A stretch of DNA of 64,000 bases. It comes from a virus. Positions 1 through 64,000 of this stretch are shown here, piece by piece; the first letter of the stretch is position 1, and each line of letters begins with the position of its first letter. The DNA lies in IMG/VR virus record IMGVR_UViG_3300035698_019895, positions 1-64,000 of that record. One strand, written 5' to 3'. The translations under genes were made by a program, and so were the position numbers. The notes below the pieces were generated by a model. That model saw only the letters and a program-made list of their open reading frames with translations. It made no database searches and was not told the origin of the DNA.

Positions 1-2
1 AT

Positions 3-557
3 AAAAAATTTACTACTATTGATGAAGAAAAATTAAATGAAATTGAAGCTCCTAGAGAATCTTATCAAAAAGATTCATTTTTAGAAACTGCTTTCATGAT
101 ATGCACTAAGGAAGAATATGAATTATTGCATGATATATTTGTTAAATCAAAAACATTTGAAGAAGCAGCCAAAAAAAGAAAACTCACTAAACAACGAATC
201 GAACAATTATATTCAGAAATTATGAATAAACTTAGAAAAAAATTATATATATCTGTTTTAAAGAAGACAAGCGAAAAATGGAATAAACAAGAAAAATTTG
301 ATATTACTATACCATCGGGATGGCATAGAAACAAACTTGAAAATTTATCTGATGAATGGTTTAAAGAAAAAATTACAAAATATGAATTTTATGATAGAAT
401 AGGTGAATCTTCTCGTAATCTAACTACAAAACAATTATTATCATGGAGAATGAAAGATAAACTAACAAAAAAAGAAAGAAAAGAAAAAATAGAAATATTG
501 AAAGAAATAAATAAGAAAAAGGAGAAAAAAGATGAAAGACTTAAATACTCTCTATAG
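3..557 (+). CDS. sigma-70 region-4-like protein, 5' end outside the window
   Basis: The reading frame is open to the left edge with no in-frame start before ATG 96, so the gene probably begins upstream. After ATG 96, residues 19-48 (KTFEEAAKKRKLTKQ then RIEQLYSEIMNKLRK) have the spacing of a sigma-70 region 4.2 helix-turn-helix. The acidic stretch before it also resembles the linker ahead of region 4. A lysine-rich tail of about 100 residues follows and is not typical of sigma factors. The gene overlaps dnaX by 26 bp. A phage sigma-like factor is possible but only the HTH is visible. Confidence 0.6.
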   Translation, partial: KKFTTIDEEKLNEIEAPRESYQKDSFLETAFMICTKEEYELLHDIFVKSKTFEEAAKKRKLTKQRIEQLYSEIMNKLRKKLYISVLKKTSEKWNKQEKFDITIPSGWHRNKLENLSDEWFKEKITKYEFYDRIGESSRNLTTKQLLSWRMKDKLTKKERKEKIEILKEINKKKEKKDERLKYSL

Positions 558-1581
558 ACCAAAAAAATGGGGAGATGTAAAAGGACAAGATAAAACTATT
601 TCTATGTTGCAAAAACAAGTTATTTCTAAAACAGGATTATCAAACTCTTATATTTTAGCAGGAAAAAGTGGTATTGGTAAAACTACATTGGCTAGATTGT
701 TCTTTATGGCTATGAACTGTCAAAATCTATCCAAAATAGGTAATCCTTGCCTAAAATGTCCATCTTGTACAAATATGATGTTTGAGTTAAGAGAAGTAAA
801 TGCTAGTGATTCAAGAGGTATTGATGATATGAGAGACTTGATTAGAGATATGCATTTAATGCCCGCTACAGGCAAATTTAGAGGGGTATTACTAGATGAA
901 GTACATATGCTCTCAAAACCTGCTTGGAACTGCTTGTTAAAGCCAATAGAAGAGTCAAAACATGCAATATGGCTCTTCTGTACTACTGAAATACATAAAA
1001 TCCCAAAAACAATACAAACACGCTGTCAAATATATAAATTAACTCCTCTTAGATGGACTGATATACATAATAGACTTAAAACAATAGTAGATGACATTAA
1101 AATGTCTATATCTGATGAAGAATTGTGGACTATCGCTAGAAATTCAGATAATAATCTTCGCCAAGCTACTCATCTATTAGAACAGTATAGTGTTTTAGGA
1201 GACCTGAAAAAAGTATTAGATGATGAGGTAGATATTAACTTTCTTAATGCTTTAGCCTCTACCGAAAAAAGCGATTACAAAACCATATGGAAAGTCTTTC
1301 TTGATTGGGAGAAAAAATATGGAGATATTGATGCTTTTTTAAATAACTTAAAGTATGATTTGAATGTTTGTGTAAGAATAAAAATGGAACTAAATACAAA
1401 TGATGTAAATCCTTATAGATTAAAGAAATACAAAGAAATTATAGATAGTATTCCAGAGCAAAAATTAGTAAAAATGCTTCAATTATTATTAGGAATTCAA
1501 GAAAAAATTAGTGGTGTGTGGGATTACAATTCATTGTTTTTAGATTGTTTAGTAAATCTGAAAAATTATAAGGAATTTTAA
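532..1581 (+). CDS. dnaX: DNA polymerase III gamma/tau-type clamp loader ATPase
   Basis: AAA+ clamp-loader subunit that would load the sliding clamp for the phage polymerase. Visible are the opening LYRPKKWGDVKGQ, Walker A GKSGIGKTT (44-52), a four-cysteine zinc module (C63, C73, C76, C79), Walker B LLDEVH (120-125), sensor-1 CTTE (150-153) and the TRC motif (163-165) equivalent to the SRC arginine finger. At 349 residues it corresponds to a gamma-length protein without the tau extension. ATG 532 follows an AGGAG site. No separate delta, delta-prime or clamp gene is in the window. Confidence 0.93.
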   Translation: MKDLNTLYRPKKWGDVKGQDKTISMLQKQVISKTGLSNSYILAGKSGIGKTTLARLFFMAMNCQNLSKIGNPCLKCPSCTNMMFELREVNASDSRGIDDMRDLIRDMHLMPATGKFRGVLLDEVHMLSKPAWNCLLKPIEESKHAIWLFCTTEIHKIPKTIQTRCQIYKLTPLRWTDIHNRLKTIVDDIKMSISDEELWTIARNSDNNLRQATHLLEQYSVLGDLKKVLDDEVDINFLNALASTEKSDYKTIWKVFLDWEKKYGDIDAFLNNLKYDLNVCVRIKMELNTNDVNPYRLKKYKEIIDSIPEQKLVKMLQLLLGIQEKISGVWDYNSLFLDCLVNLKNYKEF

Positions 1582-1627
1582 AATAATGCTTGACAAACCA
1601 CCCCCCTTGGGCTATATTGTTAATGTA
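1577..1627 (+). repeat. first copy of a ~50 bp direct repeat carrying a promoter
   Basis: This segment and 1720-1770 share TTTTAAAATA, then CTTGACAAACC, then CCTTGGGCTATATTGT at the same spacing. They differ mainly in the middle of the spacer and just after the -10. The copies lie on either side of a terminator-like hairpin. Confidence 0.75.
1590..1618 (+). promoter_or_regulatory. sigma-70-type promoter P1
   Basis: Perfect -35 TTGACA (1590-1595), 17 bp spacer, -10 TATATT (1613-1618). Transcription would begin near 1625 and meet the hairpin at 1644 almost at once, so P1 alone should give only a very short RNA unless the hairpin is read through. Confidence 0.75.
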
Positions 1628-1643
1628 TACTCATACAGTATTA

Positions 1644-1668
1644 CCCCCTGCGAGGGGGCTTTCTTTTT
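1644..1668 (+). terminator. short rho-independent-like terminator between two promoters
   Basis: CCCCCT (1644-1649), loop GCG, AGGGGG (1653-1658), then CTTTCTTTTT. The stem is short but all G-C apart from one pair and is followed by a T-rich run on the + strand. It sits about 25 nt after the expected P1 start site. Confidence 0.6.
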
Positions 1669-1719
1669 CAGTATCCCTCTTAATTAAACAATACTGGGTA
1701 TTTTTAAGAAGGCCAACTA

Positions 1720-1770
1720 TTTTAAAATATCACTTGACAAACCGGTGGCCTTGGGCTATATTGTATATGT
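1720..1770 (+). repeat. second copy of the ~50 bp promoter repeat
   Basis: Partner of the repeat at 1577-1627, containing the second promoter. The -35, the CCTTGGGC block and the -10 are conserved. Confidence 0.75.
1734..1762 (+). promoter_or_regulatory. sigma-70-type promoter P2
   Basis: TTGACA (1734-1739), 17 bp spacer, TATATT (1757-1762). The predicted start near 1769 gives a short leader to the gene at 1790 and could also drive the downstream structured-RNA cluster and Ro60. Confidence 0.78.
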
Positions 1771-1789
1771 GGGCATTGAAAGAGATAGT

Positions 1790-2095
1790 ATGAAAATTTG
1801 TAACTTCTGTTATATTAGACAATCACAATATACTCTATATAAGATAATACTACATACTGATAAAGGAATCTATGAAATGGGTATAGTAACGACGCTTAAT
1901 AAAATGGAAGATTGGATATTTAAAAAGATGTATCATCTAAGTGCTTCACAAATACTTTTGTTAAGACCAGACTTAGTGCGTGAGTTTTTTGTAGATTATA
2001 AATTAGGTGAAGAAATAAAAAGTTGGTTCTTTGAAGAACACTTCATCTGTATCGAATGTTATAAAGATTATAAAAGTCAAGTTCCAACGAAATAA
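1790..2095 (+). CDS. small protein with two CxxC zinc knuckles
   Basis: About 101 residues. It opens MKICNFCYIRQSQYTLY and carries a second CIECY pair near the C-terminus, a treble-clef or zinc-ribbon arrangement. ATG 1790 is preferred over the upstream in-frame ATG 1745 because the latter lies inside promoter P2. The family is not recognised. Confidence 0.6.
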   Translation: MKICNFCYIRQSQYTLYKIILHTDKGIYEMGIVTTLNKMEDWIFKKMYHLSASQILLLRPDLVREFFVDYKLGEEIKSWFFEEHFICIECYKDYKSQVPTK

Positions 2096-2113
2096 AAGTT
2101 CTTTGAAAAATTT

Positions 2114-2252
2114 GGTAGTAGCGAGAAAAGGGTTACTTCAATACGAGAAAAAAGCTCGATTTCATATCGAGCATTGTATAAAATGCCGAAAGGCAGGCTA
2201 ATTAAAAAGGAGTGCTCAACTCTTTATCACTCTCTTTTCAACTTCCTCTACC
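2114..2252 (+). ncRNA. Y-RNA-like structured RNA, element 1
   Basis: Ends pair GGTAG (2114-2118) with CTACC (2248-2252). An inner helix pairs 2125-2132 with 2232-2239, and the motif TTACTTC follows its 5' strand. The interior has a strong hairpin GCTCGA/TCGAGC (2154-2172) and a GAAA-tetraloop hairpin TGCC/GGCA (2184-2195). The same outer architecture occurs in three neighbouring elements, and the next recognisable gene is Ro60, the known Y-RNA-binding protein. Confidence 0.65.
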
Positions 2253-2269
2253 AATTAAAAAAATATATT

Positions 2270-2336
2270 TTGAGGCAGTGATACAAGCGTTACTTCTATA
2301 ATCAGGAAAATACACGCTTATAACTTTTCTCCTCAA
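2270..2336 (+). ncRNA. Y-RNA-like structured RNA, element 2 (minimal)
   Basis: TTGAGG (2270-2275) pairs with CCTCAA (2331-2336). AAGCGT (2285-2290) pairs with ACGCTT (2314-2319). Between them are CAGTGA on the 5' side and AACTTTTCT on the 3' side, matching the other elements, and TTACTTC follows the inner 5' strand. At 67 nt it is almost only the shared stem with a small loop. Confidence 0.62.
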
Positions 2337-2343
2337 TTAAAAA

Positions 2344-2460
2344 TGAGTTAGATACTAAGTTTTCTTAATTGTACTCCCTATATCTCTATAGTTGTACGCT
2401 ATATATCTGTACTTAACAACTAAGTGGTAAGCGGTAGTGTGTATATAAGTGTCTAACTCA
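2344..2460 (+). other. long stem-loop of unknown type in the RNA cluster
   Basis: TGAGTTAGA (2344-2352) pairs perfectly with TCTAACTCA (2452-2460), closing a ~117 nt structured segment. It lacks the TTACTTC signature of the Y-like elements but contains a GGTAGTG string near its 3' side. It may be a further RNA or a spacer structure. Confidence 0.5.
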
Positions 2461-2463
2461 ATC

Positions 2464-2595
2464 CATTAGAGTAGTGAGATGAGAGTTACTTCGACTTGTA
2501 ATCGAGTGATGTGGGTTCGAATCCCACAAATGTCTTCGGACATGATAGCTTAATGGCAAAGCACTAAATCTCTCTCATCGGTTTTCTCTCTATTA
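2464..2595 (+). ncRNA. YrlA-type Y RNA with a circularly permuted tRNA domain
   Basis: The outer stem pairs TAGAG (2467-2471) with CTCTA (2588-2592), and GATGAGAG (2478-2485) with CTCTCATC (2572-2579). Inside, tRNA parts occur in rotated order. First comes an anticodon-like arm with loop CTTGTAA. Next is a perfect T arm, GTGGG TTCGAAT CCCAC (2511-2527). Then the acceptor strands ATGTC and GACAT are joined by a TTCG tetraloop (2530-2543). Last is a D arm, GCTT AATGGCA AAGC (2548-2562). Bacterial YrlA RNAs are known to have a Ro60-binding stem and a tRNA-mimic module. Confidence 0.82.
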
Positions 2596-2604
2596 TTGAA
2601 ACCC

Positions 2605-2644
2605 CTCGTTTGTTTCCTTATACGGGAAGAACAAAGCAAACGAG
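2605..2644 (+). other. stem-loop in the RNA cluster
   Basis: CTCGTTTG (2605-2612) pairs with CAAACGAG (2637-2644), with TTCC/GGAA inside. No T-run follows, so it does not look like a terminator. It may be a processing or spacer hairpin between Y-like RNAs. Confidence 0.5.
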
Positions 2645-2657
2645 TATATAAATTAAA

Positions 2658-2724
2658 TAGAGTAAGTGGCGAAAAAGGGGCTGATGACAACAGGTAACGC
2701 TGTTGACAACCTACATTTACTCTA
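2658..2724 (+). other. two-tier stem-loop in the RNA cluster
   Basis: TAGAGTAA (2658-2665) pairs with TTACTCTA (2717-2724), and CAACAG (2688-2693) with CTGTTG (2700-2705). It is compact, structured and non-coding. It lacks the TTACTTC motif. Confidence 0.5.
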
Positions 2725-2725
2725 A

Positions 2726-2815
2726 CCATAGAGTAGTGAGGAAAGAGATACTTCAGGAACCGACCTGTCAAAAGGTTGATAAAAAGCACTCTTTCTAGTT
2801 TTCTCTCTTTATTTA
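2726..2815 (+). ncRNA. Y-RNA-like structured RNA, element 4
   Basis: GAAAGAG (2741-2747) pairs with CTCTTTC (2789-2795). The 5' flank AGAGTAGTGAG is shared with the permuted-tRNA element, and so is the 3' flank AGTTTTCTCTC. ATACTTC follows the inner 5' strand. A small interior hairpin replaces the tRNA module. It lies 60 nt upstream of the Ro60 start codon. Confidence 0.65.
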
Positions 2816-2875
2816 GATTGAATATTTGGGGAAGCGTAAAAAATAAAATTCTCTTCAAAACAAAAGGAGCTTATT

Positions 2876-4414
2876 ATGTCAAGATTTAACACAAGAAACA
2901 CAGAAAAGAATCAAGCAGAAAATTTTGCTGGAGGTGAAGCTTTTAAAGAAACACCCGCCTTAGAATTTATATCCATCCTTTTAACATCCTTTGTACAAGA
3001 CCAGTACTATCGTTCTTCTGACGATACTCTTAAACGATTAAGAGCATTAATTAAGAAAATAAATGACAAGAAATTTGTTGCCAAGGGAGCAATTTATGCC
3101 CGTAATGAATTTGGAATGCGTTCTATAACTCATGTTGTAGGGGGAGAATTAGCTTCTATAGTTAAAGGTGAACCTTGGATGAAAAATTTCTTTGATAAAG
3201 TAGTTCGTAGACCAGATGATATGACAGAAATATTGGCTTATTATCTTAAAGACAGCAAAGAAGACAGCAAAAAGCCTATTCCTAATTCAATGAAAAAAGG
3301 TCTTGCTAAAGCTTTTGACAAATTCAACGAATATCAACTTGCTAAATATAGAAGTGGTAATAAAGATGTATCTCTTATAGATTTAGTTAATTTAGTACAT
3401 CCAACACCTACAAAAGACAATAAAGAAGCATTAGAAAAGTTAGTAAAAGGGGAATTAAAGTCCAAAGACACCTGGGAAGTAAGACAAACACAAGCAGGGC
3501 AAAAGGCAAAGACAGAAGAAGAAAAAACAGAATTAAAGAAGCAAGAATGGATAGATTTAGTTAAAACTAAAAAGATAGGTTATTTTGCATTGCTTCGTAA
3601 TCTAAGAAATATTCTAACTCAAGCACCAGAGGTTCTTGATGAAGCTATAGAAATGTTAAAAGATGAAAAACTTATAAAAAAGTCTTTAGTGTTACCTTTC
3701 AGATTTTATGCAGCCTATAAAGAAATTAAGAGTGTACCTAGCACAAAATCTACTAAGGTTTTAGATGCTCTTTCTCAAGCATTAGATGTCTCTTGTAAGC
3801 ATATTCCAGGATTGAACGGAGATGTAATGATAGGTATAGATAACTCTCATTCTATGAAAAGTAATCAAATGTCAGATAAGAGTAAGATGACTAGATGTGA
3901 TGTTGCTTGTATATTAGCTTGTATGTTACACAAAAGGTCTCCTAACACTATCACTTCAGTGTTTGCAGACGAATTCAAAGTAACAAATTTATCTCCATCT
4001 GCTACAGCATTACAAAATATGCAATCTTTAGAACATGCAGATGTAGGATTGGGATATCAAACTAATGGTTTTAAAGTTGTAGAATATGCAACTAAAAATA
4101 AAATTAAACTAGATTACTTCGTTATATTTACTGATTTACAAATGTATGATGCTGAAGGAGTTAGATATGACAGAACTCCTCCTGCTGACGGTAGAAGTTT
4201 CAAGAAAGAATTAGCTAAATATAAGAAAGAAGTTAATTCTAAAGTAAAAGTATATTCCTTTGATTGTGCTGGTTACGGTACTTTACAAATTCCTCAAGGA
4301 GACTCAAACTCTTATTTAATACCTGGGTTTTCTGATAAGATTTTTGATATAATGGAAGTTTTAGAACAAGACCGAGAAGCTCTTATAAACAAAATAAATG
4401 CAATAGAATTATAA
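2876..4414 (+). CDS. rsr: Ro60 ortholog: TROVE domain plus vWA domain
   Basis: Ring-shaped RNA-binding protein of the Ro60/Rsr family, which binds Y RNAs and takes part in RNA quality control. The N-terminal ~310 residues form the helical TROVE region (FVAKGAIYARNEFGMRS, FALLRNLRNIL). The C-terminal vWA domain has a MIDAS site DNSHS (D322, S324, S326) and the later Asp at FTDLQ (D420). The 512-residue length is normal. AAAGGAG precedes ATG 2876. Its position after a cluster of Y-like RNAs strongly supports the assignment. Confidence 0.95.
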   Translation: MSRFNTRNTEKNQAENFAGGEAFKETPALEFISILLTSFVQDQYYRSSDDTLKRLRALIKKINDKKFVAKGAIYARNEFGMRSITHVVGGELASIVKGEPWMKNFFDKVVRRPDDMTEILAYYLKDSKEDSKKPIPNSMKKGLAKAFDKFNEYQLAKYRSGNKDVSLIDLVNLVHPTPTKDNKEALEKLVKGELKSKDTWEVRQTQAGQKAKTEEEKTELKKQEWIDLVKTKKIGYFALLRNLRNILTQAPEVLDEAIEMLKDEKLIKKSLVLPFRFYAAYKEIKSVPSTKSTKVLDALSQALDVSCKHIPGLNGDVMIGIDNSHSMKSNQMSDKSKMTRCDVACILACMLHKRSPNTITSVFADEFKVTNLSPSATALQNMQSLEHADVGLGYQTNGFKVVEYATKNKIKLDYFVIFTDLQMYDAEGVRYDRTPPADGRSFKKELAKYKKEVNSKVKVYSFDCAGYGTLQIPQGDSNSYLIPGFSDKIFDIMEVLEQDREALINKINAIEL

Positions 4415-4425
4415 TAAAAAAAGAC

Positions 4426-4454
4426 TTGACAAATGAAGAAAAATGGGTTATAAT
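4426..4454 (+). promoter_or_regulatory. sigma-70-type promoter P3
   Basis: TTGACA (4426-4431), 17 bp spacer, TATAAT (4449-4454), both perfect. It lies in the gap after Ro60 and would give a ~42 nt leader to the gene at 4503. Confidence 0.85.
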
Positions 4455-4502
4455 GTTTAAGAAATTAAAAAGAATTATAACAAGAAAAAAGATTGTAATA
4501 AA

Positions 4503-5150
4503 ATGAATTTAACACATACTTGTCCGATATGTAATAAAGAACATGAAATGGATTGTACTCCTGAACCTTCTCAACCATGTTCACAATGTAATGTAGGTTT
4601 AGATAAAATTATTGAATTAGTTAGAGACCAATTTCAATATGGTGGAAAGAAGTATGCTCTTAATAAAGAAAGAGAAAGTACTGATGTATTATTTGACAAA
4701 CATGGTAAGAATTGGTTGTTCGGAACTATTGATAAATATACTTTCCGATTCAATAATCTTGCTAGAGAACGAGATTTATTAAAAATATCTTGTTACATGT
4801 ATATATTGTGGTTAAAACGGGGATTTCATATTGATAATAAGAGAGTAATACCTATAGATACTAATATTGAAACTAAGGAGAAACAGTTCCCTGTCTTTAT
4901 AAAAAAATATAAAGAGTTTCATAGAATTAAAATTAAAAATATCTTAATTTCTCCAATTGATGTTATTACTATAGCTATGGGGAATTTTAGTAAAGACACA
5001 TGGGAAGAAATTACTGAAAATGATTTATTTTATGTTTTTTATTGTGCTTATTTAATATGGAATGAAAAATTTGTGGAGGTAACTAATCATGATACAGATA
5101 CTAATAATGAAAAAAAAGAAAACAACTATGGAAAATCAAGAAATAAATAA
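4503..5150 (+). CDS. zinc-knuckle protein with a helical nucleotide-hydrolase-like core
   Basis: 215 residues. The N-terminus has two cysteine pairs (CPIC and CSQC). The middle (KHGKNWLFGTIDKYTFRFNN, then ARERDLLKISCYMYILW) recalls phage all-alpha dNTP-hydrolase families of the DUF5664/MazG sort, but catalytic residues are not certain. It is the first gene after promoter P3. Confidence 0.5.
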   Translation: MNLTHTCPICNKEHEMDCTPEPSQPCSQCNVGLDKIIELVRDQFQYGGKKYALNKERESTDVLFDKHGKNWLFGTIDKYTFRFNNLARERDLLKISCYMYILWLKRGFHIDNKRVIPIDTNIETKEKQFPVFIKKYKEFHRIKIKNILISPIDVITIAMGNFSKDTWEEITENDLFYVFYCAYLIWNEKFVEVTNHDTDTNNEKKENNYGKSRNK

Positions 5151-5304
5151 AAGTTCCGACAATACAATTTTAGGCTGGTGCAGTTATTGTAAAGATGCTG
5201 TATATACTGAAAACGACTATATAAAGAAAGATGGACAGCTTTATCATGTAGATTGTTGGAAACAGAAAAATAATTTTGTAGAAGAATTAGAATTTGACGA
5301 GTAA
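5089..5304 (+). CDS. small LIM/zinc-ribbon-like protein
   Basis: About 71 residues with CSYC and HVDC cysteine/histidine pairs around a QLYHVDC core, the pattern of small zinc-binding phage proteins. ATG 5089 has a GGAGG site nine bases upstream although it overlaps the previous gene by 62 bp. ATG 5128 is the alternative start. Confidence 0.55.
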   Translation: MIQILIMKKKKTTMENQEINKSSDNTILGWCSYCKDAVYTENDYIKKDGQLYHVDCWKQKNNFVEELEFDE

Positions 5305-5321
5305 AAACAAAGGAGTTGAAG

Positions 5322-5981
5322 ATGAAAAATTTTGATTTCAATACTATTCATGATTTTGATGCACATATTTTACAGTCCATTCCTAATTATAATGTTTTAT
5401 TTAATTCTATATTGCGTATAAGCGACTATTTCAAAGATTCCAAAAAAAATATCTATGACATAGGTTGTTCTACTGGTAAACTGTTAAAATATATTAACGA
5501 AGTAGAAAAATATACTGGTAATATGATAGGATTAGATAACAGCAGAAATTTATTACCAGAGAATGCTAGAGAATTTGAAAATATTAAATTTTTAGAGTGG
5601 GATTTAAACAAGCCGTTCTCATTTGAGAATGCTTGTTTAATTTTTTGTATATTTACATTACAATTTTTAAGAAAAGAATCAAGACAAGCAGTTCTAGATA
5701 ATGTATATAAAGGGCTTAATAAAGGTGGAGCGTTCATCATAGCAGAAAAAACTTATGTATCTGATGGGCAATTTCAAGATATATTTACTTTTTCTTACTA
5801 TGATTATAAGAAAGCATCCTTTTCCAACGAAGCTATATTAAACAAAGAAAAAGATTTGAGAACAATACTAAAACCTAACTATTCTCATGAAAATCTAGAA
5901 ATATTGTATAATGCAGGTTTTAGAAAAATCCAAATGTTCTACAAATTCTTCCAATTTGAAGCTTATTTATGTGTAAAATAA
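5322..5981 (+). CDS. cmoA: CmoA-like SAM-dependent enzyme (carboxy-SAM synthase family)
   Basis: Class I methyltransferase fold with YDIGCSTGK and GLDNS SAM motifs. The run FTLQFL, then LDNVYKGLNKGGA, then EK matches CmoA, which makes carboxy-SAM for wobble-uridine (cmo5U) tRNA modification. The C-terminal NAGF block also aligns. In an alignment from memory, the E. coli Arg199 that contacts the carboxylate falls on Glu here, so the exact reaction is open. ATG 5322 follows AGGAG at 5311-5315, which is better than the TTG at 5316. No CmoB was seen. Confidence 0.72.
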   Translation: MKNFDFNTIHDFDAHILQSIPNYNVLFNSILRISDYFKDSKKNIYDIGCSTGKLLKYINEVEKYTGNMIGLDNSRNLLPENAREFENIKFLEWDLNKPFSFENACLIFCIFTLQFLRKESRQAVLDNVYKGLNKGGAFIIAEKTYVSDGQFQDIFTFSYYDYKKASFSNEAILNKEKDLRTILKPNYSHENLEILYNAGFRKIQMFYKFFQFEAYLCVK

Positions 5982-5986
5982 TGATT

Positions 5987-6078
5987 ATTATACCTTAACG
6001 GGTATAATATAGAGAATGTTAGTGTTACAACGTACCCGAACGGGTATAAAAAAATAAAAAGTGTACCCTAAAGGGTAT
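5987..6078 (+). repeat. three GGGTATA hairpin repeats
   Basis: Three inverted repeats occur in the only long gap here: ATTATACC/GGTATAAT (5987-6008), TACCC-GAAC-GGGTA (6033-6046) and TACCC-TAAA-GGGTA (6064-6077). Each is followed by TATAA or an A-run. The last ends about 18 bp before the next start codon. They could be operator sites or mRNA hairpins. Confidence 0.65.
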
Positions 6079-6095
6079 AAAAAAAGAGTAAAAAT

Positions 6096-6950
6096 ATGGT
6101 TATTTCTAAAAAGTTAAGACAAGATTTAGATAAAATTGTAAAAAGAGAAGTTGCTGGTAAAAAAGTTTGTAGCATGTTATCTGGTGGTATAGATTCATTT
6201 GCAATAACTTATTTAGCTAGTAAATATGCTTCAAAACTAAAATCAGTAGTTGTTACTAATGGTGTAGATGGACAAGATGCAATTTTTGCAGCATTGTGTG
6301 CGAAAGCGATTTGTGCAAAAGGAATAAATGTCTATTTAGATATACTAAAATTTGATGCACAAGATGCTTATAATGTAACTAGAGATTTCTTAAAGAAATT
6401 TCCATGCAAAACTATTGTTAGATTGCAATGTGGTTTAATTACAGAAGTATGTGCAAAATATGCACAAAGTAATGGTTTTGACTCTCTATTATGTGGTGAT
6501 GGTGCTGATGCTGTATTTGGTAGCACTGGTCATATGCGTAGAAAGAGCATAAGACCAGATTTCAATGCTATTAAACGAGAGACTTGCGAAAAGGGCATAT
6601 CAGAGGGTGTTGGGAGCGATTTCGTTGCTATATGTCGCTATTATAGCTTAAAACCGGTACTTCCATACCGGGATGCAGACTTTATAAACAACTATGTAGA
6701 TTTAGATGATAAGATAGTAAATAAGCCAAAAGAAAAACAGATATTACGAAGTGCTTTTGAAAAAGAGCTACCACGAGATTTAGTTTATAGAGAAAGATTA
6801 ACATTGCAAGTGGGAGTAGGAATTAAAGAAAAACATATAGAATTGTTGAGAAACGATTCACCAAAAGGTTATAAGAGTCCTAGATATCTTATAAAGGAGA
6901 TAATAAATGACTTACAAAGTCATCAGTTTGTTTTCGGGTACAGGGGGTAG
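6096..6950 (+). CDS. AsnB-like PP-loop synthetase without a glutaminase domain
   Basis: ATP-pyrophosphatase of the asparagine-synthetase/beta-lactam-synthetase type. The PP-loop SGGIDS is at 29-34 and GDGADAVFGST at 134-144, matching the GxGADExFGG element of AsnB. The N-terminal Ntn glutaminase half of AsnB is absent (284 residues in total), so it would use ammonia or another amine and adenylate an unknown acid. It overlaps the DNA methyltransferase by 44 bp. A link to DNA-base modification is inference only. Confidence 0.72.
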   Translation: MVISKKLRQDLDKIVKREVAGKKVCSMLSGGIDSFAITYLASKYASKLKSVVVTNGVDGQDAIFAALCAKAICAKGINVYLDILKFDAQDAYNVTRDFLKKFPCKTIVRLQCGLITEVCAKYAQSNGFDSLLCGDGADAVFGSTGHMRRKSIRPDFNAIKRETCEKGISEGVGSDFVAICRYYSLKPVLPYRDADFINNYVDLDDKIVNKPKEKQILRSAFEKELPRDLVYRERLTLQVGVGIKEKHIELLRNDSPKGYKSPRYLIKEIINDLQSHQFVFGYRG

Positions 6951-8034
6951 TTCGTTAGGGTATCGATTAGCAGGACTTAAAGTTCTTCTTTCTAACGAAT
7001 TTGTTGAAGCCGCATGGAAATGTTATGAAGCTAATTTTCCAGGAACTATTTGTCTTCATGAGGATATTAGAAAGCTAACGGGAGATATCATTCTTTCTAA
7101 AGTCGGATTAAAAAAAGGTGAGCTAGATGTACTTGATGGTTCTCCGCCTTGTGCCTCATTCTCTACAGCAGGAAAAAGAGAGAAAAAATGGGGAACAGTT
7201 ACTAAATATAGTGATGTAGAACAGCGAGTAGATGACTTGCTCTTTGAATATGCCAGAATATTAGGAGAGATACAACCTAAAGTCTTTTTAGTAGAAAATG
7301 TAAAAGGACTAGTCATGGGAGAAGCTAAAAGAGTTTTTGATAAAGCCAAAGAAGAATTTGAAGCAAAAGGTTATATAGTATCTTGTAAACTTCTTAATGC
7401 AAAATATTTTCGAGTTCCACAAAATAGACCCAGAATTATTTTTATTGGTGTCAGAAAAGATTTAGGTGTTCAACCATCTCACCCCAAACCTCAATACGCA
7501 CCTATCCCAATTAAAGAAGTTCTAAAAGACATTGTAAATACACCAAAAGATATTGAAGACTCAAAATATCCAGAACACTACTCTGTTATGAAGTATCTGA
7601 AACAGATGAAGCCTGGAGAATCTGGTTCTGATTATAATGAAAAAGGTTCATATTTTGGTTTAATCAGATTACATTGGGATAAACCTGCTAACACTATCTT
7701 ACAAAGCGACGCAAAACATATCTCTTGTAGTGCAATTCATCCTGAAGAACATAGAAAACTAACAATACCTGAATTAAAGAGGATATCTTCTTTCCCCGAT
7801 GACTTTAAACTACTTGGCGACTACAAACAGAACTGGGAAAGAATAGGCAGAGCTGTGCCTCCAAACATGATGAAAGCAATCGCAGAACATATAAGGTATT
7901 GTATCTTAGATAAAATACACAATATACCAAACGATTATAAACCCTCATACTATGATGAAGAAGCAGTAAAGACTGGACAACTGGGATTTGATTTTGGAGA
8001 TGATTTTAAAAAAGGATTTAAACAATATAAATGA
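6907..8034 (+). CDS. dcm: DNA C5-cytosine methyltransferase
   Basis: Complete Dcm-type enzyme. Motif I is SLFSGTGGSSLG (7-18). Motif IV is PPCASFS with catalytic C82. Motif VI has ENV at E130. Motif VIII is QNRPRIIFIG, and motif X is RAVPPNMMKAIAEHI near the end. At 375 residues the length is normal and the recognition domain lies between VIII and X. AAAGGAG precedes ATG 6907 inside the upstream synthetase gene. No cognate restriction enzyme follows, so self-protection is the likely role. Confidence 0.95.
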   Translation: MTYKVISLFSGTGGSSLGYRLAGLKVLLSNEFVEAAWKCYEANFPGTICLHEDIRKLTGDIILSKVGLKKGELDVLDGSPPCASFSTAGKREKKWGTVTKYSDVEQRVDDLLFEYARILGEIQPKVFLVENVKGLVMGEAKRVFDKAKEEFEAKGYIVSCKLLNAKYFRVPQNRPRIIFIGVRKDLGVQPSHPKPQYAPIPIKEVLKDIVNTPKDIEDSKYPEHYSVMKYLKQMKPGESGSDYNEKGSYFGLIRLHWDKPANTILQSDAKHISCSAIHPEEHRKLTIPELKRISSFPDDFKLLGDYKQNWERIGRAVPPNMMKAIAEHIRYCILDKIHNIPNDYKPSYYDEEAVKTGQLGFDFGDDFKKGFKQYK

Positions 8035-8468
8035 AGCTACAAGACCAACAGGTAAGTTTAGAGTTAAGCCTACAACTTAAAGAGGCAGGTTACAAGCAAG
8101 AGGGATTATGGTGGTGGGTTGAGGAGGAACACGAAAGATTTAATGTATGTCAATTTTTAACTTGTAAAGAAAAGGTTACGGATAGTAAGTTTTGTAAAAA
8201 ACATTCTAACAAAGATGATTATATGTTACTTGATAGAGGTATGGCTGAGAATATATGTGGAGAAAATTTCGTCGCCCCAACAGTAGCGGAGTTAGGGGAA
8301 GCGTTGCCTGTCGGTGTTCAATCTTGGCGAAGATTTAATAATGAACATAAACCAAAAGAATATTATAAATGTCATTATCAACAAGGTGATTTTAGGTATG
8401 ATTGTGATGCCAACACCGAAGCCGATGCTAGAGCAAAAATGTGGTTATATTTAAAAAAAGAAAAATAA
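8031..8468 (+). CDS. paralog family A, copy 1 (unknown function)
   Basis: Shares with the genes at 31678 and 52437 an N-terminal block (VSLELS, then QLKEAGYKQEG), a middle block APTVAELGEALP and a C-terminal ADARAKMWLYLKK. This copy has an extra Cys-rich insert (CQFLTCKEK, then FCKKH). The start overlaps the methyltransferase stop (ATGA). The function is unknown. Such short proteins with an EAGY and AxAxxWLYL frame are common in phages. Confidence 0.7.
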   Translation: MKLQDQQVSLELSLQLKEAGYKQEGLWWWVEEEHERFNVCQFLTCKEKVTDSKFCKKHSNKDDYMLLDRGMAENICGENFVAPTVAELGEALPVGVQSWRRFNNEHKPKEYYKCHYQQGDFRYDCDANTEADARAKMWLYLKKEK

Positions 8469-8471
8469 GTG

Positions 8472-8798
8472 ATGATTTATAAACAAGATTTATTAAGAGA
8501 AAAAAGATTAAAAAAAAAGTTTGGTATGCGTAGAGCAGATGGTAATCCACTATTTGAACCTCAAGAATTAGGTTATCGTTGTTCAAAAGGTCACTCATAT
8601 ATAACTTGGTCAGAATTTAAAGAACATATTTGGTGTTACGAATGTAAAAAAGATTATCACTATGCTGATGATTGTGTATTGATAGCAGATAAGCATAATC
8701 CTAAAAATTTACCTAAACAACCTCGAATAATATATGAGATATATAATTACACTCCTGATGGAAATTATTTTCATAATATACCAAAAGAGATGTTATGA
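8472..8798 (+). CDS. small zinc-finger-like protein
   Basis: 108 residues with RCSKGH, WCYECKK and DYHYADDC, a Cys/His spacing typical of zinc ribbons. The start is ATG 8472; a GTG one codon upstream is the alternative. It is coupled to the following gene by an ATGA overlap. The family is not recognised. Confidence 0.6.
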   Translation: MIYKQDLLREKRLKKKFGMRRADGNPLFEPQELGYRCSKGHSYITWSEFKEHIWCYECKKDYHYADDCVLIADKHNPKNLPKQPRIIYEIYNYTPDGNYFHNIPKEML

Positions 8799-8971
8799 GT
8801 AAAAATGAGATAAAAAAATTGATTGAAGTATTAGGAAATATGATGAAAGAATATCCGATGGTTACTTTTCAAATAGAAGAAAATTATAGTGAAACCGAAT
8901 CGGCCGTTCCATATCTTTGTCGTATTCAGAAGATACTATCCAAACTTACGAATAAAGGATGTAAAAAATGA
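8795..8971 (+). CDS. 58-residue protein of unknown function
   Basis: ATGA overlaps at both ends place it inside a translationally coupled series. It is mostly helical and charged (MSKNEIKKLIEVLGNMM). No motif is recognised. Confidence 0.55.
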   Translation: MSKNEIKKLIEVLGNMMKEYPMVTFQIEENYSETESAVPYLCRIQKILSKLTNKGCKK

Positions 8972-9126
8972 AAGTAGAAATAAAACTTATAGACCCGAAA
9001 TATTGTAATGGATGTCCTTTAAGAGATACAGTACACAATTTGTGTAGAATAAAAATGGGTAGAATGATAGACAGTGATTTACTTTATACTCGCCCTCTAA
9101 AATGTGTAGAGGAAAATGGATTATGA
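8968..9126 (+). CDS. small Cys-rich protein, family B copy 1
   Basis: 52 residues, MKVEIKLIDPKYCNGCPLR then RPLKCVEENGL. It is a clear paralog of the gene at 17635. The four cysteines suggest a metal site. The 3' ends of both copies share nearly the same DNA, including an AGAGG site and the ATGA that starts the next gene. Confidence 0.65.
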   Translation: MKVEIKLIDPKYCNGCPLRDTVHNLCRIKMGRMIDSDLLYTRPLKCVEENGL

Positions 9127-9452
9127 AACTAGGATATGGTTTGATTTTCAAAGATTGTAAAAGTTATGAATATCGAGATTACGAAAAAGAACCTTCTAAA
9201 GAAGATATCATTAAAGCAGCTAACGAAATCGCACAAGAAAAGGTGAATGGATATAATTCTCGAAATAGATACTCTCCTTTCTTTCAGCCTCGTATTTTAG
9301 CAGATATTAAAAAGATTGTAGCAAAAGAATGGGATAACGAAAAGAGAGATTGGAAACGAAAAGGTTTTAAAATGGAACTCAAAAAAACAAAGTTAGTTGC
9401 TACTTATCGAGATGGTGCTAGAGACGTATTTATTAGTTTCGTAGAAAAATAA
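9123..9452 (+). CDS. hypothetical protein, 109 residues
   Basis: Starts MKLGYGLIFKDCKSYEYRD at ATG 9123, overlapping the previous stop and preceded by AGAGG. An earlier in-frame ATG at 9102 lies inside the upstream gene. It is a mixed alpha/beta, basic protein. No family is recognised. Confidence 0.6.
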   Translation: MKLGYGLIFKDCKSYEYRDYEKEPSKEDIIKAANEIAQEKVNGYNSRNRYSPFFQPRILADIKKIVAKEWDNEKRDWKRKGFKMELKKTKLVATYRDGARDVFISFVEK

Positions 9453-9476
9453 AATCGAAAGCGAAAGGAAAAAAAA

Positions 9477-9722
9477 GTGAGTTGGCATTGTTTATTTTGT
9501 GGTAGTTCTGAACAATGGATGCGTGGGAAAGAAAGTAATAAATCTGGTATGGTAGAATTTATTATAAAAAACGAAGGTGGTAAAAAAATAGATGAATATG
9601 TTTGTCATGCTGATTGTTTACGAAGAGTATTAAAAAATGGACAAAGTAGATATTTGATAAATGGAGACTTGTATGAGTTTGAAGAATTAGAAAAAGCAAG
9701 TGAAAGAGAAGAGGAGTTATGA
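9477..9722 (+). CDS. small CxxC/HxxC zinc protein
   Basis: 81 residues from GTG 9477 behind an AAAGGAA site. CLFCGSS is near the start and CHADCLRR near residue 45, a LIM-like or treble-clef pattern also seen in the genes at 5089 and 57520. Confidence 0.6.
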   Translation: MSWHCLFCGSSEQWMRGKESNKSGMVEFIIKNEGGKKIDEYVCHADCLRRVLKNGQSRYLINGDLYEFEELEKASEREEEL

Positions 9723-9802
9723 TGGAAAAACAGATGTTAATGCCAGGATTTGTTACAGAAAAAAAAGAAGAAGCTTATCAAGAAGAAATGCAACAATTAT
9801 GA
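9719..9802 (+). CDS. possible 27-residue peptide
   Basis: ATGA overlaps at both ends and a GAGGAG site upstream fit a coupled mini-gene (MMEKQMLMPGFVTEKKEEAY). It may instead only be a leader that carries ribosomes to the exonuclease start at 9799. Confidence 0.35.
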   Translation: MMEKQMLMPGFVTEKKEEAYQEEMQQL

Positions 9803-10611
9803 GCAAAATAATATTTATAGATTGGGGAGTAATAATGTTTCGTTCTATCTTTGCTCATGTTAAAAATAGAAATATGCCTTCCACATATACAGCAATATCA
9901 ATGCTTATAGGTAACATTAAAAAAGTTGGATTAGATAAAGATGATTTAGTAATTATAGCTGCTGATAGTCCTAAAGGGTCTTGGAGAAAAGATGTTGATA
10001 GTTCTTATAAAGCAAATAGAAAAAAAGCAAGAGAACGAGTTCCTATTAATTGGAAAGAACAATTTAGCAGTTTCTGGTCACTTCTCGAAAAAATAGAGAT
10101 GTATACCCCTTTTCATACGATTTCTCTTGACAAATTAGAAGCAGATGATATAATAGCGTATGGTTGTAAGAAATTTAAAGATAAAGAATGTGTAATAGTA
10201 AGTACTGATGCTGACTATGAACAACTATTTATTTATCCTAATGTAAAAATATTTAGTCCAATGTCTAAACATTATAAAACACCAGTAGACCCATATAAAG
10301 TATTGGCTAAAAAAATACAAAAAGAAGCATCAGATAATTTGGTAGCTCCTATATTAAATGAAAAAGATTTTGAAAAAAGAAATAAAATTGTTAACTTGAT
10401 GACATTACCACAAGAAATTGAAAAGCAAATAGATGAACATTTAGTTATTTTTCCAGAAAAAGACTGGTTTCTTTCAGGATTACCTTTTAAATCGTTACAT
10501 AGTAGATTTGAAACTATATATGAAAAAAATAAAGTTGTTGATATAAATAAGAAAAAGCGTAAAAAGAAAATAGAACAACCAACTTTATTTAATATGAAAA
10601 AAATAAAGTAA
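9799..10611 (+). CDS. 5'-3' exonuclease / flap endonuclease (T4 RNase H-like)
   Basis: PIN-like FEN family nuclease that removes RNA primers and 5' flaps. Acidic motifs include FIDWG near the N-terminus, an SYKANRKKAR arch-like segment, LEADDIIAYG and STDADYEQL. The C-terminus ends KIEQPTLFNMKK, which looks like a sliding-clamp binding box (QxxLF). The start is ATG 9799 at the ATGA overlap. About 270 residues, similar to T4 RNase H. Confidence 0.85.
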   Translation: MSKIIFIDWGVIMFRSIFAHVKNRNMPSTYTAISMLIGNIKKVGLDKDDLVIIAADSPKGSWRKDVDSSYKANRKKARERVPINWKEQFSSFWSLLEKIEMYTPFHTISLDKLEADDIIAYGCKKFKDKECVIVSTDADYEQLFIYPNVKIFSPMSKHYKTPVDPYKVLAKKIQKEASDNLVAPILNEKDFEKRNKIVNLMTLPQEIEKQIDEHLVIFPEKDWFLSGLPFKSLHSRFETIYEKNKVVDINKKKRKKKIEQPTLFNMKKIK

Positions 10612-10625
10612 AACAAGGAGGAAGT

Positions 10626-10949
10626 ATGGAACTAAAGTTAAAAATGAGATTGAATGACAAACAAGAGATTGAAACAACTTTTACTGGTGCTGATTTAGGA
10701 GATGTCATCCTAAAAGCAAGCCCTTTACTAGATTTCAATGGAGAATGTGGTTTTTGTAAAGCTACTGATATTCAGTTAAGAACAAGAACTGCTGGTGAAT
10801 CTGGAGAATTTAAATATACAGAATTCATTTGTAGAGCATGTGGTGCTAGAAGACAGATGGGTAGACATAAAGCAGACAACTCATTCTTTTTAAAGCAATG
10901 GGAACCAAAGTATGAAAAACCCGCAGGAAATACTGCACCAACTGCATAG
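10626..10949 (+). CDS. zinc-ribbon protein beside the replication genes
   Basis: 107 residues with CGFC and CRAC pairs about 25 residues apart. AAGGAGG precedes ATG 10626. It is followed at 9 bp by another zinc-ribbon protein and the primase-helicase, so a DNA-binding or replication accessory role is a reasonable guess. Confidence 0.6.
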   Translation: MELKLKMRLNDKQEIETTFTGADLGDVILKASPLLDFNGECGFCKATDIQLRTRTAGESGEFKYTEFICRACGARRQMGRHKADNSFFLKQWEPKYEKPAGNTAPTA

Positions 10950-10958
10950 GAGGAAAAA

Positions 10959-11444
10959 ATGAAAGTATGTGCGATTAGTGGAGATAAATTATATTTAAGA
11001 TTAGGAGTAAATTTCGAGAATTCTCGATGGTATGTTATAACTGATAAAGTAAAAGAGATTGCTAACACTCTTAAAAACGGTGATACTGTTGAAGTAAAAG
11101 CAGAGCAGAAAGATGATGGAAAGTTATATTTAAGTGAATTGAAGAAAACAGCTAGTGCTCCTGCTCTATCAACTACTACAGCTAAATATTCTTGTGAAAA
11201 ATGTGGCAAAGCTTTAAAAGATGATTCTTATTCAAGTTGTTATGCTTGTAACCAGAAAGAAAAGAATAACCCAGAAAATATTGATAGAGAAAAGACAAAA
11301 CAAGAAAACATCAGAAGACAAGCTATTGGTAATATGACTTCTAGAGCATTGATTTCTTTACAGGGAATTGTTGATATAAACAATATTACTTCTGTAGCTG
11401 AAACTCTTTATAAGAAATTTAGGTCATTAGTAGAAGAAAACTAA
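10959..11444 (+). CDS. OB-fold-like protein with zinc ribbon
   Basis: 161 residues. The first ~70 are beta-rich with GDTVEVKAEQKDDGKLYLSE, which resembles an OB fold. Then comes a CEKC, CYAC zinc ribbon and a helical tail. AGGAGG precedes the start and the stop abuts the primase-helicase ATG. A single-strand-DNA-binding role is possible from fold and position, not proven. Confidence 0.55.
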   Translation: MKVCAISGDKLYLRLGVNFENSRWYVITDKVKEIANTLKNGDTVEVKAEQKDDGKLYLSELKKTASAPALSTTTAKYSCEKCGKALKDDSYSSCYACNQKEKNNPENIDREKTKQENIRRQAIGNMTSRALISLQGIVDINNITSVAETLYKKFRSLVEEN

Positions 11445-13295
11445 ATGAATATTTTAAGTTACACTTTAGAATATCTGGAAAAAAAGTTTGAGCAAGTTAA
11501 AATCAATAAACTTGCAAAAATGCCTCAATTTTGGTGTCCTATGTGTCATAAATCTGCTTGTCAGATAATTCCACATAGCGGACATAAACTTATTTGTCAT
11601 GCGTGTGGCCAAGGAAAGAACATGGGTACCATAATTGAAGTAATGAGTAAAAATTTTAAGATGTCAGAAGATGAAGTAATAAAAGATATGAAAGAAGTTT
11701 TAAAGTTAGACATAATTACTAATGATGACCAAAACACCGTCTTAGATTTCTATAAACAGCAAAAATTTGATATGGTTCCGATAGCGAGAAACAAAAAAAT
11801 ACCGATAGAGAAAGAATGGACTGTAAAAAATCATAGAGATAAAGAAGAATGGAAAAATTGGTTAAAAGAAGGTAGTAACATTGGTGTAAAAACAGGAAAA
11901 ATGAGTAATATCACTGTTATAGATATTGACCAACATCCAATACCTGATGAAATAAAAGCATATTTCAATATTGATACAACATTGTCTCAAAAGACAAATA
12001 AAGGTTATCATTTCTTTTATAAGTATGAAAAAGATTTACCAAAAACTTCTTTAAAAAATATTAAAAATCCAGAATTGGGATTTCCTATAGATGTAGAGAA
12101 TGATGGTGGACAAGTTGTTATATCCCCATCTACAGTTGATAATAAGATTAGAAAAATAAATATGAGACCAGTGGCAGAAATGCCAAAAGATTTAAAAGAG
12201 TTTCTGTTGTCTAAAATAAAAATTTATAAACCATTTACAGAAGAAAAACCGGTAGAAACATCTATAAATCTAGAAGAATTTAATTTAAAGAGCATACAAG
12301 AAGGTAATAGACATAATGTTTTTATGCATCTTGGTGGTATATTAAGAAAAAATCTAAATTTAGACCAAGCTAAAGATGTTCTGTCTTTGTTAAATAGACA
12401 TTTTGCTAATCCCCCATTAAGTATTAAAGAATTTAATGATATAGTGAATCAGCTAGATAAATATAGTGATTTTGACGATAAAGGAATAACTCAAAAAATA
12501 TTAGCTTATTTAAGAATAGTAGAAGAAGCTACTGCTAGAGATGTAAGAGAAGCTTTAGGATTTAAGAAAGAAAGAATTGATAAAGCGTTAAGTTATTTAA
12601 TAAAAGAACAATATCTAATTAAGAAACGCAGATTATTCCATATTATCAAGAAAGTACAATGGAAAGATACTTTCATGGATGAAGGAAAAGAAGTAGATTT
12701 TGCAATGCCATATTTCGATGACCATGCTATTTTTAGAGAAGGAGATATGCTTGTGATAGGTGCTAAACAGAAAGTTGGTAAAAGTCATATTGCATTGAAT
12801 ATGATAAAAAGATTGATAGCACAAGGAAAAAAACCTCATTATTTAAACTTAGAAAGTGGTAATCGTTTTGCAACAATTTCTAAATCTTTAAGCATAGTAG
12901 AAGGTACATTTTGGAACGCCACTCACTTTTCTCCAGAACAAGTAGATTTAGAACGAAATGCAATAACTATTATAGATTGGCTCTTGCCAGATGATTATGC
13001 AGGAACTGATAAACTGTATAAATATTTTGCTCAACAATTAGTAAAAAATGGTGGCAATCTAATCATCTTTGTACAGCTTAAAGATAACGGCGACTTTTTT
13101 GCCAAGAATATGATAGCTATGTTTCCTGCTTTTGTATGTAGATATTTTTATACTGATGAAGATAGAGGTATTGAAGGTGAATTTACTATAGATTATATGA
13201 GAGAACCAAAATTCAATGTTAAAAGAGCTAAGATACCATGTCGATATGATTGGGAATCTAAAGAGTTAAAAAGAATAGATGAGTTAAATACATAA
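11445..13295 (+). CDS. fused primase-polymerase / helicase
   Basis: Replication protein with domains in order. A zinc finger has C31, C34, C51 and C54. An archaeo-eukaryotic-type prim-pol core has catalytic D160 and D162 (VIDID), KTNKGYHFFY and GGQVVISPS. A winged-helix linker covers roughly 345-395. A RecA-like ATPase has Walker A GAKQKVGKS at 439-447. It would make primers and unwind DNA at the fork. The final ~170 residues keep helicase-like beta-strands, but hexamer motifs are not all clear. Confidence 0.85.
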   Translation: MNILSYTLEYLEKKFEQVKINKLAKMPQFWCPMCHKSACQIIPHSGHKLICHACGQGKNMGTIIEVMSKNFKMSEDEVIKDMKEVLKLDIITNDDQNTVLDFYKQQKFDMVPIARNKKIPIEKEWTVKNHRDKEEWKNWLKEGSNIGVKTGKMSNITVIDIDQHPIPDEIKAYFNIDTTLSQKTNKGYHFFYKYEKDLPKTSLKNIKNPELGFPIDVENDGGQVVISPSTVDNKIRKINMRPVAEMPKDLKEFLLSKIKIYKPFTEEKPVETSINLEEFNLKSIQEGNRHNVFMHLGGILRKNLNLDQAKDVLSLLNRHFANPPLSIKEFNDIVNQLDKYSDFDDKGITQKILAYLRIVEEATARDVREALGFKKERIDKALSYLIKEQYLIKKRRLFHIIKKVQWKDTFMDEGKEVDFAMPYFDDHAIFREGDMLVIGAKQKVGKSHIALNMIKRLIAQGKKPHYLNLESGNRFATISKSLSIVEGTFWNATHFSPEQVDLERNAITIIDWLLPDDYAGTDKLYKYFAQQLVKNGGNLIIFVQLKDNGDFFAKNMIAMFPAFVCRYFYTDEDRGIEGEFTIDYMREPKFNVKRAKIPCRYDWESKELKRIDELNT

Positions 13296-13345
13296 AAAGT
13301 TAGTTATTTTAACTACACCTGTTTTCAATTTGGGTGGGAGGTATA

Positions 13346-13441
13346 ATGATGAAAATGATGAAAATCGCTAAAAAAAGAGAGGGGGGCGATGAAACAAAAG
13401 ATAGAGATGTTGTTATGAAAGAAAGGAGAGAAATACAATGA
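13346..13441 (+). CDS. possible 31-residue charged peptide
   Basis: A strong GGGAGG site lies before ATG 13346, and it ends with an ATGA overlap onto the membrane protein at 13438. Sequence MMKMMKIAKKREGGDETK and on. It may be a leader or coupling peptide. Confidence 0.4.
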   Translation: MMKMMKIAKKREGGDETKDRDVVMKERREIQ

Positions 13442-13599
13442 TACTATTTCTGTTTAAATTTGTAGCGTTTTGTGCCGAACTGTTTGTTATCCTGATAGTT
13501 GTATGGTTTCTTGCGAATGTCATACGATATTTGTTCTTTAAGAACAGTCCAGGTGGTAAGATATTCGTGTTGTCAGATAAATGGTTAGGTAAATACTAA
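13438..13599 (+). CDS. 53-residue single-span membrane protein
   Basis: A hydrophobic stretch of ~25 residues (FVAFCAELFVILIVVWFLAN) is followed by a basic, polar tail. GGAGAG precedes the start. It lies directly before the SPFH gene, so it may be part of the same membrane assembly. Confidence 0.65.
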   Translation: MILFLFKFVAFCAELFVILIVVWFLANVIRYLFFKNSPGGKIFVLSDKWLGKY

Positions 13600-13618
13600 G
13601 GAAAAAAAGGAGAAAAAG

Positions 13619-14608
13619 ATGAAGATTAGTGCAACGGTAGGGTTGATTATTGGAGTAGTGTTGGTGATTGTATTTATTATGACATGTGGAATAATAAATA
13701 TACATCCAACAGAGTGTGCAGTAGAAGTTAATAAGTTCAAAGGTAAAGTTATGGACATGCCAAAAGGTGTGGGATATCATCTTTATAATCGATGGGTAAC
13801 TGATATGGTAACATATAAAGTTTCTGCAAGAGCATATCCTGGTGATGTAAAAAGCAGTGAAAAATCATCCAAGTATAATCTCGATTTAAAGACTAATGAT
13901 GGTCAGAACATAGATGTAGATTTGACTATTATTTATGCTTTAAGAACAAACGAAGTTCCGCAATTACATGCCAAAGTAGGTAGAAATTATCAAGATGAAG
14001 TTCTGTTGCCTCAGATTCGTTCAGAAGCAAGATTAGTAGTTGGTAGTTATGAAGCTGAAGACATATATCAAGGTAAAGTGAGAGACGAGATTCAACAAGC
14101 AATTAGAACAAAATTACAGTTAGCTCTCTCAAAATTTCCTGCAATACAAATACAGGATGCTTTACTAAGAAGTTTTTCTTTCAGTAAAGATTTTGAACGA
14201 AAGATTGAGGAAAAGAAATTAGCAGCACAGCAAGTAGAAATCAACAAAAATAAGGCTTTCGCTCAAGAAGAAGAGGCTAAAAGACAGGAAGCAGAAGCTC
14301 GTGGAGAAAAGTTAAAGAAGATTCAGGCAGCAGAAGGTGAAGCTCAATCCAGAAGGATTAATGCTGATGCTGAAAGATATTCTTTAGAAGAAGAAGCGAA
14401 AGGAAAACTCGCTATCTATCAAGCTGATGCAGAAGGAAAGCGTCTTATGGCAAGTGCTTTAGGTGGTGGACATAATGTAGTAGCATTGAAGTTTGCTGAG
14501 AACATACCAGATAAATTAAGAGTATTTGGAGTTCCAATGGGCGAAAATTCTACAAACATTATGGATTTAAACGGAATGTTTAAAGGTATATTTAGTAAAG
14601 TAGAATAA
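13619..14608 (+). CDS. SPFH/Band-7 domain membrane protein (prohibitin/HflK-like)
   Basis: One N-terminal transmembrane helix (about residues 5-26), a Band-7 domain (IHPTECAVEV, GYHLYNRWVTDM, DLTIIYAL), then a long Ala/Glu/Lys coiled coil (about 210-280) and a short C-terminal region. 329 residues, as expected for HflC/prohibitin relatives that scaffold membrane patches and regulate FtsH-type proteases. AAAGGAG precedes ATG 13619. A role in protecting phage membrane proteins or altering host proteolysis is inference. Confidence 0.88.
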   Translation: MKISATVGLIIGVVLVIVFIMTCGIINIHPTECAVEVNKFKGKVMDMPKGVGYHLYNRWVTDMVTYKVSARAYPGDVKSSEKSSKYNLDLKTNDGQNIDVDLTIIYALRTNEVPQLHAKVGRNYQDEVLLPQIRSEARLVVGSYEAEDIYQGKVRDEIQQAIRTKLQLALSKFPAIQIQDALLRSFSFSKDFERKIEEKKLAAQQVEINKNKAFAQEEEAKRQEAEARGEKLKKIQAAEGEAQSRRINADAERYSLEEEAKGKLAIYQADAEGKRLMASALGGGHNVVALKFAENIPDKLRVFGVPMGENSTNIMDLNGMFKGIFSKVE

Positions 14609-14660
14609 ATAATAAAGAGCTGGACATCTCTCTAAACTGTCCAATCCAAAGGAGAATAAG

Positions 14661-15008
14661 ATGAATAAAATGAGATGGATAATTATAATCATATTCGCAT
14701 TGTCATTAACAGGATGTGTTGTTGAAAATGAAAGTATGCAAGGATGTATAGAAAAAGCAGAGTGGCAAGGTGACTACTATTATGTATATTTTGAAGGCGG
14801 TAGACGATATAAGTTTAATGAAAATCCACCTATCCCGTTAAATCATGGAAATGAAGTTATCATTACTACGAATTCTTGTTATTCAAATAGAGGCAATAAT
14901 TTATTTGTGAAAGTGGAAAGAGTAAATAAATCTCAAAGATTGGCAACTGGAGATATAACTATTTGTCCACGATGTCAGTATACTTTAAGAAAAGGAATAG
15001 ATTACTAA
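14661..15008 (+). CDS. predicted lipoprotein with C-terminal zinc ribbon
   Basis: Signal peptide with lipobox LTGC (C19). The C-terminus ICPRCQYTLRKG resembles the C-terminus of the next protein (ICSHCQYTLIKD). AAGGAG precedes the start. A hairpin TGGACA/TGTCCA (14621-14644) lies in the upstream gap. A lipid-anchored protein carrying a CxxC pair is unusual and may point to a recent C-terminal exchange. Confidence 0.7.
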   Translation: MNKMRWIIIIIFALSLTGCVVENESMQGCIEKAEWQGDYYYVYFEGGRRYKFNENPPIPLNHGNEVIITTNSCYSNRGNNLFVKVERVNKSQRLATGDITICPRCQYTLRKGIDY

Positions 15009-15385
15009 TGTCAGATGAAGGATTTGACCCAATTGGTTGGGCAATTAAGATTGGTATTGCTATAGCTATACTTAGAAGTTGCTCTTCCACAAATATAGAA
15101 GTTAATGAAGTTAAGCAAGAAGTTAGAGAAGTTAAGCAAGATATTGAATGTTTAACATATGTTACACAAGATATGTTTGAAGTTTCAAAAGAACAAGCAG
15201 GAATAATTAAAGAGTTTGAAACCTCAAAGAAATATACACCGAGTGAACTAAGAAAAAAATTACCGAGTGAATTTGCAGTACAAGTAAGATGCCCCCGTTG
15301 CTCTAAAATGGTAGATGTGCAAAACACTTCAATGATTATATGCTCACATTGTCAATATACATTAATTAAAGATACAAATTATTAA
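15008..15385 (+). CDS. membrane-associated coiled-coil protein with zinc ribbon
   Basis: From ATG 15008 (TAATG overlap): a short hydrophobic helix (WAIKIGIAIAIL), heptads VNEVKQEVREVKQDIE, then a CPRC...CSHC zinc ribbon at the C-terminus. 125 residues. It is coupled to the lipoprotein and shares its terminal motif. Confidence 0.6.
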   Translation: MSDEGFDPIGWAIKIGIAIAILRSCSSTNIEVNEVKQEVREVKQDIECLTYVTQDMFEVSKEQAGIIKEFETSKKYTPSELRKKLPSEFAVQVRCPRCSKMVDVQNTSMIICSHCQYTLIKDTNY

Positions 15386-15400
15386 AAACAGGAGGTTTAG

Positions 15401-15874
15401 ATGAACATATATTTAGCTGGTTATATCTCAGGAAAAAAGTTAGATGAATGTTTAGCATGGCGTAAAAAAATAAGACAGTATTTCGATTTAAAACCAAAAT
15501 GGCATGGTGAAATTGCTTTTCTTGACCCATTAAACGGTAAAAAGTTTGGAGAGATAGATGCTGAAGGTTTAAAAAGTAATATTCCAGGTAAAGCTTTTGT
15601 TAAAAGAGATTATAAATGTGTTAAGATAGCAGATTTACTTATAGTAAACTTAAATACTTTTGGAGAATCTAGACCCTTAACAGGAACGATATATGAATTA
15701 GCTTGGGCATGGCTCCATAAGATTCCAGTAATAGTTATTACTACTGATGTAAATTATCTTGAGCATCCATTTATTAAAGATACTGCTTGTATTATAGTGT
15801 CTAGTGTGGAAGAAATTTTGGAAAAAGATTATATAGAATATTATTATAAAGGATTAGTAAGTGCTGAATATTAA
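15401..15874 (+). CDS. nucleoside 2-deoxyribosyltransferase-like protein
   Basis: 157 residues with the opening YLAGYISG, a middle KIADLLIVNLNTFG, and GTIYELAWAW, whose Glu matches the catalytic Glu of the N-deoxyribosyltransferase superfamily. Relatives swap bases on deoxynucleosides or hydrolyse nucleotides. AGGAGG precedes ATG 15401. Nucleotide salvage is the simplest role. Confidence 0.65.
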   Translation: MNIYLAGYISGKKLDECLAWRKKIRQYFDLKPKWHGEIAFLDPLNGKKFGEIDAEGLKSNIPGKAFVKRDYKCVKIADLLIVNLNTFGESRPLTGTIYELAWAWLHKIPVIVITTDVNYLEHPFIKDTACIIVSSVEEILEKDYIEYYYKGLVSAEY

Positions 15875-15888
15875 AAAAGGAAATAATA

Positions 15889-22709: not shown

Positions 22710-24395
22710 ATGAGAGTATATATTCAAGGAAGACAAAAAAGAGAAGAAAATCTTACTGATAGAGATTATATTACTGAAGGTGGAGAAGGTAGAATTTACG
22801 GTAAGCATGGAATAATATATAAACTATATTTTGACCCTAAAAAAGTTATTCCAAAAGCCAAAATAGATGAATTAAAAAAGATAGATAGACCAAATATATT
22901 ATGTCCTCAAGATATAATTCTTAATAAAAAATTAGCACCTATAGGGACTACGATGAAATGGATAAAAAATGTTGAACCTATCTGTAAATTGTTTAGTAAT
23001 GATTTTAAAAGCAGACTCAATATTAAACCAAACAATATAGTTATGTTAGTAGAAAGATTAGCAAAAGATATTAAATTTATTCATGATAACAATTGTTTAA
23101 TTGTAGATGGAAATGAAATGAATTATTTAGTAGATAATAAAACATTTTTAACACCTTACTTTATAGATGTAGATAGTTATCAAACTTCTCATTTTCCGGC
23201 TACAGCTATAAGTCCGGCTATAAAAGATTATCATAGCAAAAGGTTTTCTAATTTAAGTGATTGGTTTTCATTTGCGATAATAGCTACTCAACTATTTATT
23301 GGGATTCATCCATACAAAGGAACTCATCCAAAATATAAAAAATATGAGTTAGAAAAACGTATGAGAGATAATGTTTCTATATTTAATTCTAAAGTTAAAT
23401 TACCAGCATCTGTTAAAGATTTTAGTTATATACCAAAAAATTATATAGATTGGTTTATAAAACTCTTTGAAAAAGGGATAAGAACCATATCTCCATCAGT
23501 TGCTGGACAAGTAATTGTAAGTATGAAAGTGAAAACAATAAAAAGCACTAACTTGTTTACTATTCAGTTAATAAGAGAAGTAGATGATGATATTATAGAT
23601 TATAATTCTGAAGTAATATTTACAAAAGATAAAGCATATTTAAATAAATTAGAAATTCCTTGTACTGCTAACACTAATGTTTTATTTACAAAACAATCTT
23701 TAACACCATTTTTTATTGACATTAAAGATAACAAGTTGGAGCTGAAGAAGTCTAATGAAGAATCAATACCTTGTAATATACACGCAACGAATAAAACTTT
23801 TATAAATGATATGCTGTTTATTTTGATGAATGATTTGCTTTGTGAAGTAGATGTTGAAGAAATGAATTCTAAATTTATTCCAGTAATAAAATCCACATGG
23901 AATGTGTTACCTAATTCTACAAAGATTTTTAATGGTATAGTTTATCAAGATGTTTTAGGAATGCCTTGTTTAGTAATTCCTTATAAATTAGATAATGGAA
24001 AAACAGCTTGTAGAATTCAAATGGTGAATGAATTAAAGAGATATAAGATATTAGAAGCAAAGCATGATAATCAAGTTGTTATGATTATAGGATATAAGAG
24101 TAATAAATATACGAGATTTATATTTAAATTTGATAATGATTATAAAACATATAATTGTAGGAAGGAGGAAGATGAAAGATATCATATTCCAAATTTTGTA
24201 ACATTAAGTAATAACATTGTAGTATGTATTACTCCAGATGATACAATAGAAATTTTTAACAAAAGATTGGATAAGAATGATATCAAAAAAGTAGTGGATA
24301 AAGACATTAATTTCGATATGAAACTTTGTAGAAAAGGAATTGATGTTTTGTTTAGACAGAATAAAAAGTTATTTAAAATTGGTATGAATAAATAA
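22710..24395 (+). CDS. protein kinase (YegI-like) with beta-rich C-terminal region
   Basis: 561 residues. The kinase domain covers about 15-280: glycine loop EGGEGRIYG (23-31), Lys38, catalytic IVDGNEMN (D133, N138) in place of HRDxxxxN, metal-binding FIDVDSYQ (D153) in place of DFG, and the alpha-F SDWFSFAI. The DVDSYQ form is characteristic of YegI-type kinases. Residues 290-561 are beta-rich and repetitive and may form a propeller sensor. It starts two bases after the phosphatase stop. Confidence 0.8.
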   Translation: MRVYIQGRQKREENLTDRDYITEGGEGRIYGKHGIIYKLYFDPKKVIPKAKIDELKKIDRPNILCPQDIILNKKLAPIGTTMKWIKNVEPICKLFSNDFKSRLNIKPNNIVMLVERLAKDIKFIHDNNCLIVDGNEMNYLVDNKTFLTPYFIDVDSYQTSHFPATAISPAIKDYHSKRFSNLSDWFSFAIIATQLFIGIHPYKGTHPKYKKYELEKRMRDNVSIFNSKVKLPASVKDFSYIPKNYIDWFIKLFEKGIRTISPSVAGQVIVSMKVKTIKSTNLFTIQLIREVDDDIIDYNSEVIFTKDKAYLNKLEIPCTANTNVLFTKQSLTPFFIDIKDNKLELKKSNEESIPCNIHATNKTFINDMLFILMNDLLCEVDVEEMNSKFIPVIKSTWNVLPNSTKIFNGIVYQDVLGMPCLVIPYKLDNGKTACRIQMVNELKRYKILEAKHDNQVVMIIGYKSNKYTRFIFKFDNDYKTYNCRKEEDERYHIPNFVTLSNNIVVCITPDDTIEIFNKRLDKNDIKKVVDKDINFDMKLCRKGIDVLFRQNKKLFKIGMNK

Positions 24396-24404
24396 GGAGG
24401 AAAA

Positions 24405-25211
24405 ATGGATAAGAAATTTAAAGTTCATTTGGTAATAATTGACCCACAGTATGACTTTTGTAACTCAAAAGGTGCTCTGTTTGTAGCAGGTGCTGATAAA
24501 GATATGGAAAATTTGGCGAATATGATAGATAGAATAGGTTCTAGACTTGATGATATTCATGTTACATTGGATAGCCATCATTTAGTAGATATTGCTCATC
24601 CAATTTTTTGGATAGATTCTACTGGGAAACATCCAGCTCCATTCACTATTATAACTGCAGATGATGTAACGTCTGGAAAATATACCACAACTAATCCTGC
24701 ATTTTTGTCCAGAGCAATTGATTATGTTAAAGAATTAGCTAAGAACAATCGTTATCCTTTATGTATATGGCCACCTCACTGTTTAATCGGGAGTAATGGG
24801 TATAAAATAGAAGAAATTCTATATAAATCATTGTCAACTTGGGAAGAAAAGAATTTTGCAATGATTAATTTAGTTACTAAAGGTTCAAATTTTTGGACAG
24901 AACATTATAGTGCTGTAATGGCTGATGTTCCTGACCCTAGCGACCCTCATACTATGTTAAACACCTCGTTTATAAACACTCTGAAAGAAGCAGACATTGT
25001 TGCTTTGTCAGGTGAAGCTAAATCGCATTGTCTAGCAAATACAGTTAGAGATATTGCTAACAACTTTGGAGAAGAAAATATTTCCAAATTAGTATTGTTA
25101 GATGACTGTACTTCATCAGTTACTGGGTTTGAAAAATTAGGTGATGATTTTGTTTCTGAAATGACAAAAAGAGGATTAAAAGTTTCTAATTCTAAAGATT
25201 TCTTAAAATAA
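24405..25211 (+). CDS. pncA: nicotinamidase (isochorismatase fold)
   Basis: Hydrolyses nicotinamide to nicotinate. Catalytic Asp at VIIDPQYDF (D13), metal residues in LDSHHLVDIAHP, WPPHCLIGSNG (the WPxHC motif), and the nucleophile Cys in SGEAKSHCLANTVRD. 268 residues, with small insertions compared with bacterial PncA. AAGGAGG precedes ATG 24405. It provides the substrate for PncB. Confidence 0.85.
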   Translation: MDKKFKVHLVIIDPQYDFCNSKGALFVAGADKDMENLANMIDRIGSRLDDIHVTLDSHHLVDIAHPIFWIDSTGKHPAPFTIITADDVTSGKYTTTNPAFLSRAIDYVKELAKNNRYPLCIWPPHCLIGSNGYKIEEILYKSLSTWEEKNFAMINLVTKGSNFWTEHYSAVMADVPDPSDPHTMLNTSFINTLKEADIVALSGEAKSHCLANTVRDIANNFGEENISKLVLLDDCTSSVTGFEKLGDDFVSEMTKRGLKVSNSKDFLK

Positions 25212-25229
25212 TAATAGAGGAGGATTGTC

Positions 25230-25967
25230 ATGAAATTAATGAATGAAAATATGGAAAATTTATCTATCTTAGGTGGTAAGGGAGCCTTCAATTTCTCTGC
25301 TACTAAAATAGAGGACCTAGGTTCTACAGAGTATACTCTAGTTACTATAACATTAGATAAATCCGGTAGCGTGTCTTCTTACAGCTCTGAATTGTTGAAG
25401 GCTTTGAAATCAATAATTAACGCTTGTAAGAAAGCACCAAGAGCAGAAAATCTATTATTGAGAATAGTAGAATTTAACAGCAAACTTCAGGAAGTTCATG
25501 GATTTAAATTGCTTAGTACGATAAATGCTGATGATTATGATGAACCAAGTCCTGACGGAATGACAGCTCTTTTTGATTCTGTCTATGATAGTGTAGGAGC
25601 AACAGCTACTTATGCTAAGAAATTGACAGAACAAGATTTTGGAGTTAATGGTATTTGTTTTATTATCACTGATGGAGCTGACAATGTTTCTGTTTCTACT
25701 CCGAATATGGTTTTAGAAATGATTAAAAAAATTAAAGTTGGAGAAGAAATAGAATCTTTGATAACTGTATTAGTTGGTATTAACACATCTCAATGCAAAG
25801 ATGAATTAGAAAACTTTAAGGACGAAGCAAAGCTTACTCAATTTGTAGATGTAGGGGAAGCTACTAGTGGCAAGTTAGCCAAATTAGCTGCTTTCGTTAG
25901 TCAATCAATTAGTTCTCAAAGTCAATCTTTAGGTTCTGGTGGACCAAGTCAACAGTTAAACTTTTAG
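25230..25967 (+). CDS. vWA-domain protein (YegL/TerY-like)
   Basis: 245 residues. MIDAS motif DKSGS (D43, S45, S47), Thr in PDGMTALFDS and Asp in IITDGADN make a complete metal site. The C-terminus is a Ser/Gln-rich tail. GAGGAGG precedes the start. Together with the PP2C and kinase genes just upstream it forms a kinase-phosphatase-vWA triad, here interrupted by pncA. Confidence 0.8.
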   Translation: MKLMNENMENLSILGGKGAFNFSATKIEDLGSTEYTLVTITLDKSGSVSSYSSELLKALKSIINACKKAPRAENLLLRIVEFNSKLQEVHGFKLLSTINADDYDEPSPDGMTALFDSVYDSVGATATYAKKLTEQDFGVNGICFIITDGADNVSVSTPNMVLEMIKKIKVGEEIESLITVLVGINTSQCKDELENFKDEAKLTQFVDVGEATSGKLAKLAAFVSQSISSQSQSLGSGGPSQQLNF

Positions 25968-25988
25968 TTGCAAGAGAAGGATATCAAT

Positions 25989-26768
25989 ATGTTAAAAATA
26001 GATTGTAAAAAAGAGACGGATAAAATAGTAAAATTTATCCAAGATACTTTCAAAGAAAAAGGATTTGAAAAAGCTGTCATTGGTGTCTCTGGTGGGTTAG
26101 ATAGTGCTGTTATAGTTGCTTTATTAGTAAAAGCATTAGGCAAAGATAATGTGTGTGGTTACTATATGCCAGTAGAAACTCCTAAAGATTTTACAGGTGA
26201 TGCTTATGTTGTTACTGATAGATTTAAAATTCATATGGACACTTTTGGAATTAAATCATTTATTGAGATGTTCACAACTACTTTTCTTGACCTAGCTGCT
26301 TACAAAATTAGAACAGGAAATATTATGGCTAGAACTAGAATGATGATTTTATATGATAGGTCTGCTTTTCATAAAGCTTTAGTAGTAGGAACAAGCAACA
26401 AGACAGAATTAACTTTGGGATATTTTACATTATATGGAGACAGTGCTTGTGCTTTAGAACCAATAGGACATTTATATAAAACACAAGTGAAACAGTTAGC
26501 AGAATATCTAGAAGTTCCTAAAAAAATTATAGAAAAAGCTCCAAGTGCAGAATTGTGGGAAGGCCAAACAGATGAAAACGAATTAGGTATGTCTTATGAA
26601 GAAATGGATAAAATACTTTTTATAATTATGTCTCCTCAATTTAGATATTGTGATATAGAAACAATAGATTTATTAGGATATAAAGAATTAAGAGAAAAAA
26701 TAGAAACACTGATAGACAACAATAGATTTAAATCAGAATCATCTAGAATAATAAGAGAACAATTATGA
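25989..26768 (+). CDS. nadE: ammonia-dependent NAD+ synthetase
   Basis: Final step of NAD+ synthesis. PP-loop GVSGGLDSA, then IRTGNIMARTRM, VVGTSNKTELTLGYFTLYGD and PSAELWEGQTDENELG are classic NadE motifs. 259 residues without a glutaminase domain, so ammonia is the donor. ATG 25989 behind AAGGAT is preferred to the in-frame TTG 25968. Completes PncA-PncB-NadD-NadE. Confidence 0.94.
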   Translation: MLKIDCKKETDKIVKFIQDTFKEKGFEKAVIGVSGGLDSAVIVALLVKALGKDNVCGYYMPVETPKDFTGDAYVVTDRFKIHMDTFGIKSFIEMFTTTFLDLAAYKIRTGNIMARTRMMILYDRSAFHKALVVGTSNKTELTLGYFTLYGDSACALEPIGHLYKTQVKQLAEYLEVPKKIIEKAPSAELWEGQTDENELGMSYEEMDKILFIIMSPQFRYCDIETIDLLGYKELREKIETLIDNNRFKSESSRIIREQL

Positions 26769-26965
26769 AAATAGGACAGAAAGTAAAAGCATTATCACCT
26801 TGTGATGGAAAAAGTTCGATTCAATTTGAAATAGGAAAAGTAATTTATATAGGAAGGAGAGTATTAGTAGAATTTTTTAGTAATGTATGTGGACATAATG
26901 GAAATGGAATAGGTAAGAATAGATATTGTTGGATGATTGATTTTAACAAATTACAGGAGGTATGA
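26765..26965 (+). CDS. 66-residue small beta protein
   Basis: ATGA overlap with nadE. MKIGQKVKALSPCDG, then QFEIGKVIYIGRRVLVEFF, gives an SH3-like small barrel pattern, with a later CGHNGNG. Unknown function. Confidence 0.6.
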   Translation: MKIGQKVKALSPCDGKSSIQFEIGKVIYIGRRVLVEFFSNVCGHNGNGIGKNRYCWMIDFNKLQEV

Positions 26966-26966
26966 A

Positions 26967-27235
26967 ATGAGTAATAACTCAAGAGGATTGTTTGAAATAG
27001 TAGCTGTTAGTAAAGAAAGTGATGAAATAGTGTATGGAAAAAAATAGTAGCTGAAGGAGAAAAAGAAGCTCTTTTTGAAAGCGATTTAAAAGAACAGCTT
27101 AAAGCACAGGGTTTAAAGAAAGCAGATGTTTATATAATAGTTAAAGAATTCGGTGTATTGCCTGCTAAAGAGGATGTTAAAACAGTTAAGATTATAGGAC
27201 AAGTTGGTAAAACGCTTTTAGCTAAAGAGAAATAA
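26967..27235 (+). CDS. small protein split by a -1 frameshift at A AAA AAA
   Basis: Frame 0 from ATG 26967 (after AGGAGG) codes MSNNSRGLFEIVAVSKESD and on, and stops at TAG 27045. The stop directly follows seven A's (27038-27044) that form a slippery heptamer A_AAA_AAA in the zero frame. The -1 frame continues IVAEGEKEALFESDLKEQL and on, to TAA 27233, giving ~89 residues that read as one domain. Either programmed -1 frameshifting, a real indel, or a homopolymer sequencing error. Confidence 0.6.
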
Positions 27236-27254
27236 TAAAGATAAGGAGATTAAA

Positions 27255-27560
27255 ATGATTACAAATATGAAAAAAATGTGTGAAATGCGTTTGTTGGTTT
27301 CTGTAAAAGAATTAAGTTGGTTCAAAGAAAATTTTCCTAGCTTTAAATGGGAAGCAGGCGATACTACTATTAAATGGAATGCTAATGAACCAGATGAAGT
27401 AGATATGGCTAAGAAAGCATTTGAAGCATATAAGAAAAAGCATCCAAAAGCAATGGCTTTTAAAGTTAAGAGAGATGATAAAAAAGATGCTCATGAGATT
27501 AAAGAATTCGACCCAAATGCAGAAATGATATTAATGCAAGATTGGATGCATAAAGGATAA
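27255..27560 (+). CDS. hypothetical protein, 101 residues
   Basis: AAGGAG precedes ATG 27255. Alpha/beta, basic (AKKAFEAYKKKHPKAMAFK). No family is recognised. The next gene starts one base after its stop. Confidence 0.6.
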   Translation: MITNMKKMCEMRLLVSVKELSWFKENFPSFKWEAGDTTIKWNANEPDEVDMAKKAFEAYKKKHPKAMAFKVKRDDKKDAHEIKEFDPNAEMILMQDWMHKG

Positions 27561-27561
27561 A

Positions 27562-28443
27562 ATGCAGTTTAACAAATATAGAAGCCCTAGTAGTCTTATG
27601 GAGACTCTTACTCTCCAATATCATTTACCTAGTGGAGAAGAAAAAATTGTAGGGTTAGATATAAGTCAAAGATTGCGTGGTTCTCAAGATACAGATTATT
27701 TTCTTCATATCGAAGAAAGAGTTAGAGAAGAATTAAAAAGAAAAGCTGATAAGGATATTAGAGAACATATAAATGAGAGAATGGGAGAAATGACTGCTAT
27801 ACAATATCAGAATCAATATTCGACTTTTGTTGAAGGAAATTTTGACTATAGTGCTAATAGTACTAGTACAACAATGACCGCTGATGCAACTACCCCTATA
27901 ACTTTTGGTCCATCACCACTACTCCATTGGATGGAGACTCCAAATACTAGAAAAATTATTATTAAGTTTGAAGATGGTCGTAGAACATTAGAAATTGAAA
28001 AAACTATTGATTCTGATGTTAGAATAACTCAAGAGGATATCAACAAAGCTAGAATTAAATGGTGGGGAAATGCTAGATTTCAAGTGTTAGAACGTAAAGC
28101 AGAGAGAAAAGCTGAAGATTTATTAAAAATGTTTATAGATGAAGTTGATTTTAGAAATTATAAAGAAAAAGGTTTCTTTATAGTTAAACAAGGGAACAGA
28201 ATATTTAGGATATGGAAAGATAATCATAAACATATAGACATGTGGGAAAAACGAGGACAGCTTTTCCAACCGAAAAATAGATTGTGCGTTCATACTCCTA
28301 CAAGAGAAGTTCCTTTAGCGGACGAAGTTCTAAGTAAGATATTACTGATACGTTCTGGTAATGTATTAGAAAAAAGTAATCATTGGAGTGCAGAAAGTTT
28401 AGAATCTATTAAAAACGAAGAAGAATTATTAGTTAAAGTATAG
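27562..28443 (+). CDS. hypothetical protein, 293 residues
   Basis: Helical N-terminal half with charged repeats (RVREELKRKADKDIREHI), a Thr/Ser-rich linker, then a beta-rich C-terminal half with GFFIVKQGNRIFRIW and RLCVHTPTREVPLADEVLSK. The latter looks like a conserved core, but the family is not recognised. Confidence 0.6.
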   Translation: MQFNKYRSPSSLMETLTLQYHLPSGEEKIVGLDISQRLRGSQDTDYFLHIEERVREELKRKADKDIREHINERMGEMTAIQYQNQYSTFVEGNFDYSANSTSTTMTADATTPITFGPSPLLHWMETPNTRKIIIKFEDGRRTLEIEKTIDSDVRITQEDINKARIKWWGNARFQVLERKAERKAEDLLKMFIDEVDFRNYKEKGFFIVKQGNRIFRIWKDNHKHIDMWEKRGQLFQPKNRLCVHTPTREVPLADEVLSKILLIRSGNVLEKSNHWSAESLESIKNEEELLVKV

Positions 28444-28454
28444 AAAGAAATAAT

Positions 28455-28841
28455 ATGTGGAAATTTATACAGCTTTTGTTTATGTTTATAGCAGGTCATA
28501 GTATAGCAGATACCGCTTTGCAACCTGATTCTATGGGTAGAGGTAAAAGCAGACTAAGGAAAATAGATATAAGTCGTGTTCCGCCAGGACAAAAACCACT
28601 TAATCTATGGTTCATGTGGTTAAGTCATCATTCAATAATACATGGATTTATGGTTATGTTGTTAACTTTTATGTTTACACTGGATATATCGTTTGCAATT
28701 AATCTTGGAATGATAGAAACAGTATCTCATATGACTATAGATTTTTTTAAATGTGAAGGTAAATACAGTCCTTATGTTGACCAAACTTTACATTATCTTG
28801 TCAAAGTAGGGTTAGCTCTTGCAATATTATGGAGATTATGA
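28455..28841 (+). CDS. DUF3307-like membrane protein, second copy
   Basis: 128 residues with hydrophobic segments and GHSIADTALQPDSMGR, then HHSIIHG, then MTIDFFKCEG and DQTLHYL. The His/Asp pattern parallels the gene at 19504 though overall similarity is low. Unknown function. Confidence 0.6.
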   Translation: MWKFIQLLFMFIAGHSIADTALQPDSMGRGKSRLRKIDISRVPPGQKPLNLWFMWLSHHSIIHGFMVMLLTFMFTLDISFAINLGMIETVSHMTIDFFKCEGKYSPYVDQTLHYLVKVGLALAILWRL

Positions 28842-28972
28842 AGAAAAGTTTAGATAAAATTATTAAAAAACTAAAGAAACTTGTAAGAACAGAACATAAA
28901 CCAATGACAAAAGCTGAGGGATTTATAGCTATAACATATTATTTTTCTACTGGGAACATAAAGGAAATATAA
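28838..28972 (+). CDS. 44-residue basic peptide
   Basis: ATGA overlap with the membrane protein. Lys-rich helix followed by GFIAITYYFSTGN. Coupled translation supports it. No family. Confidence 0.5.
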   Translation: MKKSLDKIIKKLKKLVRTEHKPMTKAEGFIAITYYFSTGNIKEI

Positions 28973-28973
28973 A

Positions 28974-29246
28974 ATGCCATACATAAAACAAGAAAAAAGG
29001 AAAGTTTTAAATAAACACGCCAGATTAGAACTGATTGGAATGGAATGTGAGAACGAAGGAGATTTAAATTATGTTCTTACTATGATATGTAAAGGATATC
29101 TAAACAAGTACGGTTTAATTAGATATGCTCGTTTAAATACTATTGTTGGTGCTTTAGAGTGTTGTAAATTAGAATTTTATCGTAGAAAAGCAGTGCCATA
29201 TGAAGATATGAAAATAAAAGAATCAGGTGGTGGAGATGTATATTAA
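28974..29246 (+). CDS. conserved small phage protein (YRR-YE-GDVY pattern)
   Basis: 90 residues. MPYIKQEKR opening, GDLNYVLTMICKGYL, GALECCKLEFYRRKAVPYE and terminal GDVY match a small conserved phage family I recognise by pattern but cannot assign a function. Confidence 0.68.
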   Translation: MPYIKQEKRKVLNKHARLELIGMECENEGDLNYVLTMICKGYLNKYGLIRYARLNTIVGALECCKLEFYRRKAVPYEDMKIKESGGGDVY

Positions 29247-29310
29247 TGAGAAAACCAAGAATCAGGGAGATGTAATAATTAGTTTTAAAAAACCCAAAAC
29301 AACTAAATGA
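29236..29310 (+). CDS. possible 24-residue bridging peptide
   Basis: ATG 29236 behind GGTGGTGGAG, ending with an ATGA overlap onto the cupin gene (MYINEKTKNQGDVIISF). It probably only couples translation. Confidence 0.3.
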   Translation: MYINEKTKNQGDVIISFKKPKTTK

Positions 29311-29642
29311 TTAAATCTGTAAACAAACTTTGGGGATATGAAGACAAGCTTATAAATACTGAACTTTATTGTGCTAAAATTCTAGGACTAAAACATGGTT
29401 ATCAATGTTCTCTTCATTATCATAAGAAAAAAGACGAAACATTTTATTGTTTAGATGGTTGTATAAAATTAGAACTAGAAGATGAAGTATTTACTTTAGC
29501 AAAAGGACAACAGGTGAGAATTAGACCTAAACAGAAGCATAGATTTACAGCAATAACTAATACAGCAAAAATATTAGAAGTAAGTACATATCATTCTAAT
29601 AAAGATAGTTGTCGTATTGAAAAATCAAAAGAAATAAAATGA
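29307..29642 (+). CDS. small cupin protein
   Basis: 111-residue single cupin barrel. Metal-binding motif 1 is SLHYHKKKDETFYCLDG (H37, H39, E44), with motif 2 His at H78 (PKQKHRF). It is related to phosphomannose-isomerase-type or sugar-modifying cupins. The stop overlaps the radical SAM gene (ATGA), so the two are co-translated. Confidence 0.78.
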   Translation: MIKSVNKLWGYEDKLINTELYCAKILGLKHGYQCSLHYHKKKDETFYCLDGCIKLELEDEVFTLAKGQQVRIRPKQKHRFTAITNTAKILEVSTYHSNKDSCRIEKSKEIK

Positions 29643-31126
29643 AATCTATATATTTAATTAATCCAAAAATAGATTTTCCAACATATTTCGGTTCGGAAAT
29701 ATTAAAAGAATTAAATCTAGATTCAAAAGTACTTGTTTCTGATATAGTTACCCCAACTATAGCAGCATTTGTCCCAAAAGAATTTAATGTTCAAATTTGT
29801 GATGAACGAGTTACTCCGATTGATTTTAATACTAAATCAAAGTATATTGGTATTACAGGTAAAAATGCTCAATATAAACGCATGAAAGAAATTGCTCAAA
29901 AATTTCAAACAAAGGGTAAGACAGTTATTATAGGTGGTCCCTTCGCATCACTTAGTCCAGAAGCTGTTCGTCCTTATTGTGATATTTTAGTAAAAGGAGA
30001 GATAGAGGAAATAGCAGATGAATTATTTTCAGATTTATTACGTGGAGAATGGAAACAAGAATATACTGGGACTCGTCCAAATCCAATAAAATCTCCTATA
30101 CCGAGATGGGATTTATATCCTAATCAAAGAGCAACCACAGGAATGATACAAATTTCAAGAGGATGTCCATTTGATTGTGATTTTTGCGATTTAAAATTAT
30201 ATGCAGGTCGTGGACAAAGACATAAATTAATTGAAGATGTATTAGCAGAACTAGATGTAATATATAAACATGGATATCGTCATATCTTCATAGCAGATGA
30301 TAACTTAACAGCAAATCGTAAATATGTTAAAGAATTAATGCAAGCAATAAAAGAATGGAATGAAAAACTTCCATCAGGATATGTGGGATTTGTTGCTCAA
30401 TTATCTTTAGATGCAGCCAATGACGAAGAATTAGTTAAAATATGTGCTGAAGCTGGACTTACACAAATATATATTGGAATTGAAACGTTAGAACAAAACA
30501 ATTTAGCTAACATTAATAAGTCACAAATTATCAATATAAATATAAAAGAAAAAATATTATTATTTTTAAAATATGGTATTTCTGTTATGGTAGGTTTGAT
30601 TAGTGGTTTTGATTTCGACAATTTAGATGTTTTTGAACAACAATATCAGTTTGCTATGTCATTACCAGTTCCAATTTTTCTTTTTCAAGCATTAATAGCA
30701 TATCCAAATACTCGTATTTTTAATACATTACAAGAACAAAATAGACTTGTTAATAATATATCTACTGAAGATTTGCCTTGGGAAACAAATATAATACCAA
30801 AACAAATGACAAGAAAAGAACTTACTACTGGGATACGAAGATTATTTGAGAGTATATATAGTCCAGAAATGTTCGGCAAACGTTTAACTGCTTTTATTGA
30901 TATTTTAGGTGAAAATAAAAGCTTGACAAAAGTGGAAAAAGATGATAGAATGAAGGTATTAATGTTCTCTGTTATTAAATATATAAGAAAATTAGGTAAA
31001 AAAGAGCAAGAATTATGTCAGACTATTATAAAATTAATTGTTCAAAAACCAAGAACAGGATATTATCTAATACCGATATTAATTCATTATGCTCAAATCA
31101 GTTATATGTATAGAGAGGGAAAATAA
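29639..31126 (+). CDS. B12-binding-type radical SAM enzyme
   Basis: 495 residues. The N-terminal Rossmann part (ITGKNAQYKRM, VIIGGPFASLSPE, CDILVKGEIEE) fits a cobalamin-binding domain of the BchE/HpnR group. The radical SAM core has RGCPFDCDFCDL with cluster cysteines C176, C180 and C183, then ADDNL and YIGIETLEQ. The C-terminal helical region resembles the domain found in this subfamily. Substrate is unknown, possibly a methylation of a phage or host small molecule. A promoter-like TTGACA-17-TAGAAT lies inside it at 30923-30951. Confidence 0.85.
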   Translation: MKSIYLINPKIDFPTYFGSEILKELNLDSKVLVSDIVTPTIAAFVPKEFNVQICDERVTPIDFNTKSKYIGITGKNAQYKRMKEIAQKFQTKGKTVIIGGPFASLSPEAVRPYCDILVKGEIEEIADELFSDLLRGEWKQEYTGTRPNPIKSPIPRWDLYPNQRATTGMIQISRGCPFDCDFCDLKLYAGRGQRHKLIEDVLAELDVIYKHGYRHIFIADDNLTANRKYVKELMQAIKEWNEKLPSGYVGFVAQLSLDAANDEELVKICAEAGLTQIYIGIETLEQNNLANINKSQIININIKEKILLFLKYGISVMVGLISGFDFDNLDVFEQQYQFAMSLPVPIFLFQALIAYPNTRIFNTLQEQNRLVNNISTEDLPWETNIIPKQMTRKELTTGIRRLFESIYSPEMFGKRLTAFIDILGENKSLTKVEKDDRMKVLMFSVIKYIRKLGKKEQELCQTIIKLIVQKPRTGYYLIPILIHYAQISYMYREGK

Positions 31127-31402
31127 ATGTCATTATTAACATTAAAAAAGAAGATACAAGATTGGTGGGAAATACAAACAGTTATTAGAAAAGCTTTTAA
31201 TTCAAAAGGATTTTTCATAACTGTAAGCCATAAAGTAAAAACAAAAGAGAATGAAACAGATTTAAATCATTTTTGGACGACAAGAGATTTTCCTACAAAA
31301 TCTATTCTTCCCTCTTTACAATCAATATTTAATGATTTAGATAAAAAAGAGCTATTATTTAATGACTTATTAAAGTCAAACAAGGAGCGACATAATGAAT
31401 AA
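31127..31402 (+). CDS. hypothetical protein, 91 residues
   Basis: Starts directly after the radical SAM stop. Helical N-terminus (LLTLKKKIQDWWEIQTVIRK) and a basic end. No family recognised. Confidence 0.55.
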   Translation: MSLLTLKKKIQDWWEIQTVIRKAFNSKGFFITVSHKVKTKENETDLNHFWTTRDFPTKSILPSLQSIFNDLDKKELLFNDLLKSNKERHNE

Positions 31403-31676
31403 AGCAATAAATATACCAGACTTTACAATTAATCAATTAATATATATTGTTGACTTTGATGATTTTATCATAGAACGAGGAGTGATAGCTAAACGTTATT
31501 GTGATGAGGATGATAATTATTTGTATATACTTAAAAACGATAGATTCGAAGTAGAATATGAAGAAGAAAATATGTTTAAAACTTTTCAAACAGCTAAAAA
31601 TTATATGGAAGATATTGTAAAAGAAACTTTACAAGATGTTAGAAAATTAAGTCAAAAAGATATAAGAGAGATATAA
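31395..31676 (+). CDS. hypothetical acidic protein, 93 residues
   Basis: Behind AAGGAG, overlapping the previous gene by 8 bp. Beta-strand start, then an acidic segment (YEEENMFKTFQTAKNYM) and helical end. No family recognised. Confidence 0.55.
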   Translation: MNKAINIPDFTINQLIYIVDFDDFIIERGVIAKRYCDEDDNYLYILKNDRFEVEYEEENMFKTFQTAKNYMEDIVKETLQDVRKLSQKDIREI

Positions 31677-31677
31677 A

Positions 31678-32028
31678 GTGGAATTAAAACATCAAGTAGT
31701 AAGTTTAGAGTTAAGTAAGCAGTTAAAAGAGGCAGGTTACAAGCAAGAGGGGATTTGGGAATGGATAAAATATAAAGATAAACCACTCCAGCTTTTAATA
31801 ATAAAAAGAATAATGACTCAAGAGTTAAGAATTATAGATTTCCAATATGTCGCCCCTACAGTAGCAGAGTTAGGAGAAGCGTTGCCAAAGTGGAATAAGA
31901 CTTGGAAAATATCTAAAAAGTCTTGGAAGGGAAGTAATATTGAGAATACATTTTATCGAAGTGCCGACACCGAAGCAGATTGTAGAGCAAAAATGTATCT
32001 ACACTTAAATAAAAAAGGATTAATATAA
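31678..32028 (+). CDS. paralog family A, copy 2
   Basis: GTG start at 31678. HQVVSLELSKQLKEAGYKQE, then APTVAELGEALP and TEADCRAKMYLHLNK align with the genes at 8031 and 52437. The variable middle between the blocks is shorter here. Function unknown. Confidence 0.7.
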   Translation: MELKHQVVSLELSKQLKEAGYKQEGIWEWIKYKDKPLQLLIIKRIMTQELRIIDFQYVAPTVAELGEALPKWNKTWKISKKSWKGSNIENTFYRSADTEADCRAKMYLHLNKKGLI

Positions 32029-32029
32029 A

Positions 32030-32584
32030 ATGCGTTATTTTTTTACAGCAGATTATCATTTAGGACATTTCAACATAATTAGATACTGTAATCGTCCATT
32101 TTCTTCATTAGAAGAAATGAACGAAATTATTATTCGTAATCATAATCAACGAGTAAAACCAGAAGATATAGTATTTTTTAATGGAGATTTTTGTTTTAGA
32201 AATAGTGCTGGAGGTAAAAAAGGAGAAGGAGAAACTTTTAAATCTGATTACTATATTAAACAACTTAATGGAAGATTTGTATTTATTAAAGGAAATCATG
32301 ATAGAAATAACTCATTAAAAACAATTATAGAAAGATTAGTTGTTAGTTATGGTGGCAAACGAGTTAACATTGTACATAATCCTATTCACGCAGATAATAA
32401 CTATACAATCAATTTGGTTGGTCATGTTCATAATAATTGGATGTTTAGAAAATTGAATCATAAATCAGATATGATTAATGTAGGAATTGATATGTGGGAT
32501 TTTAGACCAGTTACTTTTGAAGAGATAATGAAAAAATATAATCAATGGAAAAAATCTAATAATGAGCAAAAAACCACTCAGTAA
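32030..32584 (+). CDS. metallophosphoesterase
   Basis: 184 residues of the calcineurin-like fold: ADYHLGH (D8, H10), FFNGDF, IKGNHDR, HNPIH and LVGHVHNNW supply the dimetal ligands. Similar to small phage phosphoesterases. The substrate could be a nucleotide, RNA or protein phosphate. It overlaps the next gene by 23 bp. Confidence 0.87.
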   Translation: MRYFFTADYHLGHFNIIRYCNRPFSSLEEMNEIIIRNHNQRVKPEDIVFFNGDFCFRNSAGGKKGEGETFKSDYYIKQLNGRFVFIKGNHDRNNSLKTIIERLVVSYGGKRVNIVHNPIHADNNYTINLVGHVHNNWMFRKLNHKSDMINVGIDMWDFRPVTFEEIMKKYNQWKKSNNEQKTTQ

Positions 32585-32939
32585 AAAAGAAATTAAAGCC
32601 AGAAAAGCAGAACAGAACAAAAACAAGCGTAAGAAGATAGATTATAGGCAGTTTGCTAATAAATTTTTTAAAAAACCTACTGACCATCTTCCATTAATCA
32701 TTGGAGGTATTGGGTTAGGTACAAAGTCTTACTGCTATAATTGTCAATCTATAGTTTCAAAGACTAAAACTATAGAAAAGGTTACAACTTGTGGTAGATG
32801 TGGAAGTACTTTCATAGAAATGAGAGAAAAAAATCCTAGTCGGTGGAAAAAGATATATTGGAAATGGAAAGAATTTCGGTATCTAAATATTAAAATTAGA
32901 AATGATTATCAGAATAATTGGATAAATAGAAAACAATGA
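32562..32939 (+). CDS. basic zinc-ribbon protein
   Basis: 125 residues. A very basic N-terminal ~35 residues, then CYNC...CGRCGS zinc ribbon, then a Trp/Lys-rich tail. Sandwiched between two phosphoesterases with overlaps on both sides. Likely binds nucleic acid. Confidence 0.6.
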   Translation: MSKKPLSKKEIKARKAEQNKNKRKKIDYRQFANKFFKKPTDHLPLIIGGIGLGTKSYCYNCQSIVSKTKTIEKVTTCGRCGSTFIEMREKNPSRWKKIYWKWKEFRYLNIKIRNDYQNNWINRKQ

Positions 32940-33568
32940 AACTGATTTGTATAGCTGACACTCATTGCAATTATAAGAATCTTGAAGTTCCTGAGGGAGA
33001 TATCTTAATTCATGCAGGTGATATTGATGCGTATCAATATTCTTCAGAACTCAAAGATTTTAATAAATGGTTAGGTAAATTACCTCACAAATATAAAATA
33101 GTTATTGGTGGCAATCACGATAAATATTTATTTGAGACAGATACTAATAAAATCAGAAGCTATCTTACTAATGCTATTTATTTAGAAAATTCTGGGTGCG
33201 AAATAGAAAAAATTAAATTTTGGGGGTCTCCAGTTACTCCTCGCTTTGGAAGATGGTTCTTTATGGCTGAAAGAGGAGCAGATATTAATGAGTATTGGAA
33301 AATGATTCCAAAAGATACTGATATACTTATTACTCACGGTCCTCCTTACAATATATTAGATGCTGTCGCTTTCAGTTATGGCAATCATCATGTAGGATGT
33401 AGTGAATTATTGAATATAATAAAAAAGATTAAACCAAAATTCCATATTTTTGGTCATATACATAGTAGTTCAGGGATTTATAAAGAAGATAATACAACTT
33501 TTGTTAATGCTTCTATTTTAGATGAAGATTATCAAGTAGCATATGAACCTATAACAATAGAAATATAA
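32936..33568 (+). CDS. metallophosphoesterase, MPPED-like
   Basis: 210 residues with IADTHCNY, IHAGDID, IGGNHDKY, LITHGPPYNILD and FGHIHSSSG, the full set for this phosphodiesterase group, which includes cyclic-nucleotide and nucleotide-signal hydrolases. It is not closely similar to the phosphoesterase at 32030, so this is not a recent duplication. Confidence 0.87.
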   Translation: MKLICIADTHCNYKNLEVPEGDILIHAGDIDAYQYSSELKDFNKWLGKLPHKYKIVIGGNHDKYLFETDTNKIRSYLTNAIYLENSGCEIEKIKFWGSPVTPRFGRWFFMAERGADINEYWKMIPKDTDILITHGPPYNILDAVAFSYGNHHVGCSELLNIIKKIKPKFHIFGHIHSSSGIYKEDNTTFVNASILDEDYQVAYEPITIEI

Positions 33569-33666
33569 TGGCAAAAGAACACAACGACACAGATATTGTA
33601 ATAATATTATCTATAATACTACTACTAGCAATATCAGTATTAGTTTTTCTTTGCTGGGGGATATAA
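33568..33666 (+). CDS. 32-residue membrane peptide
   Basis: TAATG overlaps at both ends. Polar N-terminus then IVIILSIILLLAISVLVFL. It carries the GGGGG ribosome site for the next gene near its end. Confidence 0.5.
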   Translation: MAKEHNDTDIVIILSIILLLAISVLVFLCWGI

Positions 33667-34220
33667 TGACAAAAATAAATGAACCTTCTAATTTAACATT
33701 AGAAGAAGTATTTAAAGATACAAAAAAGCCATGGAAATGGTATAATCATGTTTGGTGGTGGATAAGATATGGTATTTGGAATAAAATTACAGATTTAAAA
33801 TGGCAAATTCCTAATATTATTAGTCGTGCAAAAAGAGGATGGGGACATGCAGATACTTGGGGATTCTCTGATTATCTATCAAATGTTATATCAGATGGTA
33901 TAAAACATCTCAAAAAAATTAAACATGGATATCCTGCTACATTTAATGAAAAAATTAATGATTTAGATTATAATGAAAAACGCTGGGATGAAGTTTTAGA
34001 TAAAATGATTTGGACTTTTGATACAGCGAAAAAAATTCAATATAATTATCCAGAGAATGAGTGGTTATATTCACCTACTAAAGATTGGGATAAAGGAAAA
34101 GACTTGAGAGATAAATTTAAAGACGGAAAATTAATGAAGGTAATGACTAAAGAAGAATGTTTAAGATATGAAGAAGGATGGAAATTGTTTCAAGAATATT
34201 TCTTTAGTTTATGGGACTAA
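33666..34220 (+). CDS. conserved phage protein, RGW-DTW family
   Basis: 184 residues from ATG 33666. RAKRGWGHADTWGFSDYLSN, GIKHLKKIKHGYP and WDEVLDKMIWTFD match a widespread phage family whose function is unknown. The start at TTG 33651 is rejected because ATG 33666 has a better site. Confidence 0.68.
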   Translation: MTKINEPSNLTLEEVFKDTKKPWKWYNHVWWWIRYGIWNKITDLKWQIPNIISRAKRGWGHADTWGFSDYLSNVISDGIKHLKKIKHGYPATFNEKINDLDYNEKRWDEVLDKMIWTFDTAKKIQYNYPENEWLYSPTKDWDKGKDLRDKFKDGKLMKVMTKEECLRYEEGWKLFQEYFFSLWD

Positions 34221-34223
34221 AAC

Positions 34224-34382
34224 ATGTGTAAAATAATAGCAATACTTATGTTTCTTATCCCTTACATACTTTTCTTATCTAGTATGTGGAAAGAAGCAAA
34301 AGATTATGTGTTAATAGCAATAGGAATAACTACCCTCTGTACTGTATATTGGGGATTAGCAGGATTTCTATTAGGGAAATAA
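34224..34382 (+). CDS. 52-residue two-span membrane protein
   Basis: Two hydrophobic helices (ILMFLIPYILFL and VLIAIGITTLCTVYWGLAG) joined by a short polar loop. No clear ribosome site apart from GGGAC upstream. Unknown function. Confidence 0.5.
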   Translation: MCKIIAILMFLIPYILFLSSMWKEAKDYVLIAIGITTLCTVYWGLAGFLLGK

Positions 34383-34401
34383 GCAGAAAGGGATGGGAAA
34401 A

Positions 34402-34527
34402 ATGTCAAGAAGAAGCAAAACAAAAGGTGTAAAAAAACATAGAAAAATTGGGCACAAACCTAAACATAACAAGAAATCTGTAATGGAAAGAAAAAGATTA
34501 AGAGAGAGCCAAAATGCAAATGCCTGA
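34402..34527 (+). CDS. 41-residue strongly basic peptide
   Basis: MSRRSKTKGVKKHRKIGHK and on: nearly half Lys, Arg or His. AAAGGG precedes ATG 34402. Probably binds nucleic acid. A similar basic peptide is at 43068. Confidence 0.5.
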   Translation: MSRRSKTKGVKKHRKIGHKPKHNKKSVMERKRLRESQNANA

Positions 34528-34741
34528 TTGGATGAAATCTGGAGCGTTCATAATAATATGTATGATAGTATGGGATTTAATTAGAATTCCATTACAGGCA
34601 TGGATTACCAAGTTATTCATGAGTGACAATTTTAAAAAAATAGAAGATAGTGTGGAAGATATAGAAGAAGTTGTTGAAGAAGCTTTAGAAGAGGACCAAA
34701 TAAATGAAACTAAAAACAAAACTGATAGAAAAAGCATTTAA
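34514..34741 (+). CDS. membrane-anchored acidic coiled-coil protein
   Basis: 75 residues: one transmembrane helix (GAFIIICMIVWDLIRIPL), then IEDSVEDIEEVVEEALEED. AGAGAG precedes the start. It overlaps the resolvase gene by 38 bp. Confidence 0.55.
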   Translation: MQMPDWMKSGAFIIICMIVWDLIRIPLQAWITKLFMSDNFKKIEDSVEDIEEVVEEALEEDQINETKNKTDRKSI

Positions 34742-35219
34742 AGGAAAAGTCATTCCATTTATAACAGTAATGGGAATTGATACAGCATCTAGAACTGGTT
34801 GGTGTAAAGCAACTACAGCTCCTGACTATGTAACTTTTGATTATAATTTTACAGATATTAAAACCAGAGACAAATATTATAAGTATAATCAATATATAGA
34901 TATTTTTACTAATCTTTTAAAATCGGAAATAGATATAATAGTTATTGAAGAAACTTACTATAGTAAAAATGTTAAGACTTTCCAATTATTATCTCGATTA
35001 GGCGGTTTCGTATATGCAGCCGCTCATACAGTAGGAATAAAAGACAAACGTTTTATACTAGCAACTTCTGCTAGAAAAAAATTAGGTTTTAAAGGAAATC
35101 TTAAAAAACAAATAATTCAGAAACAATTTATAAAAAAACTAAAGATAAAAATAGATGATGAAGACATCATCGATGCCATGGTTTTGGCAATGAACGGAAT
35201 TTTGGAGGAAAAAATATGA
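34704..35219 (+). CDS. RuvC-type Holliday-junction resolvase
   Basis: 171 residues of the RNase H-like RuvC/A22 group. Catalytic acids are at GIDTAS (D26), IVIEET (E82/E83) and DDEDIIDAM (D154, D157). It would resolve branched replication or recombination DNA before packaging. GAGGA precedes ATG 34704. RecA and a second putative resolvase follow. Confidence 0.82.
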   Translation: MKLKTKLIEKAFKGKVIPFITVMGIDTASRTGWCKATTAPDYVTFDYNFTDIKTRDKYYKYNQYIDIFTNLLKSEIDIIVIEETYYSKNVKTFQLLSRLGGFVYAAAHTVGIKDKRFILATSARKKLGFKGNLKKQIIQKQFIKKLKIKIDDEDIIDAMVLAMNGILEEKI

Positions 35220-35773
35220 TAATATATTTAATTGGATATTTATTAGTCGGAATTGTAACTGCAATAACATGTTCTTTCTTATGGGCTTTCGGGGGAGCAG
35301 AAAATACTGATAAAAATTGGAGAAGAATTGGAGTTCCAGTTGCAGTAGGAGTAGGAAGTTTTATAATAGCTTGGATTAGTTGGTCAGCTTTGTTATGGAT
35401 TGTCTTAGCTTGTCTAGCTTTATATGCAGCTACTACTATTGGATATGGAATTCCTGATGAAAATGATGAAGGTTCTCCGTTAGGAAAATTTTGGTATTTG
35501 TTTTTTAATCAAGATGCTAAACAAGCAAATATTTTAACGAGAGCAACTGTTGGATTAGCATATGGAGGTTCACTTGCATTACTTTCCTTCATTAAAGGAC
35601 ATTTGTTTTGGGGATTTGTCGTAGCTATAATATGTATGTTAAATACAATATATTGGGCTTGTTTTGATAAAGAAGGACCTTTTCCTCTAGATTTAGGATT
35701 TGTTAAATTAAATTCAGAAGAAGTATTTATTGGTATTGGAATTGGTATTTGTACAGTATTGGCTTTAATATAA
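35216..35773 (+). CDS. multi-span membrane protein
   Basis: 185 residues with about five hydrophobic segments (YLIGYLLVGIVTAITCSFLW, GVGSFIIAWISW and others) and a conserved-looking ENDEGSPLGKFWY loop. GGAGG precedes ATG 35216. Unknown function, placed between two resolvase genes. Confidence 0.65.
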   Translation: MIIYLIGYLLVGIVTAITCSFLWAFGGAENTDKNWRRIGVPVAVGVGSFIIAWISWSALLWIVLACLALYAATTIGYGIPDENDEGSPLGKFWYLFFNQDAKQANILTRATVGLAYGGSLALLSFIKGHLFWGFVVAIICMLNTIYWACFDKEGPFPLDLGFVKLNSEEVFIGIGIGICTVLALI

Positions 35774-36087
35774 TGAAAAAATGGCAGAAACTTCAGTGGT
35801 ATGTTGCTCGAAAATTAAAAGAACTAGGAATAAAAGCAAGACCTACTAAAGCTTCAGGAGCAAGTACAGAGCTAGGCGATATTTTAAACGAAGTTTTTTT
35901 AGTGGAATGTAAACAAAGAAATACTAAAAGTGTAACCATAGATTTAGCTACTTGGGAAAAAAATAAAGCGAGATTACCAGTGAATAGTAAACGTATACCA
36001 ATATTAGTATTGGAAAATAAAGAAATTAAAAGATTTGTAGTTCTTGAAGCTCATGATTTTTTTGAAATGTTAGGGAAACAGGAGTAA
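35773..36087 (+). CDS. PD-(D/E)XK nuclease, Hjc-like
   Basis: 104 residues from ATG 35773 (TAATG). E33, GDI (D36) and ECK (E45, K47) form the Hjc/VRR-type catalytic set, preceded by an RKLKELGIKARP helix. An archaeal-Hjc-like resolvase or structure-specific nuclease is likely. The adjacent RuvC-like gene gives the phage two different junction nucleases. Confidence 0.7.
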   Translation: MKKWQKLQWYVARKLKELGIKARPTKASGASTELGDILNEVFLVECKQRNTKSVTIDLATWEKNKARLPVNSKRIPILVLENKEIKRFVVLEAHDFFEMLGKQE

Positions 36088-36089
36088 AC

Positions 36090-37043
36090 ATGACAAACAA
36101 GAAAAAAGAAATAGTTTATAAGACTAAAGATGACCGTAAAACAGCTCTTAAAAATATGATGAGAGATATTAATAAAAATTTAGGAGATAATGCTATAAAG
36201 TTTGCTAAAGATGAAAAAGCCAAAGATAGAATTCCTTTTGGAATTGAAAAAATAGATGAATTTACTGGTGGTGGTGCAGTCAGAGGAAATTTCTGTATAT
36301 TATATGGAGGAGATAGTACGGGTAAAACTTCGTTAGCTTATGCACAAATAGCTAAGAGTCAAAAAGAAGGATTAAATTGTGCTCTTTTTGATTTAGAACA
36401 TAGTTTTGATGGGATAAGAGCCGTAAGTTTTGGTGTAGATTTGAATAAATTAATTCTAATAGAAAATATTAAAACAGCAGAACAAGCTATGGATATTTTG
36501 ATTAAACTTTGTAAACAAAATGTTATAGATTATGCTGTTATAGACAGTATTCAAGCAATGTCTCCAACAGGGCAACAAGAAACTAAAAAGGGAGCAGAGA
36601 AGTCAGTAGAAGATGACAATATAGCATTATTAGCTAGAAAAATGAGTCAGTTCCTTGTTATGTCTAAAGATGCAGTATACAGTGCTAATGTAGGGATATT
36701 AATGATAGGACAAGTTAGAACAGGTATTGGTCCTTTTATGTCAACTAATGTTCTAACAGGGGGATTAGCCCAGAAACATTATTCTTTAATTACTTTACTC
36801 ATAAGAAGAGGACAAAAAGCAGATGCTCCTACAGAGAAATATAAAGAATATCTTGAAGATGAAAGTGATAAACAACATTATAAAACGAAAGAAAGAATTA
36901 TAGGATTTGATTGTGTTCTAAAAATAATAAAAAAGAAAATAGGTGGTTGTCAAGTTGAAGGAAGTCAACTTCATATACCCTTTTATTTTGAAACAGGATT
37001 TTCTCAACCAGAAAAAAAAGATGAGGAAGAAAATGAGAAGTAA
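36090..37043 (+). CDS. recA: RecA/UvsX-like recombinase
   Basis: 317 residues. Walker A GGDSTGKTS (73-81), Walker B-like YAVIDSIQAM and GQVRTG region match phage recombinases. It opens RIPFGIEKIDEFTGGG, typical of RecA-fold strand-exchange proteins. AGGAG precedes the start. It serves recombination-dependent replication together with the nucleases around it. Confidence 0.88.
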   Translation: MTNKKKEIVYKTKDDRKTALKNMMRDINKNLGDNAIKFAKDEKAKDRIPFGIEKIDEFTGGGAVRGNFCILYGGDSTGKTSLAYAQIAKSQKEGLNCALFDLEHSFDGIRAVSFGVDLNKLILIENIKTAEQAMDILIKLCKQNVIDYAVIDSIQAMSPTGQQETKKGAEKSVEDDNIALLARKMSQFLVMSKDAVYSANVGILMIGQVRTGIGPFMSTNVLTGGLAQKHYSLITLLIRRGQKADAPTEKYKEYLEDESDKQHYKTKERIIGFDCVLKIIKKKIGGCQVEGSQLHIPFYFETGFSQPEKKDEEENEK

Positions 37044-37374
37044 AATAAAGAAATCACTTTATACTTATGACCCTAAAAAAAATAAAAAAGTATTAGTCGG
37101 AGTCTATACATATGGTTTCTTCTTTAAAACAGTGTCTTCTAAACATTTTATGATTAAAGAACAAGGATATGGTATTCAAGAAGATGTAATAGAGCAATTA
37201 AAAGAATTAGGGTGTGAAAGAGTTTATATAAAAACACCTACTCATATTTATAGAACTGAGTTTTCAGAATGGTTAGAACAAGATATTAAAAATTATTGTC
37301 ATGGAAATCAAAGATTTCTTTCTGTAGCTAAAACAAATCCTGTAACGTATGAACAAGAACTCAGTTTATTTTAA
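37033..37374 (+). CDS. hypothetical protein, 113 residues
   Basis: ATG 37033 follows GAGGAA inside the recA 3' end. Beta-rich (VLVGVYTYGFFFKTVSSKH) then helical. An earlier in-frame ATG at 36943 lies deep in recA and is less likely. No family recognised. Confidence 0.6.
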   Translation: MRSKIKKSLYTYDPKKNKKVLVGVYTYGFFFKTVSSKHFMIKEQGYGIQEDVIEQLKELGCERVYIKTPTHIYRTEFSEWLEQDIKNYCHGNQRFLSVAKTNPVTYEQELSLF

Positions 37375-37383
37375 GGAGACTAA

Positions 37384-37836
37384 ATGAATTATCAAGAAGC
37401 ATTAGTATTATTTGAATCAGAAGATAATATTTTAGATTTATTGGAAAAATTACAACCGATTTTTGAGAGAGTTAATCATTACGGAACTTTATTTCAGAAT
37501 CATCAAATTTCAATGAATTCAGAAGAATGTAAAAAAGCATTAGATGAATTAACAGGTTTATATATGTATCTTAATCCAATTTACTCTGTTGCTTTATCTG
37601 TTAAACAGAATAAAGAAGATGAATATTATGTTCAAAAACGAAAAGAAATGATAAAAGAGTTAAAAGGAAAAAGAATTATATCAGCTCCTATTGATAGAGA
37701 AGCGTCTGCTCATGTAGGTAAACATCGAATAATTAGAAATTTATTAGAAAAATATACAGAATCATGCGATAAAGCAATTTCATCTTGTCAATCCATACTA
37801 AAATATATGGGAGAGGAAATAAAGTTAAATAAATGA
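37384..37836 (+). CDS. hypothetical helical protein before DNA polymerase
   Basis: 150 residues, mostly helical (YQEALVLFESEDNILDLLEK). AAGGAG precedes the start and its stop overlaps the polymerase ATG. A polymerase accessory role is only suggested by position. Confidence 0.6.
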   Translation: MNYQEALVLFESEDNILDLLEKLQPIFERVNHYGTLFQNHQISMNSEECKKALDELTGLYMYLNPIYSVALSVKQNKEDEYYVQKRKEMIKELKGKRIISAPIDREASAHVGKHRIIRNLLEKYTESCDKAISSCQSILKYMGEEIKLNK

Positions 37837-39968
37837 AGCTATTAAATATTGCTAATACTAAAAGATTAGTTCGCTTATTTTGTAGAGACGAAAACGGAAA
37901 ACAAATAATTATAAATGATAACTCGTTCTATCCGTTCTATTATGAACCATCTCCACAAGGTAAATTCATAGGATATGATGGAGTAAAATTGAGAAAAGTA
38001 TTTTGTTCTGAACCAAAAGAAATTCCTCTTCAACGAAGCAACAAAAGCTATAGTAGTGATATTATTTTTGTTAAGAATTACATGATTAGCAAAATAGATA
38101 AATTGGATAAAACTGTTGTGAAATATCTATTTATAGATATAGAAGTTCTTAATGAGGATGGTATATTTCCTGAACCAAAAGATGCATTATATCCTGTAAG
38201 TTGTATAACTATATACAATTCCTTGCATAAAAACATACAAACTTGGTGGCTTAAAGATTTTAGAAATGAAGAAGAGATGTTAGATAGTTTTATTGAATAT
38301 GTAGCATTAGAAAAACCAGACATTTTATTAGCTTGGAACATTAATTTTGATTACGATTATTTATATAATAGAGTGCCTAATTTTGCTAAAAGAATCAGTC
38401 CTATAGGAAGAGGAAGATTTCAAAGTAGAAAAGAATTATTCTATCCAACAGGTATAAGTATTGTAGATTATCTCGGTCTATTTAGAAAAGTATTTAAAGC
38501 AGAACAATCATATAAACTAGATGATATAGCTCAAAAACATCTAAAAGAGAAAGAATGGGGAGAAACTGATTTTGGGTTAAATGAGCATGTTAGAGAGAAG
38601 AATATCAATGATGTCAAGAGACTAGTCAAATTAGAAGAAAAGTATCGTCTAATGCCCTATTATGATGAAATACGCCGGTTATCTAAGTGCCAGTGGGAAG
38701 ACTTATACTATAATTCGAGAATTGTAGAATGTTTACTGTTAGAAGAAGCAAAACTTAAAAATATAGTGCTTCCTTCAAGACATGAAAGAACAACAGAAAA
38801 AGTGGCATTTAAAGGAGCAACAAGAGAAGCAGCAGAGAATGGCGTTGTTTATGAAGTCGGGAAATTCGACTTAGGTTCAGCTTATCCTTCAATGATATAC
38901 AACTTCTGTTTAGATACAATGAATAAAAACGATAACAAAGAAGGTATAGAAGTTGATGGTATGTATTATAAACAAAATGAAGATGCTTTATTACCTTCTA
39001 TAATTAAAAAAATATTAATAATAAAAGATGATTTAAAAAGAGCAAAAAAGATAGACCCTTCTCTAGATAGTCAGTATGAAGCAATAAAAGCCATTGTAAA
39101 TTCTTGTTATGGAGTAATGGGAAATGAATATTTTAGATTATATGACCCAGATATAGCCGCCTCAACTACATATTTAGTTAGAGATTTATTAATGTATTGC
39201 AAAAATAAATTAGAAGAAAAAGGTCATAAGATTATATACTGGGATACAGATAGTTTATTTTTGAAAGGTAAAGATGATATCAGCAAACATCTTAATCAAC
39301 TTATTCAAGATTGGGGTAAGAAATATGGAAAAGAAAAAATTGATTTATTTTTTGGATATGAAGGATTTTTTAAGAGTTTATTTATCTTAGGAAAATGCCA
39401 CTATTATGGTTATATAGATGGTAAGAAAGACCCTGAAATAAAAGGCGTTGAAATAAAAAGAAGCAGTTCTTCTAAATACGAAGCATATTTTCAGAGAGAA
39501 TTATTAGAAAAAGTAATTAATAGAGAAACAAAAGAAAATATATTAGATTGGGTAGATACAGAGAGAGAAAGAATCAAAACACTACCTGTAGAAGAAATAG
39601 CTTTTCCATGTAAAATATCTGGAAAGAAATATAAAACAGTTGTAACTAGAAAAGATGGAAAAACATTCAATAAGAAACCTCCAATATTTGTTAGAGCATA
39701 TGAGAATACACAAAAGATACTTTCTAATTTTAAATTAGAAATAGGAGAATTATTTTATTATATATATGTTAACGCATTAACTACTAACTGTGATGTGTTA
39801 GCATTAACCAAAACTAATAAAGATTTTATTGATTGGAAGGAAAATATTAATTGGAAAGAAATAATAAGAAGAAATATAATATCTAAAGCAAAACCAGTAT
39901 TCGAAGCAATGAACTGGGATGCTGACATTTCAGAAACTGATAACAAACAATTAACATTTAAATTTTAG
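37833..39968 (+). CDS. polB: family B DNA polymerase with 3'-5' exonuclease
   Basis: 711 residues, compact and complete. Exonuclease motifs are ExoI FIDIEV (D102, E104), ExoII NINFDYDYL and ExoIII-type INDVKRLV. Polymerase motifs are DLGSAYPSM (D346), KAIVNSCYGVMGN and YWDTDS (D471, D473). No protein-priming TPR insertions are obvious, fitting a polymerase used with the clamp loader and primase-helicase. It overlaps the preceding gene by 4 bp. Confidence 0.96.
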   Translation: MKLLNIANTKRLVRLFCRDENGKQIIINDNSFYPFYYEPSPQGKFIGYDGVKLRKVFCSEPKEIPLQRSNKSYSSDIIFVKNYMISKIDKLDKTVVKYLFIDIEVLNEDGIFPEPKDALYPVSCITIYNSLHKNIQTWWLKDFRNEEEMLDSFIEYVALEKPDILLAWNINFDYDYLYNRVPNFAKRISPIGRGRFQSRKELFYPTGISIVDYLGLFRKVFKAEQSYKLDDIAQKHLKEKEWGETDFGLNEHVREKNINDVKRLVKLEEKYRLMPYYDEIRRLSKCQWEDLYYNSRIVECLLLEEAKLKNIVLPSRHERTTEKVAFKGATREAAENGVVYEVGKFDLGSAYPSMIYNFCLDTMNKNDNKEGIEVDGMYYKQNEDALLPSIIKKILIIKDDLKRAKKIDPSLDSQYEAIKAIVNSCYGVMGNEYFRLYDPDIAASTTYLVRDLLMYCKNKLEEKGHKIIYWDTDSLFLKGKDDISKHLNQLIQDWGKKYGKEKIDLFFGYEGFFKSLFILGKCHYYGYIDGKKDPEIKGVEIKRSSSSKYEAYFQRELLEKVINRETKENILDWVDTERERIKTLPVEEIAFPCKISGKKYKTVVTRKDGKTFNKKPPIFVRAYENTQKILSNFKLEIGELFYYIYVNALTTNCDVLALTKTNKDFIDWKENINWKEIIRRNIISKAKPVFEAMNWDADISETDNKQLTFKF

Positions 39969-39981
39969 AAAGGAGGAAGAT

Positions 39982-40188
39982 ATGAATTATTTAGTTTATT
40001 TGCAAAGTAAAGAAGACAAGTTAATTGATGTTACAGTTTGTAACGAAACCGAGTTTGCTAATCTATTACAACATATAGATTCAAAAAGATATGTTGTAAC
40101 TGAGGCTGTAAAACTAGCGGATAGGTTACCAATTTACAAAGAGTTTTGTAAAAAAGAAGACAGCCTGGAAACAGGGAAAAATAAATAA
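39982..40188 (+). CDS. hypothetical protein, 68 residues
   Basis: AAAGGAGG precedes ATG 39982. Beta-strand start (YLVYLQSKEDKLIDVTVCN) then helical. Directly downstream of DNA polymerase. No family recognised. Confidence 0.55.
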   Translation: MNYLVYLQSKEDKLIDVTVCNETEFANLLQHIDSKRYVVTEAVKLADRLPIYKEFCKKEDSLETGKNK

Positions 40189-40202
40189 AAAGGAGGAAAA
40201 TT

Positions 40203-40448
40203 ATGTTAAGTAATAGAGATTTGTACGCAGAAATTGAATCCATTGAAAAAAGAATGGAAGCTATGGAAGAAGGTCAAGCTAAAGATGCATTGAAAATAGG
40301 AACTCTTCAGTTAAAGTTATTGCACAACATCAGAGCTAACACAGTAACAGTCATGAGACATTTTAACATCGAACTATTGAAATCACAACTTGGGAAAAAA
40401 GAAGAAGAGCAGACTGACAAAGAGAAATCTAAGTCAGAAGAGAAATAA
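40203..40448 (+). CDS. helical coiled-coil protein, 81 residues
   Basis: AAGGAGG precedes ATG 40203. Heptad-like YAEIESIEKRMEAMEE and an acidic/basic tail. No family recognised. Confidence 0.55.
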   Translation: MLSNRDLYAEIESIEKRMEAMEEGQAKDALKIGTLQLKLLHNIRANTVTVMRHFNIELLKSQLGKKEEEQTDKEKSKSEEK

Positions 40449-40509
40449 GTTTAGAGATAAAGTTGCCAAGACCGTAAAGAAAAATGGTCTTGGTAGCTGT
40501 CTCTGAACT
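40448..40509 (+). other. long imperfect hairpin upstream of the ribonucleotide reductase
   Basis: CCAAGACC pairs perfectly with GGTCTTGG around an A-rich loop. The outer AGTTTAGAGA pairs with TCTCTGAACT allowing one T-G. An A-run, not a T-run, follows, so it is not a standard terminator. It begins at the stop of the previous gene and ends 31 bp before nrdJ, so it could regulate that mRNA. Confidence 0.55.
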
Positions 40510-40540
40510 AAAAAAATAAGAAAAGGAAGGTAAACTATAA

Positions 40541-42805
40541 ATGGCTTTGACTAAAAACGCTAAAAATTTATTAGAACAACGCTATTGTCATTCTGATGAA
40601 ACATATAAAGATGTATATCCTAGAGTAGCAGGTGTTTTATCTTTAGGAGATACAAGATTTGAAAAAAAGTTGCGAAAAGCCATGATGGATGGTATATTTT
40701 TGCCTAATTCTCCTTGTTTACGAAATGCTGGTATTAAAAAAGGTATGCTTCATGCATGTTTTGTTCTTCCTATTGATGATGATATGGAAAGTATTACAGA
40801 TACTATTAAAAATATGATGAATATTTTTAAACATGGAGGAGGAGTTGGTATCAATTTCAGTAAACTAAGACCGAAAGATGCAGAATTATCTGGAGGAGGA
40901 ACTTCCAGTGGAGTAGTGTCTTTTATGGGCTTATTTAATACAGCTACTGAAGTAGTTAAACAAGGGGGGTTCAGACGAGGAGCTTTGATGGGAGTTTTGA
41001 ATTTTGAACACGCAGAAATAATGGAATTCATCAGAAGCAAACTTACTGGTAAACTTACTAATTTTAATATATCTGTTTTAGTTAGTAATAAATTTATGGA
41101 ACAAGTTGAAAAAGGAGAAATTATAGAACTTAAAAATCCTCAAGATGATAAAATTTGGGGAACAATTAATGCTAAAACTATTTTTGATGTTTTATGCTTT
41201 TCAGCATGGAACAGTGGTGACCCAGGATTTTTATTTTATGATAGAATAAATAAAGATAATATGTTATTTCCTAAAATCAAGATAAAGACAACTAATCCTT
41301 GTTTCACAGGAGATACTGAAATAGAAACTCCTCATGGTAAAATAGCTTTTAAAGATTTTAAAATGAAATCTGTTCCAGTATATTGTTACGATGGGAAGAA
41401 AATTAATATTAGCTGGATGAGAAACATTCGAAAAACAGGAATTCAACAAGAGGTTTGGAAATTAACTTTAGATAATAAGAAAGAAATAAAAGCTACTCCA
41501 AATCATAAATTTATGTTGAGAAGTGGAGAATATGTAGAACTTAAAGATTTAAAAATTGGCAGTAGTTTGATGCCTTTTTATAGATATAAAAGAAATTCTA
41601 AAGGATATAATCAAATAGCATTGAATAATGGGAAACATATAGGAGAAGCTCAACTAGTTTGTGAATGGTTTAATGGACGAAAAATGAAAAAAGGAGAATG
41701 TGTTCATCATAAAGATGAAGATAAGCAAAATAATAATCCTTTTAATTTAGAATTTAAAAAATCTGGTAATCATAATTCTGAACATATGAAGGGAGATAAT
41801 AATCCTTCAAGAAGATTTCCTGAAAGAAATCCTATGAAACTGTATCCTGATATGTTTAAAGGTGAAAAGAATCCAATGTTTGGTCATAAACATAGTAAGA
41901 AAACTAAAAAGAAAATAAGCGAATCACAGTTAGTAAGATTACATAATCATAAAGTTAAGAAGATAGAATTTTACGGTTATGAAGATGTTTATTGTGGAAC
42001 GGTGGATGCTTATCATAATTTTGTTTTAGAAGCCGGAGTTGTTGTTTCAAATTGTGGCGAGGTTCCTTTACCAAACTATGGAGCATGTTGTTTAGGTTCT
42101 ATAAATATTAGTAAATTAGTAAAATATAATAAGTTTGATTTTGATGCGTTTGGTAAATATGTAGAATTAGCTATAAGAGCATTAAGAAATAACAATGCTA
42201 TCTCTTGGTATCCTTTACCAGAGATAACTAAGATAATGAAAGAACTAGACCCTATAGGTGTAGGTATAATGGGATTTGCAGATTGTTTAATTAAATTGGA
42301 AATGATGTATGATAGCGAAGAGACTCTTAAATTTATAGATGAACTGGGTAAAATATATAAAGATGTAACAGATAGATTAGCAAAAAAATGTTTTTGGAAA
42401 AGAATAATCGCACCTACTGGTTCATTAAGTATATTAGCAGATTGTAGTAGTGGAATAGAACCTGTTTTCGAAGCTGCATTTGAAAGACATCTTACCGTAG
42501 GAATAATAGAAGAAAAAAGAGAATTGTATAAGTCTAAATATTTAAGAACAGCACATCAAATAAGTCCTGAATGGCATTTAAAGATTCAGGCTCAATGGCA
42601 AAAATGGTTAGACGGAAGTATAAGTAAGACTATCAATTTACCTAATAGTGCTTCTGTAGATGATATAAAGAAAATATATATAGATGCTTGGAAAATGGGA
42701 TGTAAAGGAATAACTATTTTTAGAGACGGTAGTAAAGAAGGAGTATTGAGAACAAAAACAGCTTCTGTTAGAGGAAAGTGTGAAGGAGATAGTTGTCAAC
42801 TTTAA
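40541..42805 (+). CDS. nrdJ: class II-like ribonucleotide reductase split by an intein
   Basis: 754 residues: 503 of extein and 251 of intein. Extein features are PNSPCLRNAG and ACFVLPI near the N-terminus, GGGVGINFSKLR, NFNISVL, TNP|CGE at the splice junction (the catalytic NPCGE motif), GIMGFADCL, IAPTGSLS and a terminal CEGDSC redox pair. There is no ATP cone. The radical mechanism is inferred to be adenosylcobalamin-dependent from the overall pattern and the lack of a beta subunit in the window. AAGGAAGG precedes the start. Confidence 0.88.
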   Translation: MALTKNAKNLLEQRYCHSDETYKDVYPRVAGVLSLGDTRFEKKLRKAMMDGIFLPNSPCLRNAGIKKGMLHACFVLPIDDDMESITDTIKNMMNIFKHGGGVGINFSKLRPKDAELSGGGTSSGVVSFMGLFNTATEVVKQGGFRRGALMGVLNFEHAEIMEFIRSKLTGKLTNFNISVLVSNKFMEQVEKGEIIELKNPQDDKIWGTINAKTIFDVLCFSAWNSGDPGFLFYDRINKDNMLFPKIKIKTTNPCFTGDTEIETPHGKIAFKDFKMKSVPVYCYDGKKINISWMRNIRKTGIQQEVWKLTLDNKKEIKATPNHKFMLRSGEYVELKDLKIGSSLMPFYRYKRNSKGYNQIALNNGKHIGEAQLVCEWFNGRKMKKGECVHHKDEDKQNNNPFNLEFKKSGNHNSEHMKGDNNPSRRFPERNPMKLYPDMFKGEKNPMFGHKHSKKTKKKISESQLVRLHNHKVKKIEFYGYEDVYCGTVDAYHNFVLEAGVVVSNCGEVPLPNYGACCLGSINISKLVKYNKFDFDAFGKYVELAIRALRNNNAISWYPLPEITKIMKELDPIGVGIMGFADCLIKLEMMYDSEETLKFIDELGKIYKDVTDRLAKKCFWKRIIAPTGSLSILADCSSGIEPVFEAAFERHLTVGIIEEKRELYKSKYLRTAHQISPEWHLKIQAQWQKWLDGSISKTINLPNSASVDDIKKIYIDAWKMGCKGITIFRDGSKEGVLRTKTASVRGKCEGDSCQL
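41300..42052 (+). mobile_element. intein with HNH homing endonuclease in nrdJ
   Basis: Residues 254-504. It starts CFTGDTEIETPHGK (block A Cys), has TPNHKFML (block B), an HNH core CVHHKDEDKQNNN then GNHN, NUMOD3-like repeats (NPSRRFPERNPM and KNPMFGHKHSKK), and ends VYCGTVDAYHNFVLEAG then VVSN, followed by Cys+1. The penultimate residue is Ser where His is usual. Insertion splits the essential NPCGE motif, so splicing is required for activity. Confidence 0.92.
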
Positions 42806-42821
42806 CAAATAGGAGGGAGTC

Positions 42822-43046
42822 ATGGGATATAGTTATTATGGAGAAGGTTATGGTAAAGAAATAGAAGTGAAAAAAGGAAGTCCTACAACTGCGAAATATG
42901 CAATATTTTATGCTATTGATGATGACCCAGTAATATTCTGTAAGAATAAAACTGAGATGAAAAAAGAATTAGCAAAAGTGAATAAAAAGAAAAATGTAGA
43001 TAAAAAAAGTATCAGGATATTTGAATTAGTTGAAGATGCAAAATAA
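42822..43046 (+). CDS. hypothetical protein, 74 residues
   Basis: AGGAGGG precedes ATG 42822. MGYSYYGEGYGKEIEVKKG, then a beta/alpha body. Placed just after nrdJ. No family recognised. Confidence 0.55.
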   Translation: MGYSYYGEGYGKEIEVKKGSPTTAKYAIFYAIDDDPVIFCKNKTEMKKELAKVNKKKNVDKKSIRIFELVEDAK

Positions 43047-43067
43047 TTGTAAAGGAATGAAAATGAA

Positions 43068-43178
43068 ATGACAAGACCAAAAGCCAGAAGAAGAAAGAAA
43101 AAAAGAGGTAATAAAAAAGCTAAAAGTTTAGAATTACATAGAAAAAAACATGGAAAAAACAGAAAAAAAGAAAGGTAG
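43068..43178 (+). CDS. 36-residue arginine/lysine-rich peptide
   Basis: MTRPKARRRKKKRGNKKAKS and on, over half basic residues. AAAGGA is upstream though somewhat distant. It is comparable with the basic peptide at 34402 and may bind DNA or RNA. Confidence 0.5.
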   Translation: MTRPKARRRKKKRGNKKAKSLELHRKKHGKNRKKER

Positions 43179-43188
43179 GGTTTAATGT

Positions 43189-43893
43189 ATGATAGATTTA
43201 AAATCGTTGAAAAAATCTGAGATATTAAAAAGAGCGGCTTGGAAATGTCCAGTACCTGGTCATTCTAAACATAATGGTTTAGAACATCCGAGATGTTATG
43301 ATAAATTAAATAAATTAACAGGAGAAAGAGTGGGAGTTTTGGATATTGAAACAGAAGATTTATCAGCAGAATATGGAATTATTTTTTGCTGGTGTCTTCT
43401 AGATATGGAAACAGATAAAATACATGAAGATATAATTACTGCAGAAGATGTTAAAAAATATAAATCTAATAAACGTAACAAACAGCCAAGAGAAGATACT
43501 AGAGTAATAGAAAGTTTAGTAAAACTTCTAAACAGTTATGATAGAGTAATTCTGCATTATGGTTCATATTTTGATTTAAAATTTATAAGAACTAGAGCAG
43601 TTATTTGTGATGTTGATTTTCCTACATATGGCCTACTTAATCAGTCAGATACTATAAAAATGTTATGGTCTAAATTTAAATTAAAGAGAAATAATCTAGC
43701 AAATGCTACAAGAGTACTAGTAGGCAAAACTAGAAAAGACCATTTATCTCTAGCTATTAAACATGGTTGTTTAAGAGTGGAAAAATGGGCATTAGATGAT
43801 ACTATTAAACATTGTAGAAAAGATGTATTAGATACTAGAGATTTATATAACATTATACATCCTTTTGTTAGAAAAACCAATACTAGTATTTAG
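43189..43893 (+). CDS. DEDD-family 3'-5' exonuclease-like protein
   Basis: 234 residues of RNase H-like exonuclease fold: VGVLDIETEDL (D52, E54), LHYGSYFDLKFI and HCRKDVLDTRDLY, corresponding to ExoI, ExoII and ExoIII. The N-terminal CPVPGHSKHNG then HPRCY may bind zinc. No polymerase domain is attached. Possible proofreading, RNA-trimming or DNA-degrading nuclease. Confidence 0.75.
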   Translation: MIDLKSLKKSEILKRAAWKCPVPGHSKHNGLEHPRCYDKLNKLTGERVGVLDIETEDLSAEYGIIFCWCLLDMETDKIHEDIITAEDVKKYKSNKRNKQPREDTRVIESLVKLLNSYDRVILHYGSYFDLKFIRTRAVICDVDFPTYGLLNQSDTIKMLWSKFKLKRNNLANATRVLVGKTRKDHLSLAIKHGCLRVEKWALDDTIKHCRKDVLDTRDLYNIIHPFVRKTNTSI

Positions 43894-43907
43894 GGAGTTA
43901 AATAAAT

Positions 43908-44213
43908 ATGAAAAATATACAGAGGCTTTGTCATAAAATAGCAAAAGAAAAAGGATTTTGGGACAAAGATAGAAATGATGGTGAACTAATTGCTCTTATG
44001 CACTCAGAATTATCAGAAGCATTAGAGTGGTTAAGAAATGCACAAAAACTTAAAAAAGAAGATATGTGGAATAAAGTTGAAGAAGAAATGGCTGATTGTA
44101 TAATTAGAATTTTTGACTTTTGTGAAGCTAGAGGATTAGATTTAGAAACTGCTATCTGGCAAAAGATGGATGTAAATAAGAAAAGACCAAGGAAACATGG
44201 TAAGGTATTTTAA
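43908..44213 (+). CDS. mazG: MazG-like nucleotide pyrophosphohydrolase
   Basis: 101 residues: ALMHSELSEALEWLR and EEEMADCIIRIFDF supply the ExxE...ExxD metal-binding helices of the all-alpha NTP-PPase family. Expected to hydrolyse (d)NTPs or alarmone-type nucleotides. Common in phages. It complements RNR and ThyX in managing pools. Confidence 0.85.
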   Translation: MKNIQRLCHKIAKEKGFWDKDRNDGELIALMHSELSEALEWLRNAQKLKKEDMWNKVEEEMADCIIRIFDFCEARGLDLETAIWQKMDVNKKRPRKHGKVF

Positions 44214-44233
44214 CCAAAACAAAGGAGGGAAGT

Positions 44234-44488
44234 ATGAAGCTGTTACTAAATGTTCGAGATTCTGCCCAGTCGGTAGAAAGCAAACAGTTGAAAATGTCGA
44301 ATAAGTCTTTAAAGAAAGACTTAAAAATTCTAGCTAAAAATGTTGCAAAGATAGAAAAAATTAAAGAAAAGCAACTAAAAGATGCAGAGAGTCTTCATTG
44401 TCTAAAAACAGATAACACAGAGTTAAAAGGCAGTGTAAAAGATTTGCAAGAAAGAGCCAATCAGTTAATAAAAGAATTAGCAGTCTAA
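44234..44488 (+). CDS. coiled-coil protein, 84 residues
   Basis: AAGGAGGG precedes ATG 44234. Heptad-rich Lys/Leu pattern (LKKDLKILAKNVAKIEKIK). No catalytic motif. Confidence 0.55.
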   Translation: MKLLLNVRDSAQSVESKQLKMSNKSLKKDLKILAKNVAKIEKIKEKQLKDAESLHCLKTDNTELKGSVKDLQERANQLIKELAV

Positions 44489-44529
44489 ATTGATTAGAAA
44501 GAATCTATATAAATAGAGGAATTTTAATT

Positions 44530-44724
44530 ATGAACGAAATGACTTTATCAAATAATGTTATTGATAATTATTATGGTATTTATATTAAAGCTGATACTAA
44601 AGAGATGAAAAAACTTTATGATATAAGTGATTCAAAAAAGAAAACAGAAGTATATATAGAAATAGATGGAAAAGTTAAAGAGATGACATTAAAAGAATTT
44701 ACAAATAAAATATTTAAAGAATAA
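44530..44724 (+). CDS. hypothetical protein, 64 residues
   Basis: GAGGAATTTT precedes ATG 44530. Mixed beta/alpha, charged (TEVYIEIDGKVKEMTLKEF). No family recognised. Confidence 0.5.
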   Translation: MNEMTLSNNVIDNYYGIYIKADTKEMKKLYDISDSKKKTEVYIEIDGKVKEMTLKEFTNKIFKE

Positions 44725-44732
44725 AACATAAT

Positions 44733-45557
44733 ATGCAAGTAGGAATTGTAGGACGAGGGACTGTTGGAAATGCTTTAGCATATGGTCTATCTAGAGGACA
44801 TGAAGTTCTTAGTTATGATAAATATAAAACTGAATTTCAAAATATAACTGAAATAGCAAAATGTCCAATAATATTTTTCTGTGTACCTACTCCAATGACA
44901 GAAAATGGACGAATTGGGTTAGAAATTCTTGAAGATGCGGTATATGAAATTTTTAAAAGAATTGAAAAATTTTCAGGACAAATTTTTGTTATTAAATCTA
45001 CAACAGTTCCTGGTACAACCACATATTTTGAAAAAAAATATTTAGGAGTTCATTGGGCATTCTGTCCAGAATTTTTAAATGAACGTTCAGCTCAAGAAGA
45101 TTTTGTAAATACAAACAGAATTATCATTGGAACCTGTTTAGAATCAACTAAAACAATATTAACAAATCTTTTTAGAAATGCTAAATTTACATGTCCTATT
45201 TATCATACAGATAATATAGTAGCTGAATTTGTAAAATATTATTGTAATATATTGGGGGCAACAAAAGTTACACTTGCAAATGAAATGTATCAAATAGCAA
45301 AATTATTAGATATAAATTATAATAAAATAAAAAAATTAGTGATAACTAATAAATATTTTACAGACCAACATTTAGATGTTCCCGGTCAGGATGGGAAATA
45401 TGGATTTGGTGGAAAATGTTTTTCTAAAGATTTAAATGCTTTTATCTGTTTCGCTAAAGACAAAGGATATAATCCATATTTCTTAGAAGAAGTATGGAAA
45501 AACAATATTGAATTTAGAGCCAAAGGAAATAAAAATGAAATACACAAACAAATTTAA
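44733..45557 (+). CDS. ugd: UDP-glucose dehydrogenase-like NAD-dependent enzyme
   Basis: 274 residues. NAD-binding GIVGRGTVGNAL, FFCVPTP, KSTTVPGTT, CPEFLNERSA, EFVKYYCN and the catalytic-Cys motif GFGGKCFSKDL match UDP-sugar dehydrogenases. It ends soon after the Cys, about 150 residues short of typical UGDH, so the C-terminal UDP-binding Rossmann domain is missing. It may act on a different sugar or be a minimal phage form. Confidence 0.8.
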   Translation: MQVGIVGRGTVGNALAYGLSRGHEVLSYDKYKTEFQNITEIAKCPIIFFCVPTPMTENGRIGLEILEDAVYEIFKRIEKFSGQIFVIKSTTVPGTTTYFEKKYLGVHWAFCPEFLNERSAQEDFVNTNRIIIGTCLESTKTILTNLFRNAKFTCPIYHTDNIVAEFVKYYCNILGATKVTLANEMYQIAKLLDINYNKIKKLVITNKYFTDQHLDVPGQDGKYGFGGKCFSKDLNAFICFAKDKGYNPYFLEEVWKNNIEFRAKGNKNEIHKQI

Positions 45558-46422
45558 TTTACCACTGAGTTTAGTTGATGTGATAAACAATAAGACTTAT
45601 GATTTATCTGAAGCCGACCCAAATAGGATAGGAGTTACTACATTAATCAATCCTCCTATAACTAGATTGCTTACTGTCCGTCATTGGAAAGAATTAGAAG
45701 AAGATGTTTCGGACCATCTCTGGAGAATAACGGGTAATGCCTATCACTATATTTTGGCCAAGACTAGTAGCAAAGATAGATTAATTGAAGAAAAATTGTT
45801 AGAAGTTGTAGATGGTATTACGATAGTAGGTAAATTAGATTTATATGAACAAAAACATAAGTCAATTGAAGATTACAAAGTTACTTCTGTTTGGGCTGTG
45901 AAGCTAGGAAGTAAAGAAGAATGGGAAAAACAATTAAATTGTTATGCTTGGCTATTACGAAAATCCAAACTTGAGGTTAAAGAAGCTTATATTAATGCTA
46001 TATTAAGAGATTGGAGAAAAAAAGAAAGTAAAAAATATAATGATTATCCACCAATACCTTTTTCTAGAATAAAAGTTAAGTTGTGGTCTTTTGATGAACA
46101 ACAAAAATTTGTAGAAGATAGAGTTGCATTGTACAAGTCTGTAATGAATCTTCCAGATGATGAATTACCTATATGCAGTCCAGATGAAAGATGGGCAAAA
46201 AAAGATGTATGGGCAGTATATAAACACACTAACAAAACTGCTATGAGACTATTTGATACTGAAGATGCAGCTATAGATTTTACTTATAATGTTTCTTGCA
46301 AAACTAGAATAGAAGAACGAAAAGGTGTTGATATGAAATGTCAGGATTATTGTCTCATAAACAAATTTTGTAAGTATTGGAAAGAAAATTATGAACGAAA
46401 GACAAGCAAAAAAACTTCGTAA
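45535..46422 (+). CDS. PD-(D/E)XK nuclease, RecB/Cas4-like with Cys cluster
   Basis: About 295 residues from ATG 45535 behind AAAGGA. VGKLDLYEQKHKSIEDYKV holds the D...(D)xK core, KQLNCYAWLL supplies the following QxxxY helix, and the C-terminal CQDYCLINKFCKYW may form an iron-sulfur site with an upstream Cys. Phage Cas4-like exonucleases work with recombinases. It overlaps the dehydrogenase gene by 23 bp. Confidence 0.75.
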   Translation: MKYTNKFNLPLSLVDVINNKTYDLSEADPNRIGVTTLINPPITRLLTVRHWKELEEDVSDHLWRITGNAYHYILAKTSSKDRLIEEKLLEVVDGITIVGKLDLYEQKHKSIEDYKVTSVWAVKLGSKEEWEKQLNCYAWLLRKSKLEVKEAYINAILRDWRKKESKKYNDYPPIPFSRIKVKLWSFDEQQKFVEDRVALYKSVMNLPDDELPICSPDERWAKKDVWAVYKHTNKTAMRLFDTEDAAIDFTYNVSCKTRIEERKGVDMKCQDYCLINKFCKYWKENYERKTSKKTS

Positions 46423-46579
46423 AGAAGTATATGGTGATAAAGCTATAGTTGTAAAAACATTTAAAATAGGAGGGCAGATAATCTCTGACCCAGATAGAAG
46501 AAAGTATCAGCTTTTAAAAAAAGATTATTATAGAACTGAAGATAAAAAACCATTAGAGAAAAATGTCAAGTCAATTTGA
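46391..46579 (+). CDS. basic protein, 62 residues
   Basis: Overlaps the nuclease 3' end by 32 bp, with GGAAAG upstream. MNERQAKKLRKEVYGDK and on, strongly basic. No family recognised. Confidence 0.5.
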   Translation: MNERQAKKLRKEVYGDKAIVVKTFKIGGQIISDPDRRKYQLLKKDYYRTEDKKPLEKNVKSI

Positions 46580-46718
46580 TACTTATAAACGCTGTACAAA
46601 ATGTGACAAACCATTTAAAAATTATGTAGACACAGATAGATGTCCGAAGTGTAAAAGCAAAAAATATGTTATTAATTTACTAAAGGAAAAGAATGAAAAT
46701 AATAAAACCAAGCGTTGA
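46563..46718 (+). CDS. 51-residue zinc-ribbon protein
   Basis: CTKC and CPKC pairs 13 residues apart form a rubredoxin-like knuckle. It overlaps both neighbours (17 and 26 bp), typical of coupled phage genes. Confidence 0.6.
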   Translation: MSSQFDTYKRCTKCDKPFKNYVDTDRCPKCKSKKYVINLLKEKNENNKTKR

Positions 46719-47322
46719 AATACTAACAATGACTCCTGATATATTAAGAACAATAGAAAAAGCAGGTAGAACTTGTTACAAATCAGAGAGCAAAATAACA
46801 AAAGACAGTTCTAAAAAGTTCATTAGTGGTATTATTAAACGAGGACACGAGTCTGTAATAGAACATGGAGTTGTTACTGTCAAGATTATATGTGATAGAG
46901 GAATTTTAGGCGAAATAACACGCCATAGATTGGCAAGTTATTCTGTTGAATCTACTCGATATGTTAATTACAAAGAGGGACTTACAGTTGTAGAACCAAT
47001 CTTCTGGAGAAGAGAAGATGCTCATAAAAATGGAAAATTAAAATATATAACATGGAAAAATGCAATGATTCAAGCAGAAGAGAATTACAAAACTCTTATC
47101 CAAGATGGAGCAAAGCCAGAAGAAGCAAGAACTGTATTACCTGCTTCTCTAAAGACAGAGATAATAATGACATGTAATTTAAGAGAATGGAGACATTTCT
47201 TTAAAGTTCGTTCTGAAAAAGGTGCACATCCGCAAGCAAGAGAAGTTGCTTTTATGATTTTAGAAGAATTTAAAAAGAAAATCCCAGTCATATTTGATGA
47301 TTTAAAAAATGAAAAAGAATAA
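46693..47322 (+). CDS. thyX: flavin-dependent thymidylate synthase
   Basis: Makes dTMP from dUMP with FAD and methylene-THF. The ThyX signature RHRLASYSVESTR is at 77-89, with HESVIEHGV and the late NLREWRHFFKVR. 209 residues, normal. AAAGGAA precedes the start. With RNR and MazG it secures thymidine for an AT-rich genome. Confidence 0.95.
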   Translation: MKIIKPSVEILTMTPDILRTIEKAGRTCYKSESKITKDSSKKFISGIIKRGHESVIEHGVVTVKIICDRGILGEITRHRLASYSVESTRYVNYKEGLTVVEPIFWRREDAHKNGKLKYITWKNAMIQAEENYKTLIQDGAKPEEARTVLPASLKTEIIMTCNLREWRHFFKVRSEKGAHPQAREVAFMILEEFKKKIPVIFDDLKNEKE

Positions 47323-47632
47323 AAAATTAATTCCTAAAAATAAATGTTATTGTTATAACTATTTAAAACCTATGAAAAATGGAAGATATAAAGTAATGGG
47401 TTTATGTCCATATTGGTCTATTAGAAAAGGAAAACCAAAACAAAATAATGGCTATTGTGCTTATTTAGAGAAGGGAGATTGGGAAATAAATGCTGAAAAG
47501 AGATGGCGACAAATCCATAACAAAAGAGGCAAAGATACTTATGGAAAATATAGAAGTGCTTATGAAATGGGATTTCCTATGTCATTGATATGGGACCAAG
47601 TTAAAGAATGTAAAATAAATGAGGAGGAATAA
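47309..47632 (+). CDS. Cys-containing basic protein, 107 residues
   Basis: KCYCYNYLKPMKNGRYKV, then GLCPYWS and GYCAYLEKG give a Cys/aromatic cluster often seen in metal-binding phage proteins. Overlaps thyX by 14 bp. Function unknown. Confidence 0.58.
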   Translation: MKKNKKLIPKNKCYCYNYLKPMKNGRYKVMGLCPYWSIRKGKPKQNNGYCAYLEKGDWEINAEKRWRQIHNKRGKDTYGKYRSAYEMGFPMSLIWDQVKECKINEEE

Positions 47633-47634
47633 TA

Positions 47635-47946
47635 ATGTATCATGCAGGGTTTATAAATGCAAAAGATTATAATGGTAGATTGTATCGAGAAAAAATAACA
47701 GGAAATTCACTTGCATATTGCTCCCATTCATATATTATAAAACCAAGATTTGAAGATAGAGATAAAACTATTGCCAATGAATTCTCTTATCCTGTAAAAA
47801 CATTTGATGGTTTCAAAGGAATATGCGAATATTGTGGAGAAGTAATTTTAATACGTTCAGAAGATGTTATAGATGATGAAACTTTTGATAAACGAATAGA
47901 TGAAAGAGTAAAAGAAATAAACGAAAAATCAAGGAGAAAAAAATGA
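47635..47946 (+). CDS. hypothetical protein, 103 residues
   Basis: GAGGAGGAAT precedes ATG 47635. A YCSH...CEYCGE cysteine set suggests zinc. The C-terminus is a charged helix. No family recognised. Confidence 0.58.
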   Translation: MYHAGFINAKDYNGRLYREKITGNSLAYCSHSYIIKPRFEDRDKTIANEFSYPVKTFDGFKGICEYCGEVILIRSEDVIDDETFDKRIDERVKEINEKSRRKK

Positions 47947-48116
47947 AGATAAGAAGAAGAGTTTATGATAAAGCAAAAGGCACTACGAAAGTTAAAATAG
48001 AAACAGCTTCGCTAGTAAAAAAAAGCGATAAAACAGTATTAGTTAAACTTGGCAATAATGATGTAATTAAAAGAAAAATAAAGGATGTAGTAGAATGGGA
48101 CAAAAAGAAAAAGTGA
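47943..48116 (+). CDS. 57-residue basic beta protein
   Basis: ATGA overlap with the previous gene and AAGGAG upstream. KVKIETASLVKKSDKTVLVK, then a Trp-Asp-Lys end, gives a small beta-barrel-like pattern. Unknown function. Confidence 0.55.
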   Translation: MKIRRRVYDKAKGTTKVKIETASLVKKSDKTVLVKLGNNDVIKRKIKDVVEWDKKKK

Positions 48117-48208
48117 TTTTAAAAGATATACCATTAGTTATAATGTGTTTTATAGTTTTTGGTATTGGGGATTTATTAAGAAAGGTAAAACACTTATGGC
48201 GAAAATAA
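48095..48208 (+). CDS. 37-residue membrane peptide
   Basis: Overlaps the previous gene by 22 bp. One hydrophobic helix (IPLVIMCFIVFGIGDLL) flanked by basic ends. Weak support beyond coupling. Confidence 0.42.
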   Translation: MGQKEKVILKDIPLVIMCFIVFGIGDLLRKVKHLWRK

Positions 48209-48218
48209 AGGAGGAAAT

Positions 48219-48440
48219 ATGTCAGGATTTATATCAAGAGAAGCAATGATAGAACAAATAATTTATTGTACAGCCGGAGGAGATAACTGGGATAAACATA
48301 GAAAAAACATTATAAATAATTTAAATAATTTTATTACTATGCACCACACTCCAAAAGTAGATATTGTTAGAACAGAAGATGGTGATGTATTATTTAATTG
48401 TGATAAAATAATTAGTGAAACTGTAACAAAAAAGGAATAA
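48219..48440 (+). CDS. hypothetical protein, 73 residues
   Basis: AAGGAGG precedes ATG 48219. Helical N-terminus (SREAMIEQIIYCTAGGDNW) and acidic end. No family recognised. Confidence 0.55.
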   Translation: MSGFISREAMIEQIIYCTAGGDNWDKHRKNIINNLNNFITMHHTPKVDIVRTEDGDVLFNCDKIISETVTKKE

Positions 48441-48441
48441 A

Positions 48442-48780
48442 ATGGCGAAAATAGCCTTTGATATAGATGACACCCTAGCAAAAATAGTTGCACAAGGACA
48501 AGAATATGTCCAAGTACCTGACTATGATTTAATTCAAGTGATGAGATGGTTCATCAATAATGGAGATGAAGTTTATGTTTGGTCTGCAGGAGGAGTAGAT
48601 TATGCTCAAATGTGGCTTAGAAAACTAGGACTTACTGATTCAGTAACAGTTATACCAAAAGTAGATTTGGGTGAAACACATCCTAATATGGATATTGCTT
48701 TCGATGATTGTGAAACTAAATTAGCTAAAGTAGATATTATAGTAAAAAGAAAATTAGGAATTGGACCAAAAAGAACATGA
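48442..48780 (+). CDS. HAD-superfamily phosphatase-like protein
   Basis: 112 residues. AFDIDDTLA carries the DxDxT nucleophile motif, VYVWSAGG fits motif II, and NMDIAFDDCE motif IV. Compact phage HAD without a cap. Overlaps the next gene by 4 bp. Confidence 0.75.
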   Translation: MAKIAFDIDDTLAKIVAQGQEYVQVPDYDLIQVMRWFINNGDEVYVWSAGGVDYAQMWLRKLGLTDSVTVIPKVDLGETHPNMDIAFDDCETKLAKVDIIVKRKLGIGPKRT

Positions 48781-49463
48781 AGAAATCAGTAATATTAATA
48801 GGGGCAGGAAAAAGTGTTAGAGAAGGAATTGAAAAAGGTCTCTGGGAAAAGATTAAAGAGAAAACTATTTGGTCTTGTAACTATGCTTTTATGACTATGC
48901 CTTATCTACCAAAAAGAGAACTCTTTGTAGATAGAGAATTTTATCTAAAAAATACAAATGCTTTGCAAGCTATATCTGATGAAGGAGTAGAAATGATTGC
49001 TCGTTATCAGTCACATTATGAAGCAGTAGGTTCAATTACAGGATATCAAACAACAAGATTACCAACTGGTTATAAAGGTAAACAAGCATTAAAAACAGAT
49101 GGAACTCCTCATATTTATATAGGAGAAATGAATTTAGTAGGAACTTTTGCACTTTCATTAGCAATAGCAGAAGACTATGAAACTATTTATTTACTCGGTT
49201 ATGATTTTGGACCAACAAGTTATGAAGATAAAGATACTCATTATTATCAAGGAAAATTAGATGTATGGTCTGTAGGTGTAGGAAACCCATCAGTTTATTT
49301 AAAAACTGATGGAAAAGTTGCAGATAATGTTAGAGATTTTAAAGTTTTTACACAAGAGAAAGATATTCAGATTTTTAATGTATCTTTGAATAGTAATATT
49401 CCATATTTTACAAAACTCTCATATGAAACGTTCTTTAAAAAGATAGGAGATAATAATGTTTAA
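48777..49463 (+). CDS. DUF115/MptE-like protein
   Basis: 228 residues. The opening VILIGAGKSVREGIEKGLW, then IWSCNYAF, LFVDREFYLKN and YLLGYDFGPTSYEDKDTHYY match phage proteins related to the DUF115/6-hydroxymethylpterin-diphosphokinase MptE fold, which includes glycosyltransferase-like members. Substrate unknown. Confidence 0.65.
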   Translation: MKKSVILIGAGKSVREGIEKGLWEKIKEKTIWSCNYAFMTMPYLPKRELFVDREFYLKNTNALQAISDEGVEMIARYQSHYEAVGSITGYQTTRLPTGYKGKQALKTDGTPHIYIGEMNLVGTFALSLAIAEDYETIYLLGYDFGPTSYEDKDTHYYQGKLDVWSVGVGNPSVYLKTDGKVADNVRDFKVFTQEKDIQIFNVSLNSNIPYFTKLSYETFFKKIGDNNV

Positions 49464-49761
49464 ATGTAATAAGTGTGGGAAAACTACACAACCAAGAGAA
49501 GGAATGAATAAGATAATGTTAAATCGTAGAGAAAAACAATATTATACTGCAACTTTTAGACATAAAAAAAATAATAATAAAATGATAAAATACGTTAAAC
49601 CTTATGATGAAGAGTTGGAAAAATTAAAAAGAGATAATTGGGAACTTATTTCTGAAAAACAGACTAAAGGATGGGAAATAGTTTCCGAATTAAATTTGTG
49701 TGAAGAATGTAATAGACAGAATATAGAGAAAATTAAAACGGAGGAAACAATTAAAACATGA
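49456..49761 (+). CDS. zinc-binding protein, 101 residues
   Basis: CNKCGK at the N-terminus and CEECNRQ near the C-terminus could form one zinc site around a basic middle. It overlaps the previous gene by 8 bp and the secreted-protein gene by 4 bp. Confidence 0.58.
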   Translation: MFKCNKCGKTTQPREGMNKIMLNRREKQYYTATFRHKKNNNKMIKYVKPYDEELEKLKRDNWELISEKQTKGWEIVSELNLCEECNRQNIEKIKTEETIKT

Positions 49762-50447
49762 AGAAAAAAATTCTAGCTTTAGTAATGATTTTGTTCTTAA
49801 TGGCAAGCCCAATAGTATTGGGTGATGCAGGAGTCGCAGGAGTTATTGGTTCAGGTTCGGCAAGTGATTCGACTTCCACTGCAACAGGCGGTGCTGGTGG
49901 CGCAGGTGGTAATGCAGTAGCTGGTGGTGGAACTGGCGTAGGGACAGGAGTAGGAACAGGCATTGGTGGAGACTCAAGTGCTATGTCAGGTTCTAACGCA
50001 CAGCAATTAGGTATAGTAGAACAAGGTAGCGAGCAAGCTACTGCTGTAGATGCAAGTAAAAAGAATAATGTATTTGCACCAGTATTTGTTGCACCGTCGC
50101 TTAACCCAACAAAGGGAATGGCAGAGGCACAACTCAATACCTTTTTTGGAGGATTAGGTTTTTCACAGACAGAAGAGTATTCAACTTGTTCAGAAAGCAT
50201 AAAGCTAACGCTTGAAGCTTTAAGAGCAGGTATTATTAATATAGATGAAGCAAAAGTAGAATATCTAGCAGCAAAAGCACAATATAAAGATGCAACAGCA
50301 CCTAAGAGACTTTGTAGCATAGGTCCAAAAACAAGAGGGAGACATCTTCTTAATGGTTTTGGTTTACTAGCTAACGATGGTTGTAAAGAGTTCAATACTG
50401 ATAATTTGTTCGGGTTGAAAAATTTATTTTCAAAGAAAAACAAGTAA
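49758..50447 (+). CDS. secreted glycine-rich protein
   Basis: 229 residues. Signal peptide KKKILALVMILFLMASPIVL with likely cleavage after LG, a Gly/Ala/Thr/Ser low-complexity stretch (about 30-75), then a folded C-terminal part with cysteines at about 143, 181 and 214. Base composition here is visibly richer in G and C than the neighbours. It could act at the cell surface. A long open frame on the opposite strand is judged a by-product of that composition. Confidence 0.65.
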   Translation: MKKKILALVMILFLMASPIVLGDAGVAGVIGSGSASDSTSTATGGAGGAGGNAVAGGGTGVGTGVGTGIGGDSSAMSGSNAQQLGIVEQGSEQATAVDASKKNNVFAPVFVAPSLNPTKGMAEAQLNTFFGGLGFSQTEEYSTCSESIKLTLEALRAGIINIDEAKVEYLAAKAQYKDATAPKRLCSIGPKTRGRHLLNGFGLLANDGCKEFNTDNLFGLKNLFSKKNK

Positions 50448-50485
50448 ATTAAATATTCTGTCTATTACATTTAATTTAAAATATT

Positions 50486-50860
50486 ATGAAAGTAATTATA
50501 GCAGGAAGTAGAAATATAAATAATATTGCATTAGTAGAAGCTGCTTGCTTCAAAGCTATGCAACGTTGGAGAAAGCATGGAGTTGGATTTTACATTACTG
50601 AAGTAGTTTGTGGTGAAGCTAGAGGAGTTGATAGCTTAGGTAAAGAACTAGCTAAAAAAGCAGGAATTCCTATAAAATCATTTCCAGCTGATTGGGATAA
50701 ATATGGGAAACAAGCAGGATATATTAGAAATGCAGCTATGACTAAATATGCAGAAGCATTAATAGCAATTTGGGATGGGCAAAGTCGAGGCACTAAAATG
50801 ATGATAGATTTAGCTAAAAGAGCTAAATTAAAAGTATTTGTTTATCAAGTAGAAGGATAA
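50486..50860 (+). CDS. SLOG-fold DUF2493/YspA-like protein
   Basis: 124 residues: VIIAGSRNINN, VVCGEARGVDSLGKELAKK, FPADWDKYGKQAGYIRN and LIAIWDGQSRGTKMMI, the full DUF2493 pattern. This branch of the SLOG superfamily binds nucleotide ligands. No Shine-Dalgarno is obvious in the 38 bp gap. Confidence 0.85.
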   Translation: MKVIIAGSRNINNIALVEAACFKAMQRWRKHGVGFYITEVVCGEARGVDSLGKELAKKAGIPIKSFPADWDKYGKQAGYIRNAAMTKYAEALIAIWDGQSRGTKMMIDLAKRAKLKVFVYQVEG

Positions 50861-50863
50861 AAA

Positions 50864-51370
50864 ATGACTATAATAATTCAAGCTAAAAAAATAATAGAAT
50901 CTTTATCTCAAATGAAAGAACAGCCTGCTTCAGTTTCAGGAAAATATCATTTCGGAGAAACTTTATTAGAACATACTGAACGTTGTGTTAGTATAATGTA
51001 TAATATTTGTGATAGTTTGAATATTCAAGAAAGCGATAGAGAAATGTTAGTTGCTTCAGCTTATTTACATGATATAGGTAAAGTACTGATTACTAGAAAA
51101 GGTCATGAAGATTTATCTTGTTGGAAATATTTTTCTAAAACAGGTTATAGTAGAATAGATGCTTTTATGCATTTACATCCTATATTATCTGCTGTTATGT
51201 TAGATGATTTTGAACTAGATAGAAAAGAAGAAATAAAAAGATTAGTTTCTGTTCATATGGGACATTGGTATAAAGAATGTCCACAACCTGAAACTTTATA
51301 TGAAAAGCTAATTGTATTAGCTGATTATTTAGCTTATCAGAAAGAATTATTTAATTATAAAGAGAAATAA
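50864..51370 (+). CDS. HD-domain phosphohydrolase
   Basis: 168 residues: TLLEHTERCV, SAYLHDIGKV (HD pair), LHPILSA and KLIVLADYLAY. A general HD hydrolase, possibly on nucleotides. Starts three bases after the SLOG gene. Distinct from the SpoT-like HD at 19049. Confidence 0.78.
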   Translation: MTIIIQAKKIIESLSQMKEQPASVSGKYHFGETLLEHTERCVSIMYNICDSLNIQESDREMLVASAYLHDIGKVLITRKGHEDLSCWKYFSKTGYSRIDAFMHLHPILSAVMLDDFELDRKEEIKRLVSVHMGHWYKECPQPETLYEKLIVLADYLAYQKELFNYKEK

Positions 51371-51372
51371 AA

Positions 51373-51447
51373 ATGATAGAATATATATTATTAGGTGCAT
51401 TCTTATTCGGTGTATTTGTAGGTTATATTATACGAAGTATGGAGTAA
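51373..51447 (+). CDS. 24-residue membrane peptide
   Basis: MIEYILLGAFLFGVFVGYI and a short basic end. Tight spacing on both sides is the only support. Confidence 0.38.
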   Translation: MIEYILLGAFLFGVFVGYIIRSME

Positions 51448-51449
51448 AT

Positions 51450-51719
51450 ATGAATAAAGATAAAACAAAAAGACTGTCTAAACATAGACATGAATTGAAA
51501 GAAAAAAAGAAAAAACATAGTAATAGACATAAACATACTTGGATAAAATATCAGGATTTCAATACAGTTACAATGATGAAATGTAAAGATTGCAATAAAC
51601 TAGTTTTTCCAAATAAAAAAATAAATAAATGTGTAGTAAAAGGATGTTTTGGGAAGGCTAAATACAGACCACCGTTAGATACAAAAGCTTGGAAAGAAAT
51701 ATGCAAAAAATTAAAGTAG
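51450..51719 (+). CDS. basic zinc-finger protein, 89 residues
   Basis: Lys/His-rich N-terminus (KHRHELKEKKKKHSNRHKH), then CKDCNK...CVVKGC. Probably nucleic-acid binding. Its 3' end carries the GGAAAG site of dapB. Confidence 0.58.
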   Translation: MNKDKTKRLSKHRHELKEKKKKHSNRHKHTWIKYQDFNTVTMMKCKDCNKLVFPNKKINKCVVKGCFGKAKYRPPLDTKAWKEICKKLK

Positions 51720-52402
51720 GATTACTAGGACTAGGTAGAACAGGACGAATAGTAGCTGAATCTCTATTCAAAGATGGAAGATTTGATTTAGTATTTGCTG
51801 TTAAAAAAACTCCTCCTAAAATTCAAGATTATGATTTTAGTGTAGAACCTAGAGAGATGCTTCCAAAATTAATTAGAGAATTTCAACCAAATATTATAGT
51901 AGATTTTACAACTCCAGAAGCTACTTTAGAAAATATAAAAAATCTAAGTGAAAATATAGGTATGGTTGTAGCTACTACAGGATTTACAGATAATCAGATT
52001 GATGAGTTAAAAATGCAATCTCTCAAGATACTTTATGCTCCAAATATTTCAGACGGTATAAACATCTTAATGAGTGCTTGTAAAACTATTGATAGATTAT
52101 GGCCAGATGCAGATGTTGAAATAATAGAACAACATTTTAAAGGTAAAAAAGATGCACCTTCTGGAACTGCAAAAAAGATAGCAAATGTATTTGAAAAAGA
52201 TGTTTGTATACATGCAGTTAGAGCTGGAGGAATAGTTGGAATGCATAAAGTAATATTTGCTAGACCTAATCAAAAAATTATAATAGAACATGAAAGTTTT
52301 TCTAAAGAAGTATTTGCAGAGGGAGCAAAAAGAGCTGTATTGTGGTTACATAAACAAGAACCCGGATTTTATGAAATGAATGATATTTTTAATGGAAGAT
52401 AA
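51701..52402 (+). CDS. dapB: dihydrodipicolinate reductase (DapB-like)
   Basis: About 233 residues. Dinucleotide-binding VGLLGLGRTGRIV, VDFTTPEAT, VVATTGF, and the active-site segment EIIEQHFKGKKDAPSGTAKK with the DAPSGTA loop of DapB. The second His of the usual HH pair is Phe here. Acts in lysine/diaminopimelate synthesis, so it could supply peptidoglycan precursor or lysine. ATG 51701 has GGAAAG upstream. Confidence 0.87.
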   Translation: MQKIKVGLLGLGRTGRIVAESLFKDGRFDLVFAVKKTPPKIQDYDFSVEPREMLPKLIREFQPNIIVDFTTPEATLENIKNLSENIGMVVATTGFTDNQIDELKMQSLKILYAPNISDGINILMSACKTIDRLWPDADVEIIEQHFKGKKDAPSGTAKKIANVFEKDVCIHAVRAGGIVGMHKVIFARPNQKIIIEHESFSKEVFAEGAKRAVLWLHKQEPGFYEMNDIFNGR

Positions 52403-52436
52403 AAAAGAAAAGTGATTAACCCCTTGAAAGGAAGAT

Positions 52437-52805
52437 ATGAAGCTACAAGACCAAGTCGTAAGTTTAGAGTTATCTAAGCAGTTAAAAGAGGCAGGATATA
52501 GGCAAGAAGGCTTATGGTGGTGGCAACTGACAGGTTTTCCAATAGAAGAATATTACAATGGAAAATTAACTAATAATCCTAATAATGAAACGTTAAGAGC
52601 CATTATCGCTCCCACAGTTGCAGAGTTAGGGGAAGCGTTGCCTGATACATTTGTATCAGGACAATTAGATATAAAAAGTAATAAACCACATACCTTTGCT
52701 TGTTATGGGTGGTCACAAATTCCACAACAAGAGGCCGACACCGAAGCCAATGCCAGAGCAAAAATGTGGTTATATTTAAAAAAAGAAAGGAAGAAAAGTG
52801 GCTAA
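52437..52805 (+). CDS. paralog family A, copy 3
   Basis: 122 residues: VVSLELSKQLKEAGYRQEG, APTVAELGEALP and ANARAKMWLYLKK align with 8031 and 31678. GAAAGGAAG precedes the start. Upstream DNA shares ATGAAGCTACAAGACCAA with copy 1, indicating duplication at the 5' end. Confidence 0.7.
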   Translation: MKLQDQVVSLELSKQLKEAGYRQEGLWWWQLTGFPIEEYYNGKLTNNPNNETLRAIIAPTVAELGEALPDTFVSGQLDIKSNKPHTFACYGWSQIPQQEADTEANARAKMWLYLKKERKKSG

Positions 52806-53451
52806 AGAAAAAATAATTCTTTCAGCAATTGTAGGGTCTCATGCATATGGATTAGCTAATGAAGATAGTGATATAGATACTTTAGGAATCTATGTAGCTC
52901 CAACTCAAGAAGTACTAGGAATACGCAATATAAAAGAAACTATACACAAAACTAATCCAGATGTTACATATCATGAAGTAAAGAAATTTATTAGTTTAGC
53001 TTTGAAATGTAATCCTACTATTTTAGAATTATTGTTTGTAGATAAGTATCTCAAACAAACTCCAGAAGGATTACTATTAGTACATAATAGAAAAGCATTT
53101 TTAAGCAGAATTATATATAACTCTTATGGTGGATATGCTATATCTCAAGCTCGCAAATTAAATGCGAAAGGAACTTTTCCATCAAAAGTAAAGAATAGAT
53201 ATGCAAAACATGCCAGACATGTTTATAGATTATTAGACCAAGGTCGACAACTTCTTGAAACAGGTAATTTGAATGTTAAAGTTAAGAACAGAGATGAACT
53301 GATGAGAATAGGAGAACTACCTGTATATGAATTAATTACAAAATTTGAAAAGGATTTTAAAAAGTTTGACCAAACTGTGACTACATTACCAGATAAACCT
53401 GATTATGAAACTATCAATAAAATACTTCTGGAAATTAGGAGTTACAATTAA
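52798..53451 (+). CDS. Pol-beta-type nucleotidyltransferase
   Basis: 217 residues from GTG 52798. GSHAYGLANEDSDIDTLGIY is the GSxxYG/SDID nucleotidyltransferase motif, and the rest is helical as in phage RlaP-like members. It could modify an RNA or protein with a nucleotide. A diverged copy of its last 22 codons lies at 53919-53984, beyond the next gene. Confidence 0.78.
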   Translation: MAKEKIILSAIVGSHAYGLANEDSDIDTLGIYVAPTQEVLGIRNIKETIHKTNPDVTYHEVKKFISLALKCNPTILELLFVDKYLKQTPEGLLLVHNRKAFLSRIIYNSYGGYAISQARKLNAKGTFPSKVKNRYAKHARHVYRLLDQGRQLLETGNLNVKVKNRDELMRIGELPVYELITKFEKDFKKFDQTVTTLPDKPDYETINKILLEIRSYN

Positions 53452-53922
53452 ATGATATTGTCTAAAATTTGTAGAGCATGTAAAAAAGAAAAATCATTAA
53501 GTGATTTTTATACTAATAACAGATGGAAAGATAAATTAGAACGTAGATGTAAAAAATGTTTATCCTCTCAAGCAAAAAAAAGATATTGGAAAAACCCAGA
53601 AAAATATTTACTCAAAAACAAAAATAGTAAATACGGCAAAAAAGGCAGTGTTTTTGCTAAAGCAAGAAGACTAAAGAAAGCTTACAATCTTCCAATTAAA
53701 ATATGGAATACTATGTTTAAACATCAAAAAGGTAAATGTGCTATTTGTGATGCTTCTGCATTAGTAGTAGACCATAATCATAATACTAAAGAAATTAGAG
53801 CTTTGTTATGTCATAAATGTAATCGTGGTTTAGGTCATTTTAATGATAATCCAGAATTATTAAGAAAAGCAGCAAGATATTTAGAAGACCCAGTTGCAGT
53901 AATATCTGAAAAACGGCCTTGA
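53452..53922 (+). CDS. recombination endonuclease VII-like HNH nuclease
   Basis: 156 residues. N-terminal zinc ribbon CRACKKEK...CKKCLS, then CAICDASALVVDHNHNTKEI, LLCHKCNRGLGHFNDN and PELLRKAARYL, the endonuclease VII pattern. It can be a T4 gp49-type resolvase or a free-standing homing enzyme. It begins right after the nucleotidyltransferase stop, and its own stop merges into a remnant of that gene, suggesting insertion. Confidence 0.87.
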   Translation: MILSKICRACKKEKSLSDFYTNNRWKDKLERRCKKCLSSQAKKRYWKNPEKYLLKNKNSKYGKKGSVFAKARRLKKAYNLPIKIWNTMFKHQKGKCAICDASALVVDHNHNTKEIRALLCHKCNRGLGHFNDNPELLRKAARYLEDPVAVISEKRP

Positions 53923-53947
53923 CAGATAAGCCAAATTATGATATAAT
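53919..53947 (+). promoter_or_regulatory. sigma-70-type promoter P5 inside the gene remnant
   Basis: Perfect TTGACA (53919-53924), 17 bp, perfect TATAAT (53942-53947). The homologous stretch in the intact gene reads TTACCA and GAAACT, so the promoter arose by change within the remnant. It would give a ~30 nt leader to the gene at 53984 and the CCA enzyme. Confidence 0.78.
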
Positions 53948-53984
53948 AAACAAGATATTACTCGAAATAAGGAGCTATAATTAA
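53919..53984 (+). pseudogene. 3'-end remnant of a second nucleotidyltransferase gene
   Basis: Translates LTDKPNYDIINKILLEIRSYN-stop against LPDKPDYETINKILLEIRSYN-stop at the end of the gene at 52798. Most base differences are synonymous, so it diverged as a working gene before truncation. Similarity starts abruptly at the endonuclease VII stop codon. It still supplies the AAGGAG site for the gene at 53984. Confidence 0.8.
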
Positions 53985-54190
53985 TGACAGAAAGAATTAG
54001 AAAAGAAAGAGTAACTTTATTAAAACTTAAAAAGGGAGCATCTGACCATCAAATAGAACAAATGAAAAAGTTTTTGGTCAAACATGATTTATTTAAAAAA
54101 TATATTCCTGAAGAAAATGCTTTTGAAGTAAAAGACCAACAGAAAGCAAAAAAAATTCTAAATGATGCTAAACAAGGATTAGATACATGA
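53984..54190 (+). CDS. hypothetical protein, 68 residues
   Basis: First gene behind promoter P5. Basic, helical (TLLKLKKGASDHQIEQMKKF). ATGA overlap with the next gene. No family recognised. Confidence 0.58.
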   Translation: MTERIRKERVTLLKLKKGASDHQIEQMKKFLVKHDLFKKYIPEENAFEVKDQQKAKKILNDAKQGLDT

Positions 54191-54369
54191 GTCAGTTTTG
54201 TAGAATTTGTGCAAAGAAAATACAAAAAGACAGAACAGGGCATGAACAAGTTTGTAACAAATGTATTGATAGTTTATCCCCTTGTCCTCATTGTTTTAGT
54301 ATGACATATACTATTAAAGATAAATGTGGAAAATGCAAAGAAAATAAATTAAAATGTATAATAAAGTAA
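54187..54369 (+). CDS. 60-residue multi-cysteine zinc protein
   Basis: CRIC, CNKC, CPHC and CGKC pairs suggest two zinc sites. Overlaps both neighbours and precedes the CCA-adding enzyme. Confidence 0.62.
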   Translation: MSQFCRICAKKIQKDRTGHEQVCNKCIDSLSPCPHCFSMTYTIKDKCGKCKENKLKCIIK

Positions 54370-55346
54370 AAGAAATTATCAATCCAGTATATATTGTAGG
54401 TGGTTCTGTTAGAGACGAAATTATGGGAAAGAAACCCAAAGATTACGATTTCTGCACTCCATTACTACCTGATGAAATTGAAAAAGCTATAAAGAAAGCT
54501 GGTAAGAAAGCTTATAACATCGGTAAAAGATTCGGTACTCTTGGAATGACTTTCGATGGCCAAATGGTTGAAGTTACTACTTTCAGAACTGAACAATATA
54601 CTCCTGGAAGCAGAAAACCTCAAGTTCAATTTGTCAATGATATTACTGCAGATTTAAGCAGAAGAGATTTTAGAATCAACTCAATAGCTAAAAGAGATGG
54701 CAAATATATTGACCCCTTTGGTGGCAGATTAGATATAATGGAACGCAGTATTAAATGTGTTGGAGAACCAAAGGCTAGATTCAAAGAAGACCCCTTAAGA
54801 ATGTTAAGAGCTGCTAGATTTGCTTCTCAATTAGAATTTAGTATAGACCAGTATCTAGAACAAATGGCTAAAAAAATGTGTCATAAAATTCTAGAAGTTA
54901 GTAAAGAGAGATGGATGATGGAGATGGATAAATTACTTGTAACTGAACATCCAGAATTGGGTTTAGACTTTTTAGCTAGAACTAAATTACTGAACTTTAT
55001 GTTTCCAGAATTATCTTTACAAGTAGACTATGACCAGAACAATCCATTTCATAGTTTAAATTTGTGGGAACATACTAAATTAACTGTATATTATACTCCA
55101 AAAGATGTCAACTTACGATGGGCTTCATTATTACATGATATCGGTAAACCTTTTGTTAGAGGAGAAAAAGACAATCCTCCCAGAAGTAATTATATTAAGC
55201 ATGATTTACTCGGAAAAGAACTTGTAGAGAAATATGCACGATATTTAAAATGGTCCAACGAAAGACGAGAGAAAGTCTCTGAATTAGTTTTAAATCATTT
55301 ACTAACAGGAAGTCCTATATACGAAGCTGATAAGAAAGCTCATTAA
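54354..55346 (+). CDS. cca: tRNA nucleotidyltransferase (CCA-adding enzyme) with HD domain
   Basis: 330 residues. Head domain GGSVRDEIMG (16-25) with catalytic D30 and D32 (DYDF), RRDFRINSIA, and EDPLRMLRAARFASQL in the neck. C-terminal HD domain SLLHDIGKP with EHTKLT. Would repair or add CCA to tRNAs. The phage tRNAs mostly encode CCA, so repair of damaged tRNA ends is a likely job. Confidence 0.94.
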   Translation: MYNKVKEIINPVYIVGGSVRDEIMGKKPKDYDFCTPLLPDEIEKAIKKAGKKAYNIGKRFGTLGMTFDGQMVEVTTFRTEQYTPGSRKPQVQFVNDITADLSRRDFRINSIAKRDGKYIDPFGGRLDIMERSIKCVGEPKARFKEDPLRMLRAARFASQLEFSIDQYLEQMAKKMCHKILEVSKERWMMEMDKLLVTEHPELGLDFLARTKLLNFMFPELSLQVDYDQNNPFHSLNLWEHTKLTVYYTPKDVNLRWASLLHDIGKPFVRGEKDNPPRSNYIKHDLLGKELVEKYARYLKWSNERREKVSELVLNHLLTGSPIYEADKKAH

Positions 55347-55365
55347 ATGAAAGTAAGGGGGTATA

Positions 55366-55545
55366 ATGGCATTAAAAGTAGGATGTATAATGTGTGGTAA
55401 TGAACTTCAAGAACCCGGAGCAATACTTTTTGCATCACCAACAGAGATAGGGCTGTGTGCTAAATATCATATATGTATTAAATGTCAAAAAAGTGTTATT
55501 ATTTTTATAACTGAAAAAATGTTACAAAATAAGAAAACTCATTAA
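55366..55545 (+). CDS. 59-residue zinc-ribbon protein
   Basis: AGGGGG precedes ATG 55366. GCIMCGNELQE and CIKCQKS pairs form a zinc ribbon. Function unknown. Confidence 0.62.
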   Translation: MALKVGCIMCGNELQEPGAILFASPTEIGLCAKYHICIKCQKSVIIFITEKMLQNKKTH

Positions 55546-55557
55546 AAGGAGAAATAT

Positions 55558-55869
55558 ATGCCTGGATTAATACTAGAAACAGATTTATCTGAACACTATA
55601 ATTGTACCAAGTGTGGTCAATGTTGTCATTTTTTTGAAATGATAGTTAACCCACAAACACTTAAAATCGATGGTTTGTTAGTTAAAGAAGCATTTAAAAA
55701 AGAATTAAGAGTAGATTTTAAAGATGTAGGACAATGTTCAGTTAAAGTTAATGTTACATGTGAACATTTTGATAATACTAACGGATTGTGTAAGATATAT
55801 GACAGAAGACCAAAAATTTGTAGAAATCATTTTTGTCAACGTTATCCGAAAATAGATGAGGAAAAATGA
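55558..55869 (+). CDS. YkgJ-family cysteine-cluster protein
   Basis: 103 residues: CTKCGQCCHFF, then CEHFDNTNGLCKIYDRRPKICRNHFC. This is the zinc/iron-chelating YkgJ pattern. AAGGAG precedes ATG 55558. Biochemical role in phages is unknown. Confidence 0.8.
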   Translation: MPGLILETDLSEHYNCTKCGQCCHFFEMIVNPQTLKIDGLLVKEAFKKELRVDFKDVGQCSVKVNVTCEHFDNTNGLCKIYDRRPKICRNHFCQRYPKIDEEK

Positions 55870-56186
55870 AAATTATAATAGGAAACATAATAAAGAAGCT
55901 TTTACATACAGTAAAAACAAAAATATCAGTTAGTAAAAAAGAAATTAGAATAAATGGTGAGAAAATTGATATAAAAATTGATGATAAAGATGAAATTAAA
56001 ATTATTGTAGAAGGAGGAGTCGCAGATATTGATGCTAATGTTGTTATAGTGAAGGGTAATGTTAATGGTAATATAAAAACAAATAGCATTGAATGTAAAG
56101 ATGTTAATGGTGACATAGATGCGAATTCTGTTATATGTAATAAAATCAAAGGTAATATAGACTCATTGAGTATTATAAATAATTAA
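55866..56186 (+). CDS. small beta-solenoid-like repeat protein
   Basis: 106 residues. After a basic start, imperfect repeats NVVIVKGNVNGNIKTNS, IECKDVNGDIDANS and VICNKIKGNIDSLS indicate a right-handed beta-helix similar to bactofilin or DUF4097 repeats. Could be a scaffold or surface protein. Confidence 0.65.
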   Translation: MKIIIGNIIKKLLHTVKTKISVSKKEIRINGEKIDIKIDDKDEIKIIVEGGVADIDANVVIVKGNVNGNIKTNSIECKDVNGDIDANSVICNKIKGNIDSLSIINN

Positions 56187-56211
56187 AAATGAAGAAGATA
56201 AATAATAAATT

Positions 56212-56298
56212 GCGTGGTTGCGATAGCGGCAATTCGACCTGCCTGTAGAGCAGGTGCTCTTCGGAGCTTCGATGGTTCGAGTCCATCACTACGCACCA
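56212..56298 (+). tRNA. tRNA-Tyr(GTA)
   Basis: Acceptor GCGTGGT/ACTACGC, anticodon arm CCTGC-CTGTAGA-GCAGG (GTA), long variable arm GCTC-TTCG-GAGC, T arm GATGG-TTCGAGT-CCATC, encoded CCA. Regular class II tRNA. Confidence 0.95.
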
Positions 56299-56302
56299 TT
56301 AT

Positions 56303-56372
56303 TGGGAGGTAGTTTAATTAAAACGCCAATCGTAAGTGGAAATGTAACGTCAAATCGTTTCCCTCCCAGCCA
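56303..56372 (+). ncRNA. shrunken tRNA-like element between tRNA-Tyr and tRNA-Leu
   Basis: Perfect 7-bp acceptor TGGGAGG/CCTCCCA, TA, D-like arm GTTT-AATTA-AAAC, reduced middle arm CCA...TGG, reduced T-like arm AACG-TCAAAT-CGTT and a 3' GCCA. Total 70 nt. It lies 4 nt after tRNA-Tyr and its CCA abuts tRNA-Leu, so RNase P and 3' processing would release it. No sensible 7-nt anticodon loop can be drawn. Pseudo-tRNA or functional mimic. Confidence 0.62.
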
Positions 56373-56449
56373 GCGAGTGTAACAGAATTGGTATATGTAC
56401 TCGGCTTAGACCCGAGGTTTTAGAGGTTCGACTCCTCTCACTCGTACCA
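56373..56449 (+). tRNA. tRNA-Leu(TAG), short variable arm
   Basis: Acceptor GCGAGTG/CACTCGT (G-U first pair), anticodon arm CTCGG-CTTAGAC-CCGAG (TAG), T arm AGAGG-TTCGACT-CCTCT, encoded CCA. The variable loop is only GTTTT, whereas bacterial leucine tRNAs normally have a long arm. Starts with no spacer after the tRNA-like element. Confidence 0.9.
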
Positions 56450-56463
56450 AATGGAGAAAATAA

Positions 56464-56739
56464 ATGAGTAGAGAATATTTGCTGAAAATAGATTTTGAAA
56501 AACACTATAAGAAAAAAGAATTAAGAGACTTTTTTATTAAATGGTGTGGTAAAGACCAGATATTTAAAATAGAGCCTGACTATGTAGTTGTAGAAATGGG
56601 ATGCAGTAGTGGTTTAGATGCTGATGAATATATGCAAGAATTATATACTCAATTACAAGAACAAGGTTTTAAACTAGAAAAAGAAGATATGCTATGTTGG
56701 AGTTTACATCCTGACAGAGCAATAAGTTTGGCGGAGTAG
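56464..56739 (+). CDS. hypothetical protein, 91 residues, ending inside a tRNA
   Basis: GGAG precedes ATG 56464. Alpha/beta with a late LCWSLHPDRAISLAE. The last three codons and stop (TTG GCG GAG TAG) overlap the acceptor stem of tRNA-Leu(TAA) by 10 nt. No family recognised. Confidence 0.6.
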   Translation: MSREYLLKIDFEKHYKKKELRDFFIKWCGKDQIFKIEPDYVVVEMGCSSGLDADEYMQELYTQLQEQGFKLEKEDMLCWSLHPDRAISLAE

Positions 56740-56806
56740 TCCAACTGGCAGAGGCAACGGTCTTAAAAGCCGTAAAGTGAGGGTTCGAATCCCTCTTCCG
56801 CTACCA
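56730..56806 (+). tRNA. tRNA-Leu(TAA), short variable arm
   Basis: Acceptor GGCGGAG/TTCCGCT with two G-U pairs, anticodon arm ACGGT-CTTAAAA-GCCGT (TAA), variable loop AAAGT, T arm GAGGG-TTCGAAT-CCCTC, encoded CCA. Overlaps the previous gene's stop codon. Confidence 0.92.
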
Positions 56807-56834
56807 TTATTAAGTCTGAGAAAGAGATAAAAAA

Positions 56835-56963
56835 ATGTTATTAATTTTGGGAATAATATTAGTTATTTTAAGTTATTTTATGGCTTATTGGTCTGCATTA
56901 AAATATATTATCGGAGCTATAGGAACTGGTTTGATAATTGGATATTTGTTAAATTTTTTATAA
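56835..56963 (+). CDS. 42-residue membrane peptide between tRNAs
   Basis: AAAGAG precedes ATG 56835. Two short hydrophobic helices (LLILGIILVILSYF and IIGAIGTGLIIGYLL). Unknown function. Confidence 0.5.
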   Translation: MLLILGIILVILSYFMAYWSALKYIIGAIGTGLIIGYLLNFL

Positions 56964-56969
56964 TAATAT

Positions 56970-57045
56970 GTGCGAGTGATGCAACGGCAGACATGCTTGT
57001 TTCAAAAACAAGCTTTTATAGGTTCGAGTCCTATCTCGCATACCA
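56970..57045 (+). tRNA. tRNA-Leu(CAA), short variable arm
   Basis: Acceptor GTGCGAG/CTCGCAT, anticodon arm CTTGT-TTCAAAA-ACAAG (CAA), variable loop CTTTT, T arm ATAGG-TTCGAGT-CCTAT, encoded CCA. Third leucine tRNA with a class I shape. Confidence 0.92.
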
Positions 57046-57095
57046 ATAATGTAAAAAGATTTTGAATAGTAATTTTTTAACAGGGAAGGTAAAAG

Positions 57096-57314
57096 ATGAA
57101 AACAATAAACAGTGAAACCCTTGTCGGTGGACGTTATACAACTCATGATTGTGAAGTAAATATTTTTGAAATTCTGAAAGATGTTGATGCAAGAATATCA
57201 AAATATGGACTCGAAATTGTTCTAAAAGATTATAGTGGCATTGACTATGATAAAGATATATATGGTCATCCTTCTTTCGATTTTTGGATAGAGAAAAGTG
57301 ATAAAAAATTATGA
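57096..57314 (+). CDS. hypothetical protein, 72 residues
   Basis: GGAAGG precedes ATG 57096. Mixed fold (FEILKDVDARISKYGLEIVL). ATGA overlap with the next gene. No family recognised. Confidence 0.55.
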   Translation: MKTINSETLVGGRYTTHDCEVNIFEILKDVDARISKYGLEIVLKDYSGIDYDKDIYGHPSFDFWIEKSDKKL

Positions 57315-57520
57315 ATAAAACAGTTGTTAATTTTATAAGAACACAAATAAAAGAAGGATTGGCACAATTAGAAGATGAGAATAGATTACTTTTTAATCGC
57401 ATGTATTCTCATGACAATTTAGAAAGACCAGTAAATGAAGTTGTAGATGATATGCCAGAAGAAAAACTTAATTGGGCTTTAACTCAAGTAGAGAATAGTT
57501 TGAAGAAAAAGGAGAAATAA
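57311..57520 (+). CDS. hypothetical helical protein, 69 residues
   Basis: ATGA-coupled at the start, TAATG-coupled at the end. Helical (FIRTQIKEGLAQLEDENRLL). No family recognised. Confidence 0.55.
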   Translation: MNKTVVNFIRTQIKEGLAQLEDENRLLFNRMYSHDNLERPVNEVVDDMPEEKLNWALTQVENSLKKKEK

Positions 57521-58101
57521 TGATTGAAGGAAATTGTTATTATTGTGACAAACCTGTAAATAATCTTGCAGGTAATCCAAATGAATGGGGAATACCATTA
57601 TGTCATGAAGATGAACCTGGAAAAGTAAAAACTCATCATATTGGATGTGTTAGCGAAAGGTTAAGAGAGAATAAGAAAATGAAAAAAGCTCTTGCTTGGG
57701 CTGATGAAGAATTATCTCGTTTAAAGACAGGTAAAGAAAGTCAATTAGTAGAAGAAATAACCAAACTTCAAGAAGAAAAGAAAAAGTTTGACAAAATATA
57801 TGAAGAAGAAATGAAAACTGTGGGAGGAATTCTTAATGATAATGAAGAACTTCAAAAGAAAAATGAAGCATTAACGACAGAATTACATAGAGATTGTAAA
57901 CTTACTTGTTGGGAAATGCAACAACTTCGTAAAACTATAGAACCTTTTAATAATAGTATGAAACAAAATGAAGAATTGAAAGATTGTTTAAAAGAAGCAG
58001 TTGACTTAATGGAAGATATTATTAAAGGAAAATATGAACCAGACAGTTTCACTACTCAACCATGGAAAAAGATTTTAATGATAGAAGAAGAATCTAAATG
58101 A
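57520..58101 (+). CDS. zinc-finger plus coiled-coil protein
   Basis: 193 residues. N-terminal CYYCDKPV...CHEDEP...HHIGC zinc module, then a long coiled coil (ENKKMKKALAWADEELSRLK and on) to about residue 140, then a helical tail. AAAGGAG precedes ATG 57520. May be an adaptor. Confidence 0.62.
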   Translation: MIEGNCYYCDKPVNNLAGNPNEWGIPLCHEDEPGKVKTHHIGCVSERLRENKKMKKALAWADEELSRLKTGKESQLVEEITKLQEEKKKFDKIYEEEMKTVGGILNDNEELQKKNEALTTELHRDCKLTCWEMQQLRKTIEPFNNSMKQNEELKDCLKEAVDLMEDIIKGKYEPDSFTTQPWKKILMIEEESK

Positions 58102-58331
58102 AAGAAGCTATTTTAAAAGTATTACAAGAATTTAATGAAGGAAAATGGGGATATTATATTAAACCAATTGATAATAATACAAATATGATAATGTATATCT
58201 ATGATGAAAATGGGATAAAAGAAACCAATACAAAAGAATGGATGAAAAAACAAGGATTGAATCCAGAAAAAATAGATTTTGGTAAAGTGATTGAAGAATA
58301 TAAACGAGTAGGGATAATAACGGAAATATAA
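58098..58331 (+). CDS. hypothetical protein, 77 residues
   Basis: ATGA overlap with the coiled-coil gene, TAATG with the next. Alpha/beta (GYYIKPIDNNTNMIMYIYDE). No family recognised. Confidence 0.55.
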   Translation: MKEAILKVLQEFNEGKWGYYIKPIDNNTNMIMYIYDENGIKETNTKEWMKKQGLNPEKIDFGKVIEEYKRVGIITEI

Positions 58332-58822
58332 TGAAAATAGGTTTAGACTTTCACGGAGTAATTGATAAATATCCTAATTTATTTAGAATAATAACTAGTG
58401 GATTCAATATCACTGATGGACGTTGGATAAAGAATGTTGAAGTTCATATAATTACTGGATGTAGAAAAAAAGATGTAGAACAATTCTTACAAGACCATGA
58501 TATTTATTATACTCATGTTTATTCTTTAACTGATGAATTTCTAAAACACAAAGTACCTTATAAAATAGATGAAAATGGAAATCCCTCTTTTAAAGAAGCA
58601 TTATGGAATACAGCTAAAAGTTTATATTGTGCTAGTCATGATATAGATATAATGATAGATGATTCAGAGATTTACGGTCAATATTTTGTTACTCCTTATA
58701 TATTATTTAAAGAAATAAAATCTGACTTTATTCCAAAAGAAATACAAGAAGGATTAGAAGATGCTAAAAAAGGTAAAGTAATAAGAGTAAAAAATATAAA
58801 GAAATTTTTGAGAGATTTATAA
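58331..58822 (+). CDS. HAD-like protein with an altered nucleophile motif
   Basis: 163 residues. Motif I reads GLDFHGVID: the usual second Asp of DxD is His. VHIITGCRKKDV fits motif II and DIDIMIDDSEIY motif IV. The overall HAD fold looks intact, so it may have changed chemistry or be a non-catalytic binder. Confidence 0.68.
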   Translation: MKIGLDFHGVIDKYPNLFRIITSGFNITDGRWIKNVEVHIITGCRKKDVEQFLQDHDIYYTHVYSLTDEFLKHKVPYKIDENGNPSFKEALWNTAKSLYCASHDIDIMIDDSEIYGQYFVTPYILFKEIKSDFIPKEIQEGLEDAKKGKVIRVKNIKKFLRDL

Positions 58823-58823
58823 A

Positions 58824-59003
58824 ATGAAGAAAAGAAAAAGATTAAGAACATATGAAGTATGGTATGAACCTGACCCTATGCAGGATAGTATAGAAGTAAA
58901 AGCATTTTCTACAAGAGGTGCTAAGAAAATTGCTATGGAACAAGAAGACCTTGATGAATATCAGATAGAAAGTGTAAATTTAAAAAGGACTAGGAGAAGA
59001 TAA
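58824..59003 (+). CDS. 59-residue basic protein
   Basis: MKKRKRLRTYEVWYEPDPMQ, then VKAFSTRGAKKIAMEQED: a small beta-alpha fold with basic ends. TAATG overlap with the next gene. No family recognised. Confidence 0.55.
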   Translation: MKKRKRLRTYEVWYEPDPMQDSIEVKAFSTRGAKKIAMEQEDLDEYQIESVNLKRTRRR

Positions 59004-59233
59004 TGGCAAGACCAATAGAACCAACTCCTATATTATATGGTGAAGATGCAAAGAGATTATTAAGAGATGTTGCAGAAGTAAATAAAAAATTAGAAGACCC
59101 TATATATAGAAAAAAAGCAAAAGCTCATTTAGACTATTGTGAACAGCTTTATTTAAAGTTTTTTAGGAAACTAAAAACTTCCAGGAAGGGCCATCCGATA
59201 GCTGGCGACGGATGCTGTCTTGAAAACAGTTAG
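59003..59233 (+). CDS. ARPIEPTP-type phage protein whose 3' end runs into tRNA-Ser
   Basis: MARPIEPTPILYGEDAKRLL is a recognisable short phage-protein opening. The final 16 codons and stop lie within tRNA-Ser(TGA), a 50 bp overlap, so the natural C-terminus was probably replaced when the tRNA arrived. Confidence 0.62.
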   Translation: MARPIEPTPILYGEDAKRLLRDVAEVNKKLEDPIYRKKAKAHLDYCEQLYLKFFRKLKTSRKGHPIAGDGCCLENS

Positions 59234-59274
59234 CTGTAACAGGCGTATAGGTTCGACCCCTATCCCTTCCGCCA
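59184..59274 (+). tRNA. tRNA-Ser(TGA)
   Basis: Acceptor GGAAGGG/CCCTTCC, anticodon arm GCTGT-CTTGAAA-ACAGT (TGA), long variable arm, T arm ATAGG-TTCGACC-CCTAT, GCCA end. First of four abutting tRNAs. Confidence 0.94.
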
Positions 59275-59351
59275 ATCCCTGTAGCCCAATCGGATAGGGC
59301 ATCAGATTTCTAATCTGAACACTATAGGTTCAAATCCTATCAGGGATGCCA
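59275..59351 (+). tRNA. tRNA-Arg(TCT)
   Basis: Acceptor ATCCCTG/CAGGGAT, anticodon arm TCAGA-TTTCTAA-TCTGA (TCT, reads AGA/AGG), T arm ATAGG-TTCAAAT-CCTAT, encoded CCA. Zero spacer on both sides. Confidence 0.94.
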
Positions 59352-59427
59352 ATGCCTATAGCTGAAATGGAACAGCATCTGACTACGAATCAGAGCAATG
59401 TAAGTTCGACTCTTACTAGGCATACCA
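59352..59427 (+). tRNA. tRNA-Arg(ACG)
   Basis: Acceptor ATGCCTA/TAGGCAT, anticodon arm TCTGA-CTACGAA-TCAGA (ACG; A34 would need deamination to inosine, normally by TadA), T arm GTAAG-TTCGACT-CTTAC, encoded CCA. Confidence 0.94.
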
Positions 59428-59503
59428 GGTGACTGTAGTGTAATGGTTAGCATATTTGACTGTGACTCAAATGGTATGGGTTCGAATCCCATCGTTCACC
59501 CCA
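59428..59503 (+). tRNA. tRNA-His(GTG) with encoded G-1
   Basis: Anticodon arm TTTGA-CTGTGAC-TCAAA (GTG), T arm ATGGG-TTCGAAT-CCCAT, C73 and CCA. The first G pairs with C73 as the histidine-specific G-1. The acceptor contains one C-T mismatch and one T-G pair. A Thg1-family gene starts 49 bp downstream. Confidence 0.94.
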
Positions 59504-59552
59504 TAAACAAAAGGAGAAATAATGAAATCAGGATTAACAATTACAGGATTTA

Positions 59553-60341
59553 ATGAGTAAATTAGACGGTTTGGCTATTGGTGATAGAATGAAGAGATAT
59601 GAAAAAGTATCTGAATTTGTATTATCAAGACGAATTCCAGTAATAATTCGCATAGATGGAAGAGCATTTCACACTGTTACTCGTAAACGTTTTGGTAAGA
59701 ATTGGTCTATGGAATTTGTAGAACAGATGATAGAAACAGCTAAGACAGTTATGACTGATATACAAGGATGTAACTTTTGTTACTCTCAATCTGACGAAAT
59801 AAGTTTTCTTCTGACAGATTATACTACTATACGAACAGAAGCTTGGTTTGGATATGATATTAGAAAACTTATATCTATATCTGCTTCTTTAGCAAGTTCG
59901 GTATTTTCTAGATTATACGGTAAAAATGTATGTTTTGATAGTAGAGCTTTTTCTCTTCCTCAAGATGAAGTATGTAATTACTTTATTTGGAGACAAGTAG
60001 ATGCTACTAGAAATGCGATACAAATGGCAGGAAGAGAATATTTTTCTCACAAGCAACTAAATGAAAAAAGTTGTAATGAAATACAAGAAATGCTCTTCCA
60101 AGAAAATAATATAAATTTCAATGATTATCCTGTAGTTAGAAAAAGAGGGTTTTCTATAATAAAACAATTTGAACATCAAAAAGACTTTGATGAAACTATT
60201 CAGAAGAATGATAAATTATATAAAGCTGAAAGTGGTGAAGAAGTAAAAAATAGAAAGAAACCATATGCTGATTTAGAGATTCCTATATTTACTCAAGATA
60301 GAAACTATATAAAACAGTTTGTAAACGTAAGAGAGGATTAA
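59553..60341 (+). CDS. thg1: tRNA-His guanylyltransferase family (Thg1/TLP)
   Basis: 262 residues. RIDGRAFH (33-40, D35) and SQSDEISFLL (D81, E82) supply the catalytic carboxylates, preceded by ETAKTVMTDIQGCNFCYSQ. The family adds nucleotides in the 3'-to-5' direction, either G-1 on tRNA-His or repair of 5'-truncated tRNAs. It lies just after tRNA-His. Because that tRNA already encodes G-1, 5'-end repair may be the true role. Confidence 0.94.
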   Translation: MSKLDGLAIGDRMKRYEKVSEFVLSRRIPVIIRIDGRAFHTVTRKRFGKNWSMEFVEQMIETAKTVMTDIQGCNFCYSQSDEISFLLTDYTTIRTEAWFGYDIRKLISISASLASSVFSRLYGKNVCFDSRAFSLPQDEVCNYFIWRQVDATRNAIQMAGREYFSHKQLNEKSCNEIQEMLFQENNINFNDYPVVRKRGFSIIKQFEHQKDFDETIQKNDKLYKAESGEEVKNRKKPYADLEIPIFTQDRNYIKQFVNVRED

Positions 60342-60344
60342 AAG

Positions 60345-60479
60345 ATGAATAAAAACAACTTATTACCAATTTGTGGAAATTGTGGATGTAGAAGATATAC
60401 TGCTTGTAAATGTAGAAAACCTACACCTAATTCGATATCGCAAAAAAGAAAAAATTCCAGAGGTAGCTCAACTGACTGA
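60345..60479 (+). CDS. 44-residue zinc peptide ending in tRNA-Met
   Basis: CGNCGCRR...CKCRKP cysteine cluster, then a basic tail whose final codons (NSRGSSTD) are read from the first 23 nt of tRNA-Met. Four bases after thg1, with GAGAGGA upstream. Confidence 0.52.
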   Translation: MNKNNLLPICGNCGCRRYTACKCRKPTPNSISQKRKNSRGSSTD

Positions 60480-60532
60480 GCAGCACACTCATAATGTGCC
60501 ATATGTAGGTTTGAATCCTGCCCTCTGGACCA
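60457..60532 (+). tRNA. tRNA-Met(CAT)
   Basis: Acceptor CCAGAGG/CCTCTGG (C1-G72, so elongator-like), anticodon arm GCACA-CTCATAA-TGTGC (CAT), T arm GTAGG-TTTGAAT-CCTGC, encoded CCA. An Ile(CAT) lysidine-type tRNA cannot be excluded from sequence alone. Confidence 0.9.
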
Positions 60533-60547
60533 AATAAAGAGATTAAA

Positions 60548-61132
60548 ATGAAAACAAATTATCTATTTTATAAAATTATGGACAAAAAGTTTCCTTCAAT
60601 GGGAAAATGGTGGGTATTAGTTTTAAATACTGTAAAAAGATTATCTGATTATCAAGAAGTCCAATCGCAAAGAATGATAAACTCTTATGTTGATGCAAAA
60701 ACTCAATTACGAAAAGGTCAACATGTAGAATATGAAGGATATGTTTTACTTAAAACATTAGAAAATAGAGCCAATAGAAAAACAATAGCTGATGATATGA
60801 CTATTTTAAGTGAGGTTATGCAGACTCCTATGACAAACTTTTTTATAAATGGGGAAATACCTTTAATTAATTCTGTAGGTGGTTATAGATTTTTAGATAA
60901 AACAGTAGAAGTACTTGAAAAACTTGAGAAAGACGAAATGGTTTGGCCAGATGATAATGATTTAAAGATTAAAGTTTCTCGATGGCCAGAAGGTGTACAT
61001 TACTATGCCAAAGTTGGTAAATATGATGTACAAGATAAAGAAGGTAACGTAAAATGGAATACATCAAAACAAGCAAGAACAGAAGCTAAAAAATTCTTAA
61101 AGAGAATAAATAATGGGATTACTAGAAAATAA
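60548..61132 (+). CDS. hypothetical protein, 194 residues
   Basis: Starts 16 bp after tRNA-Met. Mostly helical N-terminal part and a beta-rich C-terminal part (DLKIKVSRWPEGVHYYAKVG) ending in a basic helix. No family recognised. Confidence 0.62.
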   Translation: MKTNYLFYKIMDKKFPSMGKWWVLVLNTVKRLSDYQEVQSQRMINSYVDAKTQLRKGQHVEYEGYVLLKTLENRANRKTIADDMTILSEVMQTPMTNFFINGEIPLINSVGGYRFLDKTVEVLEKLEKDEMVWPDDNDLKIKVSRWPEGVHYYAKVGKYDVQDKEGNVKWNTSKQARTEAKKFLKRINNGITRK

Positions 61133-61412
61133 AAAATTATATAATTCATTGTCTTTAAAGAAAAAGAAAGAAGCAATAGATTTTTTAAAAACTTGGATAC
61201 ATAAAAACGATATTAAAAAAATAGATATTGCTATAAAGAAAGAACCTGAAAGTTGGTTTGCTTCTTATCATTTTAATTGGGGCATGGCGGTTAGAAATGC
61301 CTTAAGGACTGAAGGGTGTGGAGAAAAATATTTTGGTATAGATAATCTTGATGATATATATGTAGAGTTAGTAGAAGATGTCATAAAAAATAAAAAAAGG
61401 AGTAAAATATGA
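61113..61412 (+). CDS. conserved phage protein (ESWFASYHFNWGMAVRN)
   Basis: 99 residues. ESWFASYHFNWGMAVRNALR and FGIDNLDDIYVELVEDVI match a small conserved family that I recognise only by pattern. It overlaps the previous gene by 20 bp and the secreted protein by 4 bp. Confidence 0.68.
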   Translation: MGLLENKKLYNSLSLKKKKEAIDFLKTWIHKNDIKKIDIAIKKEPESWFASYHFNWGMAVRNALRTEGCGEKYFGIDNLDDIYVELVEDVIKNKKRSKI

Positions 61413-62005
61413 CAAAGAAAATCGTACATCTCATGATAGCCATGTTTATGATTATTGCTATGACTTCACCTATATCTTTCGCAACAGAAAAATCATCCGA
61501 GGAAGTTATAATAGCTGACTTTAACAGTGGTATAAAGCCCAATAAGATAGGCGGTAACTTCGGAGCATGGGATAAAGACCCTGCAGATTTCTCACAAGGT
61601 TGTGAAGAAATATTTGACAGTAAGAATAGATATGGCTTACGTGGATTCTCAATCAAATTAGACTATGATGTTGATTCTGAGAAACCAGCTTATAATGGAT
61701 TTTGGATGTTCTTACAAAACTTTGATGCATCAGAGTATGAAAGCATATCTCTATGGGTAAAAGGTGATAGCGATGGATATACAACTGTATTTAAAATTGA
61801 ACTCAAGAATGCCAAGAAGGAAGTAGGTCGTTACTATATAACAGAAGCAACAGAGAATTGGGTAGAATTTGTTATACCGCTGGAAGATTTCAGAGGAATA
61901 ACAGACTTCTCAAGCATGACAGAGTTCGTCATTGTATTTGAAGATAGAGTTGTCTCAAACAAAGATGGCGCAATATATATAGATGATATTAAGTTTATAA
62001 AATAA
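61409..62005 (+). CDS. secreted carbohydrate-binding-like protein
   Basis: 198 residues. Signal peptide KKIVHLMIAMFMIIAMTS with likely cleavage after SFA, then a jelly-roll pattern (EVIIADFNSG, SIKLDYDVDS, YESISLWVKG, AIYIDDIKFIK) like CBM11/galactose-binding domains. An exported sugar binder could act at the host surface. Codon use is slightly less AT-rich than neighbours. Confidence 0.75.
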   Translation: MTKKIVHLMIAMFMIIAMTSPISFATEKSSEEVIIADFNSGIKPNKIGGNFGAWDKDPADFSQGCEEIFDSKNRYGLRGFSIKLDYDVDSEKPAYNGFWMFLQNFDASEYESISLWVKGDSDGYTTVFKIELKNAKKEVGRYYITEATENWVEFVIPLEDFRGITDFSSMTEFVIVFEDRVVSNKDGAIYIDDIKFIK

Positions 62006-62015
62006 AGAGAGTATT

Positions 62016-62089
62016 CGAGGGTTAGCTCAATGGTAGAGCAGTCGGATGATAACCGACCAATAGAGGTTCAATTCCTTTACTCTCGACCA
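62016..62089 (+). tRNA. tRNA-Ile(GAT)
   Basis: Acceptor CGAGGGT/ACTCTCG, D arm GCTCAATGGTAGAGC, anticodon arm GTCGG-ATGATAA-CCGAC (GAT), T arm AGAGG-TTCAATT-CCTTT, encoded CCA. Confidence 0.93.
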
Positions 62090-62165
62090 GGGCTCGTAGC
62101 GTAGTGGTTTACGCACCTGACTTTTAATCAGGCTTACGCAGGTTCGATTCCTGCCGAGCTCACCA
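62090..62165 (+). tRNA. tRNA-Lys(TTT)
   Basis: Acceptor GGGCTCG/CGAGCTC, anticodon arm CCTGA-CTTTTAA-TCAGG (TTT), T arm GCAGG-TTCGATT-CCTGC, encoded CCA. Abuts both neighbours without spacer. Confidence 0.94.
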
Positions 62166-62255
62166 GGAAGGTTGGCTGAGTGGTTTAAAGCGGTGCTCTG
62201 CTAAGGCATTGAGGATTTATCTCCTCCGCAGGTTCGAATCCCGCACCTTCCGCCA
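62166..62255 (+). tRNA. tRNA-Ser(GCT)
   Basis: Acceptor GGAAGGT/ACCTTCC, anticodon loop CTGCTAA (GCT), long variable arm GAGGATTTATCTCCTC, T arm GCAGG-TTCGAAT-CCCGC (one mismatch), GCCA end. Normal class II shape, unlike the leucine tRNAs. Confidence 0.93.
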
Positions 62256-62273
62256 AAAAGAAAGGAGTATATC

Positions 62274-62414
62274 ATGAGAAACAAAATTATTAGAGCAGTA
62301 CAAAAGAAAGCAGATACTTCAAAACAAAAGATAGATGCTTCTATTGTATCAAGAGTAGCTAGTTTAACTATAGATGAAGTAATGAAAATATTAAAAAGAA
62401 AAAGAAATAAATAA
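62274..62414 (+). CDS. 46-residue basic helical peptide
   Basis: AAAGGAG precedes ATG 62274. MRNKIIRAVQKKADTSKQK and a Lys/Arg-rich end. No family recognised. Confidence 0.55.
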   Translation: MRNKIIRAVQKKADTSKQKIDASIVSRVASLTIDEVMKILKRKRNK

Positions 62415-62429
62415 AAAGGAGGAATAAAA

Positions 62430-62687
62430 ATGGAAAAAACTAAAGTAGTACACTGTAAAAAAGAAGCTTATGATGTTTATATAGGTAGAAATTCTATATG
62501 GGGTAATCCTTTTAGCACAGGAACTTATGGTAGAAAAGGTGCAATAATGAAATATAAACTATGGCTTGAAAGTCAGCCTCAATTGCTTAGAAAATTAAAA
62601 GAATTGAAGGGTAAAACATTAGGTTGTTGGTGCAAACCATTAGAATGTCATGGTGATGCATTGGTGGAGTTGGCTGAAAGATTGTAA
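62430..62687 (+). CDS. DUF4326 protein
   Basis: 85 residues: DVYIGRNSIWGNPFSTGTYG, YKLWLESQP, LKELKGKTLGCWCKPLECHGD. This is the complete DUF4326 pattern with its CWC...CH motif. Widespread in phages, function unsettled. AAGGAGG precedes the start. Confidence 0.85.
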   Translation: MEKTKVVHCKKEAYDVYIGRNSIWGNPFSTGTYGRKGAIMKYKLWLESQPQLLRKLKELKGKTLGCWCKPLECHGDALVELAERL

Positions 62688-62803
62688 TGAAAAAGAAAAA
62701 AAGATGTGAGCAATGTGGAAAAAGATTTGTACCTAAAAATTCTCAACAAGAATATTGTACTGGTAAATGTTGGGAGAAAGCTAATGGGATAAACAAAAAA
62801 TGA
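62687..62803 (+). CDS. 38-residue zinc-finger peptide
   Basis: CEQCGKRF...YCTGKCWEKAN, a MYND/FCS-like zinc knuckle. TAATG overlap before and ATGA overlap after. Confidence 0.58.
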   Translation: MKKKKRCEQCGKRFVPKNSQQEYCTGKCWEKANGINKK

Positions 62804-63159
62804 TTATAGAAGGAATTGTTTTAAAAGGTTTGGGGAAAGCTAGTAAAGCAATGGCTCAATGTATAGAAGGATATAAAACTATATTAAATGAATCTATCTT
62901 TCCCGGAACATTTAATATTCAAGTTAAAAAAAATCTTTACTTACTAAGTCCAACTATTAGAAGTAATGGTGGAAAATTTTGGAGAGTTAAAATAACAAAA
63001 CCAAAAGCAGTTGCTGTATGGATTTATAAACAAGTTGGTTCAGAAATGCCAGATAATCAATTACAAATATTGTCTCAACATAGATTAAGGGGTTATCTAG
63101 GAATTGGAACGAACGGGACAATACATATAGACATAAATAGAAGGCATGTAAAAAACTAA
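62800..63159 (+). CDS. CTP-dependent riboflavin kinase-like (archaeal RibK/DUF120) protein
   Basis: 119 residues: GIVLKGLGKASKAMAQCIEGY, then FPGTFNIQVKK, where the PGTxN motif is the hallmark of archaeal RibK. The C-terminal LRGYLGIGTNGTIHIDI also fits. Would phosphorylate riboflavin to FMN. ThyX in the same genome needs FAD. Assignment rests on short motifs. Confidence 0.65.
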   Translation: MIIEGIVLKGLGKASKAMAQCIEGYKTILNESIFPGTFNIQVKKNLYLLSPTIRSNGGKFWRVKITKPKAVAVWIYKQVGSEMPDNQLQILSQHRLRGYLGIGTNGTIHIDINRRHVKN

Positions 63160-63329
63160 TGAATAAATTTCATAATCTCGTTTTTATAAGTAATAAAATA
63201 AAATATCAAAATGGTAAAGAGGTTGATAAATTTATAATAGGAGATTATGAACTTGAATTTGCTAAACATGATACTTCTAAATATATAAATGTTTTTATTA
63301 AATGTAAAAAAATTGGAAAAGAAAAATGA
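63159..63329 (+). CDS. hypothetical protein, 56 residues
   Basis: TAATG overlap with the kinase-like gene and ATGA overlap with the YopX gene. Beta-rich (DKFIIGDYELEFAKHDTS). No family recognised. Confidence 0.52.
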   Translation: MNKFHNLVFISNKIKYQNGKEVDKFIIGDYELEFAKHDTSKYINVFIKCKKIGKEK

Positions 63330-63700
63330 AAGAAATTAAATTTAGAGCTTGGGATAAGAAGAAAAGAAAAGGTAGTAAGTCAGGTATGAGCAAATCTTTT
63401 TCTTTATTAGAAGCATTAGAAATGAATAACACTAACTTTGATGGTTGGAAAGACCAAATCTTCATGCAATATATAGGATTAAATGATAAATATGATATTG
63501 AAATCTATGACGGAGATATAATTCTTCACAAATGGGAAGGAGATTGTTATGGAGGTAGTTCAGGAGAAATGATATTTGAAGTTAAACAAGCAGAACAATC
63601 TCATTATATAAACTTTGATTGTTTGGCAGCTATATTTCCTTGGCAAATAGAAATAATTGGTAATATATATGAAAACCCAAAACTAATGAGAAAGATATGA
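63326..63700 (+). CDS. YopX-family protein, copy 1
   Basis: 124 residues: EIKFRAWDKKK, FMQYIGLNDKYDIEIYDGDI and IEIIGNIYENP are the standard YopX blocks found in many phages. Function unknown. Confidence 0.87.
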   Translation: MKEIKFRAWDKKKRKGSKSGMSKSFSLLEALEMNNTNFDGWKDQIFMQYIGLNDKYDIEIYDGDIILHKWEGDCYGGSSGEMIFEVKQAEQSHYINFDCLAAIFPWQIEIIGNIYENPKLMRKI

Positions 63701-64000
63701 GAGAAATTAAATTCAGGGTTTGGGATGAAAATAAAATGACATATAACTATATTCACAAAGATGCACCAACTATCTTCTTAAATGCTAAAGGTATACTTGT
63801 GAAATCAGAGAATGTTATCCTCATGCAATATGTAGGTCTAAAGGATAAAAATAATGTTGAAATCTATGAAGGTGATATATTACAATATCCTAATGAGAAT
63901 TTGCTTGTTTTAATAAAATTTGGAAAATATGATAATGAAGAATGGTATGAAGATAATATATCAGGTTATGGTTATTATTTAGAAATAGAAAATAAATCAA
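63697..64000 (+). CDS. YopX-family protein, copy 2, cut by the right edge
   Basis: ATG 63697 overlaps the stop of copy 1. REIKFRVWDENKMTYNY, LMQYVGLKDKNNVEIYEGDI. Open to position 64000 with no stop, so the 3' end lies outside. Tandem duplication of the preceding gene. Confidence 0.85.
   Translation, partial: MREIKFRVWDENKMTYNYIHKDAPTIFLNAKGILVKSENVILMQYVGLKDKNNVEIYEGDILQYPNENLLVLIKFGKYDNEEWYEDNISGYGYYLEIENKS

What the first reader, a model, noticed from the sequence alone, without database searches (positions are those of the whole stretch)
2114..2815. Cluster of four Y-RNA-like RNAs in a 780-bp gene-free stretch upstream of Ro60
Seen: four elements share a closing stem, a GTAGTGAG-like 5' bulge, a 6-8 bp inner helix whose sequence changes but pairing is kept, TTACTTC (or ATACTTC) after its 5' strand, and a YTTTTCTCYC-like 3' side. 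Known: Ro60 proteins bind Y RNAs, which are often encoded next to the Ro60 gene. Three further hairpins sit between the elements. A set of variant Y-like RNAs with different interior modules (tRNA-like, GAAA hairpin, minimal loop) in one phage suggests a modular RNA repertoire for one protein.
Basis: partly seen in the sequence, partly recalled or inferred. Interest (0 to 1): 0.92.

Follow-up and report, generated by a model that had tools for sequence, protein, structure and literature searches.

The report
Four phage Y RNAs beside Ro60
Just upstream of its gene for the ring-shaped RNA-binding protein Ro60, this virus encodes four small RNAs that share one predicted Ro60-binding handle but carry different payloads (one a rearranged tRNA), and relatives sit beside Ro60 genes in many phages, bacteria and archaea, although the public RNA-family database does not recognise them.

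Summary
Four elements (2111-2256, 2269-2337, 2465-2594, 2727-2813) share a closing stem, a 6-nt YAGYGA 5' bulge, an 8-9 bp inner helix, (U/A)UACUUC, a variable insert and an 8-nt NNYUUYCU 3' bulge. A covariance model built only from other phages finds all four (E 2e-14 to 1e-8) and nothing else below 0.05 in the 86.5-kb record. It makes 137 matches at 80 bacterial/archaeal Ro60 loci, all on the Ro60 strand, and none in 61 control loci that carry the primary motif but no Ro60. Covariation is strong. The next gene is a true Ro60 (TROVE + vWA).

They are members of the bacterial Y RNA kind: the model also finds one beside a Deinococcus Ro60. Rfam lacks this form; its YrlA model gives element 3 only 21 bits.

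Two things look new. First, tRNA-like payloads of element 3's type keep a fourth, anticodon arm in a circularly permuted tRNA. Second, the same tRNA-Y chimera occurs in the other strand order, with ends at the acceptor stem (crAss001, halovirus HGTV-1, others), hidden in phage tRNA annotation. Ro60 binding and transcription are inferred, not shown.

The parts
2111..2256 (+). Y RNA element E1: closing stem 2112-2118/2248-2254, 5' bulge TAGCGA 2119-2124, inner helix 2125-2132/2232-2239, TTACTTC 2133-2139, 92-nt insert with a GAAA-capped hairpin and others, 3' bulge AACTTCCT 2240-2247
   Evidence: R1 match 2112-2254, E 1.2e-8; fold z -4.5
2269..2337 (+). Y RNA element E2, minimal form: closing stem 2270-2275/2331-2336, 5' bulge CAGTGA 2276-2281, inner helix from 2282, TTACTTC 2290-2296, 17-nt insert, 3' bulge ACTTTTCT 2323-2330
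   Evidence: R1 match E 1.8e-14
2465..2594 (+). Y RNA element E3 with tRNA-like insert: closing stem 2467-2471/2588-2592, 5' bulge TAGTGA 2472-2477, inner helix 2478-2485/2572-2579, TTACTTC 2486-2492, 3' bulge GGTTTTCT 2580-2587
   Evidence: R1 match E 4.5e-12; Rfam tRNA 23.7 bits and YrlA 21.4 bits, both below threshold
2490..2562 (+). Circularly permuted tRNA module inside E3: anticodon arm 2490-2506 (7-nt loop CUUGUAA, anticodon UGU 2497-2499), T arm 2511-2527, acceptor helix closed by UUCG 2530-2543, D arm 2548-2562
   Evidence: part resembles an annotated phage tRNA-Thr at 83% identity
2727..2813 (+). Y RNA element E4: closing stem 2730-2733/2805-2808, 5' bulge TAGTGA 2734-2739, inner helix 2740-2747/2789-2796, ATACTTC 2748-2754, 34-nt insert, 3' bulge AGTTTTCT 2797-2804
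   Evidence: R1 match E 2.4e-10; fold z only -0.9
2876..4414 (+). Ro60 orthologue, 512 aa: TROVE HEAT ring plus vWA domain with intact DxSxS (D322, S324, S326)
   Evidence: Pfam TROVE 3.8e-22 and vWA_Ro60 3.8e-10; conservation; AlphaFold2 model; Foldseek to human Ro60 1.8e-17
2341..2464 (+). Further predicted structured stretch between E2 and E3, not Y-like; role unknown
   Evidence: fold z -3.35; no R1 match
2595..2652 (+). Further hairpin between E3 and E4, not Y-like
   Evidence: fold z -3.34
2650..2728 (+). Further long-stemmed hairpin between E3 and E4, not Y-like
   Evidence: fold z -3.15
1734..1762 (+). Sigma-70-like promoter (TTGACA-17-TATATT) that could drive the 116-aa ORF and the RNA cluster; near copy at 1590-1618
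   Evidence: consensus scan, 11 of 12; overall count no higher than in shuffles, so weak

Best explanation
The stretch encodes four phage Y RNAs, partners of the Ro60 protein encoded directly downstream. The conserved part (closing stem, 6-nt/8-nt internal loop, inner helix, UUACUUC) is the handle that the outside of the Ro60 ring binds. The insert is a swappable payload: minimal loop (E2), hairpins (E1, E4), or a tRNA mimic with anticodon, T, acceptor and D arms in circularly permuted order (E3). Most likely each RNA gates the ring or tethers it to a different partner. The tRNA-like one brings tRNA-binding factors (nuclease, modification, end-repair or CCA enzymes), or acts as decoy for tRNA-cutting defences, to Ro60 during infection. 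Shown by computation: conserved structure, covariation, linkage to Ro60 genes, payload diversity, tRNA mimicry. Inferred: transcription, Ro60 binding, gating or tethering, and what the payloads bind.
For: R1, trained without the window, recovers all four elements, gives 137 same-strand matches at 80 bacterial/archaeal Ro60 loci, and none in 61 loci with the primary motif but no Ro60. Unbiased Ro60 sets: 62 of 77 viral loci with at least 1 kb upstream carry elements (129 on the Ro60 strand, 2 on the other) and 38 of 65 cellular loci (78 and 1). From the RNA side, 14 of 20 structured motif hits lie on records with Ro60, against 0 of 50 unstructured records checked. Sequence-only selection with halves swapped between elements: inner helix 5.64 of 8 pairs against 4.06 +/- 0.08. 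Covariation 0.841 against 0.250. Ro60 identity. Same architecture next to Ro60 in a Deinococcus (E 6.4e-6), the genus in which bacterial Y RNA function was studied (PMC7790460). tRNA mimicry.
Against: No expression or binding data. No PNPase, RtcB or RNA ligase of its own in the record, so the best-known tether partner would have to come from the host. Promoters in front of first elements are hardly enriched (20 of 129 against 13.6 expected), so separate transcription is not established. The bulge sequences differ from the YrlA consensus.
Confidence: 0.88

Rival explanations
1. The elements are mainly cis-acting: Ro60 binds them in its own leader transcript and controls its own expression, rather than using them as separate RNAs.
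For: 125 of 129 viral and 74 of 78 cellular elements lie upstream of Ro60 on its strand, usually in the gap just before it.
Against: Some lie downstream of Ro60 (crAss001 and relatives, Atuin, phiLo) or about 10 kb away (L124). Up to six tandem copies with unrelated payloads, and forms that end as tRNAs, fit separate RNAs better.
Confidence: 0.15
2. The tRNA-like payloads are decoys for anticodon nucleases of host defence; Ro60 stabilises the decoy or collects the cut tRNA.
For: 26 elements keep a 7-nt anticodon loop with U33 and purine 37 and varied anticodons next to UUACUUC (rate in shuffles 6%). A competitive-inhibitor role was proposed for YrlA (PMC7790460), which lacks that arm. The genome also has an RlaP RNA-repair protein, a CCA-adding enzyme and Thg1.
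Against: Minimal payloads (E2, E4) cannot act so; the form also occurs in bacteria.
Confidence: 0.25
3. Degenerate or pseudo-tRNA genes and chance hairpins near a Ro60 gene.
For: E3 has tRNA arms; many Ro60 loci sit in tRNA arrays.
Against: Three of four elements have no recognised tRNA module, yet share the same handle; strong covariation and no matches in controls.
Confidence: 0.02

Closest known systems
Bacterial Y RNAs of the Deinococcus type (Ro60/Rsr partners)
   Same: Encoded beside the Ro60 gene; base-paired ends, internal loop, payload; several per locus. R1 matches an element upstream of a Deinococcus taeanensis TROVE gene, E 6.4e-6. A second element there has, on reading, the same permuted four-arm tRNA payload as E3.
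   Different: Deinococcus anchor reads UUCCUUC rather than UUACUUC; 3' bulge variant. Function in D. radiodurans (PNPase tether) is from the literature, not tested here.
YrlA (RF02553; Salmonella structure 6CU1)
   Same: Permuted tRNA mimic on a Ro60-binding stem. YrlA matches the Xanthomonas phage Olaya elements at 50 and 40 bits, below its cut-off.
   Different: YrlA mimics D, T and acceptor arms only (PMC8394870); E3 and 25 others keep a separate anticodon arm. No gathering-level match in 31 loci searched; 21 bits on E3.
Vertebrate Y RNAs (RF00019)
   Same: Ro60 partner with helical handle and variable loop.
   Different: No Rfam match.
Phage Y RNAs near Ro60 (Chen et al. 2014, RNA; recalled from memory, paper not held)
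   Same: Y RNAs near Ro60 in phages have been reported.
   Different: I could not check whether this form, the anticodon arm or the acceptor-ended chimeras are described there.
Ro60 of Thermus phage phiLo (PDB 9l5y)
   Same: Solved phage Ro60, top-ten fold match to the model of this protein; its locus also carries candidate elements downstream of Ro60.
   Different: Deposited as a protein dimer; no RNA partner named.

Membership tests
Bacterial Y RNA | Gene lies near a Ro60 (TROVE) gene | tested here: met
   Ro60 starts about 60 bases after E4; general linkage
Bacterial Y RNA | 5' and 3' ends pair in a long interrupted stem with conserved internal-loop bases | tested here: met
Bacterial Y RNA | Covariance-model similarity to a Y RNA of a genus with studied Y RNA | tested here: met
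   R1 on Deinococcus taeanensis, E 6.4e-6; D. radiodurans itself not available
Bacterial Y RNA | At least one RNA per locus has a tRNA-like domain (from memory of Chen et al. 2014) | tested here: met
   E3
Bacterial Y RNA | Binds Ro60 | not testable with these tools
   needs pull-down or binding assay
Bacterial Y RNA | Expressed as a discrete small RNA | not testable with these tools
   no transcript data
Rfam YrlA (RF02553) | Score at or above the gathering score of 69 bits | tested here: not met
   21.4 bits on E3 only; none in 31 related loci
tRNA (RF00005) | Score at or above 29 bits, linear cloverleaf order | tested here: not met
   E3 23.7 bits; arm order is permuted; ARAGORN finds no tRNA there
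Ro60 protein | TROVE HEAT ring plus vWA with DxSxS | tested here: met

The most novel reading that the evidence does not exclude
One tRNA-Y chimera exists in several strand orders that keep the same secondary structure. In one the ends lie in the Ro60 stem and the acceptor is capped (E3). In the other the ends lie at the acceptor stem, sometimes followed by CCA, and the Ro60 stem is a closed hairpin beside or in place of the anticodon arm (crAss001, cr106_1, halovirus HGTV-1, large IMG/VR phages). This would mean that the three-dimensional tRNA-Ro60 handle object is what is selected. It would be a previously undescribed RNA class, hidden in annotation as 'tRNA + intron' or left unannotated, that ties Ro60 to tRNA metabolism.
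Probability: 0.55. Interest if true: 0.82.

Novelty: new variant of a known kind. Interest (0 to 1): 0.66.

Why it matters
Ro60-Y RNA particles are conserved from phages to people (Ro60 is a major lupus autoantigen), but what the Y RNA payloads do is poorly known. A covariance model that finds well over a hundred of these RNAs, absent from Rfam 15, turns the payload into a natural experiment: one handle, many payloads, many hosts. The permuted and unpermuted tRNA forms make the question 'is the tRNA mimic read as a tRNA, and at which end?' directly testable in cultured phages such as crAss001. It also shows that some phage tRNA annotations are probably Ro60 RNAs.

Tried and rejected
Rfam on the window and on 31 loci: only tRNA, tmRNA and a group I intron at gathering level, so Rfam cannot decide membership. 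Promoter enrichment in front of first elements: 20 against 13.6 expected, not convincing; a few perfect promoters (L004, L117, L202). Looking for a YrlA in E. coli as yardstick: no match. A covariance model of the four-arm form: MAFFT misplaced the 3' side of the inner helix, so I did not build it. The main Y RNA papers (Chen 2014, Sim and Wolin 2018, Wang 2018, Sim 2020) are not held. Rejected: coding gene (conserved paired structure, no plus-strand ORF), terminator array, CRISPR-like repeats (payloads unrelated), pseudo-tRNAs.

Full report
What is there. The window is most of an 86,490-base IMG/VR virus record. Between a 116-aa ORF (ends 2095) and a 512-aa Ro60 gene (2876-4414) lies a 780-base gap. 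It holds four elements with one plan: closing stem, 6-nt 5' bulge (TAGCGA, CAGTGA, TAGTGA, TAGTGA), inner helix of 8-9 pairs, (T/A)TACTTC, an insert of 92, 17, 79 or 34 nt, the other strand of the inner helix, an 8-nt 3' bulge (AACTTCCT, ACTTTTCT, GGTTTTCT, AGTTTTCT), and the other strand of the closing stem. They are the only such elements in the record.

The neighbour is a real Ro60. Pfam finds TROVE (3.8e-22) and the Ro60 vWA domain (3.8e-10). The DxSxS motif is invariant among relatives. An AlphaFold2 model (pLDDT 82, pTM 0.75) matches human, Xenopus and Deinococcus Ro60 and the solved Ro60 of Thermus phage phiLo.

Is it more than chance? Three tests. Of the stretches whose pattern hit also forms both helices, 10 lie in loci with a Ro60 gene, and 4 of 8 further records checked carry Ro60 elsewhere. 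Of 50 records checked whose hit was not scored as structured, none has Ro60. (2) From the protein side: of 80 viral and 80 bacterial/archaeal Ro60 loci fetched by protein only, 62 of 77 and 38 of 65 with at least 1 kb upstream carry elements. The strand count is 129 with Ro60 to 2 against, and 78 to 1. (3) Covariance model R1 from 19 minimal elements of other phages: covariation 0.841 against 0.250 +/- 0.032 for shuffles, 91% of cells paired against 61%. R1 finds the four window elements at 1.8e-14, 4.5e-12, 2.4e-10 and 1.2e-8 and nothing else below 0.05. It gives 137 matches in the 80 cellular loci, all on the Ro60 strand, and none in 661 kb of control loci that carry the primary motif without Ro60. 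A half-swap control on elements chosen by sequence alone gives the same answer.

What kind is it? The architecture, synteny and tRNA mimicry are those of bacterial Y RNAs. R1 matches an element upstream of a Deinococcus taeanensis Ro60 gene (6.4e-6). A second element there scores 40.8 bits with YrlA and on reading is the same four-arm form as E3. The YrlA model itself does not recognise the window (21.4 bits, E 0.28) and gives no gathering-level match in 31 related loci. So the kind is known, and this form is missing from Rfam. Variants with the same UUACUUC were found by my scan near Ro60 of Xanthomonas, Caulobacter, Brevundimonas, Streptomyces, Arthrobacter, Microcystis, Thermus and Bacteroides phages and of a Haloarcula plasmid. 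Several of these have weaker bulge motifs and were not confirmed by R1.

The tRNA-like payload. E3 contains, in order, an anticodon-like arm (loop CUUGUAA), a T arm, an acceptor helix closed by UUCG, and a D arm: a circularly permuted tRNA with all four arms. Part of it is 83% identical to an annotated phage tRNA-Thr, which itself lies just upstream of a Ro60-like gene and probably in such an element. Twenty-six elements show this order with a 7-nt loop, U33 and purine 37 next to UUACUUC (6% expected). Seven or so others run D-anticodon-T-acceptor, that is, they are joined at another junction. A published review says that YrlA mimics only the D, T and acceptor arms (PMC8394870).

The same chimera the other way round. 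In crAss001 an unannotated stretch downstream of Ro60 holds two RNAs that begin and end at a 7-bp acceptor stem. Their middle is a closed Y stem followed by TTACTTC. The same form is in crAss relatives, cr106_1, two large IMG/VR records (with an encoded CCA), a third with the Y stem between the D and anticodon arms, and halovirus HGTV-1, where GenBank calls it 'tRNA Asp + Intron'. Twelve such cases were found against none in eight null replicates over 2.5 Mb; several of the twelve are near-identical copies. Rfam's tRNA model independently spans several of them end to end around a 60-70 nt insert. In HGTV-1 I cannot exclude an ordinary archaeal tRNA intron that happens to look Y-like.

How it most likely works. 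Shown: conserved handle, linkage to Ro60, payload variety. From established knowledge: Y RNAs bind the outer surface of the Ro60 ring, gate it, and in Deinococcus tether it to PNPase (PMC4030889, PMC7790460, PMC8394870). Inferred: the phage makes a small set of Y RNAs so that its one Ro60 can be steered to different partners; the tRNA-like one engages tRNA-handling factors or tRNA-cutting defences. The record has an RlaP RNA-repair protein, a CCA-adding enzyme and Thg1 near its tRNA genes. It has no PNPase, RtcB or RNA ligase, so such partners would come from the host.

Limits. No transcript or binding data. Promoter evidence is weak. My scanner uses motif and pairing scores that I set by hand, so its counts are supported mainly by R1 and the strand asymmetry. 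E-values from R1 are rough. The key Y RNA papers could not be read, so the novelty of the anticodon arm and the acceptor-ended form is provisional.

Noticed in passing
L300 4693-4840 and 4948-5090 (Bacteroides phage crAss001, MH675552, downstream of the TROVE gene): Two unannotated RNAs with a tRNA acceptor stem and T arm whose middle is a closed Y stem ending in TTACTTC; relatives in cr106_1 and IMG/VR crAss-like records.
   Followed up: partly
L305 4941-5072 (halovirus HGTV-1, KC292026 70440-70571): Annotated 'tRNA Asp (gtc) + Intron' contains a Y-like closed stem with TTACTTC; RtcB gene nearby and Ro60 about 3 kb away.
   Followed up: partly
L009 2666-2738 and 2811-2884 (phage csAssE-Sib, OR575929): Annotated tRNA-Tyr and tRNA-Lys lie inside Y elements just upstream of Ro60.
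   Followed up: partly
L224, L243, L252, L258, L271 (Verrucomicrobia), L313 (Arthrobacter phage Atuin), L322 (Haloarcula halophila plasmid): Ro60 genes sit in or beside arrays of several to more than 20 tRNA genes.
   Followed up: no
L124 5727-5854: A phage tRNA with a 54-nt insert in the anticodon loop that forms a long stem but lacks the Y motif; same array as tRNA-Y chimeras at 5367-5495 and 5980-6109.
   Followed up: no
window 52798-53448, 54354-55343, 59553-60338: RlaP RNA-repair nucleotidyltransferase, CCA-adding enzyme and Thg1-like protein near an 11-tRNA region (56.2-62.3 kb).
   Followed up: no
window 1590-1618 and 1734-1762: Two near-identical sigma-70-like promoters (TTGACA...CCTTGGGCTATATTGT), the first followed by a terminator-like hairpin at 1644-1658.
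   Followed up: no
L152, L156, L160, L164, L168, L176 and L008 upstream of Ro60: A group of phages with one long Y element (161-223 nt insert) in which I saw no tRNA-like payload.
   Followed up: no
window 2341-2464, 2595-2652, 2650-2728: Stable hairpins between the Y elements that do not match the Y model.
   Followed up: partly
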